This document shows positions 1 to 43,538 of a stretch of DNA of 43,538 nucleotides, piece after piece. The position numbers and the translations under genes were made by a program. Positions within the stretch are counted from its first letter, which is position 1. Each line of letters begins with the position of its first letter. Under the pieces are notes generated by a model. The model saw nothing but the letters and a program-made list of their open reading frames with translations. It made no database searches and was not told where the DNA came from. Where the stretch lies: contig JAJPHU010000060.1 of assembly GCA_021325115.1 (NCBI GenBank), positions 1-43,538 of the forward strand, read 5' to 3'. This DNA comes from Planctomycetota bacterium (GTDB lineage Bacteria > Planctomycetota > Planctomycetia > Gemmatales > Gemmataceae).

Positions 1-2802
1 GTGGCCGAGGCGCCAGAAGCAGAGGAAGAGAAACCCGCCCAAACGGCCCTGCCGCGTGCGCACATCCTGGCCTTGGCTGGCGCGACGGTCCTCGGCATCC
101 TGATCGGCGCCGGCGGGACCGTCGGGACACAAGCGTTGCTAAGACCGGCTGAAGAGAAGAAACCGTCCACACCGCTAAGCGTACCTCCAAGCGTACCGCA
201 AGCGGCGAAGACAGCGGCGCCGCCCTTCGAGATGCTGGCCGCCCGGGTGGCCGGCGGCGACTGGGACGAAGTCAAGAGTGCCGACATCGAGCAGGTCCAG
301 GGAGCCAATGCCAAAGAATTGGCAGTGCGCGGCGAGTATTACCTGGGAACTTATCTCAAGAATGTCGGCAGCAAAATCAATCCGCAAGATCCGGCCCTGC
401 ACCAGGCGCTCGAAAATTTGCAAAAAGCGGCAGAGCAGAAGGATCCCAATGCCCTCTATGATCTGGCCCTCATCAAGGAGTTGGCCGGACAGCTGCCTGA
501 AGCCCGCGCGGAATATACCAAGGCCGCACAAACGTTCGCCAACGATCCGGTGCAGAAACAGCGTTTCGAGTCGGCCATTAAGCGCGTGGATCTGAAAGCG
601 GCAGCCAAAGCTGCCGGCGCAGCCCGGAGGCCAGTGGACCGTACAATTTTGCTGGCGTTGCTGTTGATCGGTCTCCAACAACCGCCGCAACCGTCCCAAC
701 CACAACCCCAGCAACAACAGGCAGAGACCAAAGAAGCCGGCTTTGACTTTTGGGAAGCGGCCAACCTGGCGCAGAAAGGCAAATTTGACGAGGCCGTTCG
801 GGCCCTCGATCGGGCGCGGAAGCTGCATGATCAGCTGCGTTTCACGCGCCTGCGCAAAGCGCAAAACCCACTTAGTGATCCGGCGGAAGACATCTTCCTT
901 CGCTGCTGCGATGAGTTGAAAGCATATTGGCAGTTGGAGAAAGTCCTCCGTGACAGCGGCTATCTGACCGACAAGAACACGCCGGCGCAGGCGCTGCAAG
1001 CGCTGGTCCAGAAGGCCCAGGAAAGTGCGCCAGCCAAGGAGTTAACAGACCAACTTAAAGCTGCGCAAAAAGGCCAAAAGGATGCCGAGGCCGCCCTCGC
1101 CGAACTGAAGTCGAAGCTCCAGAAGGTCATGGTCGAGAACAAGGAGCTAGGCGACAAACTCAAAGCGGAGGAGAAAACGATTGCGGAGCGCGATGCGGCT
1201 TTGGCGTCCGCGAAGAAGGAGATAGACAGAATCAAGAGCGGTTCGGAAGCTCCCAACGCCGAGCTTAAGAAGATCCGTGAGGAGCTGGCGAAGGCCCAGT
1301 TCCTCGATTCGGGCAGCAAGGCGAGCCTCAGCGAGGCCGTGAAAAAAGCGATCGAAATCGCCAAGTCTACCGATCCCCAGGGTACGATTCGCCGGCAGAG
1401 CAACAAGATCGCCCAATTGTCAACGTCTTTGCAAGAACGTTGGCAGCCGGAGGAGATGTTGCCATTATGGCTGCTGCTGTTGGATGAGAACCGTAACCGG
1501 AATGGGTTGGCCGCCCAGGCGGCACGGGATGCCCAGCGCGTCTTGGCAAACCCGCAGGCGACAGCGGAGCAGAAGGGCGAAGCCGAGGTCGTGCTGGGAC
1601 TTGCTTTCCGGAATACCGCGAAATTCGGCGAAGCCAAGAAGTGGCTGGAGGCAGCAAGCAGCGCCGTGGACAAAGGTGAATGGCAGGTCCGCGCGCGGGC
1701 AGCTCTGAAAGACGTGTCCCATCCTGCGGCCTATTTTATCGCGCAGGCCCAGGCTTTGTACGATCACGGCCAGATGAAGGCAGCACTGGACCTGTTGACG
1801 CGGGCCCTGACGGTGCTGCCGGAGAAGGAGCAGGGCAAGCTCTTGGCGCAACGGAGCCTGATTGAGCTGGATGCGGCCCGGTCGAAAACCAAGGGCATGC
1901 TACCGCTGACCGAGCCGTTGCTGATCGCCGCCCGCCAAGATGCCGAGGCAGCTGTCAAGACAGAGGCAGCAGAGGGGCACTATGCTGCCGGCCGCATCGC
2001 CGAGGAGTTGGGCCAAATCGATGCAGCCATCGTCCATTATCGGGCAGCATTGGCAGCACACGGCGGACGGATGGATGCTGCAGGCGGCCGCTATCGCATG
2101 GCTTTGGCGCGCGTGCTGCTCTTGCCGCGCGAAGCGCGTCCTGCCCTGCCCGCCGCGCCGACTGGAGCCGTGCCAAAAATAGGCTTCGAGGATGGTAAAA
2201 GTCTTCTTTTGCTGTTGGCGCTGGGTCTGCAAGCGCCACTCTTGCCTGGCGAGGAGCCGGGACAGGAAGAGGCGGAAAAGTTGGCCGATGAGGTGCTCAA
2301 GGCTCCGCCCGGTACGGTGCCTTTCCCTGTGTTGGCCCAGGCGCTGGCCATCAAGGGGCGCTGGGGCCAGGCGCTGCAAATCTACATCGAGGGCATTCGG
2401 CCGATGCTGCCGCGCGAATACGGCAACGGTTTGCTGTACCTCATCCAGAACGATCCGCGTCTGAAAAGGCCAGACAGCTTGCGAACGCCCAATCCGCTGG
2501 AAGCGGAGAAACATTTCGCGGCGGGCTTAAACTTCTACTTCGAGCGCGATTACATCAATGCCGAAAAGGAGTTCCTGCTCACTATTGAGAACGATAGCCA
2601 GGACGCGCGCTTTTTCTACTTCCTGGGTCTGTCAAAGCTGGTGCAGAATCGCCGCCGCGACGCCTACGCCGATTTCAGTCAGGGAGCGCTGCTCGAGCGT
2701 CTGAATCGCCCTGCGCCTGCGGCAGTAAACGAGGCACTGGAGCGCATTCAGGGACCGACACGCTGCATCGTCAATGAGTTCCGTCAGAGTCCAGAGCGCT
2801 AA
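1..2802 (+). CDS. Membrane-anchored TPR/coiled-coil protein, possibly 5'-partial
   Basis: The frame is open from base 1 (a GTG) to a TAA at 2800-2802, giving 933 residues; the true start may lie outside the window. A hydrophobic segment at residues about 21-42 follows an acidic N-terminus, which suggests a single-pass anchor with most of the protein outside the cytoplasm. A second short hydrophobic run (about 214-225) precedes a Pro/Gln-rich linker. Residues about 347-430 are a charged heptad-rich coiled coil. The remainder is Ala/Leu-rich helical pairs of TPR type, clearest near residues 834-897 (AEKHFAAGLNFYFERDYINA). Such proteins usually scaffold protein complexes. I see no catalytic domain and cannot name a partner. 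The next gene is over 200 bp away, so it probably ends its transcription unit. Confidence 0.75.
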   Translation: MAEAPEAEEEKPAQTALPRAHILALAGATVLGILIGAGGTVGTQALLRPAEEKKPSTPLSVPPSVPQAAKTAAPPFEMLAARVAGGDWDEVKSADIEQVQGANAKELAVRGEYYLGTYLKNVGSKINPQDPALHQALENLQKAAEQKDPNALYDLALIKELAGQLPEARAEYTKAAQTFANDPVQKQRFESAIKRVDLKAAAKAAGAARRPVDRTILLALLLIGLQQPPQPSQPQPQQQQAETKEAGFDFWEAANLAQKGKFDEAVRALDRARKLHDQLRFTRLRKAQNPLSDPAEDIFLRCCDELKAYWQLEKVLRDSGYLTDKNTPAQALQALVQKAQESAPAKELTDQLKAAQKGQKDAEAALAELKSKLQKVMVENKELGDKLKAEEKTIAERDAALASAKKEIDRIKSGSEAPNAELKKIREELAKAQFLDSGSKASLSEAVKKAIEIAKSTDPQGTIRRQSNKIAQLSTSLQERWQPEEMLPLWLLLLDENRNRNGLAAQAARDAQRVLANPQATAEQKGEAEVVLGLAFRNTAKFGEAKKWLEAASSAVDKGEWQVRARAALKDVSHPAAYFIAQAQALYDHGQMKAALDLLTRALTVLPEKEQGKLLAQRSLIELDAARSKTKGMLPLTEPLLIAARQDAEAAVKTEAAEGHYAAGRIAEELGQIDAAIVHYRAALAAHGGRMDAAGGRYRMALARVLLLPREARPALPAAPTGAVPKIGFEDGKSLLLLLALGLQAPLLPGEEPGQEEAEKLADEVLKAPPGTVPFPVLAQALAIKGRWGQALQIYIEGIRPMLPREYGNGLLYLIQNDPRLKRPDSLRTPNPLEAEKHFAAGLNFYFERDYINAEKEFLLTIENDSQDARFFYFLGLSKLVQNRRRDAYADFSQGALLERLNRPAPAAVNEALERIQGPTRCIVNEFRQSPER

Positions 2803-2838
2803 TGAGTGGGTATGTCTCCCGAAGTAGCCATTGTTAGG

Positions 2839-2892
2839 GCGAACGGAAGTTGCAGAGGCACGCTGGCAGCGTACCCTGCAGCTTCCGTTCGC
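2839..2892. repeat. Imperfect inverted repeat, GCGAACGG family
   Basis: The arms at 2839-2855 and 2876-2892 begin and end with GCGAACGGAAG / CTTCCGTTCGC and differ at one position of 17. An inner stem ACGCT/AGCGT closes on a short loop. It starts 37 bp after the TPR gene and has no T-run, so it could act as a Rho-independent-like stop or be a dispersed repeat. The outer arm resembles the hairpin at 35186-35248. Confidence 0.7.
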
Positions 2893-2946
2893 TTCGGCTT
2901 GCGCCAGCCGTTCGCCTATCGTTAAAGCACAACGGCTCTTTCCTCA

Positions 2947-2976
2947 TTGCTCTTCGTATTCTTCTAATGCTATGCT
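2947..2976 (+). promoter_or_regulatory. Candidate sigma70-type promoter for the first HEAT gene
   Basis: TTGCTC at 2947-2952 and TATGCT at 2971-2976 are 18 bp apart, about 40 bp upstream of the start codon at 3016. Each hexamer matches four of six consensus bases. The match is modest; position is the main support. Confidence 0.35.
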
Positions 2977-3015
2977 AGGAAGACGGGGAAGATTCACGTT
3001 TCAAGGGGGAATACC

Positions 3016-4332
3016 ATGTCTTCTTCAAAGCCCTTTTACCTCGCTTTCTGCCTGATCTGCACAGTACTACCCGTCCGCGCCGAACGACCTAACCATAACC
3101 GATCCAATGAGGACAGTCGCTCTACCAGTTCTTTGCAGCGAATGGATACCGGCTATACCAAAGAATGGGGCGGCAAACGCTTCGAGGATTGGAAGCGTGA
3201 CCTTCGCCATCCTGATCCGACCTACCGAGTCGCCGCCATGCTGGCCCTCCTCAATTTTAAGCAAGCGGCCGATGCGATCCCGGACGTGATCGCACGGCTC
3301 TATGAGGATCCCGATGCCAGCGTACGCGTCAAGGCCGCGATCTTTCCGCGCATGGTCCCTCATCACGACACCGACCGCACACGCATCATCCGCGGCCTGG
3401 CTCGCGCCCTGCATGATCCACAAAGCGTCGTCCGCTACGATGCTGCTATCACGTTGCAATCTTTTTGCCCCCTCAATTTCAATATCAAAGAGGAGCGCGA
3501 CGTGCTCCAGGATCTGGTAGCGGGACTCCGCTCCGCCAGCACCTATGAGATCCGCGAAGCCTGCATTGATACACTCATCCAGGCGCGCGTGGATCCGAAG
3601 ACCGGCCCCGACCCGCGGGTCACTGATGCGCTGATCACGCATGCGAATCCTCTTAACGAGCCGGCCACTCGGGTGCGCGTGAAGGCGATCATGGCCTTGG
3701 GGGCGCAGGGACGTCCGCAAGATCCGAAAAAGCTGCAAAATGTGATGGATATCCTGAGAAGACCCTTCAACTTCCAAAGCAAGAACCCAAGCGTTCGCAT
3801 CTGGTCTCATGTCGCCATCATCGCTCTGGAAGAGAAGGTCAATAAAAAAGACTTGAACACCATCGCTGGCTATCTCAAAGAACGCGAGGCAGCCATCCGT
3901 GCCGAGGCCGTCACGGCGCTAGGGGCCCTGGAAGATAAGTCTCAAGACTACATCGGCAATATTCTCGACATGCTCAAAAGCGAGGAGATTCCTACGGTCA
4001 AGGCAGCCACGGCCTTGGCGCTGGGCCGCATGAAAAACACAGGCCCGAACGTGATCAGCGCGCTGATTAAGCTGACGGAGGACGACAAACCGGAAAGTTT
4101 TCCCATTGTCTGGAGCGCTTGCCAAGCCTTTGTGATGCTCGGCGCCAACCATGCCGAAGTGATGCGCGCGCTCGATAAAGTGCTCGAACACAAATCCCTG
4201 CAAGAGTATCAGAAGAAGTGGATCGAGAAGCTGAGAGAAGAGCTTCAGAATTCGCACAAGAAGCAGCCGGTAAAGGAAGCTCCGAAGGTCCCTGAAAAAG
4301 GAGTTGCGCCCAAACAAAATAAGGGACGCTAA
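3016..4332 (+). CDS. Secreted HEAT-repeat protein
   Basis: The ATG is preceded by AAGGGGGA at 3003-3010, a good ribosome binding site. The 438-residue product starts with a Sec-type signal peptide (hydrophobic core at residues 6-20, likely cleavage after VRA22). From about residue 55 it consists of HEAT/armadillo-like helix pairs, each with the alternating R-x-x-A-A-x-x-L pattern; one unit is AIRAEAVTALGALEDKSQDY. The C-terminus is Lys/Pro-rich. HEAT arrays are protein-binding scaffolds, and no enzymatic motif is visible. A shared N-terminal motif (GK-x-FEDWKRDL) shows it is a diverged paralogue of the next gene, 60 bp downstream on the same strand, and the two are probably co-transcribed. 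Confidence 0.8.
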   Translation: MSSSKPFYLAFCLICTVLPVRAERPNHNRSNEDSRSTSSLQRMDTGYTKEWGGKRFEDWKRDLRHPDPTYRVAAMLALLNFKQAADAIPDVIARLYEDPDASVRVKAAIFPRMVPHHDTDRTRIIRGLARALHDPQSVVRYDAAITLQSFCPLNFNIKEERDVLQDLVAGLRSASTYEIREACIDTLIQARVDPKTGPDPRVTDALITHANPLNEPATRVRVKAIMALGAQGRPQDPKKLQNVMDILRRPFNFQSKNPSVRIWSHVAIIALEEKVNKKDLNTIAGYLKEREAAIRAEAVTALGALEDKSQDYIGNILDMLKSEEIPTVKAATALALGRMKNTGPNVISALIKLTEDDKPESFPIVWSACQAFVMLGANHAEVMRALDKVLEHKSLQEYQKKWIEKLREELQNSHKKQPVKEAPKVPEKGVAPKQNKGR

Positions 4333-4342
4333 TCGAGGTTAG

Positions 4343-4378
4343 CTGGCGAGCGGGGAGGGTTACCACCCTGCTCGCCAG
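4343..4378. repeat. Inverted repeat between the two HEAT genes
   Basis: CTGGCGAGC (4343-4351) pairs perfectly with GCTCGCCAG (4370-4378). Inside, AGGGT pairs with ACCCT, with a bulge on the left arm. The GGCGAGCGGGG arm matches the hairpins in the ribosomal cluster. It fills most of the 60 bp gap and has no T-run on the coding strand. Confidence 0.75.
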
Positions 4379-4392
4379 GGAGAGATCGTACC

Positions 4393-6042
4393 ATGAATCA
4401 TCTCTTCATCACTACAGGATGCCTCGTTTTGCTGAACATCTCCGCTGTCTATGCCGGGACGTCTCTGTTCCTGGGCAAATCGCTGGAGGCTTGGCGGAAA
4501 GAGTTGACCCATCGAGATGCCTCGGTGCGCCGGAGCGCCGCTTTCGCGCTGGGGCGCATGGGCGAGGAAGCACGCAGCGCCGTAGCGCAGCTGGTGCGGT
4601 TACTGCAAGAGGAGCCAGATGCCGGCGTGCGTGATATGGCGGCGTCAGCTCTGGGCAATATTGCTCGCGCGCTCAAGGACGATAATGCGGCCGTGTGGGC
4701 CAAAAGCGGCGGACTGCTGGTACAGCTCCTCACGGACGATCCTTCCGAGCGTGTGCGTCGCAGTGCTGCCTATGCTCTGGGAGCGTTCGGCCCGCAAGCC
4801 AGCGGTGCGGTGGGACCGTTGCTAAAAGCGCTCAGCGATGACAAGGCATCGGTGCGGCAAAATGCTGCCTGGGCGCTGGGACAGATCGGCGAAGCCGCCG
4901 GCATGGCTGTGCCGAAACTGTGTGCCTGTTTGCGCGATCCGGACACACTGGTGCGCCGGGATGCAGCTGGCGCTCTCGGCTCGTTGGGCCAAGCTGGCGC
5001 GAAAGCCGGCCATCCTCTCATCGATTTGGTCAAGTCCGAATCGGACGCTGTAGTCAAAAGAACAGCGCTAGAGTCGCTGGTCCACATCGCCGGTCCGGAG
5101 CTAGCCGACTCCGCACAAAATCTGGGGCCGCTACTGGAAGACAAAGACCCGGAAATCCGCTTGCCTGCCGCGCTGGTGCTGGCACGCATCGGCGGCGAGG
5201 AGGCAGCCAGCGCCGTGCCGGTGCTGCGCTCAGCCCTGAAAAATACCCAGCCGCATATTCAAGAATTGGCCACAGCAGCGCTGGCCACTCTCGGCCCCCT
5301 TGCCAGGCCGGCCCTGCACGATTTGGCCGATACGCTGACCGAGGCGAAAAATTCTGTACCCGTGCGGCGCAACGCTGCCTTGGCCCTTGCCCACATTGGT
5401 CCTGCGGCTAAGCCGGCCGTTCCCGCTCTGGTCAAGGCCCTCCAGCGCAGCCAACCCCTGGAAGTTCGCCAGTTTGCTGCCGAGGCGCTGGCGCAGATGA
5501 AATATCCTGCCAACGAGAAAAGCATTCCTGCCCTTCTAGACGCTATCGACAAAGATCGCGATCCGCTCGTCCGCCAGAAGTGTGTTTGGGCGCTGTTTGC
5601 GCTCGATCCGGCGGCAAAGTTCCGCGAGTTGGGCGCAGACAAAGTGTTGGAAAAATTGCTGGACGAAAAGGGAGAGAGGACGGCCCTGCTGCGTTACGAT
5701 GCTGCCCGCAAGTTGGCCAACGTGCTCCGCGACGAAGCGCCAGACAAGACGGCGGACGTGTTACTGGAAATGCTCACCAACAAGCAGCTGAAAGTTTACA
5801 ACCATACCGATGCTCGAGTTGAGGGTGCCGACACGGAGGCAGCAACCGGCCGCGCCAACGTCCAGGCCAATCTCGGCGGCGACGCTCGTTACATGGCAGC
5901 ACAGGCGTTGGCCTGGCTTGGCGACAAGGCGGCCAGGCGTGCCGATGTTGGGCAAGCCCTGCGCAAGGCTGCCCGAGACAAGGACGCCAAACTAAGACAG
6001 GCTGCCCAGGAAGCGCTGAAAAAGCTGAACCTCAAGGAATAG
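4393..6042 (+). CDS. Secreted HEAT-repeat (PBS-lyase-like) protein
   Basis: The 549-residue product has a Sec-type signal peptide (residues 1-21, likely cleavage after VYA). About a dozen HEAT repeats of roughly 35-40 residues follow, very regular in residues 45-410; examples are RRSAAYALGAFGPQASGAV and VRQNAAWALGQIGEAAGMA. This is the PBS lyase HEAT-like type that is abundant in planctomycetes. Residues about 465-500 (DARVEGADTEAATGRANVQA) interrupt the array with a Gly/Ala-rich insert. The N-terminal GKSLEAWRKELTHRD parallels the upstream gene. The role is inferred to be scaffolding or protein binding in an extracytoplasmic compartment. Confidence 0.82.
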   Translation: MNHLFITTGCLVLLNISAVYAGTSLFLGKSLEAWRKELTHRDASVRRSAAFALGRMGEEARSAVAQLVRLLQEEPDAGVRDMAASALGNIARALKDDNAAVWAKSGGLLVQLLTDDPSERVRRSAAYALGAFGPQASGAVGPLLKALSDDKASVRQNAAWALGQIGEAAGMAVPKLCACLRDPDTLVRRDAAGALGSLGQAGAKAGHPLIDLVKSESDAVVKRTALESLVHIAGPELADSAQNLGPLLEDKDPEIRLPAALVLARIGGEEAASAVPVLRSALKNTQPHIQELATAALATLGPLARPALHDLADTLTEAKNSVPVRRNAALALAHIGPAAKPAVPALVKALQRSQPLEVRQFAAEALAQMKYPANEKSIPALLDAIDKDRDPLVRQKCVWALFALDPAAKFRELGADKVLEKLLDEKGERTALLRYDAARKLANVLRDEAPDKTADVLLEMLTNKQLKVYNHTDARVEGADTEAATGRANVQANLGGDARYMAAQALAWLGDKAARRADVGQALRKAARDKDAKLRQAAQEALKKLNLKE

Positions 6043-6219
6043 AGTCGCAGAGACGCATTGGGTTAACGTTCACCAGTACGACAGCTGCCACATTTGGTAA
6101 GCAAAATCATCTCGTGAGAAGCTGCGCGGTTTCGTGGCTCTGTCGTGTTCCGGCTTCCTCATGCACAAAAGTGCCGATTGGGCAAAGTATTACTTCTTCG
6201 TAAGGCAGATAATTCATTC

Positions 6220-6249
6220 TTGACAGCTTCTCTCATCTTCTCTCATACT
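6220..6249 (+). promoter_or_regulatory. Candidate sigma70-type promoter for the Met/Gly-rich protein gene
   Basis: A perfect TTGACA (6220-6225) is followed after 18 bp by CATACT (6244-6249). Transcription would begin near 6256 and give a 5' leader of about 128 nt before the ATG at 6384. The rest of the 341 bp spacer (6043-6383) shows no coding potential or clear structure. Confidence 0.5.
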
Positions 6250-6383
6250 GAAGTAACACAATAACGGAGGGTCACCACTGACAGGGAATTGACACAGCCA
6301 GCGCTTGATTCCCTCGCTAGAAGCCTTGTTGATCCAATCCAATCATTATGTTCGCCCTTTCTCTTTTTTTTCTGAGGACTATC

Positions 6384-6938
6384 ATGTTTTCCCTCACTCG
6401 TATACTGAAAGTCGCTTACCTCCTGATCTTGGGCAGCGTCGTTTCGCTGCTGTCAAGACCGGCGCCGGTTCGGGCCCAACGCACCCTTGCCTATGCCTTC
6501 TTGCCCAGCGAGTTGACCTTAATCATGAGCCGGACGATGTTGGCAGCAGGAATGTCAAGTCCCTTCACATCCTTCATGAATGTTCAAATGGAGCTAATGC
6601 AGGCCAGCATGCCCGCCAGCATGATGATGGGAGGCGGTATGGGCATGATGGGTATGGGCGGCGGCATGATGGGTATGATGGGCATGGGCGGCATGGGCAT
6701 GATGGGCATGGGCGGTATGATGATGGGCGGCATGTCCATGATGGGCGGTATGATGGGTATGCGGGGCGGCATGGGTATGATGGGCATGGGCGGCGGCATG
6801 ATGGGTACTATGATGGGCGGTATGGGCATGGGGGGTTTTGGTATGGGCGGTATGGGCATGGGCATGCGCGGCTTCGGCGGCATGGGCGGCTTTGCCGGTA
6901 AGGGGTTCGGTGGATTCAACGGTAAAAAAGCCTTGTAA
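6384..6938 (+). CDS. Secreted Met/Gly-rich low-complexity protein
   Basis: I chose the ATG at 6384 over the in-frame ATG at 6348: GAGGA at 6374-6378 is correctly placed, and the product then begins with a clean signal peptide (likely cleavage after VRA31). The 184-residue precursor has a conventional stretch (residues 32-78) and then about 100 residues made almost only of Met and Gly, in units such as GMGMMGMGG and GGMMG, with an FGG-rich tail ending in Lys-Lys. There are no Cys, and few charges in the Met/Gly block. Met-rich secreted segments can bind soft metals such as copper(I), or form oxidation-sensitive assemblies; here that is inference. It is an isolated gene with its own promoter candidate and a strong terminator. 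Confidence 0.72.
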   Translation: MFSLTRILKVAYLLILGSVVSLLSRPAPVRAQRTLAYAFLPSELTLIMSRTMLAAGMSSPFTSFMNVQMELMQASMPASMMMGGGMGMMGMGGGMMGMMGMGGMGMMGMGGMMMGGMSMMGGMMGMRGGMGMMGMGGGMMGTMMGGMGMGGFGMGGMGMGMRGFGGMGGFAGKGFGGFNGKKAL

Positions 6939-6940
6939 GG

Positions 6941-6978
6941 TGAACGGCCGGGATTAGCTGACACATCCCGGCCGTTCA
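6941..6978. terminator. Bidirectional terminator hairpin
   Basis: TGAACGGCCGGGAT (6941-6954) and ATCCCGGCCGTTCA (6965-6978) form a perfect 14 bp GC-rich stem with a 10 nt loop. It lies between the convergent Met/Gly-rich gene (ends 6938) and SNF2 gene (ends 6995). No long T-run follows on either strand (TTAATA on +), but the position strongly suggests termination for both genes. Confidence 0.7.
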
Positions 6979-6994
6979 TTAATAGAAATTTGTG

Positions 6995-9298
6995 CTATTT
7001 GCGCTCCGGATTGGGGGTTGTCAGTTTCTGTACGATTGTCCGCAGCGCCGCCGCTCCACGTTGCAGTATCTCCGGCGCCGGGGCCGGCACTTGCAGCACA
7101 GGGCGGCCTTGTGCATCCGTTGCCAGAAACGACATCAGCATAGATGCCCCCTGGCCATTCGCCTCTGCCGGTGCGGGGCCAGTGCTGTCGAGCAGCGATG
7201 CCAGCGCTTCGAGAAACTGCACGCCAGCCTGCACCACAGCTTGACGCGGATCGCCGGCGGCCTCATTGGCCGCCGGCACGGCAGCGGGCGCCTCGGCTGG
7301 CTTCGTTTGGCCGACCAATTCGCGCACGGTCTCTAAAAACGCTTGCTGGCCCAGCGTGGCGAAAATCACTTCCTCGTTTGTGCCCGTGAAAATCTCGGTG
7401 AATAACGAGCGCTTGACGGCCAACGTCCGCAGCACACGCTCTTCGATGCTGTCGCGCATCACCAGGTTGAACACCTGCACCGGACGATGCTGGCCCATGC
7501 GATGTACGCGGGCAATGCGTTGCTCCAGCACGGCCGGGTTCCACGGCACTTCCAGATTGATGACCGTGTCTGCCGCTTGCAAATTCAGGCCGGTGCCGCC
7601 GGCATCGGTGCTGAGAAAGACACGGCAATCGTCTTGATCACGGAAACGTTCCAAGAGGCTGCGCCGCTCCCTGCCGGGAAGGCCGCCGTGTAACACGGCA
7701 AAACCGACACCCAGCTTGTCGACCACCTCCGCCGCCAGACGCAGCATCGTCTCCCACTGGCTAAAAATGACAACCTTATGCGGTCCTGAAAAGAGTAATT
7801 CCCGCAGCAGCTCTTCCAATTCTTCCAATTTCGGCGACACTTTTGTTTGCTGATCGAGCAGAAAAGTGCTATCGCACAGCATGCGCAAGTTGGCGATGCT
7901 GGCGAGAATACGGCGGCGATCGACCTCGGTAAGATATTTCTTCTGCAACAGCCGGGCCAGCGTATGGCTATGCTCGGCATAGGGGCCGCGCTGGGCCTCG
8001 GCCATCTCGACGTAGACGGTCGTGTCGGTGCGGGCTGGCAGCTGCGACAGCACTTCTGCCCGCGTCCGCCGCAACAAGATCGGCGCCAGCTTCTCGCGGA
8101 TCTTGTCGAGATTGCGATAGCCCAGCAGTTTGCCGTTTGCATCGAGCTGGCGATGATCGTGCAAAAACTGAAAAGCAGGGCCGAGACGACGATCATCGAC
8201 GAACTGGACGATGCTGTACAGCTCTTCGAGCTTGTTTTCCAATGGCGTGCCGGTCAGTACCACGGCATAGCGGCTGCGTAGCCGTTTAACCGCCCGTGTC
8301 GTCTTCGCCTCCCAATTCTTGATGCGCTGCGCTTCATCGAGCACGATCAAGTCCGGCTGCCAGGCATTCAATTCATCGAGATCGCGGATGGCGATTTCGT
8401 AGTTGATGAGTCGATAAAATGTCGGTTGGCGATAGAGGTTGCGCCGCTCCGGCGCCGTGCCGTCGATGACCTGCACAGCCCGGCCGGTAAACTTGCGGAT
8501 CTCGGTCTCCCACTGATATTTCACCGATGCCGGTGCTACCACCAAGACACGCTCGATGCCACGCTCGCGCGCCAGTAACTCGACGGCTGCCAACGTCTGT
8601 ACCGTTTTCCCCAGTCCCATATCGTCGCCGAGAATGGCACGTCCACGACAAGCCAAAAACAGGGCGCCGCGTATCTGATAGGGATAAAGCGGCACACGCA
8701 CCAGATCACGCAGGACCTCTGGCGTTTCGCCGGCTTCGAGCTGGGCCAGCCAATTGCGTTCGTGCTGAGCCATCTCATGGCGCTCGATCTCGCGCTCCAT
8801 GAACTCCATCGCATCGGAGAAGATCGTTACCTGCTCTGGCACGCTTTCGACCAACTCGATGAGTTTCGGATACGCATCGCCGCCCTTCCACAAACCGCGC
8901 GGATCAAAGAACACCTCGGCCAAAGCGCGGAGCGGATCGGAGTAGCGTGGCGGCAGATGCAGGCCGATGCGTAATTGCTCTCCGTAATGGAGATAAATCT
9001 CCGGATGCGTGACGGCAGCCTTGCGACGGCGCAGCTGCGGAGGCGTCTCTTCACGCAGTGAGGCCAACACTGCCTCGATGTGCTTGCAGGTGCCGAGCGT
9101 ATTCGTGCGAAAATCCGGACATTCGCAGGTATTATCGCCGACATCGAAGCCGCGAATGCTGACGCGATATTGCCCGCCGGTTGCCGGATTGACGACCCGA
9201 TAATCACTGAAGACGCGATTGCGGCCCAGGTTCTGAATGCGAAACTGCCCCTCAGCAGCGCGGCGGCGGCGAATATCAATCTGTTCCTCGCGCAACAT
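6995..9298 (-). CDS. SNF2-family DNA-dependent ATPase with N-terminal SWIM zinc finger
   Basis: The 767-residue protein opens with a SWIM-type zinc motif (C58-x-C60 ... C71-x-H73). The SNF2/Rad54-type core then shows Walker A GDDMGLGKT near residue 226, a DEAQ box (VLDEAQRIKNW) near 320, motif III LTGTPLENK, motif V STDAGGTGLNLQ, and motif VI QRIARVHRMGQ near 597. The C-terminal 100 residues are an Ala/Pro-rich tail of unknown role. SNF2 ATPases move along double-stranded DNA and remodel protein-DNA complexes; bacterial relatives include RapA/HepA, but RapA lacks a SWIM finger. The small HTH gene lies 89 bp upstream on the same strand, so co-transcription is possible. Confidence 0.93.
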   Translation of the reverse strand: MLREEQIDIRRRRAAEGQFRIQNLGRNRVFSDYRVVNPATGGQYRVSIRGFDVGDNTCECPDFRTNTLGTCKHIEAVLASLREETPPQLRRRKAAVTHPEIYLHYGEQLRIGLHLPPRYSDPLRALAEVFFDPRGLWKGGDAYPKLIELVESVPEQVTIFSDAMEFMEREIERHEMAQHERNWLAQLEAGETPEVLRDLVRVPLYPYQIRGALFLACRGRAILGDDMGLGKTVQTLAAVELLARERGIERVLVVAPASVKYQWETEIRKFTGRAVQVIDGTAPERRNLYRQPTFYRLINYEIAIRDLDELNAWQPDLIVLDEAQRIKNWEAKTTRAVKRLRSRYAVVLTGTPLENKLEELYSIVQFVDDRRLGPAFQFLHDHRQLDANGKLLGYRNLDKIREKLAPILLRRTRAEVLSQLPARTDTTVYVEMAEAQRGPYAEHSHTLARLLQKKYLTEVDRRRILASIANLRMLCDSTFLLDQQTKVSPKLEELEELLRELLFSGPHKVVIFSQWETMLRLAAEVVDKLGVGFAVLHGGLPGRERRSLLERFRDQDDCRVFLSTDAGGTGLNLQAADTVINLEVPWNPAVLEQRIARVHRMGQHRPVQVFNLVMRDSIEERVLRTLAVKRSLFTEIFTGTNEEVIFATLGQQAFLETVRELVGQTKPAEAPAAVPAANEAAGDPRQAVVQAGVQFLEALASLLDSTGPAPAEANGQGASMLMSFLATDAQGRPVLQVPAPAPEILQRGAAALRTIVQKLTTPNPERK

Positions 9299-9387
9299 GC
9301 CTTACAGTCCTCTGGCTCCTCCGCGGAGAGTTTAGGCTGTCTGCTTTTGCACCGCTTCTTGGCTATAATCGTTGGTACAGACGAGCG

Positions 9388-9624
9388 TCACGACGCGAGA
9401 GCCGCCGCAACTATTTCCGGGCTCGTTGCCGCCACTTTCAGCAGAGCGTGCGCCGAACCCTCGGACCACTGCCGACCTTGTTCCCAGCTACGTAGCGTCG
9501 CCACGTTCATACCAATCAGGCGTGCGAATTCTGTCTGTGATTTCCCCAAGCGTCGCCGAATCGCCTTCACATCAACTGGGGCGAACTCCGTTACGCGGCT
9601 TTTTTTCCCGGATCTATCAGCCAA
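9388..9624 (-). CDS. XRE-family HTH regulator, HigA/NadS-like antitoxin type
   Basis: The 78-residue product contains one HTH (residues 20-53) with the signature SQTEFARLIGMNVATLRSWE typical of HigA/MqsA-type antitoxins and small XRE repressors. The C-terminal ALLKVAATSPEIVAAAL is the usual end of these proteins, so the 3' part looks complete. The only in-frame start is TTG at 9622-9624, and an in-frame stop lies four codons upstream. An ATG in another frame just upstream would enter this frame through an A7 tract, so the start or the read may be imperfect. No toxin gene is adjacent: the upstream gap to htpX is under 100 bp and the downstream neighbour is the SNF2 gene. It is therefore an orphan. 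Confidence 0.75.
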   Translation of the reverse strand: MADRSGKKSRVTEFAPVDVKAIRRRLGKSQTEFARLIGMNVATLRSWEQGRQWSEGSAHALLKVAATSPEIVAAALAS

Positions 9625-9716
9625 TGGGAATTTTCATCCATCGTATCACGACAGCAGTGTGCAGGCAACGTCCTCCACGCATGGATGCTTAGTATCCAGG
9701 AATCCGCGATCAACCA

Positions 9717-10697
9717 CTATTTCGTCGAATGCATCAACGCTTCCAGCCGCGCGATGCGGTCCTTCAGCGGCGGATGGCTGGCGAAGACGCTCTCTGCGCG
9801 ATCCTGAAATTTCTTGATCGGATTGGCGATGAACAGATGAGCGATGCCGCGGTTAGCGGTTCTCAACACCGCAGCATCGCCTTGTAGCTTACGCAAGGCA
9901 TTGGCCAATCCTTGCGGGTAGCGCGTCAATTCCACCGCGGAGGCGTCTGCCAAGTATTCACGCTGACGGCTGACGGCGAACTGGATGATTTGAGCCAGAA
10001 TGGGGGCAATCAGTGCCAACACCACAGCCAGAATGAAAACGATCAACACGATCAGGCCGCCGCCGCCCTCGCTTTTGCTGTCCCTGCTTCTGCGTCCGCC
10101 GCCGCCACTGCGCGCAATTTGCCAGAACAAATCGGAGAGCATCACGACAGTACCCACGAGCACGGCCATGAGGAGCATCAAGCGAATGTCGTAATTGCGG
10201 ATGTGAGATATCTCATGGGCCATGACACCTTGCAGCTCATCGCGCGTCAGGTGGTGCCGCAAACCGGTGGTGATGGCCACGGCCGCATGTTGTGGATCGC
10301 GGCCGGTGGCAAAAGCGTTCAAGGCGGGATCATCGATCACGTACACGTGCGGCATGGGAATGCCCGCGGCAATGGCCATTTCTTCAACGACATTGAACAG
10401 CTCCGGATCATCGGCATGATGGATACGGCGTGCACCGCTGACGGCCAGGATGAATTGATCGCCGCTGTAATAGCCGATCAGAGAAAAAAGCAGGGCGGCG
10501 GCGGCGGCGACACTGCCTGCCAGGAACGCCTCGCCCCAGCGCAGCTGGGCCACCGCCTCGGGATCATAGAACGCGATAGCGCCCAGGGCCAAGATCAGGG
10601 CAACGACGGCCGTAAACAAACAGAAAATCAGCACCAAGAGGATACTGTTCCGCTTGTTCTCGGCAATCAGGTCGCGGAAGGTCGGGTTCATGGCCAC
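9717..10697 (-). CDS. htpX: HtpX-like membrane zinc metalloprotease (M48)
   Basis: The product has 326 residues from GTG at 10697, which has an AGGGGAG ribosome site about 12 nt upstream; ATG two codons inside is an alternative. Two N-terminal membrane segments (about residues 18-38 and 52-75) precede the HEISH zinc motif near residue 161 (MAHEISHIRNYD). Two more hydrophobic segments follow, and between them is a Gly/Arg/Ser-rich loop (SGGGGRRSRDSKSEGGGG). The third zinc ligand sits in REYLADASAVELTR. HtpX degrades damaged or misfolded membrane proteins, and its active site faces the cytoplasm. It lies 26 bp downstream of lemA in a commonly seen lemA-htpX pair. The glycine-rich insert is a local oddity. 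Confidence 0.93.
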   Translation of the reverse strand: MAMNPTFRDLIAENKRNSILLVLIFCLFTAVVALILALGAIAFYDPEAVAQLRWGEAFLAGSVAAAAALLFSLIGYYSGDQFILAVSGARRIHHADDPELFNVVEEMAIAAGIPMPHVYVIDDPALNAFATGRDPQHAAVAITTGLRHHLTRDELQGVMAHEISHIRNYDIRLMLLMAVLVGTVVMLSDLFWQIARSGGGGRRSRDSKSEGGGGLIVLIVFILAVVLALIAPILAQIIQFAVSRQREYLADASAVELTRYPQGLANALRKLQGDAAVLRTANRGIAHLFIANPIKKFQDRAESVFASHPPLKDRIARLEALMHSTK

Positions 10698-10723
10698 AGT
10701 AGTAGACGGCTCCCCTGCAGGTG

Positions 10724-11290
10724 TTAGAATTTTACTTGCGGCGCCTGGCGGACTGCTGCTATCTCGGCGGCGTCGAGCTGGAAGAACTCAACCTGACGGA
10801 AGCCGAACAGATTGGCGAGGATGTTCGCCGGAAAGCGCATCAGCGCTGCGTTGTATTGGCCGACGACATCGTTGTAATGCTGCCGGGCAAAGCCAATGCG
10901 ATTCTCGGTCGCTGTCAATTCCTCCTGCAAACCGAGGAAACTTTGATTGGCCTTGAGGTCCGGATAAGCCTCGGCCACGGCAAAGAGTGTCTTCAAAGTG
11001 CCCGTCAGCGCGTTCTCGGCCTGGGCTTGCTCGGCGACACCGTGTGCGTTGACGGCTGCGTTGCGAGCTTGAATTACTCTCTCCAATGTCTCTTTTTCGT
11101 GTGTGGCATAACCTTTGACGGTCTCTACCAGGTTCGGGATAAGATCGTGGCGCCGCTTGAGCTGCACGTCGATCTGTGACCAGGCGTTCTCCGTTTCCAC
11201 CTTTTTGTTGACCAGACCGTTGTAAACGGCAATACCGGCCAGCACGAGCACGCCTATGACGATCAAAGTGATAATGAGCCAAGGTTCCAT
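10724..11290 (-). CDS. lemA: LemA family membrane protein
   Basis: I chose the ATG at 11290 because AAAGGTGGG at 11297-11305 precedes it and the resulting 188 residues match the family's usual length; the frame stays open further upstream but that extension does not look like protein. The product has a short N-terminal exit, one membrane segment (about 4-24) and the typical LemA helical domain: VETENAWSQIDVQLKRRHDL, then LIPNLVETVKGY and a conserved FAVAEAYPDLKAN. LemA proteins have a small N-out segment and an intracellular helical bundle of unsettled function. The gene is paired with htpX, which suggests a role in membrane protein quality control. Confidence 0.92.
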   Translation of the reverse strand: MEPWLIITLIVIGVLVLAGIAVYNGLVNKKVETENAWSQIDVQLKRRHDLIPNLVETVKGYATHEKETLERVIQARNAAVNAHGVAEQAQAENALTGTLKTLFAVAEAYPDLKANQSFLGLQEELTATENRIGFARQHYNDVVGQYNAALMRFPANILANLFGFRQVEFFQLDAAEIAAVRQAPQVKF

Positions 11291-11402
11291 TGTGATCCCA
11301 CCTTTCTTCCTCCCGGATGGGAGATGTTTGGCGTTGGTTTTTGGCTTCCCGTTCTCTTGGTTATTCGCCCTTCGACAGTCGGGATTTGCAAACTTTGTTG
11401 GT

Positions 11403-11585
11403 TTAAAACTCCGAAGAAATTGGATTCGCGAAGTCAAAATTGGCGATGGCCTTCTCTTTTTCTTGCGGGGCCAAGAGCAGCAACACGGTAATCTCCGAAG
11501 GGATTTCCTCCGGCAACAAGTGGTGAAAATCCTCCCGGCGGCGTGGACAGTGCGACAGTGGATGGAAGTAATCAAATAGCAGCAT
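11403..11585 (-). pseudogene. Possible N-terminal remnant of a planctomycete hypothetical protein
   Basis: In the 359 bp gap between lemA and the glycosyltransferase gene, a 60-codon frame begins LLFDYFHPLSHCPRRREDFH. From memory, this resembles the start of a planctomycete hypothetical family that opens with a D-x-F-x-P...W-x-x-F-H pattern. It stops after 60 codons without a recognisable domain. Its start codon lies inside a 20 bp tandem duplication, and there is no clear ribosome site. It may be a decayed fragment or chance; the rest of the gap (11291-11402) shows nothing. Confidence 0.2.
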
Positions 11586-11611
11586 TTGCTTTCAAATAGC
11601 AGCATTTGCTT
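11572..11611. repeat. Perfect tandem duplication of 20 bp
   Basis: The unit TCAAATAGCAGCATTTGCTT occurs twice head to tail, at 11572-11591 and 11592-11611, with no mismatches. Perfect identity suggests a recent slippage or duplication event in the spacer. Confidence 0.95.
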
Positions 11612-11649
11612 TCCTTCTCCAGCGCTGTCCTAACCTATTCACCCTGATT

Positions 11650-12906
11650 CTAGCTTACTTTCCCGACCTCACAAGTTATCTCCTGATAAATGCGCCGCAC
11701 CATCTCCAACTTGTCCCTCCACGCGAACTCCTGCCGCGTGCGCTCCAGGCCGGCCTTGCCCAGACGATGCCGCAACTCTGCATCGCCGGACAAGCGCAGC
11801 AGCGCTGCGGCCAAGCCAGGGATGTCGCCGCAGCGCACGAGCAGACCGTCTTTTTCATCGTGGATAACCCAGCCGAGACCACCGGCGCGGTAACCGATAT
11901 TCGGCACGCCGTTAGCCCATGCCTCCAGCAATACCAGGCCGAACGAATCAGAACGGCTCGGCAGAGCAAACACATCAATGGCGGCGAAGAAATCGCGCTT
12001 CTGGCGCGCGTCGAGAACACCGAGTCGGAAGATGCGGCCGCTCGGGCGATGGCCGCGCCAAAAGCTCTGGAAATTCGGCATTTCCGGTCCAGCGAGGACA
12101 ACGACGAAATGGCCGCCCTGACGCCAGGCATGTTCGGCGGCGCGGAGCAAATCGACACTGCCTTTCTCGCGGCTGTTATTGGCAAGATGGCCGATCACCA
12201 CATCGTCGGCAGCGATACCCCATTCGGCTCGCGCGCGGCGGCGGTCGCCGCCGGTGCAAGATTCGCGGTCCAGCCCCATGCCTTGCAAGATCAGGCGCTC
12301 GGCAGGGATGCCGCGATCGAGAAATGCTTGACGTTCGCCCTCGGTCTGCACGAAGAGACGATCGGCGGAGTAAGCCAGCGACATCAGCGCAGGACTGGTG
12401 TAGGCGCGGCGGGTACGGTCATGCGGATCATCGGGGTCGCCGAGGTGCAGAAACGGCGTCAGCAGGAAAGGGACACCAAGACGCCTTGCCAGGCGGCGAG
12501 CGCAGGTCAGCGGCCAACCGTAGGGGAAAGCAGTGGCGTGGACCAGATCGAACGGTTCGCGCATTTGCCCGGCCTCAACCCACATGCGCCAAGCGATCGG
12601 ATTACAGGAAACGGTGAGACATTGCCAGGGGCGATAGGGCACAAGCGATAACACCTTGAGGATGCGCGTTTGATAGGGGATATGCCAGAGGTGATAACGG
12701 CGAATTTCCACGCCGTCCTCGATGCGCCGGCCAGGACGCAGGCAGCGTCCTGATGTGGACCAGAAGGCAGGTAGATCCACGGCCGTGGTGGTGAAGACCG
12801 TGACCTGATCGCCGGTCGCGGCGAGATAACGGCTCAGGCGGGCGAAATAATCTTCCGAGCCGCCTAGCGCCGGCGGATAGCGCTGCACGAAATGGGCCAC
12901 TCGCAT
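11650..12906 (-). CDS. GT4-family glycosyltransferase (GT-B fold)
   Basis: The 418-residue product starts at an ATG preceded by AAAGGAG. The N-terminal nucleotide-fold half starts MRVAHFVQRYPPALGGSEDY with the Gly-Gly-(Ser)-E loop typical of GT4 enzymes. The C-terminal half has VIGHLANNSREKGSVDLL, where the Lys lies in the donor phosphate-binding region, and then the E-x7-E region at about residue 320 (SDSFGLVLLEAWANGVPN), which contacts the nucleotide sugar. Family members transfer a sugar from a nucleotide donor with retention, for example to lipids or polysaccharides. The acceptor cannot be told from sequence. No other sugar genes are nearby, so it appears to stand alone. It is divergent from the aminotransferase gene. 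Confidence 0.9.
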   Translation of the reverse strand: MRVAHFVQRYPPALGGSEDYFARLSRYLAATGDQVTVFTTTAVDLPAFWSTSGRCLRPGRRIEDGVEIRRYHLWHIPYQTRILKVLSLVPYRPWQCLTVSCNPIAWRMWVEAGQMREPFDLVHATAFPYGWPLTCARRLARRLGVPFLLTPFLHLGDPDDPHDRTRRAYTSPALMSLAYSADRLFVQTEGERQAFLDRGIPAERLILQGMGLDRESCTGGDRRRARAEWGIAADDVVIGHLANNSREKGSVDLLRAAEHAWRQGGHFVVVLAGPEMPNFQSFWRGHRPSGRIFRLGVLDARQKRDFFAAIDVFALPSRSDSFGLVLLEAWANGVPNIGYRAGGLGWVIHDEKDGLLVRCGDIPGLAAALLRLSGDAELRHRLGKAGLERTRQEFAWRDKLEMVRRIYQEITCEVGKVS

Positions 12907-12963
12907 GACGACTCCTTTCCGCGCTGCCGCGCTGCCGGTTGATCCGATACAATGCTACAGATT

Positions 12964-13022
12964 AGGTGGTTAGGTGGTTAAGTGGCCAGGTGGTTGGGTG
13001 GCTCACCTAACCACCTGGCCAC
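12964..13022. repeat. AGGTGGTT-type quasi-tandem units ending in an inverted repeat
   Basis: Imperfect copies of TTAGGTGG/TAAGTGGC run from 12964. The last part, 12982-13000, pairs with 13004-13022 over 19 bp with one G/T position, and the loop is 3 nt. It sits in the divergent spacer just upstream of the aminotransferase ribosome site, so it would form a hairpin in that leader if transcribed. Confidence 0.85.
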
Positions 13023-13044
13023 CTTCAACCCAAGGACCATTGAC

Positions 13045-14235
13045 ATGATAGACATCTCAAAAATGGCTGCCGCCGTGCAGCCGTCGGCCACGTTGGCCGC
13101 CGGCGCCAAGGCCAAGCAGATGAAGGCCGAGGGGATCACTGTCTACGATTTCAGCCTCGGCGAACCCGACTTCAATACCCCCGAACACATCTGCGCCGCT
13201 GCCGTCAAGGCCATGCAGAAAGGCCACACGCGCTACACGCCGGCTGCTGGCATTCCCGAATTACGCACCGCCATCTCTCGTTTGTATCAAAAGACCTACG
13301 GGGTCTCCTATACGCCGGAACAAGTGGTGGTGTCCAACGGGGCCAAGCACTCGTTGCATAATGCCTTGGCCGCCATCGTCGGTCCAGGCGACGAAGTCAT
13401 CATTCCGACGCCGTATTGGGTCAGTTATAGTGATCTCGTACAAATGACCGGCGCCCGCTATGTTCTTGTACCAACGACGCTGGAATCGGGCTTCAAAATG
13501 ACACCCGATCAACTCCGCGCCGCCGTAACGCCGCGTAGTCGGCTGCTGATGCTCAATTCGCCGAGCAATCCAACCGGCGCCGTCTACACACGCAAAGAGT
13601 TGGAAGCGCTGGCCGATGTGGTGTTGGAGAAAAACCTGGCCGTCATCAGCGATGAGATTTACGAACGGCTGGTGTTCGGCAATGCTCAGGCGACCTGTTT
13701 CGCCACCTTGCGTCCCGGCCTGGCGGAGCGCACCATTACCATTAGCGGAGCAAGCAAGACTTACGCCATGACCGGCTGGCGTGTCGGTTGGGCCCTGGGG
13801 CCCATCTCGGTCATCAAGGCGATGGGCAATATCCAGAGTCAGCAGACGGGGTGTCCGTGCAGCGTCAGCCAATACGCGGCGTTGGCGGCCATCGAGGGCG
13901 ATCAGGAGTGTGTCGAACGCATGAGGCGGGAGTTTGAGGCCCGGCGCGATCTGGTCTGCGCTCGCCTTAAGAAAATGCCGGGCGTCAGAAGCTTCGTACC
14001 GGAGGGGGCGTTCTACGCTTTCTTCGATGTGTCCGCTCATTTTGGGCGGACACTGGCTGGCCGGCCGGTCACGGATTCCCTCAGCTTCTGTCAGGCGGCG
14101 TTGGAGGGCGCTCATGTCAACGTGGTTGCCGGAGTAGCGTTCGGCGCCGAGGGCTACGTTCGGTTGTCCTACGCTGCCAGCCGCGAACAGCTGCAAGCGG
14201 GACTGGATCGATTGGAACAATTTCTGCGAGGTTAA
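13045..14235 (+). CDS. aspC: Aspartate aminotransferase-like class I PLP enzyme
   Basis: ATG at 13045 has CAAGGA at 13031-13036; the open frame continues upstream into the repeat, but that part is not protein-like. The product has 396 residues, normal for fold-type I aminotransferases. Visible motifs are YDFSLGEPDFNTP, HTRYTPAAGIPELR (substrate/PLP region), NSPSNPTGAVY (Asn contacting PLP), SDEIYE, and the Schiff-base lysine K238 in SGASKTYAMTGWRVGW. The C-terminal arginine for the alpha-carboxylate is in YVRLSYAAS. The enzyme would move amino groups between aspartate (or another amino acid) and 2-oxoglutarate in the cytoplasm. The symbol is by similarity to the subgroup-1 bacterial enzymes; exact substrate range is uncertain. 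The gene is followed 66 bp later by a second amino-acid gene. Confidence 0.92.
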   Translation: MIDISKMAAAVQPSATLAAGAKAKQMKAEGITVYDFSLGEPDFNTPEHICAAAVKAMQKGHTRYTPAAGIPELRTAISRLYQKTYGVSYTPEQVVVSNGAKHSLHNALAAIVGPGDEVIIPTPYWVSYSDLVQMTGARYVLVPTTLESGFKMTPDQLRAAVTPRSRLLMLNSPSNPTGAVYTRKELEALADVVLEKNLAVISDEIYERLVFGNAQATCFATLRPGLAERTITISGASKTYAMTGWRVGWALGPISVIKAMGNIQSQQTGCPCSVSQYAALAAIEGDQECVERMRREFEARRDLVCARLKKMPGVRSFVPEGAFYAFFDVSAHFGRTLAGRPVTDSLSFCQAALEGAHVNVVAGVAFGAEGYVRLSYAASREQLQAGLDRLEQFLRG

Positions 14236-14281
14236 CGGTTTTCGGTTTTCCATGCTGTCTTGAACTGAAAACCGAAAACCG
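14236..14281. repeat. Inverted repeat of CGAAAACC units
   Basis: CGGTTTTCGGTTTTC (14236-14250) pairs perfectly over 15 bp with 14267-14281, leaving a 16 nt loop. It starts at the aminotransferase stop codon. A related unit is at 35771-35822. It may attenuate read-through into the next gene. Confidence 0.9.
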
Positions 14282-14301
14282 AAAACTGAATGGGGTGAAT
14301 C

Positions 14302-15297
14302 ATGGCCTCTCCTTCTTCCCATCCGGCAAACGGCTCGCCGGGCGTACTGCTGTTAACCGAAGAGGATGTGCGCCGTCTGTTGACCATGGACATGGCTCTG
14401 GAAGCTGTAGAGCAGGGGCTGCGCAAGATGGCCCTTGAGGAAGCGATGAATACGCCACGAGCACGCGTACAGACGGACCACGCCATGCTGCACATCATGT
14501 CGGCGGCGGCCAAGACGCTGGGTATTATGGGAGCCAAGCTGTACTCGACCAGCCGCAGAAGCGGAGCCCGCTTTCTCGTGCCTTTATTCGATGGCAAAAC
14601 GGGCGCTCTGTTGTGCTTAATGCAGGCGGACTATCTGGGGCAAATGCGGACGGGCGCGGCCAGCGGCATCGCCACACACTACATGGCCCGTCCGGATGCC
14701 ACCGAAGTCGGCCTGTTCGGCAGCGGCAAACAGGCACGCACACAGGTGCAGGCCATCTGCCGCGTGCGCCACATCCGGCAAGTGCAAGTGTACAGTCCCA
14801 ACGAAGAGCATCGCCGTGCTTTCGCCGCCGAGATGAGCGAGCTATGTCAGACGGAAGTGGTTCCGGTGTCCCGGCCGGAGATGGCAGCAGAGAAGAAAGA
14901 CATTGTCATCACGGCCACGACCAGCCGCGAGCCTGTGTTGACCGGCCATTGGATTTCCCAGGGCACACATATCAACGCCATCGGCTCCAATTTTCTCAGC
15001 AAGGCGGAACTGGATAGTGTGACGGTGCGTCGCTGTGCCGTCATCGCTGTAGACAGCAAGGAACAGGCCCGCCTGGAAGCTGGCGATTTTCAGCAACCGC
15101 TGGAAGACGGCTCCCTGCGCTGGACCGATGTGCGCGAGCTGGGACAGATCATTGTTGGCCGCTATCCTGGCCGCAAGCATCCCCAGGACATAACGCTGTT
15201 CAAGTCGCTGGGAATTGCCATCGAAGATGTCGCCGTCGCCGGCCGGGTCTACGCTCGCGCCCAGGCCGAGGGCGTCGGCAAAATCATGGACTGGTGA
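14302..15297 (+). CDS. Ornithine cyclodeaminase / mu-crystallin family protein
   Basis: The ATG is preceded by GGGGTGA. The 331-residue product matches the family in length and has the N-terminal LLTEEDVRRLLTMDMALEAV, the substrate loop with MGAKLYSTS, and the Rossmann dinucleotide motif near residue 140 (GLFGSGKQARTQVQAI). The conserved INAIGSNFLSKAELD and VDSKEQARLEAGDF follow. Members include ornithine cyclodeaminase (ornithine to proline), archaeal-type alanine dehydrogenase and ketimine reductases; sequence alone does not separate these. Its position just after an aminotransferase fits an oxo-acid/amino-acid interconversion role. Confidence 0.88.
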   Translation: MASPSSHPANGSPGVLLLTEEDVRRLLTMDMALEAVEQGLRKMALEEAMNTPRARVQTDHAMLHIMSAAAKTLGIMGAKLYSTSRRSGARFLVPLFDGKTGALLCLMQADYLGQMRTGAASGIATHYMARPDATEVGLFGSGKQARTQVQAICRVRHIRQVQVYSPNEEHRRAFAAEMSELCQTEVVPVSRPEMAAEKKDIVITATTSREPVLTGHWISQGTHINAIGSNFLSKAELDSVTVRRCAVIAVDSKEQARLEAGDFQQPLEDGSLRWTDVRELGQIIVGRYPGRKHPQDITLFKSLGIAIEDVAVAGRVYARAQAEGVGKIMDW

Positions 15298-15376
15298 AAC
15301 CAAACCGAACGAATCGGACGCGTAAGCGATGGATGCTTTGTTGTCGCTTAGGCATCTGGCTCGCCTTCTTCGCTAC

Positions 15377-15997
15377 TTATGTGGGCGGATGGCTGCCCGA
15401 CGGCGATGCCAAAGGAGAATCCTCGCGGGAAAGCTCTTGGTTGGGCATCAGCCCCAGGTCATCCGGTAGATGCAGGAATTTCCCCTTGATGGGCGGCAAA
15501 GGCTTTGGCATGGATGGGCGGTCTGGCAAAGCTGCGTCCGCTTCTGACTCGTCCAGGGCCACCGGTTCATCGCACGCTTCGAGCATTTCGTCTTCGATAT
15601 CCGCTACGGGTGATGGTTTAGGAGCCTGTGGTTTACGTGGCGTTTCTCCTGGTTTTGCCCTTTTGCTCGGCGGCGGAGAGGAGCGAGCAGGGGATGGCGG
15701 CACAGCAGCAGGGATCGTATCCCAGGCCACTTTGTAGCGATAATTGCCGATTGTCAACTCATCGCCAGCATTCAGCCGTCCCTCGACGACGCGGGTGCCA
15801 TTGATGCGGATACCATTGGTACTGCCGAGGTCGCGGACAACGAGATAATCGCTGACCTGAGCAATGCAGCAGTGGCGGCGCGAAATCTTCCGTGAATCGA
15901 TTTGAATATCGCACTCGGGATGCCGGCCAAGCAGTAAAATCGGCTTATCCAGCAAAATGCTAGAGCCGTGATCCAAAGCTATCAGCTGCGCAGGCAT
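15377..15997 (-). CDS. FHA-domain protein with Pro-rich acidic tail
   Basis: The 206-residue product is an N-terminal forkhead-associated domain (residues 1-95) followed by a disordered region rich in Pro, Lys and acidic residues. The phosphothreonine-binding signature is complete: G24-R25-H26, S39-x-x-H42 and N61-G62 in DLGSTNGIRINGTRV. FHA domains bind phosphothreonine peptides, so this is probably an adaptor in Ser/Thr kinase signalling, which is rich in planctomycetes. No kinase or phosphatase gene is in the window. It converges on the upstream metabolic pair and diverges from the following secreted protein gene. Confidence 0.9.
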   Translation of the reverse strand: MPAQLIALDHGSSILLDKPILLLGRHPECDIQIDSRKISRRHCCIAQVSDYLVVRDLGSTNGIRINGTRVVEGRLNAGDELTIGNYRYKVAWDTIPAAVPPSPARSSPPPSKRAKPGETPRKPQAPKPSPVADIEDEMLEACDEPVALDESEADAALPDRPSMPKPLPPIKGKFLHLPDDLGLMPNQELSREDSPLASPSGSHPPT

Positions 15998-16245
15998 GAT
16001 CGCTCGCCACCCGTGTAAAGCCCTATCTTGAAACGCTGTCTTTTCTGACGAACTAATATACCATAGTTGAATCGAGTAGTTCTATCCATTCTTTCGCTAG
16101 CCCAACAAAATCTTTTCCCATCTTTTCCTCAAGTAGATCGTTTCGCTCCATCTTGACCTGTCGAGCGAATCCGGCTAAGGATTGCCAGCCCAATTTGCCG
16201 GCAACTCTGACCGGCGCTGTGGCTGGCAAAAGGCGAGGACCATTC

Positions 16246-19200
16246 ATGCGATCTCTTCGCACGCTATCTCTATCATTGATCGTCTTGGCGGCGGTGCTGT
16301 ATCCCTCCGTGCATGGCGCCGCTGATTTGCGCAACTTTGAGGATGCCGCACTTCATGCGGTGCAATTTTGGGATAACCGTGAAGGTTGGGCAGTCGGCGA
16401 GGAAGGCGTGATTTGGCACACCATCGACGGCGGCAAACACTGGGAACGGCAATCCAGCGGCGTTCGTGCCTCGCTGCGTTCGCTGCATTTCCTCGATCCG
16501 TATACCGGCTGGGTCGTCGGCCGAGAGGAACTGCCGGGCGGCGGCAGCACAGGCGTCGTGCTATTCACCAAGGATGGCGGCTTGAAGTGGCAGCGGCTTA
16601 TGCTCAACATGCTGCCGGGACTCCATCGCGTTCGCTTCGTTGATGAAAAAGCGGGATATAAGATCGGTTATCTCGTCGGGGACGGCAGCGATGCTCATCC
16701 CTCCGGCGTGTTCATGACGACAGATAGCGGACGTACCTGGCAGCCGGTGCCCGGGGCGCGGTCCTCATCGTGGTTGGCAGCGGCCTTTACCGATAACGGC
16801 GAAGGCGCCCTGGCTGGCACCTGGAATCGGCTGGCAACCGTGCGTAAGGACCGCGTCTTTCAGGTCAACATGGACACCTTGGGCGGTCGCAGTTTACGTG
16901 ATGTGCAATTGCGCGGCGACGATGGCTTGGCAGTCGGACAAGGAGGATTGATCCTGCGCAGCGAGCGCACACGCGGCTCGACATGGAAATATGTCAATCT
17001 GAATGTGACGGAGAACGTTCGTCGGGCCTGGGACTTTCATGCGGTGCATGGCGTCGGCAATCATTACTGGGTGGTGGGCCGACCCGGCTCCGTGGCGCTA
17101 CACAGCGCCGATCGCGGCCAAAATTGGCAAGTGGTACGCACCGGGCAACCGCTGCCGCTGGACGGCATCTTCTTCACCGATGAGCAGCATGGCTGGGCGG
17201 TTGGCGAATTGGGCACCATCCTGGCAACCAGCGACGGCGGCAAGACCTGGCACGTGCAGCATCGCGGTGGGCAACGGGCAGCCGTGCTATTCCTGCATGC
17301 TCGTGCTGGCGGCATTCCTCTGGACACCGTCGCTCAGCTCGGCGGACAAGAGGGCTATCTGTGCGCCGCTCTGCGCGTAACGGCATCGGATTTAGCGACG
17401 GCGGCGCTCGATCGTTCCAGCGAGGCGGCGCGTTTCGCGGCTGCCGTGCGCCAGGCCGGCGGCGCGGCCGGTGAAATGCTGTGGGCCTTTCCCGTCTCCT
17501 CGCATTTGCTGCGCGTGCCGCACTCGGAGTTGCTCCGCGCCTGGAACGCAATGCAGGAAGACCAGGCAGCCGAGCACCTGTTGCGCCAACTCGTCTTGAC
17601 CATTCGCATGTGGCAGCCCGCCGTCCTCATTACGGACAACAGCGAGGAGAAACCCAACGGTTTCGGCTGCGATGCCTTGCTGGCCGAAGCGGTGCGCGCC
17701 GCTTTCGAAAAAGCTGGCGATGCCAAGACGTTTCCCGAACAGCTCCAGGGCTTGGGGCTGAGTCCATGGCAGGCCGCCAAAGTCTACAGCGTTTGCGATA
17801 CTCAACCTGCGCAGGTACAACTTGATCTGACGGCCCTCGCTTCACGCTTGCAAGCGACGCCGCGCGAATTTGCCGCCGCGTCGGCGGCCCTGTTGGCGGG
17901 AAGCGCCGTCCCGTTGCCCGATCGCCGCCATTTCCGCTTGCTTGCCGCTCACCTCAAGGATGCAGCGCATCACCGTGAACTGATGCAGGGCATCGATCTG
18001 CCTGCCGGCGGATTGGCACGGCGGCCGTTTGGCGATGCTGGGGAAATGCCGGAAGAATTGGTCAAAGCGATTCGTCAATGCTCGACCTTGAGGGCGCTGT
18101 CTGAAACACCGGCTGGCGCCTTGAACGATCCCAATCGTCTGTTATCGAACATCGGCCCGATGCTTAAGGACATGCCGGATGACATGGCGGCGTCCACTGC
18201 CTTCGCCGTGGCCAATCGCTATGTCCGCATGGGGCAATGGAGCTTGGCTCGCGAAGTTTTCCTGTTGCTGATCGAGCGCTATCCTGTGCATCCTTTGGCG
18301 ATGGAAAGTTATCGCTGGCTGATTCGTCACAATAGCAGCTCCGAAGCCCGCCATCGCCATGAGCTAGGTCAGTTCCTTGTCGTTGAGTCCGAGCAGCATG
18401 GCGTACCCCTGAAAAAAAACTCAACACTCGGCAAGCCTGGCGATCCGGACGCCGCCATACCGGGCATCAAAATGCCGGCCTGGAAACCAGGTATGGCCAG
18501 GCCGCCGGACCTGCCGGATCTGTTGACAACGGAGCGCGACAAGCAAATGTTTCTGTTCGCTACGAAAGAACAGGTTCGCCAGTGGTATCAAAGCAGCCTT
18601 GATCTGGAGTCGCGCTTGGCCGGGTTCGGGCCCCTGCTGACCGGTGATCCCTCATTGCAGTTTTGCTTACAGGCCGCACGGCGCAATCTCGGCGATTTTC
18701 AGACTCCACAAAAGTGGTATTCGCATTTCGTCAGCCGCCAGCCGGATGGTCCGTGGCGTTCGGCTGCGCTGGCCGAATTGTGGTTAGCCAATCGCAGCGG
18801 CGCCCCGCCCAAGCCGGTATTGACCTGCCGCTACGTCGATAATCGGCCGCTGCTCGACGGCAACCTCACCGACGCTTGCTGGCAGAGCAAACCGAGCAAA
18901 CTGCAAAACGCCGCCGGTGATACCATGAAGGAGTGCTCCACCGAGGTGCATTTCGCCTATGATCACGAATTCCTCTATCTCTCTCTCAAATGTGCTCATC
19001 CGGCCTATTGTTACGTGCCACCGGTCAAGCCGCGCAGCCGCGACGCCGATTTGCGCGGCCATGATCGCGTCAGTATCCTGCTCGATCTCGACCGTGATTA
19101 TTGCACTTGCTATCACCTGCAAATCGATCAGCGCGGCTGCGTCTGCGAAGATTGCTGGGGCGATAAGAGTTGGGATCCGCGCTGGTTCGTGGCTGTGCAG

Positions 19201-19422
19201 AGCGAGCCGACGTGTTGGATTGTCGAAGCGGCCATTCCGCTGGTGGCGCTGACCAGCGACGGCATTACCCCCGGCCGCGCCTGGGCTTGCAACGTGGTGC
19301 GTGTGCTGCCCGGCCGCGGCGTGCAAGCCTGGTCGCTGCCCGCCGAGACGCCGGAAGAATCGCTGCGCCCCGAAGGCATGGGCCTGTTGATCTTCACTCA
19401 GGAGCAAAAGCAAAAGAACTAA
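16246..19422 (+). CDS. Secreted YCF48-like propeller protein with PIG-L-like region and CBM9-like C-terminus
   Basis: I chose ATG 16246 (AGGCGAGGA just upstream); the product then begins with a signal peptide ending VHGAA, 1058 residues in all. Residues about 30-345 are BNR/YCF48-type propeller blades with repeated GWAVG and TDSGRTW/SDGGKTW motifs. Residues about 345-530 look like a degenerate PIG-L (LmbE) deacetylase fold: VLFLHARAGG stands where the family has a His-Pro-Asp-Asp motif, and WQPAVLITDN and LGLSPWQAAKVY match later family landmarks. A helical region follows. From about 860 to 1055 there is a CBM9/DOMON-like beta domain (DNRPLLDGNLTDACW). The catalytic Asp pair appears lost, so a binding role is likely. 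Confidence 0.8.
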   Translation: MRSLRTLSLSLIVLAAVLYPSVHGAADLRNFEDAALHAVQFWDNREGWAVGEEGVIWHTIDGGKHWERQSSGVRASLRSLHFLDPYTGWVVGREELPGGGSTGVVLFTKDGGLKWQRLMLNMLPGLHRVRFVDEKAGYKIGYLVGDGSDAHPSGVFMTTDSGRTWQPVPGARSSSWLAAAFTDNGEGALAGTWNRLATVRKDRVFQVNMDTLGGRSLRDVQLRGDDGLAVGQGGLILRSERTRGSTWKYVNLNVTENVRRAWDFHAVHGVGNHYWVVGRPGSVALHSADRGQNWQVVRTGQPLPLDGIFFTDEQHGWAVGELGTILATSDGGKTWHVQHRGGQRAAVLFLHARAGGIPLDTVAQLGGQEGYLCAALRVTASDLATAALDRSSEAARFAAAVRQAGGAAGEMLWAFPVSSHLLRVPHSELLRAWNAMQEDQAAEHLLRQLVLTIRMWQPAVLITDNSEEKPNGFGCDALLAEAVRAAFEKAGDAKTFPEQLQGLGLSPWQAAKVYSVCDTQPAQVQLDLTALASRLQATPREFAAASAALLAGSAVPLPDRRHFRLLAAHLKDAAHHRELMQGIDLPAGGLARRPFGDAGEMPEELVKAIRQCSTLRALSETPAGALNDPNRLLSNIGPMLKDMPDDMAASTAFAVANRYVRMGQWSLAREVFLLLIERYPVHPLAMESYRWLIRHNSSSEARHRHELGQFLVVESEQHGVPLKKNSTLGKPGDPDAAIPGIKMPAWKPGMARPPDLPDLLTTERDKQMFLFATKEQVRQWYQSSLDLESRLAGFGPLLTGDPSLQFCLQAARRNLGDFQTPQKWYSHFVSRQPDGPWRSAALAELWLANRSGAPPKPVLTCRYVDNRPLLDGNLTDACWQSKPSKLQNAAGDTMKECSTEVHFAYDHEFLYLSLKCAHPAYCYVPPVKPRSRDADLRGHDRVSILLDLDRDYCTCYHLQIDQRGCVCEDCWGDKSWDPRWFVAVQSEPTCWIVEAAIPLVALTSDGITPGRAWACNVVRVLPGRGVQAWSLPAETPEESLRPEGMGLLIFTQEQKQKN

Positions 19423-19429
19423 CCGCAGG

Positions 19430-19678
19430 GTCACAGAGAACTCAGAGAAAGATAAAAATAAAGAGATATTTATAAAAACTTATTTGAAAGATCTTCCAAG
19501 TGCCAAGGATGTCAAGAAAAAACAAGAGAAAAAAGAGAGGAGCTGATCTCGTGGGCTTTCGGCTTTTTAGTTTTTCCTCTTTCTGTTCTTGGCGTTCTTG
19601 GCGCTTTGGTAATACTTCAATAGAGGCCTTAAATGTGTTTCTGTCTTTTTTTGTTTCTTTCTCTGTGTTCTCGGTGAC
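19430..19678. repeat. Nested long inverted repeats (CAGAGAAC and CGCCAAGA units)
   Basis: The outer arms 19430-19452 and 19656-19678 match at 21 of 23 positions and are built of CAGAGAA-like units. The inner arms, around 19496-19518 and 19586-19609, carry CCAAG..CCAAG-like units and pair imperfectly. Between them is AT-rich sequence without coding signs. The element fills the 278 bp space between two convergent genes and could terminate both. Confidence 0.85.
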
Positions 19679-19700
19679 TCTGTGATTCGTCCTTGGAGCC

Positions 19701-20288
19701 TTACGCCGCCTGCCGGGTTGCGGCTTTGCTGTCCACGGTCTTGACTTCGGGAGCGCGAGCGTGCGAGCGATGCATGTGGAAATTTTCCTTGTACGCCCGC
19801 ACCAACTCCGGATGACCCTTGATGACCAGCAAGTTCTCGGCATTCTCGTTCTCAGCCTGTTGGGTGAAATTGAAACTGCCGGTTAGCAGCGTGCGATTGT
19901 CGATGACCATGACCTTGTTGTGTGCAATGGCGTGGTGGGGATCGATTACTGGCGTTAGCCCTTGCTCCAAAAAGAAATGCATGTCGGTGTAGATTTCGTG
20001 TTCGTTGCTGTGATCGAGGACGATATCGATGTGGACGCCGCGCAGCTTGGCATCAACCAGAGCTTGGGCAATCGACTTGGATGTGAACGAATAAGCCAGT
20101 ACGAGGATCTCGTGGCGAGCATGCTGGATTTCACGGATAATGGCATCGGTGCAGCCGCCCTTGGGGGAAAAATACGCCTCTACCGATGGTGGCGTGAACC
20201 AGGCGTGATAGGCAGTGCGGAGCAGATAGAGCAGCGTCAGCGCTCCGGTGAATCCTGTAGCAATCAACAGCCATTCCATGGCGTCCAT
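19701..20288 (-). CDS. Membrane-anchored phospholipase D-fold (Nuc-like) protein
   Basis: ATG 20288 has a perfect AGGAGG 6 nt upstream, giving 195 residues. An N-terminal membrane segment (residues 5-25) is followed by a single PLD domain: EAYFSPKGGCTDAI, then VLAYSFTSKSIAQALVDA, and one complete HKD motif with H123, K125, D130 and G137-S138-x-N140 (HNKVMVIDNRTLLTGSFNF). Single-HKD proteins such as Nuc work as dimers and cut phosphodiester bonds, in DNA or phospholipid. The product probably sits on a membrane with the catalytic domain outside the cytoplasm; the substrate cannot be told. It lies 260 bp downstream of fusA on the same strand but is unrelated to translation. Confidence 0.9.
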   Translation of the reverse strand: MDAMEWLLIATGFTGALTLLYLLRTAYHAWFTPPSVEAYFSPKGGCTDAIIREIQHARHEILVLAYSFTSKSIAQALVDAKLRGVHIDIVLDHSNEHEIYTDMHFFLEQGLTPVIDPHHAIAHNKVMVIDNRTLLTGSFNFTQQAENENAENLLVIKGHPELVRAYKENFHMHRSHARAPEVKTVDSKAATRQAA

Positions 20289-20548
20289 ATACGGCCTCCT
20301 GAAATCGATGTTCGCGCTGCCGCAAAATACCATGACGGGGCGATTTTGTCAGCCCGAAATGGCTATTTCGCCGCGACGCCGGCGGTATATGCTCTCAAAT
20401 GACTACATCTACCTGCGGAACCAAAGCCATGACTCTGGCCGCCCAGGCCGAAAGAGTAACCGTTCCCAATCCCGGAAGCCAGGGCTCCACAGCGTAAGAG
20501 CTACCGGACCAGACCGTAGGGACCGCCTGTTAGAAAGCTACGAGAAGC

Positions 20549-22651
20549 TCAGTAGTTCTCCTCCGGATGCAGCAATGCCCGCAATACTTCCTCTGGCGCG
20601 GGCCGGTACTTGTACGGCTCCATGGAGGATGATGCGCGGCCCTGGCTCAGACTGCGCACTTTATCGGCGTAGTCGAACATCTTCGACAACGGCACGATGG
20701 TTTCCAGTGTGCAGAGGCCATCGCGGTTTTCCAGCTTGTTGATCTCGGCCCGTCGGGCGTTGAGATCCGATGTCACCGGGCCGAGGAATTCTTCAGGCAC
20801 GATCACTTCCAGCTTCATCCACGGCTCCAGCAGCACGATGTTATCGCGCATCGCCTTGTGGACTGCATCGGCGCCGGCAGCCTGGAAGGCCGTGTCGTTG
20901 GACAATTGTTCGTCCATCTCGCCATCGAGAATCACCGCCTTGACGTTCATAACGGGAAAACCTAACTCGCCGGAATCGAAAGCACTGCGGATACCTTGCT
21001 CGGCGGCGGCCACGAACAACGGCGGCAACTTGTCCGATGGCAGACGTGATTCTACCACAATCGACTCCTCGCCCCTGTACGGCTCGAAGGCCACCTGCAG
21101 CTTGGCGAATAAACCGCCCTGGCCGGCGTGCTTGATGCATTCGCCCGTCACCGTGACGGCGCTGCGGATCGTCTCGCGGTAGCTGACGCGCGGCTGGCCG
21201 ACGCGCACTTTTAGACGAAAATCGCGCTCCATACGGTGTTGCTTGATCTCCAGGTGCAACATGCCCATGCCGCTCATTAACGTTTGTCCGGTGTCCTTGT
21301 CTATGTTCCAGGTGAAGGTCGGATCTTCTTTGCGCAAGATGTTGAGGACAGAGATGAGCTTGTCCTTGTCGGCCGATGATTCCGGTTCGATGGAACGGCT
21401 GACAACTGCCTCGGCGAACTGGATGCGTTCCAACAAAATGGGATGCTGGAGGTCACACAACGTATCGCCGGTGATCGACTCTCTCATGCCGATGACGGCT
21501 ACGATGTCGCCGGCCACGGCCTCGGAGACTTCCGTGCGCTGGCGGGGGTCAGCCTCGGTGTGATAGAGCTTGCTGACCATCTCCTTACAATCGCGGCCAG
21601 GATTGTAAGGTCGGCTGTTGGCCTTCAGGATGCCGGAGTAGACGCGCACAAAGTACAGCTCCCCCTTGACATCGGCAACGATTTTGAAGACCAGGCCGCA
21701 GAACGGCTCTTTGGGATCGGGTTTACGGATCTCTACTTTGTCTTTTTTCTTGGGATGAATGCCGCGGATCGGCGGGCGGTCAAGCGGACTGGGTAGATAC
21801 CAGGTCACAGCGTCCAAAAGAGGTTGAATGCCGATATGTTCACGTCCCGATCCACAAAGCACCGGCTGAATCAGTCCCTTGAGCGTCTGCTCACGTAGCA
21901 CGGCCCGGATGGTGTCGGCGGGAATGTCCTTGCCTTCGAGATAGGCACTGGTCAACTGATCGCCCTCGTCGTGCTGCGTCAGTTGGTCGAAGAGTTTCTC
22001 CCGCCATTTCTGGGCCTTGGCTCGTAGTTTGTCGGGGATCGACTCGGCACGGAACGTCTTGCCCTGGTCAGCGGGATCGAAAGAGAGGGCTTGCATCTCC
22101 AACAGATCGATAATGCCCGAAAAAGGAGTGGCACTATCCTTGATGGAGCCGGAGCCGATGGGGATGTTGATGGCGACGGGGTTGCCGGCCAGTCGACGGC
22201 GGATGGCTTCCAGGACGTTCTCGAAATTGGCACCGACCACATCCATTTTGTTGATGAAGGCCAGCCGCGGCACTCCGTACTTATCGGCCTGTCGCCATAC
22301 GGTCTCTGACTGCGCCTCCACACCTTTCTGAGCATCAAAGACGACGATAGCGCCGTCCAGCACACGCAGACTGCGTTCGACCTCGGCAGTGAAATCGACG
22401 TGGCCAGGCGTGTCGATAAGGTTGATGGTGCAGTCGCGCCACGGGAAGGGAATGCAAGCGCTGTAGATGGTGATGCCGCGCTGCTGTTCTTCAAGATCGT
22501 AATCGGTTTCGGTGGTGCCGGCATCGACCGTTCCCAAGCGATGCTTGGCGCCACTGTAGTAGAGCAGGTGCTCGGTGGTCGTGGTTTTGCCTGCATCAAT
22601 ATGGGCAATGATGCCCAGGTTGCGGAACTTGCTCAGGTCTATCTTACTCAT
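20549..22651 (-). CDS. fusA: Elongation factor G
   Basis: The 700-residue product starts at an ATG with GGGGGTGAT upstream. The GTPase motifs are intact: AHIDAGKTTTTE (G1), RGITI (G2), DTPGH (G3) and NKMD (G4). Domains II-V follow, with domain IV near VRVGQPRVSYRETI. EF-G catalyses GTP-driven translocation of tRNA and mRNA on the ribosome, and also helps recycling. Sequence details such as TETDYDLEEQQRGITIYSA and the end GRASSSMEPYKYRPAP differ from the classical EF-G I and suggest the spdEFG group known from spirochaetes, planctomycetes and delta-proteobacteria; this is inference. The gene is in the str-operon place after rpsL and rpsG. Confidence 0.96.
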   Translation of the reverse strand: MSKIDLSKFRNLGIIAHIDAGKTTTTEHLLYYSGAKHRLGTVDAGTTETDYDLEEQQRGITIYSACIPFPWRDCTINLIDTPGHVDFTAEVERSLRVLDGAIVVFDAQKGVEAQSETVWRQADKYGVPRLAFINKMDVVGANFENVLEAIRRRLAGNPVAINIPIGSGSIKDSATPFSGIIDLLEMQALSFDPADQGKTFRAESIPDKLRAKAQKWREKLFDQLTQHDEGDQLTSAYLEGKDIPADTIRAVLREQTLKGLIQPVLCGSGREHIGIQPLLDAVTWYLPSPLDRPPIRGIHPKKKDKVEIRKPDPKEPFCGLVFKIVADVKGELYFVRVYSGILKANSRPYNPGRDCKEMVSKLYHTEADPRQRTEVSEAVAGDIVAVIGMRESITGDTLCDLQHPILLERIQFAEAVVSRSIEPESSADKDKLISVLNILRKEDPTFTWNIDKDTGQTLMSGMGMLHLEIKQHRMERDFRLKVRVGQPRVSYRETIRSAVTVTGECIKHAGQGGLFAKLQVAFEPYRGEESIVVESRLPSDKLPPLFVAAAEQGIRSAFDSGELGFPVMNVKAVILDGEMDEQLSNDTAFQAAGADAVHKAMRDNIVLLEPWMKLEVIVPEEFLGPVTSDLNARRAEINKLENRDGLCTLETIVPLSKMFDYADKVRSLSQGRASSSMEPYKYRPAPEEVLRALLHPEENY

Positions 22652-22670
22652 ATGGCATCACCCCCAAACA

Positions 22671-22830
22671 ATTTAACCGCCAAGACGCCAAAAACGCCAA
22701 GAGAAGAAAAGCGCGAACGAAAAAGAAAGAAAAGAACCATGACCGGAACGCCGCACATGCTTCTCTTCGTTCTTCGTTCTTCGCTCTCTCTTTTCTTCTC
22801 TTGGCGTTCTTGGCGTCTTGGCGGTTAAAT
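22671..22830. repeat. 160 bp hairpin element with 41 bp near-perfect arms
   Basis: The arms 22671-22711 and 22790-22830 match at 40 of 41 positions. Their outer ends read ATTTAACCGCC / GGCGGTTAAAT, followed by CAAGACGC and CGCCAAGA-type units. The 78 nt middle (purine-rich then pyrimidine-rich) can pair further. It fills nearly the whole rpsG-fusA spacer and ends about 20 bp before the fusA start, so a co-transcript would carry this structure between the two cistrons. It has the CGCCAAGA units also seen at 19496-19609. Confidence 0.95.
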
Positions 22831-22834
22831 TATT

Positions 22835-23311
22835 TTACCAGGCGAAGTGGGCGAAGGCTTTGTTCGATTCGGCCATTTTGATAGTGTTTTCGCGTTTGGT
22901 CATGGCTTCGCCCTCCTTGCGGTAGGCCGCCATCAACTCGTCGGCCAGACGCAGATACATCGGCCGGCCCGTCTTGTGACGCGCCGCTTCGATGATCCAG
23001 CGGATGGCCAAGCTCTGCTGCCGCTTCTTGTTCACCTGCATCGGCACCTGATAGGTAGCACCGCCGACGCGCTTGGAACGCACCTCAACAGTCGGCTTGA
23101 CGTGCTCGACCGCTTGCGTGAACACTTCCATCGGATCGGCGTCGGGCATGCGTTTCCTGATCTGTTCCAGGGCGCCGTCAAAGATGCGCGTGGCCGTGGC
23201 TTTTTTGCCCTGCCACATGATGCAGTTGATGAACTTGACGGCCAGTTCTGTCCGGCCACTCAGACGCGCATTTTGCTCCAGGGTCTCTTTACTGGCGGTT
23301 CGCTTTCCCAT
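22835..23311 (-). CDS. rpsG: 30S ribosomal protein S7
   Basis: The 158-residue product is full length for the family. Visible landmarks are the basic N-terminus, KFINCIMWQGKKATATRIFD, the conserved VGGATYQVPMQV loop, and RWIIEAARHKTGRPMYLRLA. S7 nucleates assembly of the 30S head by binding the 3' major domain of 16S rRNA and contacts tRNA in the E site. In E. coli S7 it also represses str mRNA translation; the presence of a small Cys-rich gene between rpsL and rpsG here means that the E. coli intercistronic S7 site is not conserved in position. Confidence 0.98.
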   Translation of the reverse strand: MGKRTASKETLEQNARLSGRTELAVKFINCIMWQGKKATATRIFDGALEQIRKRMPDADPMEVFTQAVEHVKPTVEVRSKRVGGATYQVPMQVNKKRQQSLAIRWIIEAARHKTGRPMYLRLADELMAAYRKEGEAMTKRENTIKMAESNKAFAHFAW

Positions 23312-23389
23312 AGTTGGTTCTCAATCTTTCCTTACCAGCTCGCCGTGCCCACCAAGGGATGTCCTTTACAGGGATGGCGGACTGGTATC

Positions 23390-23632
23390 CTAATTCAACG
23401 ACGGCTGCGGCAGCGGCCGATAACACACGCAAGGCCGTACCGACCGCACTGTGCCGCTGGCCTCGAACGACAATTGATTGATGGTGCCGCAGGTCGGACA
23501 CGGCACCTTGACGTCAGGCAAGTCCTGGTCCCTTAATTTTTCTCCTCGGCATTGCACTGTGACCGTGACACATTCTTCGCACCCACAACACACGAAACCG
23601 AGCGTCAATTTCAATTCCATCATCACGTCCAT
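23390..23632 (-). CDS. Small Cys-rich putative zinc-ribbon protein within the str operon
   Basis: The 80-residue product follows AGAGGAG; ATG at 23632 is chosen, with an ATG pair 9 nt downstream as alternative. Nine Cys are present: C15, C16, C18, C21, C28, C45, C48, C68, C70. The groups CCGCEEC and CPTCG resemble zinc knuckles and could form one zinc ribbon. The middle VPCPTCGTINQLSFE and the tail GTVRSVRP are conserved-looking, and the C-terminus is Pro-rich. I do not recognise a named family. The gene sits between rpsL (90 bp upstream) and rpsG (78 bp downstream), same strand, so it is probably co-transcribed and might bind nucleic acid or a ribosome-related partner. Confidence 0.7.
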   Translation of the reverse strand: MDVMMELKLTLGFVCCGCEECVTVTVQCRGEKLRDQDLPDVKVPCPTCGTINQLSFEASGTVRSVRPCVCYRPLPQPSLN

Positions 23633-23722
23633 CCACTCCTCTTTGAGACGGACTGGTTAGCGACACCTTGCCGAAACGCCGCGGGCAACGACGCTTCCTA
23701 TAAGCGCCGTTAACCGGCCAGA

Positions 23723-24097
23723 TCATTTGCCTTCACGCTTGGCGCCGTACTTGGAGCGGGCCTGTTTGCGATCGGCCACACCTTGGGCGTCGAGAACGCC
23801 GCGAATGATGTGGTAGCGGACACCAGGCAGGTCGCGGACGCGGCCGCCGCGCACCAGCACGATGGAGTGCTCTTGCAGGTTGTGTCCCTCGCCTGGAATG
23901 TACGCTGTCACTTCGACGCCGTTGGACAGACGAACACGCGCCACTTTGCGTAGCGCCGAGTTGGGCTTTTTGGGCGTCATGATCTTGACTTGCAAGCACA
24001 CGCCCTTCTTCTGCGGACAGCCGTGCAACGCTGGATGTTTGGGCCGACGATACTGCGTCACACGCGGCTTGCGAACTAACTGGTTGATGGTCGGCAT
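23723..24097 (-). CDS. rpsL: 30S ribosomal protein S12
   Basis: The 124-residue product is normal length and carries the decoding-site motifs [18 protein letters not shown] and [19 protein letters not shown]12 lines the decoding centre of the 30S subunit and controls accuracy. The residue matching E. coli Lys87 is Arg88 here ([11 protein letters not shown]; codon CGC at 23836-23834); in several bacteria Lys-to-Arg at this site confers streptomycin resistance. The Lys at the other common site (PKKPNS) is kept, as is Asp89, the RimO methylthiolation site. The gene heads the str part of the cluster, 147 bp after rpoC. Confidence 0.98.
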
Positions 24098-24172
24098 ATC
24101 GATCTCTTCTTGGATGAAGGAGTCTCAAAAAGATTACCGTAGTGGCCGGCAAGGCAATGGTCAAGATGGAAT

Positions 24173-24239
24173 CGGCGAGCGGAGTCGTGTTAATACCGCG
24201 AGCGCAGTGCTCGGGATACTAACACGACTCCGCTCGCCG
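24173..24239. repeat. Perfect 20 bp inverted repeat between rpoC and rpsL
   Basis: The arms 24173-24192 and 24220-24239 are perfectly complementary over 20 bp and share the outer GGCGAGCGG. The inner part has a weaker GAGC/GCTC stem. In place of the GGGG/CCCC seen in sister elements, both arms carry matching changes (GGAGTCG / CGACTCC), so pairing is kept. It starts 6 bp after the rpoC stop and lacks a T-run. Confidence 0.95.
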
Positions 24240-24244
24240 GGGGG

Positions 24245-27200
24245 TTACTCCGTAGCCCCGACGATTTCCGCCTGATCGGCGGCCTCCTCGGCAGCTTCTT
24301 CGCCAAGGGCGGTTCGCAACGCCGGGGCAGTCAGGCGCACTTCGGCCTCCTGATGCGTGCGGAAGCCTGTGCCGGCTGGGACCAGGTGGCCGAGGATGAC
24401 GTTCTCCTTCAAGCCGACCAGATAATCGACCTTGCCGGCCAAGGCCGCCTCGGTCAGCACCTTGGTCGTCTCCTGGAAGGACGCCGCTGAGATGAAGCTG
24501 TCCGACTGTACCGCCGCCTTGGTAATGCCCAACAATTGCGTACTGCATGTCGCTGGCATCGGTGTTGTGTAGGTCGGCAGCTCCTTGCCTTCCGCCTCCA
24601 AACGCGCTCGTTCTTCCTCGAACGCTTCCTTGCTGACGATCTTGCCGGCCACGAACTTGGAGTCGCCCGGATCCTTGATCTTGACGCACTCCTTCAGGCG
24701 ATCATTGACAGCGCGGAAGGCGAACTTATCGATGATCGAGCCAGGCAAGAGTCCCGTATCGCCCATCGTTTCCACCTTCACCTTGCGCAGCATTTGAGCC
24801 ACGATGATTTCGATATGTTTGTCGTCGATGTCCACGCGCTGACTGCGATAGACCGACTGCACTTCCGTGACCAGGTAGCGCTGCAATTCCTCGATGCCAG
24901 AGATCTTGAGGATCTCGTGCGGCACCAGCGGGCCGAACACCAGGCGTTGGCCCTCCTTGACACGGTCGCCGGTGTGGACGGCCAGGTGTTTGCCGGGCGG
25001 CACCTGATGCTCGCGCTCTTCGCCGACCGGCTTGCCGTTTTCATCGACCGGCTGAATGTAGATGAGCCGTTTGCCGCGTTTCTTCTCGCCCAGACGGACG
25101 ATGCCGGCCACCTCGGCCATCTTGGCCGGATCACGCGGCGTGCGTGCCTCGAAGATTTCCGTGACGCGCGGCAAGCCGCCGGTGATGTCCTGTGTGCCGG
25201 ACACCTCGCGCGGCGTCTTGGCCAATAGCGTGCCCGCCGACACTTTCATACCTTCGCGCACTTCCAGATACGCTTTCTCCGGCATGTAGTACGTGGCCAG
25301 GATCTGGCCGCGCTCGTCCTCGATGATGACCTGCGGGTGCAGGTCACCTTTGTGCTCCAGGATCACCCAGCGCTCGGCGCCAGTGACTTCATCGCGCTCC
25401 TTTTTCAGTGTCTGGTCCTCAACGATTTCATCGAAACGGACGCGGCCAGAGAACTCGGCGACGATCGGCGTGATGTGCGGGTCCCACTTGCACAACACTT
25501 GCCGCTCTTGTACTGTCTGGCCGTTCTCGACCAGGAGCACAGCCCCATTGGGGACGGCGTAGCTTTCCAGCACCTTCTCGTCCTTGGCGCCGGCGGTCTT
25601 CGGTTCGACGATCTTGATCTCGCCATTACGGCACAGGGCGATGCGTTCCCCTTTGTCGTTGAGGACATCGGTGATGCGCTCATAGCGGATAATGCCAGCC
25701 CTCTTGGCTTTGGCTTCCGACTCGCCCATCTCACGCTTGACGACACCGCCGATGTGGAAGGTGCGCATGGTCAGCTGCGTGCCCGGCTCGCCGATGGACT
25801 GAGCGGCGATGATGCCCACGGCCATGCCTTCCTCGACCAGCGCCCCGGTGGCCAGGTCCATGCCGTAGCACAGCCGGCACACACCCAGAGGCGCCTGGCA
25901 AGTCATCGGCGAACGCACGATGATCTTGTCGATGCCCATCGACTCGATTTTGCGCGCCGCTTCCCAGGAGATCATCTCATTTTCATCGACGATCATCTGA
26001 CCGGACACCGGATCCTTGATGGGATTGCGGCTGACACGGCCGCGGATCGTCTCGGACAACGGCCGCTCGATCTGCTCGCCCTTGTAAACCACGCCCTTGC
26101 TGACGCCCTGGGTAGTACCGCAATCATGCATGGTGACGACGACGTTCTGGGCCACGTCGGCCAGCTTGCGCGTCAGGTAACCCGAATCGGCCGTCTTCAG
26201 CGCGGTATCGGCCAAGCCCTTGCGGGCGCCGTGCGTCGAGCTGAAATATTCCAGTACACTGAGACCCTCACGGAAGTTGGCCTTAATGGGCGTCTCGATG
26301 ATGGTGCCGTTAGGCTTAGCCATCAGGCCGCGCATGCCAGCCAATTGGCGAATCTGCTCGGTGCCGCCGCGCGCGCCGGAGTTAGCCATCAAGTAGATCG
26401 GATTCAGGTACGGTCGTACCTGGCCGGTCTCGTCCTTGCGGCGATCGTTGCGCAGATCCTCCATCATCTGATCGGTGATCTGATCACGGGCATGAGTCCA
26501 CAGATCGATGACGTTGTTGTAGCGTTCGACCTCAGTGATGTTGCCGCGATCATACTGCTTGCGGAAGTAATCGACTTTCTTTTCGGTTTCGGCCAGCACT
26601 TTTTCCTTGTTGGCCGGCGTTTTCAAGTCGTCCGTGGCGAATGACAGGCCAGAGCGCGTCGATTCACGGAAGCCCAGGTCCTTCATGCGGTCGAGCAGAT
26701 CGATGGTCTCGCGGCGGCCGAGCAGCTGATAGCAGTCGGCGATGATGCGCGCCAGGTGCTTGCTCGATAGCGACAGGTCGTAAAACGCCATTTTCGGATT
26801 GAGAATGTCGTTGAACAAGACTCGGCCAACCGTGGTGAAGACCAGGCCGCTCGACTTGCGCGGCACTTCATCAACGCGTGTCTGGCCTTTTTCCACCTTG
26901 ATCTCGCTGATGACCTTCTTGTCAATGGGCAAGCGGACGTAGATGCGCGCGTGAACGCCGAGCTTTTTCTGGGAATAAGCGGCGAAGACTTCCTGGACGC
27001 TGGCGAAGGTCTTGCCCTCGCCGGCTTCGCCGGATTCACCCAACTCACCGCGCGTCGCCGTCAGGTAGTAGCAGCCCATGACGATGTCTTGCGACGGGCT
27101 GATGATCGGCTGTCCGTTGGCCGGACTGAAGATGTTGTTGGTAGACATCATCAGGATAGTCGCTTCTACCTGCGCCTCGATGGAGAGCGGCAGATGTACA

Positions 27201-28621
27201 GCCATCTGGTCGCCATCGAAGTCGGCGTTAAAGCCTTTGCATACCAACGGGTGGATGCGGATGGCGTTGCCTTCGATCAACACCGGCTCGAATGCCTGGA
27301 TGCCCATGCGGTGCAAGGTCGGCGCCCGGTTGAGCAGCACGGCATGGTTCTTGATGACCTCTTCGAGGATGTCCCAGACCTGCTCTTCCTTACGTTCGAG
27401 CATCTTCTTGGCCGACTTGATGGTGTCGGCATGGCCCAGTTCCTTGAGACGGCGGATGATGAACGGCTGGAACAGCTCCAGGGCAATCTTTTTAGGCAGA
27501 CCGCACTGGTGCAGCTTCAGCTCGGGGCCGACGACGATGACGGAGCGGGCCGAGTAATCGACGCGTTTGCCCAGCAGGTTCTCGCGGAAGCGGCCCTGCT
27601 TGCCCTTAATCATGTCGGTCAGCGATTTCAGCGGCCGATTGCTCGATCCCAGTACCGGACGCTTGCAGCGATTGTTGTCGAACAAGGCATCGACCGACTG
27701 CTGGAGCATCCGTTTCTCGTTGCGGATGATGACTTCAGGGGCATTGAGGTCCACCAGTTTCTTGAGACGGTTGTTGCGGTTGATAATACGACGATAAAGA
27801 TCGTTCAAGTCGCTAGTGGCAAAGTTGCCACTGTCCAGAAGCACGAGTGGCCGTAGATCAGGAGGAATAACCGGGATGCACTCCAGCACCATCCACTCTG
27901 GCTTGTTTTGCGGTCCGCCCAGACCGGAATCGCGCAGCGACTCGACCACTTTCAAGCGCTTGACCAGATCGCGCTGTTTCTGTTTGGACGGCTTATCCTT
28001 TCGGTTCTCTTCGTCGAGTTTTTCGCGCAGCTCGATGGCCAGCTGGACCAGGTCGAGATCTTCGAGCAGCTTCTTGATGGCCTCGGCGCCCATGTCTGCC
28101 TCGAAGGCGTCGCCGTAGTTTTCGCGGGCCTTGCGGTAGTCTTCCTCGGTCAGGAGTTGATACTTCTTCAAGGGCGTATCGCCCGGATCAATGACGACGT
28201 AATCCTGGAAATAAATGATCTTTTCCAGACTGGTCGTTTTCATGTCCAGGAGCGTGCCCAGCCGCGACGGCATGGCCTTGAAGAACCAGATGTGGACGAC
28301 GGGGGCGGCCAATTCGATGTGGCCCATACGTTTGCGGCGAACGCGGCTGTGCGTGACCTTGACGCCGCAGCGGTCGCAGATCATACCCTTGTATTTCATG
28401 CCGCGGTACTTGCCGCAGGCGCATTCCCAGTCCTTCTCCGGGCCGAAGATGCGCTCGCAGAACAAACCATCCTTTTCGGGACGATAGGTCCGATAATTGA
28501 TCGTTTCCGGCTTTTTGACTTCGCCGAACGACCAGGAGCGAATATCATGCGGACTGGCCAGGCTGATGCGCACCGCCCCATAGTCGTTGATACGATCGTA
28601 ATTCATTTCGCCGTTACTCAT
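24245..28621 (-). CDS. rpoC: DNA-directed RNA polymerase subunit beta'
   Basis: The 1458-residue product has an AGGAGG site upstream of ATG. The N-terminal zinc finger has C67, C69, C82 and C85 ([15 protein letters not shown]). The catalytic [12 protein letters not shown], with three Mg-binding Asp residues, is near residue 465. The second zinc site is formed by a Cys near residue 833 (MHDCGTTQG) and [11 protein letters not shown] near 905-916. It is slightly longer than the E. coli subunit (1407). With beta it forms the polymerase active centre. rpoC follows rpoB after 94 bp, as in nearly all bacteria, and both lie in the tuf-to-fusA cluster. Confidence 0.98.
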
Positions 28622-28715
28622 GGCCGTCCTCCTTATAAAGAAACTCGTAGTCCAATTTGGTGAATCGTATGATTGAATTTCCTGGCCGCGTCCGTTGCCC
28701 TGTCTTTGGCTCCCT

Positions 28716-31700
28716 CTACAGACGCTTCTTTTCCAACTGCATGTTCAACGCCAAGCCGCGGATCTCGTTGGTGAGCACGTCGAAGCTGGCAGGCGTGCCG
28801 GCTTCCAGTGTGTTCTCGCCCTTGACCATCGATTCGTAGATCTTGGTGCGGCCCTCCACATCGTCCGATTTGACGGTCAACAATTCCTGCAAGATGTAGG
28901 CGGCGCCATAAGCCTCCAGGGCCCACACTTCCATCTCGCCGAAGCGTTGGCCGCCAAAGCGAGCCTTGCCGCCCAAGGGCTGCTGGGTAATCAATGAGTA
29001 AGGGCCAGTGGCGCGGGCATGAACCTTGTCATCAACCAGGTGATGCAGCTTGAGCATGTAGATGTAGCCGACCGTCACCGGCTGCTCGAAACGCTCGCCA
29101 GTTCGACCATCGTACAGATACGTCTTGCCGGTCTCGGAGAAGCCGGCTTCTTTGAGGCATTTGCGGATCTCCTCCTCGGTGGCGCCGTCAAAGACTGGCG
29201 TGATGGCCTTGAAGTTCAGCTTCTTGGCTGCCCAGCCCAGGTGCGTCTCCAGAATCTGACCGACGTTCATGCGGCTGGGGACACCCAATGGATTGAGCAG
29301 AATGTCCACCGGCGTGCCGTCGGCCATGTAGGGCATATCCTCGACGGGCAGGATCTTGGAAATGACACCTTTGTTGCCGTGGCGCCCAGCCATCTTGTCG
29401 CCAACCGAAATCTGTCGCTTGGTGGCCACGTATACCTTGACCATCTGTTGCACGCCGCTGGGCAGCTCATCGCCGCGCTTCATCGAGTTCAGCTTGCGTT
29501 CCTTTTCATCGAACAGAGCATCCAGGCGTTCCTTATGGCGATGATAAATCTCGCTGCACTGCTTCTTGCGCTCCGGGCTGCGGATGTCCAGATGGTCGAG
29601 CCGGAACGAATGCGCCTGCTCGACGAGGGCCTTCTCATCCCGGTCCTGGCCGAGGGTCTTGTTGGTGACGTTATCCTTAAGCTCTTTCTCCTTCTTGTCT
29701 AGCACTTCGGCCAATTCCTTAATCATGGCCCGGTACTGTTCGATGATCTGCTTGTTGAAGCGGTGCTCCACCTCCTTCAATTCTTTATCAAAGGCTTTCT
29801 TTTCCTCCTCCGACATGGAGGCGCGTCGGCTGAAACGCTGCGTATCGATGACGATGCCTTCAACACCGGACGGTACCTCCAGGCTGTCGTTTTTGACGTC
29901 CTCACCGGCCCGGCCGAAGATAGCGTGCAAGAGCTTCTCTTCCGGCGTCAGTTCGCTCTTGGACTTCGGCGATACCTTGCCGACCAGGATATCGCCCGGC
30001 TGGACGTAAGTGCCGATGCGGACAATGCCGTATTCATCGAGATTGGCCAGCGCCTTGGGCGAGACGTTGGGAATGTCGCGGGTAAACTCTTCCTTGCCCA
30101 GCTTGGTCTCGCGGATCTCGATCTCGAACTCTTCGATGTGAATCGAAGTATAAGTATCGTTTTCCACCAGTTTTTCGCTGATGATGATGGCATCCTCGAA
30201 ATTGTAGCCGTCCCACGACATGAAGGCGGCAAGGACGTTGCGTCCCAGGGCCAGCTCGCCATGGCTGGTGGCCGCCCCGTCAGCAATGACTTGCCCTTCT
30301 TTGACCTTTTGGCCGATGCGGACGATCGGCTTTTGATTGAGGCAAGTATGCTCATTGAGTCCGATGAACTTGCGGAGCGGATACTCGCGTTCATCAATGC
30401 GAATGCGCTGAGCATCGACGTAGGTAACGGTGCCGCTCTTCTCGGCCTTGACCACCATGCCGCTGTTGTAGGCCACGTCCTTTTCCAGCCCCGTGGCCAC
30501 CAACGGAGGTTCGGTGACGAGCAAGGGCACGGCCTGGCGCTGCATGTTGGAACCCATCAGGGCCCGGTTGGCATCATCGTGTTCCAAGAACGGAATCAGG
30601 CCCGCCGAGACGCCGACCATCTGCTTGGGACTGATGTCGATATACTGCACCTGATCGGCAGGGATGGTGGTGAAGTCGCCGCCGAAGCGAGCGGTGATAC
30701 GGTCCTGAGTGATTTTCTGGCCGTCGGTCGGGGCGTCGGCCGGGGCCAGGTACGCCAGCGATTCCTCATCAGCCCGCAGATGTTTCACTTCATCGGTCAG
30801 CTTGCGGTGTTTGACCACACGGTAGGGCGTGATAAGGAAACCGTACTCATCTACACCGGCATAAATGCTCAAGTGAGAAATCAAGCCGATGTTGGTGCCT
30901 TCCGGTGTTTCGATAGGGCAGATGCGGCCATAGTGCGAGATGTGAACATCGCGCACGTCGAAGCCAGCCCGCTTGCGGTTGAGGCCGCCCGGACCCAGCG
31001 CTGACAATCGCCTCTCGTGTGTCAACTGCGAGAGCGGATTGGTCTGATCGACGACCTGGCTTAGCTCGCCGCGGCCGAAGAAATATTCGATGGCCGCAGA
31101 GATCGACTTGGGATTGATGAGCGAGCGGGGCGTCATATCTTGCTGATCACGGATGGACATGCGCTCCTGCACCGTGCGGCGCAGCTTAAGGAAGCCTTTG
31201 CGCAGCTCGTCGGCGGCCAACTCGTCGATAGTGCGAACGCGGCGATTGCCCAGGTGGTCGATGTCGTCGATATGACCATCGCCGGAGCGCAGCTTCATGA
31301 TGTAGCGAATGGCGTTGAGATAATCGAGCGACTGCAACGTCATTTCTGCTTCATCGATGTTCTGCTCAAACTTGCGGTTGATGCGGAAGCGGCCAACCCG
31401 GCCCAGGCGATAGCGGTTGGGGTCTTGGAACTTCTCAGTGAACAGCTCTTTGGCTTTTTCCAGCTGCGGCGGATTGCCCGGACGCAGGCGCTGGTAGATT
31501 TTCAACAGCGCTTCCTCGTGCGTGCTGGTCGGATCTTCGTTCAGCGAGGCGAGGATGAGCGGATCTTTGACCTTGGTGAGGATGGTCACCTCTGTCACGG
31601 GGCTGGCAAAGATGATGTCGAGCTTTTCCTCGGTGAACGTTTCGCCGCTGTCGAGGTAGACTTCGCCTGTTTCCGGGTCGATAACGTCGCCGACGGCGAT

Positions 31701-32420
31701 GGCGCCCTTGATTTTGGCGCGGGCATCTTTGCTGTTGACTTTGATTGTCTCGGTCGGATAGAAGGCGCGGATGATGTCGGCATCGCTGGAGTAGGCCGGA
31801 TCCATGGCGCGCAAGAGCGTCATGGCCGAGAACTTGCCGGATTGATCAATGCGGACGCCGAGGGTGTCTTTTTTGGTGACGTTGATTTCGATCCAGCTGC
31901 CGCGTTCGGGGATGATGCGGCAGGAGTGGAGTTTTTTGTCGCTGGCTTCGGTTTCGACGACAAAATCGACACCGGGCGAGCGGTGCAGTTGGCTGACGAC
32001 GACACGTTCGGCGCCGTTGATGATGAACTCGCCGCCGCCAATCATGATGGGCATGTCGCCGAGGTAGACTTCTTCTTCGACCGGCTGGTCTTTGACCAGG
32101 CGCAGCCAGACGCGGAAGGGCCGGCCATAGGTCAGGCGCAGTTGCCGGCATTCATCGGGGCCGTAACGCGGCTTGCCCAGCTCATAGCGCAGATATTCCA
32201 GGGAAAGCGTGTTGTCGTAGCTTTTGATGGGGAAGATTTCGCGCAGCACGCCTTCAAGTCCAATCGGCTGGCGTTTCTCCGGCGGCACGTCCAGCTGCAG
32301 GAAACGCTCGTAGGAGCGTGTTTGGATGGCGGTCAGGGGCGGCACCTTGGCGGTGTCGCCGAAGCGGCCGAAGTTGCGGATTTCTTCCGGTACAATGGTG
32401 CGAATAGCGGGGACGGGCAT
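28716..32420 (-). CDS. rpoB: DNA-directed RNA polymerase subunit beta
   Basis: I chose ATG 32420 ([13 protein letters not shown]), preceded by GGGAGGAG; the frame extends 43 codons further upstream, but that part does not look like protein. The product has 1234 residues. The rifampicin-binding cluster reads [20 protein letters not shown], keeping Asp516, His526 and Ser531 (E. coli numbering), with Val in place of Phe514 and Met515. [18 protein letters not shown] and the C-terminal [19 protein letters not shown] are intact. Beta forms one half of the catalytic cleft. The 645 bp upstream spacer separates it from rplL. Confidence 0.97.
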
Positions 32421-32605
32421 GGTGGGTTTGCTCCTCCCAAAAAAGACAAACAGGTACGGATCGGCGCGAGCCTGTCCGGCACGGCGGCCACTCTCGTTCC
32501 CAAACCGAGTTGGGAACGGTCGCGTCAATTCACCGGGCCGATTCGGCATCGCGCCGTCGGCTAGTATTTGGATGATCGTTCAAGGGTGCAAGAATCGCTG
32601 GTGGA

Positions 32606-32658
32606 GGCGCTCCTACAAGATGCCCGTCGCTTGCGCTCCAGGCTTGTAGGACAGCGCC
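32606..32658. repeat. Inverted repeat in the rplL-rpoB spacer
   Basis: GGCGCTCCTACAAG (32606-32619) pairs with CTTGTAGGACAGCGCC (32643-32658), 14 bp with a 2 nt bulge and a 23 nt loop. It lies about 185 bp before the rpoB start. Confidence 0.75.
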
Positions 32659-32994
32659 GAACGGTCCTGTGGACGCTTTGGTTCTCCCGCAGAGCAGGGG
32701 AACGCACGATACAGGGTCTCCAACGGGTCTGTTCCTAAAGTTACTCCGTTCAATACCCGGACGGCGCGCGAGCGCAGCCAGGCACCAGGCCTGGCTATTT
32801 TTCACCCGGGGGCGAGGGGGAAGGCCGATTGGTTGCACGCTGCGTTCCGCGTTTGTTTCGTTTCGTTTCAACCTACGCCCGGCGGCGCGTCCGAATCACG
32901 GCCGAGCGAACATCGCCGCGCCTCAACTCCGAGATACGAAAGACAGTCTAGGATATTTCACCACAAAGGCACGCAAAGTGCAAGGACTTTTTTT

Positions 32995-33058
32995 CCGGCG
33001 AGCGGGGTATGGAAACACCTCGATGGTCTCCAGGGCGTTTCCACGCCCCGCTCGCCGG
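32995..33058. repeat. GGCGAGCGGGG-family inverted repeat after rplL
   Basis: CCGGCGAGCGGGG (32995-33007) pairs perfectly with 33046-33058, and an inner stem TGGAAAC/GTTTCCA (33010-33016 with 33037-33043) extends it. It begins 7 bp after the rplL stop. The layout (outer arm, short spacer, GTTT/AAAC inner stem) matches the sister element after rplA. Confidence 0.93.
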
Positions 33059-33065
33059 CATCCCT

Positions 33066-33488
33066 TTACTTCAGTGAAACCTTGGCGCCGCCATCTTCGA
33101 GTTTCTTCTTGATGGTGTTGGCCTCGTCTTTGGAGACGTTCTCCTTCACAGGCTTGGGCGCGCCCTCGACGAGTTCCTTGGCTTCCTTGAGGCCGAGGTT
33201 GGTGATCTCGCGGACCACCTTGATGACGTTGATCTTCTTGGCCGGATCGGCCAGGCCGTCGAGGACGACGGTGAATTCCGTCTTCTCTTCAGGCTTGGCT
33301 TCCGCAGGCCCGGCGCCGGGTGCGCCGGGGCCGGCAGCCATCACCACGCCACCGGCAGCCGGTTCAATTTTATACTTTTCCTTGAGATAATCTCTCAATT
33401 GGACAGCCTTGGTGATGGTCAAGGCCGCGATTTTGTCGCCCAGCTCCATGATATCGGGTGCGAAGCTGGTTCCGTTTCCTTCAGCCAT
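33066..33488 (-). CDS. rplL: 50S ribosomal protein L7/L12
   Basis: The 140-residue product has an AAAGGA site before the ATG. It shows the N-terminal dimerisation domain ([17 protein letters not shown]), an Ala/Gly/Pro hinge at about residues 45-68, and the C-terminal factor-binding domain with [20 protein letters not shown] and [15 protein letters not shown]7/L12 multimers on L10 recruit and stimulate translational GTPases such as the EF-Tu and EF-G encoded in this cluster. The order rplJ-rplL-rpoB is the bacterial norm. It is slightly longer than the E. coli protein (121). Confidence 0.98.
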
Positions 33489-33563
33489 TGTCGTCTGATC
33501 CTTTCTTGATGCAGGTGCTGCTTGAAGCGGAGCAGCGTCTTGCGTAATAGCCCACGTTTGGTT

Positions 33564-34124
33564 TCATCCTGCCGCTCCAGCGGCAGCGCTTTCCTCTTTT
33601 TTCGCGCCGATGGTCTGAATCTGGCTGGCCACCTGCGCGATTGGCCCAGTCAAACAGCCGGCCAGTGCCGATCCCGGCCCCAATATCATGCCGATAATCG
33701 AAGCGATGGCCTCTTCACGCGTTGGTCTCGTGAGCGCTTCCTCGAAGCGGATGACCTCCCCATCCGCGAAGGCGCCTTTGATGTTGACCTTGTCCTTGTA
33801 CGCCGCGGCGTTCTTGGATTTTTTCAACTCATCGTCGAGGGTCCGGCTCAACTCGGCGATGCTGTTGGCACCGAAGGCGAACGCGGTCGGGCCAATCCAT
33901 ATCGGTGAATCGGCCCCGATCCGAATGCCCAGCTCGTCGAAGACACGTCGTGTCAAGCTGTTTTTGACCCATTTGATACGGATGTTCTTTTTGCGCAGCG
34001 CTGCCCGCAGGGAGGTTTCGAGCTGGCCATTTAGTCCTTGTATGCTCAACACCACGGCGTCGCGGACCTCCTGGAAGGTGCTGCGCAACGCATCCATTTC
34101 CATTTGTTTGATGACTTTGCTCAT
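33564..34124 (-). CDS. rplJ: 50S ribosomal protein L10
   Basis: The 186-residue product has the rRNA-binding N-terminal domain (QEVRDAVVLSIQGLNGQLET, then LRKKNIRIKWVKNSL) and the C-terminal helix that anchors L7/L12 dimers. The tail is Ala/Glu/Lys-rich. L10 forms the base of the ribosomal stalk. In many bacteria L10 binds its own leader; here the leader is an 82 bp spacer dominated by the hairpin at 34139-34200, and I did not find a classic L10 kink-turn site. Confidence 0.96.
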   Translation of the reverse strand: MSKVIKQMEMDALRSTFQEVRDAVVLSIQGLNGQLETSLRAALRKKNIRIKWVKNSLTRRVFDELGIRIGADSPIWIGPTAFAFGANSIAELSRTLDDELKKSKNAAAYKDKVNIKGAFADGEVIRFEEALTRPTREEAIASIIGMILGPGSALAGCLTGPIAQVASQIQTIGAKKEESAAAGAAG

Positions 34125-34138
34125 GGCGCAATTCTCAG

Positions 34139-34200
34139 AGGCGAGCGGGGCGCGTTAACGCCTCGGCAAATTACCGCGACATTAACACACCTCGCTCGCC
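34139..34200. repeat. GGCGAGCGGGG-family inverted repeat between rplA and rplJ
   Basis: AGGCGAGCGGGGCGCGTTAA (34139-34158) faces TTAACACACCTCGCTCGCC (34182-34200). The arms differ at three positions over 19, one of them a wobble. It starts 7 bp after the rplA stop and ends 15 bp before the rplJ start, so it would lie in the rplJ leader. Confidence 0.88.
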
Positions 34201-34206
34201 GGGAAA

Positions 34207-35163
34207 TTACATAGTAACCGGGATGCCCGGAGTCATAGTGCCGGCGATGGTAATCGATTTCACATAATGTCCCTTGACGCCAGCCGGCTTGGCGGCGCGG
34301 ATCTGTTCGACAAAGGCCGTAATGTTGGCGGCCAATTTGTCATCAGGGAAGCTGATCTTGCCAACGCCAGCGTGGACATTGCCGCCCTTGTCGGCGCGAT
34401 ATTCAACCTTACCGGCCTTCTGCTCGCGCACCGCCTGGGCCACGTCTTGACCGGCCGTGATGACAGTGCCAGCCTTGGGTGTGGGCATCAGACCGCGCGG
34501 ACCGAGGACTTTACCGAGGCGGCTGACTTTGCCCATCATGTCCTGCGTGGCCAGAGCCACATCGAAGTCGAGCCAGCCTTCCTTCTGGACCTTTTCGACC
34601 AACTCGTCGCCACCGGCAAAGTCGGCGCCGGCCTCCTTGGCCTTGGCAATGTTATCGCCCTGGCAGAAAACGACGACGCGCTTAACCTTGCCTAGACCGT
34701 GCGGCAACGGTACGCTGCCGCGGATCATCTGATCGCTCTGCGTCGTATCGATGCCGAGCGACATATGGACCTCGACGGTCTCGTCGAACTTGGCCCGCTT
34801 GATCTGCTTCAAGAGGGCGATAGCCTGCTTGAGCGGGGGAGCGCCGGCCTTGAGGATCTTTTGGCGATCGTTCTTGAGCTTATTGAGCAGCTTTTTGCCG
34901 CGGTGCGGTGGTTTTCCGGGCTGCCGCCCTTTTTTCTTGGCAGGCGCCGCCGGGGCCGTTGGTGCTGGCGCGGCAGGTGGGGCAGCAGCGGAAGGCGCTC
35001 CAGGAGACGCAGACTCAACGGTGGCCGCCGGGGCTGCCTCCGCTTTGGGGGCTTTGGCCTTGGCAGCACGCGGTTTCTTTGTTTCGGCGCCGGCCGGTTG
35101 TTCGCCCGCCGGGGCCGACTTTTCCTTGGTTTCGTCGGGTTTGTCGGCTTGTTTCTTGGCCAT
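34207..35163 (-). CDS. rplA: 50S ribosomal protein L1 with long disordered N-terminal extension
   Basis: The 318-residue product is about 85-90 residues longer than typical L1 (around 230). The extra N-terminus (residues 1-88) is Lys/Ala/Pro-rich, with repeated [16 protein letters not shown]-like sequence, and looks disordered and basic. The L1 core starts near [15 protein letters not shown] and contains [44 protein letters not shown] and [15 protein letters not shown]1 binds the mobile L1 stalk of 23S rRNA and can repress the L11-L1 mRNA. The reading frame is unbroken and shared with the core, so the extension appears genuine. Confidence 0.95.
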
Positions 35164-35185
35164 GATCTTTCTACTACCTGGTGTA

Positions 35186-35248
35186 GCGAACGGCCGGCGT
35201 CAGTCGGCTGGTCCACTCTCCACCAGCCGGCTGACACCGGCCGTTCGC
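35186..35248. repeat. 27 bp inverted repeat between rplK and rplA, GCGAACGG family
   Basis: The arms 35186-35212 and 35222-35248 match at 25 of 27 positions with a 9 nt loop; the outer ends are GCGAACGGCC / GGCCGTTCGC. It fills most of the rplK-rplA spacer. Its outer arm resembles that of 2839-2892. Confidence 0.93.
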
Positions 35249-35271
35249 CGGAAGGTTAAATGCTATGACTT

Positions 35272-35736
35272 TCACCCCTCGATGGCCAGTCCCAAACTAC
35301 GGGCCGTGCCCTCAATGATGCGCATGGCGTGATCGACATCGCGGGCATTGAGATCTTGCAATTTCTTCTGGGCGATTTCGCGGACCTGTGCCGCCGATAC
35401 CTTGAATCCCTTGTATTTGCCGCTGCCCTTGGCTTTTTCTTCGGCGTTGATGACTTCACCGCCTTTTTTCTTCTCCAAGGGGATGCCGGCCGCCTGTTTG
35501 AGCAAGATCGCCGCGGGCGGACTCTTGATGGCAAATTCGAAGCTGCGGTCGTTATAGACCGTTATCACCACCGGCACGGTGATACCGCGCATCTCCTTGG
35601 AACGCTCGTTAAACTGTGATACGAACTGACCGATGTTCACACCATGCTGACCGAGCGCAGGACCAACCGGAGGCGCAGGCGTGGCCTGTCCTCCCGGCAC
35701 CTGCAATTTGATCTGCGCTGTTACCTGTTTCGCCAC
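35272..35736 (-). CDS. rplK: 50S ribosomal protein L11
   Basis: The 154-residue product starts at GTG 35736 with AAAGG upstream. The N-terminal domain has the Pro-rich [20 protein letters not shown] that binds thiostrepton-type antibiotics and the 23S rRNA GTPase-associated region. The C-terminal RNA-binding domain ends [21 protein letters not shown]11 is needed for factor-dependent GTPase activity and for stringent response sensing. A basic insert ([19 protein letters not shown]) makes it a little longer than the E. coli protein (142). Confidence 0.98.
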
Positions 35737-35770
35737 GTTGCAACCTTTCTAATGATTTTTGATTTCCCGT

Positions 35771-35822
35771 GGTTCGTTTTCGGTAAAGAAGGATCTGTTT
35801 GTTTGTTCCGAAAACCGAAAAC
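35771..35822. repeat. CGAAAACC-unit repeat in the nusG-rplK spacer
   Basis: GGTTCGTTTTCGG (35771-35783) can pair partly with CCGAAAACCGAAAAC (35808-35822), and further CGAAAAC/AGAAAACC units follow to about 35837. It is the same unit as in 14236-14281. The pairing is imperfect. Confidence 0.65.
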
Positions 35823-35840
35823 AGAAAACCAAAAACGGAT

Positions 35841-36617
35841 TTACGCTTGTTCCACTTGCCAGTATTCAAACTCCACCTGCACGGGCCGGCCGAAGATCGT
35901 CAACTCGACCGATACGCTGCCCTTGGCCTCGTGCAATTCCTTGACGTCGCCCTCCATGCCAGCGAAAGTGCCGTCCGTGACCTTGACACGGTCGCCGGGA
36001 CCGAAGCGCGGCTTGGTGTAGACGACCTTGCCCTCTTCGGCCTTGGCTTCGGCACCCTTGATCTGCCCATGCAGCATGCGCTCGATCTCCCGATCGGACA
36101 TGGGCGGCGGCGGACGATGCACCGAGCCACCCACAAAATCGCCGACCCCGGAGGTCTCTCGAAAGAGATAGAGGATTCGATCGTTGTATTCCACCTCGAC
36201 CATCAAATATCCCGGATAGAGCTTGCGTTCTTTCTGTACGCGGCGGCCATTGCGCATCTCCGTGACGCGCTCCACCGGGATGACGATCTGACCGTAATAC
36301 TCTTCCAGTCCTTCGATTTTAACCCGTTTTTCGATGGCTTCCTTGATCGCTTCTTCGCGGCCGCTCTGCACTTTGACGACATACCAGCGTTTGTTGCTCG
36401 GTTTGGGCTGCGGCGGCGTCGCTTCCGCTTCAGCGCTGCTCGCGTGGGGTTGTTCGGCAGCAGGCTCCGTTGTTTGCGGCGGACCTGCAGGCGCCCCCGC
36501 TTCGGGATGCTCTTCCGCAGGGACTGGGGACGATGTCTGTTCTGGTTGGGCGCTTTCCGGCGGTGGAGGGGGCGTCACCGCGGGAGTGGGTTCAGGAGTA
36601 GAAACGTTCTCTGTCAT
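35841..36617 (-). CDS. nusG: Transcription antitermination factor NusG with Pro-rich N-terminal extension
   Basis: The 258-residue product has about 75 extra N-terminal residues rich in Pro, Glu and Thr (TPAVTPPPPPESAQPEQ). The NGN domain starts at NKRWYVVKVQSGREE (about residue 75) and includes RKLYPGYLMVEVEYNDRILY. The KOW domain (about 202-256) begins FGPGDRVKVTDGTFAGMEGD and is complete. NusG binds RNA polymerase beta' and links it to ribosomes, Rho or antitermination complexes. The acidic Pro-rich tail contrasts with the basic L1 tail two genes downstream. The gene follows secE after 84 bp. Confidence 0.96.
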   Translation of the reverse strand: MTENVSTPEPTPAVTPPPPPESAQPEQTSSPVPAEEHPEAGAPAGPPQTTEPAAEQPHASSAEAEATPPQPKPSNKRWYVVKVQSGREEAIKEAIEKRVKIEGLEEYYGQIVIPVERVTEMRNGRRVQKERKLYPGYLMVEVEYNDRILYLFRETSGVGDFVGGSVHRPPPPMSDREIERMLHGQIKGAEAKAEEGKVVYTKPRFGPGDRVKVTDGTFAGMEGDVKELHEAKGSVSVELTIFGRPVQVEFEYWQVEQA

Positions 36618-36701
36618 GACGCCAACTCTTTGATTCGTCCGCCCCTAGCGCCTGCAAGGGATGCCCCTGCGGGCGCTGCGGGCAAGTAGTGCATTCAGAA
36701 T

Positions 36702-37994
36702 TCACCACGGTCTGTCTTCGGGCGGTTGGGCCGCTCCCTTTTGCTCCTCAGAAGATATTCTCAAAACACCGATGGGCGGCCAACTCAGTATAGACTTCCA
36801 CATCACATCCATGCTGAACAGATAGAAAGCCATCAACACCACGGTCACCAACACGACGATGGTGTCCTGAACCAGCCGCCGTTGCGTGGTCCACGACACT
36901 TTATTCATCTCTGCTTCGGTGGCGATGAGGAAGTCGGCGAAGACCGGCACATTGACGACGCGCCAGGCCAGCCAGATTCCTGCAGCCAGCATCAGCAGTG
37001 GCACTGTGAACTGCACGGACGGCAACAACGTCAAACTGCGATAGATCAACGTGCCTGTGGCCGGCTGCGGCATTTCATACTGAGGCTCGATTCCGTTTTC
37101 ACTCTTGATTTTCTTGACCTCCGCCTCATACTCGGAACGCGCTACGACCTGTCCTACTGCAAAACTCGATGAGCCAGGCTCCTTGATCTTCACGAACCGG
37201 GCTGGATCGACGCTCATATTGATCTGCTGGAACGTGGAGCGATCGAGAACGAGAGTATGATCTTGCAAATGCGACTTCCAATCGGGTGCGTACTTGGCAA
37301 GCTCCTCATCTGACACGTCTCCCCGCGCTTCCAGAACGACGCGGCCCGTGAAGGGCACATCGAGTTGCCAATCGTGCGGCCATCGACGCAAGGTGCCATG
37401 CGCTAGCATGGTCCAGATGCCGGCGCCGATCAGCACCAGGATACCGAAGATGGTGCCGCGGCGAACGCGTACGCCTTGCAGGGCTTTGTATGGCCGCACA
37501 CTGAACCAGCCTTGCTCCTCCAGTTCCACCAGAAAGCGTTCGCTTTTCGGCCGCAAGAACAGCCGGCCACCGAAGATCAGCAAGGCCAATCCAATGACGG
37601 CAGTGAGGATGGCTCCGACAGTGGGACTGAACCAGCCACGATCGTAGCTCCAATATTCGATCCACAAGCTGGCCCAACGAGTCAGCAAGAGGATCACGAA
37701 AAAGCCGACGAAGGCGACGAAGATGCCGGCGCGGACGCCGGGAACCGTTTTCGGTCCCAACAGGCGGGTGCCGTACACGAGCAATCCGACCAGCGCCGCC
37801 AGCTGAATCAAGATGCGGAGCATCAGGGCGGTGTTGCCTTCCCAGCCCAGGCTTTGCCCCAGGGACGGGATAAGGTAGAAGACGATTCCGAGCGTGCCCA
37901 GCAGGTAAGCCGCACCGGCGAGGCTAGCGACCGCCATGCGATCGAGCAGGCTCCCAGACGCGACTTCCGGCGTATTTTTGACGGCCACGGCCAT
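36702..37994 (-). CDS. secE: SecE with a six-helix N-terminal membrane extension
   Basis: The 430-residue product has about seven membrane segments: residues 22-43, 55-77, 88-106, 124-144, 181-200, 325-346 and 376-396. The last, with the preceding amphipathic helix EAEMNKVSWTTQRRLVQDTI (361-380), is the SecE core; normal bacterial SecE has 60-130 residues. The basic loops at 78-87 and 147-180 and a 120-residue extracytoplasmic loop (201-324) fit the positive-inside rule with SecE in its usual orientation. SecE is the essential clamp around SecY in protein export. Position between tuf/tRNA-Trp and nusG confirms the identity. The function of the extension is unknown. Confidence 0.88.
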   Translation of the reverse strand: MAVAVKNTPEVASGSLLDRMAVASLAGAAYLLGTLGIVFYLIPSLGQSLGWEGNTALMLRILIQLAALVGLLVYGTRLLGPKTVPGVRAGIFVAFVGFFVILLLTRWASLWIEYWSYDRGWFSPTVGAILTAVIGLALLIFGGRLFLRPKSERFLVELEEQGWFSVRPYKALQGVRVRRGTIFGILVLIGAGIWTMLAHGTLRRWPHDWQLDVPFTGRVVLEARGDVSDEELAKYAPDWKSHLQDHTLVLDRSTFQQINMSVDPARFVKIKEPGSSSFAVGQVVARSEYEAEVKKIKSENGIEPQYEMPQPATGTLIYRSLTLLPSVQFTVPLLMLAAGIWLAWRVVNVPVFADFLIATEAEMNKVSWTTQRRLVQDTIVVLVTVVLMAFYLFSMDVMWKSILSWPPIGVLRISSEEQKGAAQPPEDRPW

Positions 37995-38019
37995 GATTTG
38001 TTCCTGTCCTTCCTTCGTC

Positions 38020-38070
38020 TAGCGACGCTTCAGCGAAGCGTCCTGCCGACGCTCCTCCGAAGCGTCGCTA
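38020..38070. repeat. Inverted repeat between tRNA-Trp and secE
   Basis: TAGCGACGCTTC (38020-38031) pairs perfectly over 12 bp with GAAGCGTCGCTA (38059-38070). The inner part repeats CGAAGCGTC-like words and can form an alternative stem. It follows the tRNA directly, on the transcribed minus strand, so it may separate tRNA processing from the secE mRNA. Confidence 0.85.
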
Positions 38071-38072
38071 AA

Positions 38073-38145
38073 CAGGGGCGGAGGGAATCGAACCCCCAAC
38101 CGGCCGCTTTGGAGACGGCTGCTCTACCAATTAAGCTACGCCCCT
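38073..38145 (-). tRNA. tRNA-Trp (CCA)
   Basis: A 73 nt cloverleaf: acceptor AGGGGCG/CGCCCCT, anticodon loop CTCCAAA with anticodon CCA, T-loop TTCGATT and discriminator G73, as expected for bacterial tRNA-Trp. The 3' CCA is not encoded. A tRNA-Trp between rpmG and secE is a common bacterial arrangement. Confidence 0.96.
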
Positions 38146-38152
38146 TCTTTCC

Positions 38153-38248
38153 TGACAAGGTGATAAAGGCCTAGGGTGACAAGGTAGCCAATCCTTCGGT
38201 TTCTCTTCAATGGACAATTGCCGTTGGGAATCTCTCCGTCCCCTTGTC
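38153..38248. repeat. TGACAAGG-unit repeat pair between rpmG and tRNA-Trp
   Basis: Two TGACAAGG words (38153-38160 and 38177-38184) face CCTTGTC (38242-38248) and following CCTTGC-like words. They could pair in the transcript. It is another spacer made of short quasi-tandem units. Confidence 0.55.
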
Positions 38249-38263
38249 CCCTTGCACCTTATG

Positions 38264-38416
38264 TCATTTCTTCCGCGATTCCTTGTGCGGGGTGTGCTTG
38301 CGTTCTTTGCGGCAGAACTTTTTCAATTCCAGGCGACTGGCCCCGCGTGTTTCTTTTTGGGTACGGTAGTTGCGTGCGCCGCAGACCGTGCATTCCAGCC
38401 AAACGTATTCGCGCAT
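38264..38416 (-). CDS. rpmG: 50S ribosomal protein L33
   Basis: The start is among four in-frame ATGs; I chose 38416 because GGAG at 38423-38426 lies 6 nt upstream, giving 50 residues. The sequence has MREYVWLECTVCGARNYRTQ and LELKKFCRKERKHTPHKE, both characteristic of L33. Zinc-binding L33 has two CxxC pairs; here C9 and C12 are present and C35 is the first of the second pair, but the fourth Cys is Glu38. The zinc site is thus incomplete. The gene lies between tuf and tRNA-Trp, a common L33 position. Confidence 0.93.
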   Translation of the reverse strand: MREYVWLECTVCGARNYRTQKETRGASRLELKKFCRKERKHTPHKESRKK

Positions 38417-38430
38417 CATCATCTCCATCG

Positions 38431-38464
38431 CGGCGAGCGAGGCGTTCACACGCCCCGCTCGCCG
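38431..38464. repeat. GGCGAGCGGGG-family inverted repeat between tuf and rpmG
   Basis: CGGCGAGCGAGGCGT (38431-38445) pairs with ACGCCCCGCTCGCCG (38450-38464) with one wobble in 15 and a 4 nt loop. It starts 6 bp after the tuf stop and ends 14 bp before the rpmG start, so it would place a stable hairpin close to the rpmG ribosome site. Confidence 0.93.
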
Positions 38465-38470
38465 ATTCAT

Positions 38471-39712
38471 TTATGCCAAAATCTTGGTGACAACACCGGA
38501 GCCGACCGTGCGGCCGCCTTCGCGGATAGCGAAACGCAAGTTCTCTTCCATAGCAATCGGCGAATCCGGGAGCAGTTCCACGGTCATGGCGACATTGTCG
38601 CCCGGCATACACATTTCGACGCCTTGCGGCAGGGTAACGGTGCCGGTCACATCCGTGGTGCGGAAGTAAAACTGCGGGCGGTAGCCGTTGAAGAACGGCG
38701 TATGCCGACCACCCTCATCCTTGCTTAATACGTATACCTGGGCCTCGAACTTGGTATGGGGTGTGATCGAGCCAGGCTTGGCCAACACCTGGCCGCGCTC
38801 CACTTCATTGCGCTCAATGCCGCGCAGCAACACGCCAACATTGTCGCCCGCCACACCGTATTCCAGCGTCTTGTTGAACATTTCTACGCCGGTCACCACC
38901 GTCTTTTTCGGCGCTTTCATCAGGCCGATGATCTCGACCTCATCACCGACCTTAACCTTGCCGCGCTCGATACGGCCGGTGGCCACCGTGCCGCGGCCTT
39001 TGATCGAGAACACGTCCTCGATTGACATCAAGAACGGCTTGTCCTCAGCGCGTTGCGGCGTCGGAATGTAATTGTCCAGAGCAGCGAACAGGTCATCGAT
39101 GCACTTACACGCCGCATCATCTTTGCCGGCCGACTGCATGGCTGCCAGGGCGTTGCAGCGGACGATCGGGATCTCATCACCGGGAAACTCATACTTGGTC
39201 AACAGTTCGCGGACCTCCATCTCGACCAGTTCGAGCAACTCCGGATCATCAACGGTGTCTACCTTATTGAGCGCCACAACAATACGCGGTACGCCGACCT
39301 GGCGAGCCAACAGGATGTGCTCGCGGGTCTGAGGCATGGGACCGTCGTTGGCGGCGACGACGAGAATGGCGCCGTCCATCTGGGCCGCCCCGGTGATCAT
39401 GTTTTTGATGTAGTCGGCGTGGCCGGGGCAGTCGATGTGGGCATAGTGGCGATTGGGCGTCTCGTATTCGACATGGGCCACGGCGATGGTCACAGTCTTG
39501 AGACTATCGCGTTCCGTGCCACCCTTGGCGATAGCCTTATACACGTCGGCCGCCGGGTCTTCGACTTTTTTGCCCTTAAAAGTGGTGATCTTGTTCAAAA
39601 ACGCCGAGCGCATCACCAGCGCGGCGGTCAGCGTGGTCTTGCCGTGGTCGATGTGGCCGATGGTGCCCACGTTGACATGGGGCTTGGTCCGCGCAAATAC
39701 TTCCTTTGCCAT
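38471..39712 (-). CDS. tuf: Elongation factor Tu
   Basis: I chose ATG 39712 (preceded by GGAGG); the frame stays open upstream through the tRNA region but that is not tuf. The product has 413 residues against 394 in E. coli. GTPase motifs: [12 protein letters not shown] (G1), [12 protein letters not shown] (G3), NKVD (G4). The switch I region reads [20 protein letters not shown] instead of the usual RGITI-containing segment: the Mg-binding Thr (T75) is kept, but Arg-Gly-Ile become Lys-Thr-Val. An insert of about 11 residues lies before it. EF-Tu brings aminoacyl-tRNA to the ribosome. It follows four tRNA genes, as E. coli tufB does. Confidence 0.97.
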
Positions 39713-39790
39713 TCTGCCTCCGTATCGTTCAAAGCTAGGGGACCCAGATGTCGCTCTGGGATTCCGGGGGATAACATCTCCAAAACCGAG

Positions 39791-39862
39791 AGCTGCCGGA
39801 GGGAGTCGAACCCTCGACCTGCACATTACCAATGTGCTGCGCTACCACTGCGCTACGGCAGC
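39791..39862 (-). tRNA. tRNA-Thr (GGT)
   Basis: A 72 nt cloverleaf with acceptor GCTGCCG/CGGCAGC, anticodon stem GCACA/TGTGC and loop TTGGTAA, anticodon GGT. T-loop TTCGACT is present and no CCA is encoded. It is the last of four tRNAs before tuf, matching E. coli thrT. Confidence 0.96.
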
Positions 39863-39887
39863 GATCAGGCTATCCGCTCCCTGACAA

Positions 39888-39960
39888 AGCGGGTGATGGG
39901 ACTCGAACCCACAACAAGCAGATTGGAAGTCTGCTACTCTGCCAATTGAGCTACACCCGC
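39888..39960 (-). tRNA. tRNA-Gly (TCC)
   Basis: A 73 nt cloverleaf with acceptor GCGGGTG/CACCCGC, anticodon stem GCAGA/TCTGC and loop CTTCCAA, anticodon TCC, T-loop TTCGAGT. It matches E. coli glyT in both identity and place. Confidence 0.96.
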
Positions 39961-40022
39961 AGTAGAAAAATAGGGTTCTCCCCATACGGTTGTTCATCCA
40001 CATTTTTGCATATGTTCGCATA

Positions 40023-40106
40023 TGGGCAGAGCAGGATTCGAACCTGCGAAGGACGGAGTCCGCCAGATTTACAGTCTGGTGCTTTTGGCCGCTCAGCCAT
40101 CTGCCC
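40023..40106 (-). tRNA. tRNA-Tyr (GTA)
   Basis: An 84 nt class II tRNA with acceptor GGGCAGA/TCTGCCC, anticodon loop CTGTAAA (anticodon GTA), a long variable arm and discriminator A. It matches E. coli tyrU in the same order. Confidence 0.96.
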
Positions 40107-40143
40107 GTTATCTGTCCCTCCTCCACCACCAGACCGGTGTGGA

Positions 40144-40217
40144 AGCTAGCGGCGGGAATCGAACCCGCAACCCTCGCTTTACAAAAGCGATGCTCTGCCT
40201 GGTTGAGCTACGCTAGC
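40144..40217 (-). tRNA. tRNA-Thr (TGT)
   Basis: A 74 nt cloverleaf with acceptor GCTAGCG/CGCTAGC, anticodon stem TCGCT/AGCGA and loop TTTGTAA, anticodon TGT. It is the first gene after the promoter at 40242-40270 and matches E. coli thrU. Confidence 0.96.
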
Positions 40218-40241
40218 GAACCCCGGCATGCGGAAAGAGTA

Positions 40242-40270
40242 AGTATAGGAAGGCCGAAGAAGCGTTGCAA
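40242..40270 (-). promoter_or_regulatory. Sigma70-type promoter of the tRNA-tuf cluster
   Basis: On the minus strand, TTGCAA (40265-40270) and TATACT (40242-40247) are 17 bp apart, close to consensus. Transcription would start near 40235, about 18 nt before the tRNA-Thr 5' end. This is the most credible promoter in the window and would drive tRNAs, tuf and perhaps the whole downstream cluster. Confidence 0.8.
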
Positions 40271-40574
40271 GTCCTGTTTCTGCTATCATCGGACCCCGTT
40301 CGCCGGCCCTTCTCGGGGCACTGATGCACCCCCGCTCGCCCTCCACCGCTCCTCCGGGAAGACACGCCGTTGGCCCGGAAAGTTCGTCTCTTTCTTTTAA
40401 GGTAGAGACAATTGAGCGAGGCGGGAATAGGAACATTCTATCACCGCCACATCGGGCACTGCAAGGACGCCTGGGCCGCGCAGGCACGCGCGCGGCAGTG
40501 GCCGAAACGACGACAAAACCCTATAGCACAAGAGAGACCCGCACGCTCGCTGTCCACGAGGAGAGGATTACAAC
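40271..40574. other. Divergent spacer upstream of the tRNA cluster
   Basis: About 300 bp separates the promoter above from the + strand gene at 40575. I see no gene and no long inverted repeat here, unlike most spacers. A promoter for the + strand gene is likely within it, but no clear hexamer pair stands out. Confidence 0.6.
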
Positions 40575-41543
40575 ATGAAAGTCAGCGTCTTGCAACAGTT
40601 TCTTCGCAACCTGATCGCCCCTCTAGAGGCCGGGGCGGCGCCTGCGCCAACCATCGCCGCTTTGCAACGCGCCTGCCAGGGGCTAGACCCCTTCCAGGAC
40701 AAAGAGGTCGCCGACTTCGCCGAGTTCTTAACGCGGGCCGCCGCCTATGAACGCGACGGCAAATGGCCCAGTCTTAATCCATCCATCAGCGGCCGTATCG
40801 TTGATGAGCCGAATGCTGCAGAATACGCCCAGAGACTGCGGACGTTCCTGGAGCGCGAAGTCCCAGCGGGAAATCCGATCTCCGAGGATGTTCGCCTGGA
40901 ACTGAAACGCCTGACCAAGCGCTTGAAAACCTCTCAGGTCCGGGAAATAGCCCGGGAACTGCAAATCGAAGACAGTTTCCGGGGAAAGAAACAGGGGATC
41001 GAAAAAATCGTATTGCGGCTGACTGGACAGAGGCTGAGCGCAAGGAAGCCTCGTGCGCCCCGCAGGACAGCAGTGGAACTCGATGCGGCAACTCTTCAAC
41101 AATACGCCGCGGAGTTGCGGAATCTCGCTGAAGGCGAAGCCCGGACGCAACGGGTGAAGGAACTGGTCAAGCAGCTCAAGGGGCCGGATATTCGAGCGCT
41201 GGCGGAGTTCCTGGGCGCCCAGGGGACCGCGAGAACGACAAAAGACGGCTGGGGTGAGAAAATCCTGACCGCCCTGGCGGCGCCGCCAATGGGTGACAAA
41301 ATCGGGCGCTGGATGGAAATCCTCGCTGCTCTCAAGGCCAAGGCAGAAGGACCAGACGCTCCCACTGATGAAATTGAGTCCGAGCTGCGTTCTCTGGAAG
41401 AGCAGATGGGCCGCGACGAAGCCATCGCTGTGGCCAAGCGCTTCGGCAGCGCGCGTTCTCTCGATTCGCGGGAGGAAGCCATCGAGGAGATTCGCCGTAA
41501 GGTTTTCGAGACCAAGCGAGCGCGCGAAAGCGTGACATATTGA
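40575..41543 (+). CDS. Unrecognised protein with three internal ~70-residue repeats
   Basis: ATG is preceded by GAGGAGAGG. The 322-residue product is helical and charged, with no signal peptide, membrane segment or Cys. Three diverged repeats are visible at residues about 81-151, 174-236 and 243-314. Each has a Leu-rich helix, a basic or polar stretch, then an A-x-x-[LF] helix (IARELQIEDSF; LAEFLGAQGTA; VAKRFGSARSL), a polar turn, and an E-[KE]-I helix (GIEKIVLRL; WGEKILTAL; AIEEIRRKV). The end of each unit vaguely recalls SAP/LEM-type helix-extended-helix motifs, which is only a guess. I do not recognise a named family. It is probably a cytoplasmic protein and is divergent from the tRNA-tuf cluster. 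Confidence 0.75.
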   Translation: MKVSVLQQFLRNLIAPLEAGAAPAPTIAALQRACQGLDPFQDKEVADFAEFLTRAAAYERDGKWPSLNPSISGRIVDEPNAAEYAQRLRTFLEREVPAGNPISEDVRLELKRLTKRLKTSQVREIARELQIEDSFRGKKQGIEKIVLRLTGQRLSARKPRAPRRTAVELDAATLQQYAAELRNLAEGEARTQRVKELVKQLKGPDIRALAEFLGAQGTARTTKDGWGEKILTALAAPPMGDKIGRWMEILAALKAKAEGPDAPTDEIESELRSLEEQMGRDEAIAVAKRFGSARSLDSREEAIEEIRRKVFETKRARESVTY

Positions 41544-41595
41544 AGCATGAACACACCACGGCTCGAAAGGACTTTGGGCGCATGCTGGTGTACGG

Positions 41596-41630
41596 GCCCG
41601 TAGGGCAAGCTGGCAGCTTGCCCTACGGGC
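41596..41630. terminator. Perfect 17 bp hairpin between convergent genes
   Basis: GCCCGTAGGGCAAGCTG (41596-41612) and its exact complement at 41614-41630 flank a single base. The centre must open to a small loop. It lies between the ends of the three-repeat protein gene (41543) and the TPR gene (41640), so it may terminate both; the absence of a T-run leaves a dispersed repeat possible. Confidence 0.85.
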
Positions 41631-41639
41631 GCTTAAGCG

Positions 41640-43538
41640 TTAGGGGGGAGGCAGCAGCGGCCGCCGGCAGCGCCACCAGCCCCAGAAGAAAGCCATCATA
41701 CCTCCGCGTTCACGTGCCAGATGACGTACGCAACGGCAATAGGCTGCTAACAAAGCCAGGCGGTCGTCTTTAAGCGGCCCCATTGTCCGCGCCGTCTCCG
41801 CCAGTTGCCGGCGGAGGTGGCGGAAGACAGCAGGCCGCTCTGCTGCTGTCGTTTGCTGCAGCAACAACAACATCTCAACCAAGCCGCTGATGTATTTGTG
41901 CGTGCCGTCAAGAGAGGCGGCATCAACGTCTTTCAGCTCATTACGTGCGGCGGCGGCATGGCCCGCCAGCGCTTCGTCCAGGGCCAACCAGATACGATGA
42001 TATTTCGAGGTGTAATCCTCCGGCAATTCCAAGGCCCGTTGGCTGACGCGCCTGGCCTGGGCGTCCTCGCTTAGACCGCGCAGGGCGAGCACCAAATTGA
42101 TGAGCATCCACGGCTGGGCGTCAGGGCGCTGGGCCCAATCGCTCATCCATGCCACGGTACGGCGATAGTCCTCGACTGTGGCCAGGCAGTAACCGGCAGC
42201 CCCCCAGTGCTGTGTGCTTTCGCGCAGGACGGACGCATAGTATTCCACGCAAGCTTGCAGCCGGCTGCGGTCGCGGGCCTTAGCCAAAGCGCGGGCATAA
42301 CACAGCACCACTTCGCAGCCAGCTGATGCCTCGATGAGAAGGCGCTCAATATCGTCAGCCCAGCCAGCCTCGACCATGGCGGCGATCGCCGATTCGAGCA
42401 GCCAATCTTCCTGGCGTTTGCTGCTGCACCAATCGCGCAATATCTTGAGCGCCTCGGTTCGTTGCCCACGGTGCATCGCCAATCGAACCTCGGCGGCCAG
42501 GACATATTCATCGACGGCATGCTTTTTCATCTGGGCGAGCGTATTTGCGGCTTCCTCCAGTTCGTTATCTGCCATTTGTTCCCCAAATAGTTCCAGGCCG
42601 CCGTAGCGATACGCAGGATCCAGTTCCATTGTCTTGCGGAAGTCGGCCTTGGCACCCGCGCGATCGCCGTTGCGGCGTCGGGCGTCGCCGCGATAGCCAT
42701 AGGCGATAGCATGTTGTGGCAACAAACGCACCAGATTTTCCGCGGCGTGCAGATAGTCGGCGTCGGCGCCGCTCCGCCGTGCCCATTCGGTCAGGTTCTC
42801 CCAGCCCCAGTAATAATTGGGATCCTCAGCGACCACAGCCCGCATGAGCGTCATGGCCTCGTTGAGTCGGCCCTGCTCCGCCTCGATCCAGGCCGCCCGG
42901 CCTCGCAACAGCAACGGTATACGGCCGTCCCATAGCGGTGCAGCACACGTTTGCGCCGCTTCCTCATAACGCTTGGCCCGCGCCAGACACCATGCCTTGA
43001 GGTCATAAGCCTCGATGCAGCCCGGATTAAGGGCCAGGGCACGATCGAGAGCAGAGAGCTGCTCCTCCGTTTCCGCCGAGTTGCCCAGCGTGCGGACCAA
43101 CATCATCCAGGAACGCACGTCGTCGGGGCGGCGCTGGGTAAGTTGGCGGGCGAACTGCACCGCTTGTTCGGGTTTCTGGAGCGCATGGGTCCACTGGCAC
43201 AGGTTCTCCCAGGCCCATTCGTAGCCAGGATCGAGCAGTAGAGCGTTTTGCAGCTGTTCCAGCGCTGCGTCACGTTGCCCCTGCCGCCACAGAGCCTCGG
43301 CCAGGTAGCCCCGGTTGACGGCGTCCAACGGCTCATAATCTATGGCCCGTTGAAGGAGGGCTAAGGCTTCTTCATGTCGGCCAGCACCATCGTGTACCTC
43401 GGCCAACCGACGCAACGCCATGCTCCACCCAGGACGGATCTGCAAGGCGTGTTGCAAAGCGTCCATTTCGCCGTCTTGGTCCTCGCAGGCCCGGCAGACG
43501 CCCGCGCGATCGAACCACAGCTGCGGCAGCAAGGGAAA
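41640..43538 (-). CDS. TPR-repeat protein, 5' end outside the window
   Basis: The frame is open to the right edge, so the N-terminus is missing; at least 632 residues are visible. They form about sixteen TPR-type helix pairs: for example DALQHALQIRPGWSMALRRL, EEALALLQRAIDYEPLDAV and RDAALEQLQNALLLDPGYEW. Trp is frequent (WAWENLCQWTHA, WGWENLTEWARR). The last 30 residues are Trp/Arg/Pro-rich (GWWRCRRPLLPPP) and may be a chance extension. No catalytic domain is visible; the missing N-terminus could hold one. TPR arrays bind proteins. Confidence 0.82.
   Translation of the reverse strand, partial: FPLLPQLWFDRAGVCRACEDQDGEMDALQHALQIRPGWSMALRRLAEVHDGAGRHEEALALLQRAIDYEPLDAVNRGYLAEALWRQGQRDAALEQLQNALLLDPGYEWAWENLCQWTHALQKPEQAVQFARQLTQRRPDDVRSWMMLVRTLGNSAETEEQLSALDRALALNPGCIEAYDLKAWCLARAKRYEEAAQTCAAPLWDGRIPLLLRGRAAWIEAEQGRLNEAMTLMRAVVAEDPNYYWGWENLTEWARRSGADADYLHAAENLVRLLPQHAIAYGYRGDARRRNGDRAGAKADFRKTMELDPAYRYGGLELFGEQMADNELEEAANTLAQMKKHAVDEYVLAAEVRLAMHRGQRTEALKILRDWCSSKRQEDWLLESAIAAMVEAGWADDIERLLIEASAGCEVVLCYARALAKARDRSRLQACVEYYASVLRESTQHWGAAGYCLATVEDYRRTVAWMSDWAQRPDAQPWMLINLVLALRGLSEDAQARRVSQRALELPEDYTSKYHRIWLALDEALAGHAAAARNELKDVDAASLDGTHKYISGLVEMLLLLQQTTAAERPAVFRHLRRQLAETARTMGPLKDDRLALLAAYCRCVRHLARERGGMMAFFWGWWRCRRPLLPPP

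Follow-up and report, generated by a model that had tools for sequence, protein, structure and literature searches.

The window, that is, the whole stretch of 43,538 nucleotides analysed here, carries a str operon on the minus strand. The genes run from rpoC (24245–28621) through rpsL, encoding S12 (23723–24097), and rpsG, encoding S7 (22835–23311), to fusA, encoding EF-G (20549–22651). A small gene, here designated X, occupies positions 23390–23623 of the same strand and encodes a protein of about 77 amino acids. Its upstream neighbour is rpsL and its downstream neighbour is rpsG, the position given in the first-pass annotation of this DNA, with rpoC before and fusA after. These four genes were the only flanking genes matched around X. 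Co-expression of X with S12 and S7, also proposed in that annotation, is plausible, given the shared strand, spacers of about 80–100 nt and Shine-Dalgarno cores upstream of 21 of the 30 X genes described below. A promoter- or terminator-like site was looked for on the coding strand of the stretch from rpsL to rpsG, and none was found.

Two hairpins are present in the neighbouring intervals. The interval between rpsG and fusA (22666–22835) contains a large imperfect hairpin with 66-nt arms that are 88% complementary. The stretch covering its first arm matches 30 further sites in the same genome (E ≤ 0.001), and the hairpin therefore belongs to a dispersed repeat. The interval between rpoC and rpsL contains a hairpin at 24173–24239 with 31-nt arms, 90% complementary, which is single-copy in the genome and could be a control element. 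An Rfam scan of the region revealed no conserved RNA family. Its hits were confined to microRNA models below threshold, lying on the two hairpins, and were rejected as hairpin artefacts.

The open reading frame of 80 codons first read at this place (23390–23632, minus strand) is present as described, and its product has nine cysteines, including those of the motifs CCGCEEC and CPTCG. The frame stands; the assignment of its first methionine (Met1, 23632) as the start is probably wrong. The translation start is likely 23623 (Met4) or 23620 (Met5), because the relatives begin at the positions of Met4 or Met5 and because a Shine-Dalgarno-like core, GAGGAG (23636–23641, minus strand), is separated from Met4 by 12 nt; only 3 nt separate it from Met1. 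The ribosome-binding site noted earlier is thus indeed near the gene and suits the Met4/Met5 start better than Met1. Among the 30 X genes, 21 have a GGAG, GAGG or AGGA core within 15 nt upstream, compared with 3.1 expected from shuffled upstream sequence.

The distribution of X was studied using sequence and profile searches. A search with the single X sequence against 41 genomes (its own and 40 relatives) gave matches with E ≤ 1.5e-6 in 16 of them, and weaker rows were taken as chance. All 16 genes are flanked by rpsL and rpsG. The only match in the window's own genome at E ≤ 0.001 is X itself. A profile built from the 16 sequences (A1) was run on 102 genomes of the window's order, and searches of the class and the phylum were also carried out. 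Full-length X was found in 30 of the 102 genomes (E ≤ 6e-21), of which 25 belong to one family (f1) and 5 to another (f2). Homologues thus exist in other planctomycetes, and all 30 copies share the strand of rpsL and rpsG and stand between these two genes; none has moved elsewhere. A thirty-first candidate, in genome G062 (E 0.004, with an internal stop), was dropped as a chance match. The remaining 72 genomes of the order have no credible X, some of these assemblies being incomplete. Among 397 genomes of the class, the profile found no full-length X outside the order, only the same 30 and seven genomes with weak partial matches, G062 being one of the seven. Among 392 genomes of the phylum, again no full-length X was found outside the order; besides the window's own, there was one weak partial match. 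As far as searched, X appears to be confined to one planctomycete order.

The distance from rpsL to rpsG in the 30 carriers ranges from 312 to 634 nt. The junction was read in 40 of the 72 genomes without X, and 39 of them have gaps of 3–182 nt. The fortieth, G009, has a gap of 329 nt (L068, 3377–3705) with no X frame, which is possibly a decayed remnant of the gene. The slot had been described as almost always free of other genes, and this is borne out in the sample studied. Outside the order, 29 planctomycete loci were read; rpsG was in reach in 27, and their gaps measure 2–179 nt and contain no ORF of 40 amino acids. At the other two loci, L151 and L155, rpsG was not found in the vicinity of rpsL.

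A tree was built for 70 genomes (30 carriers and 40 genomes lacking X) on the basis of S12 and S7 together with parts of EF-G and RpoC; it is a quick tree, with 14 poorly filled rows. Presence of X requires three changes on this tree, compared with a mean of 22.9 after shuffling, and at least two changes are forced by well-supported branches. The count of changes alone cannot separate gain from loss. X is found on both sides of the split between f1 and f2 and also in several branches that leave f1 early, and because of this the simplest reading is one old acquisition followed by two or three losses. The alignment columns in which a change accompanies each absence of X (two in S12, three in S7, one in EF-G and ten in RpoC) were set aside, as the two large X-free groups of f1 may be a single clade and no chance level stands behind the counts.

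The nonsynonymous sites of X evolve more slowly than the synonymous ones. The dN/dS values are 0.08–0.28 in 14 of 15 pairs, several with dS > 1 and hence rough, and indicate that X is under purifying selection. The exception is the close pair G016 and G086, with a ratio of about 1 resting on nine changes. The protein diverges fast: the mean p-distance, calculated for 14 of the 30 genomes, is 0.58 for X against 0.10 for S12 and 0.21 for S7. In the same 14 genomes, X distances track S12 distances once RpoC is corrected for (partial r 0.33, with 3 of 1000 permutations as high), and this correlation is suggestive. The corrected correlations of X with S7 and EF-G in these genomes do not stand out; values as high arose in 92 and 106 of 1000 permutations, respectively. 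The two checks that the first-pass annotation had set for its proposal, on relatives and on site constraint, both came out in its favour. Judged on these sequence comparisons, X is a genuine, conserved gene.

The 30 proteins were aligned (A2) and numbered from the window's Met4, so that adding 3 gives the number in the frame as first read. Seven columns are invariant: C12, C15, C45, F53, G57, S75 and N77. The first CxxC knuckle (C15 and C18 of the 80-residue frame; 23579–23590, minus strand) is present in all 30 proteins. The second (C45 and C48 of that frame; 23489–23500, minus strand) is present in 28; one protein lacks the first cysteine of the pair and in another the two cysteines are set two residues further apart, the second cysteine being invariant. 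A fifth cysteine, C28 of the 80-residue frame (codon at 23549–23551, minus strand), is found in 29 of 30 proteins. In family numbering, the two cysteines that are each lost once are C25 and C42. All nine cysteines are real in the window protein and only five are common in the family, the other four being lineage features. The C-terminal P-S-x-N of X (23393–23404, minus strand) has asparagine as the last residue and serine as the third-last in 30 of 30 proteins, and proline as the fourth-last in 29. All three kinds of stop codon follow the terminal asparagine. The pI of the 30 proteins lies between 4.4 and 8.8, mostly neutral to acidic; the values for S12 and S7 are 11.2 and 10.2.

Searches of Pfam, NCBIfam and PDB profiles returned nothing usable for the whole protein, and the description of X as unrecognised holds for Pfam and NCBIfam. 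No paper on the family was found in the literature searched. The best PDB profile rows, papillomavirus E7 zinc domains (E 0.0013 and 0.0035), have in common with X only the layout CxxC–about 30 residues–CxxC, which was taken as convergence. Two structure models were predicted, one from A2 with the window protein first and one from A3, comprising 23 of the 30 proteins, with another member first. Both models are all-beta with loops at both knuckles (mean pLDDT 82 and 84, pTM 0.59 and 0.63). VIA-align placed five LysW entries on top for each model: Z 4.9–4.3, rmsd 1.8–3.2 over 45–52 residues for the first, and Z 4.5–3.9, rmsd 2.2–4.7 over 45–54 residues for the second. No Z reached 5, and the tool itself cautions that values in this range may mean only a common arrangement. 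Small ribosomal chains, which we take to be bL33, appeared for both models at Z 2.4–2.9, level with unrelated rows, and were left aside. Foldseek gave nothing at E ≤ 0.001, the best E being 0.49. The two CxxC-type knuckles expected of a zinc beta-ribbon are present, and X appears to represent a new, unclassified family of small zinc-ribbon type, defined by these knuckles and by the exactly C-terminal (P)-S-x-N.

An accessory factor with a binding partner is in keeping with the fixed slot, the ribbon pattern and the unvarying C-terminal tail, and the position of the gene suggests that this partner is in translation. Our best explanation, held tentatively and somewhat short of probable, is that X is a translation-linked accessory factor made together with S12 and S7. 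It is predicted to be an all-beta zinc ribbon in which the two knuckles would hold one zinc ion and are followed by the tail ending in P-S-x-N. Presumably co-made with S12 and S7, the protein would act at the translation apparatus in an accessory and not a core capacity, the ribbon serving as a binding platform and the tail docking on the partner. Candidate jobs are assembly of the 30S subunit or the handling of S7, S12 or EF-G. The zinc-sensing role suggested in the first-pass annotation found no support beyond the zinc-ribbon pattern, and the interpretation given there is supported in part. The accessory reading is favoured by the correlation with S12 distances, by the tree and by the constraint on the gene. 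Several points speak against it. Viewed across the order, X is dispensable, the fold matches are weak, the corrected correlations with S7 and EF-G are unremarkable, and the pair G016 and G086, on its nine changes, does not show the constraint seen in the other pairs. Moreover, ribosomal operons keep their gene order in any case, and operon conservation alone could freeze an inserted gene without a role in translation.

This last objection leads to the strongest rival, which we regard as a real possibility although not the favoured one. X would be a small adaptor of zinc-ribbon type working elsewhere than in translation, for instance by binding another protein or a nucleic acid; having entered the ancestral str operon, it would have stayed there as the operon is rarely rearranged. 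Its fast evolution and two or three losses are consistent with such a passenger, as are similar ribbons on planctomycete proteins outside translation, namely a kinase-like protein and a 148-residue protein of the window's own genome. However, none of the 30 genes has moved, even though the two families separated long ago, and the correlation with S12 distances also argues against a passenger.

Control of the str operon is an unlikely alternative. X would bind the rpsL-X-rpsG mRNA or its regulator and tune the output of S12, S7 and EF-G, perhaps replacing S7 feedback. According to PMC10931766, S7 of Escherichia coli acts as a repressor when bound to the region between the rpsL and rpsG cistrons, and coupled translation is required. 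X occupies the junction where this feedback acts, which makes operon control a testable rival. Three points disfavour it: the region contains no conserved RNA family in the Rfam scan, X is not clearly basic, and a regulator need not be so bound to one slot.

Returning to the accessory reading, a more specific proposal sees X as a chaperone or assembly factor encoded in the operon and dedicated to S7, S12 or both, which would hold its clients via the invariant P-S-x-N tail. We consider this specific form improbable, at about the level of operon control or slightly below it. Eukaryotes have dedicated ribosomal-protein chaperones, and if the proposal were true, X would be a bacterial counterpart of them, made between its two clients.

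Still less probable is an integral, stoichiometric protein of the small subunit. The place in the operon would suit such a protein, and some ribosomal proteins are small zinc ribbons. X nevertheless does not look like a core ribosomal protein because of its mostly neutral-to-acidic pI, fast evolution and losses: it does not have the strongly basic composition of S12 and S7, its mean p-distance is well above theirs, and most genomes of the order have no credible copy. The composition is not a strict criterion, since some true ribosomal proteins are acidic. A LysW-like carrier, with a substrate on the C-terminal residue, is very doubtful. LysW entries rank first for both models and the C-terminal residue of X is invariant, but the Z values of 3.9–4.9 may reflect only a common arrangement, the slot holds no metabolic gene, and the terminus is not of the LysW kind. 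A spurious or non-functional ORF, for which one could cite its absence from most genomes of the order and the one close pair with dN/dS of about 1, was rejected as hardly credible in view of the 30 copies conserved at a single site, the purifying selection on them, the excess of Shine-Dalgarno cores and the invariant motifs.

The rpsL-rpsG slot holds no ORF of 40 amino acids at the 27 readable loci sampled elsewhere in the phylum. X has been kept in it across an order with an invariant C-terminus. Either this lineage has added a component to translation or to its control, or X is a notable example of a passenger frozen in place; the protein is small enough for direct experimental test.

Among known systems, the amino-group carrier protein LysW is a small zinc beta-ribbon, the type predicted for X, and is the top structural match of both models. 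The two differ in that the identity is only 14–21% and X sits in the str operon. In addition, the C-terminal motif of LysW ends in Glu (EDWGE), whereas all 30 X proteins end in S-x-N. A functional analogy, relevant to the reading of X as a chaperone of S7 or S12 only, is provided by trigger factor acting on S7, which, according to PMC10931766, shields a small-subunit protein before assembly; trigger factor is a general chaperone, and no relation to X is claimed. The Pfam family PF14255 (Cysteine-rich CPXCG) matches only the region of the second knuckle. The window protein gives no match to it at all, three of the 30 proteins match at E ≤ 1, and one of ten scanned apart scores 25.4, just above the Pfam gathering cut-off of 25.2, with 20 of 52 positions covered. 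There is also a sequence likeness to N-terminal zinc ribbons of larger planctomycete proteins, which have F-x-C-x-x-C, about 30 residues and T-C-P-x-C as in X. The best match outside the order is the ribbon of a Ser/Thr-kinase-like protein (L127, 529–1851, minus strand), with E 2.6e-5 over 49 positions; unlike X, it is a domain of a larger protein and is without the S-x-N end. The 148-residue ribbon protein of the window's own genome also matches the profile weakly (E 0.004). By this thin link, X may be a stand-alone derivative, specific to the order, of the ribbons carried by other planctomycete proteins.

Follow-up and report, generated by a model that had tools for sequence, protein, structure and literature searches.

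In a planctomycete of the family Gemmataceae, the gene secE encodes a protein of 430 residues that we assign, from sequence and predicted-structure comparisons, to a new SecE architecture, one domain of which shares ancestry with a segment of RpoC, the beta' subunit of RNA polymerase. We consider it very probable that this fused domain is derived from RpoC. Few bacterial proteins are as conserved as SecE and RpoC, and an exchange of parts between them is scarcely expected. The gain of an RpoC domain by SecE, together with its predicted move across the membrane, would represent a clear birth of a new domain within an essential machine. If, as may be the case, the domain was also recruited for docking, a transcription-machine fold would act in protein export on the far side of the membrane. 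The Gemmatales, planctomycetes noted for elaborate membranes, possess a remodelled translocon subunit. We found no report of a long SecE in Gemmata or other planctomycetes, or of an RpoC segment in SecE, in the open-access literature.

A sole secE gene with an intact core domain

We analyzed a 43,538-nucleotide stretch of contig JAJPHU010000060.1 (the window). Its features are as follows.

36702..37994, minus strand: secE, 430 aa, seven predicted membrane helices, sole SecE of the genome.
37500..37994, minus strand: N-terminal four-helix domain (TM1-4), residues 1-165, found in Gemmatales SecE only, with no significant PDB fold match.
37386..37499, minus strand: start of the ancestral three-helix SecE, residues 166-203, with the YKxxQGxRVRRGT motif and TM5 (equivalent to TM1 of the E. 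coli type), placed by outgroup alignment.
37029..37382, minus strand: inserted loop domain, residues ~205-322, homologous to the RpoC segment and predicted to be extracytoplasmic.
36765..37028, minus strand: TM6, the SecE amphipathic helix and core TM7, residues ~323-410, placed by Pfam SecE (355-405) and the model.
24245..28621, minus strand: rpoC, RNA polymerase beta' (1458 aa), on the same strand and in the same gene cluster as secE.
24536..24787, minus strand: donor-type module in RpoC, aa ~1279-1362, two tandem units directly before LLGITKA, kept in RpoC.

The gene order is tuf - rpmG - tRNA-Trp - secE - nusG - rplK - rplA - rplJ - rplL - rpoB - rpoC. The reading frame thus lies in the expected secE place, with tRNA-Trp on one side and nusG on the other. 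It starts with ATG and runs for 430 codons with no internal stops. The core domain scored above the curated cut-offs of both Pfam SecE (PF00584; E = 1.4e-11, residues 355-405, 44.6 bits versus 22.7) and NCBIfam secE_bact (TIGR00964; 39.2 bits versus 27.55). It was the only SecE match in the genome, which is 93.7% complete, and this sole copy lies in the tuf/secE/nusG/rpl/rpo cluster. SecE usually has one or three helices, a common but not strictly defining trait, and this protein has seven. It is a variant SecE architecture in which the defining core domain is intact.

Other genes of the window also have unusual features. NusG (35841-36617, minus strand) carries a proline/glutamate-rich N-terminal extension of ~75 aa ahead of its NGN domain, and ribosomal protein L1 (34207-35163, minus strand; 318 aa) has a long N-terminal extension rich in alanine, proline, and lysine. 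Between 38073 and 40217 (minus strand), tRNA genes for Thr(tgt), Tyr, Gly, and Thr(ggt) precede tuf, and tRNA-Trp precedes secE, an order that we take to resemble thrU-tyrU-glyT-thrT-tufB of E. coli.

An earlier sequence-only reading of this DNA had proposed an unbroken fusion that is not an obvious assembly artifact, and this was borne out. The same architecture occurs in related planctomycetes from independent metagenomes, with 64-79% identity within genus. Furthermore, pairwise dN/dS values (NG86; pairs in three genera) were 0.08-0.29 for TM1-4, 0.04-0.32 for the loop, and 0.03-0.06 for the SecE core. Because these values are far below 1 throughout, all parts of SecE are very probably translated and kept. 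An assembly chimera or a pseudogene is ruled out by the many independent genomes and by purifying selection.

SecE is normally far shorter, and the sequence is compatible with a short SecE made from an internal start, the upstream frame being something else or untranslated. We regard this as highly improbable. The N-terminus (MAVAVKN and similar) and the helices are conserved across the Gemmataceae, frames were open in the homologs that were read, and TM1-4 evolves under the constraint given above.

Four N-terminal helices older than the loop

Hydropathy and an AlphaFold2 model agreed on seven membrane helices (residues ~20-48, 54-79, 87-119, 124-147, 175-199, 327-348, and 371-403), in line with the consistent topology seen by the sequence-only reading. 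The model had a mean pLDDT of 89 and was built from a SecE-only alignment containing zero RpoC sequences. The large loop (residues ~201-326) was well folded in the model, with block-mean pLDDT of ~86-98.

The count of six extra helices in the sequence-only reading is correct only if SecE with a single helix is the reference. The SecE proteins of E. coli (PMC5766551) and of other Planctomycetia have three, and the number added is therefore four. With the E. coli type, the protein shares the core domain, the amphipathic and core helices, the place before nusG, and its status as sole SecE; its C-terminal ~265 aa align with other Planctomycetia three-helix SecE once the loop is removed. It differs in its length (430 aa versus roughly 130-150), its four additional N-terminal helices, and a folded insert of ~120 aa in the outside loop between helices 1 and 2 of the ancestral unit.

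Among a set of 59 related genomes, the extra N-terminal helices were present in all fully read Gemmatales SecE (33 Gemmataceae genomes and 6 genomes of the sister family). SecE from Planctomycetia outside the Gemmatales lacked them and was of the ordinary E. coli-like three-helix type. In ten outgroup loci, the region upstream of SecE contained no separate gene for the helices. Searching 294 genomes of the phylum with a four-helix profile retrieved this genome (E = 3e-51) and four other, marginal matches (5e-4 to 8e-4). A PDB fold search with the domain returned nothing better than E = 1.4, and Pfam gave just DUF7937 (E = 0.0016; 17.8 bits, below the cut-off of 31), leaving no significant known family or fold by Pfam, PDB fold, or phylum search. 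Given their presence throughout the Gemmatales, the near-absence of matches in the phylum, and the lack of a fold match, we conclude that the helices are an order-level addition. They do not replace SecG, which is present in this genome and was found in the loop-bearing genomes searched.

The helices and the loop had originally been described as one extra domain. Both are real, but they were added at different times: first the helices, which all of the Gemmatales read share, and later, in a subgroup, the RpoC-derived loop.

Homology of the loop to RpoC

Within the window, SecE matched RpoC by BLASTP with E = 3e-7 (34% over 65 aa). Residues 249-322 matched a frame of ~1480 aa in nearly all of the relatives' genomes, the window counterpart of which is rpoC. 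Two tandem units precede LLGITKA in RpoC ([23 protein letters not shown], [33 protein letters not shown]), and the SecE loop has them in the same order. Aligning the loop profile with the RpoC profile (hhalign) gave a probability of 99.3 and E = 9.2e-21 over 88 columns; as a control, the four-helix profile aligned with RpoC over one column (E = 0.58). In ten genomes, the top local match of the loop in the genome's own full-length RpoC was the stretch before LLGITKA (z of 5.3-16.3 versus shuffles). The match in G030 reached further upstream of that stretch.

The relationship was specific in both directions. Every match to the loop profile under E = 0.001 in the 59 genomes was SecE or RpoC, and the RpoC module, searched against 95 Gemmataceae genomes, found RpoC and SecE only. 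For these 95 genomes, the latter result rules out a module that is mobile across many proteins. Against all PDB sequences, a single loop had 11 matches at E ≤ 10, each weak (E = 1.3), and all 11 were to one site in beta'. With the loop profile, the best match was again beta' (E = 0.0014), and 16 of the 20 matches at E ≤ 10 were RNA polymerase chains; the rest were SMC1A and von Willebrand factor. In a Foldseek search of the PDB with the SecE model, the top 50 matches were all beta' (probability of 1.00), with a modest best E of 0.0018 and with TM-scores that were low because the entire 430-aa protein was compared. The matched sites were residues ~1264-1345 in 9n9p, 1251-1333 in 8dkc, and 1163-1201 in 5uh5. 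In sum of tandem-unit profile, predicted fold, and reciprocal specificity, the loop behaved as an RpoC module.

Despite this agreement, the likeness could reflect chance or convergence on a generic small beta/alpha motif, with non-coding DNA or some other protein as the source of the loop. In G024, G027, and VGXS, the loop resembles RpoC only weakly (hhalign E = 8e-5, probability 61), and the pairwise z of the loop against the genome's own RpoC was -0.2 in G024 and 1.3 in G027. These three are probably diverged members of the same group. A collinear match of two units, exclusivity in both reciprocal searches, and the convergence of PDB sequence and fold matches on one RpoC site make coincidence exceedingly unlikely, and we favor homology between the loop and the RpoC segment.

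The SecE copy is like the RpoC segment before LLGITKA in sequence, order of units, and predicted fold. It is unlike it in being free of the remainder of beta', in having extra residues before and within the units, and in its predicted place outside the membrane. RNA polymerase itself accepts lineage-specific tandem insert modules, SBHM and BBM2 (PMC2939025). The SecE loop resembles these inserts as a set of small tandem modules in a loop of a universal protein. Unlike SBHM and BBM2, which lie within RNA polymerase, it places an RNA polymerase segment in an unrelated membrane protein. Pfam gave no significant match on the loop, and its RpoC models end at about residue 1291, so routine domain annotation would miss the link.

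Some Gemmataceae have RpoC frames of 1521-1582 aa with an additional copy of the module elsewhere in the frame (G010:C11:103474-103587, G101:C201:68129-68263, G018:C496:4825-4968, and G070:C9:50028-50165).

Distribution and history of the loop

Helices 5 and 6 are joined by a loop of ~17-41 residues in most Gemmataceae (69 in G028) and of ~110-300 in a subgroup, and the site of insertion is visible in alignments with loopless relatives. SecE loop matches were found in 20 genomes from nine genus codes (g1, g12, g13, g15, g19, g28, g29, g54, and g57). Carriers with named records are all uncultured genomes. The loopless Gemmataceae include Zavarzinella formosa, Gemmata, and Limnoglobus, and the suggestion of the sequence-only reading that the extra domain is tied to unusual internal membranes found no support.

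When the RpoC tree was built after removal of the module, nine carriers and two genomes with divergent loops formed one clade (SH-aLRT of 99). G015, which has a clear loop, fell outside this main carrier clade. A tree of SecE without the loop likewise placed 19 carriers in one clade (80/88) but gave no firm position for G015. The loop in G015 may reflect one gain followed by losses, a transfer, or a second gain.

When RpoC modules and SecE loops were placed in one tree, all RpoC modules grouped apart from all loops (97/95). This separation speaks for a single ancient capture more than for several and gives no support to separate captures by each genome from its own rpoC, although the length of several loop branches weakens the test. 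Carriers retain the module in RpoC, which points to a copy rather than a transfer out of rpoC. We infer that the direction was from RpoC to SecE because the module occurs widely among bacterial RpoC proteins but only narrowly in SecE. As secE and rpoC lie ~8 kb apart on the same strand, local duplication would be the simplest route.

Predicted location and possible role

The loop that joins helices 1 and 2 of E. coli SecE is periplasmic. In the Gemmataceae protein, the SecE core fixes the orientation, and the positively charged linkers are the ones predicted to be cytoplasmic: that between TM2 and TM3 has 3 K/R and no D/E, and that between TM4 and TM5 has 7 K/R and 4 D/E. The large loop is net acidic (15 K/R and 18 D/E). 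Together, these features predict that the RpoC-derived domain lies outside the membrane. The fold does originate in a cytoplasmic machine, and secE and rpoC share a gene cluster; a cytoplasmic loop could mimic an RNA polymerase surface and couple the translocon with transcription, so that transcription, translation, and insertion are linked. However, the core orientation and the helix count put the loop outside, and the charges of the linkers and loop oppose a cytoplasmic placement as well, making such coupling very hard to sustain.

We therefore return to an outside location and to how the protein may have been assembled. The C-terminal part would be the ancestral E. coli-like three-helix SecE, bracing SecY as usual. 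Four N-terminal membrane helices would have been gained in the ancestor of the Gemmatales. A copy of the two-unit beta/alpha module of rpoC would then have been inserted between ancestral helices 1 and 2 in one Gemmataceae subgroup, so that a fold which belongs to the cytoplasm as part of RNA polymerase would now form a folded domain on the outer face of the translocon. In its fullest form, this account has the rpoC segment duplicated into secE inside the shared cluster and then taken on as a dedicated docking domain outside the membrane, which is conceivable but somewhat less likely than not.

The sequence-only reading had also raised the idea that the extra parts modify the Sec translocon, which is plausible given that this SecE is the genome's only one. 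In E. coli, YidC touches SecE through its own periplasmic loop (PMC5766551), and a larger outer domain of SecE could by extension act on the docking of YidC, SecDF, or chaperones. The likeliest use would be a rigid docking or shielding surface on the outer side of the translocon (e.g., for YidC, SecDF, or periplasmic chaperones), and a docking role in particular is conceivable, if far from assured.

Alternatively, the loop could be a structural passenger: a chance rpoC fragment with a harmless fold that has neither partner nor specific function. Its conserved positions are mainly those common to RpoC, that is, those that keep the fold; its length ranges from ~112 to ~300 aa; and it evolves faster than the SecE core. 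Against this, the loop persists in about nine genera, the main clade shows no clear loss of it, and its dN/dS indicates constraint. We judge a passenger unlikely, though by no means far-fetched.

Two further SecE proteins differ from those described above. In L151 (contig JABISG010000036.1; SecE ORF of 258 aa), the four-helix part is absent, and an apparently unrelated insert of ~100 aa occupies the same helix 1-2 loop, suggesting that this loop tolerates insertions. The SecE of G015 (L010; 535 aa) has a C-terminal extension of ~90 aa past the core helix, unique among the SecE sequences that were read.
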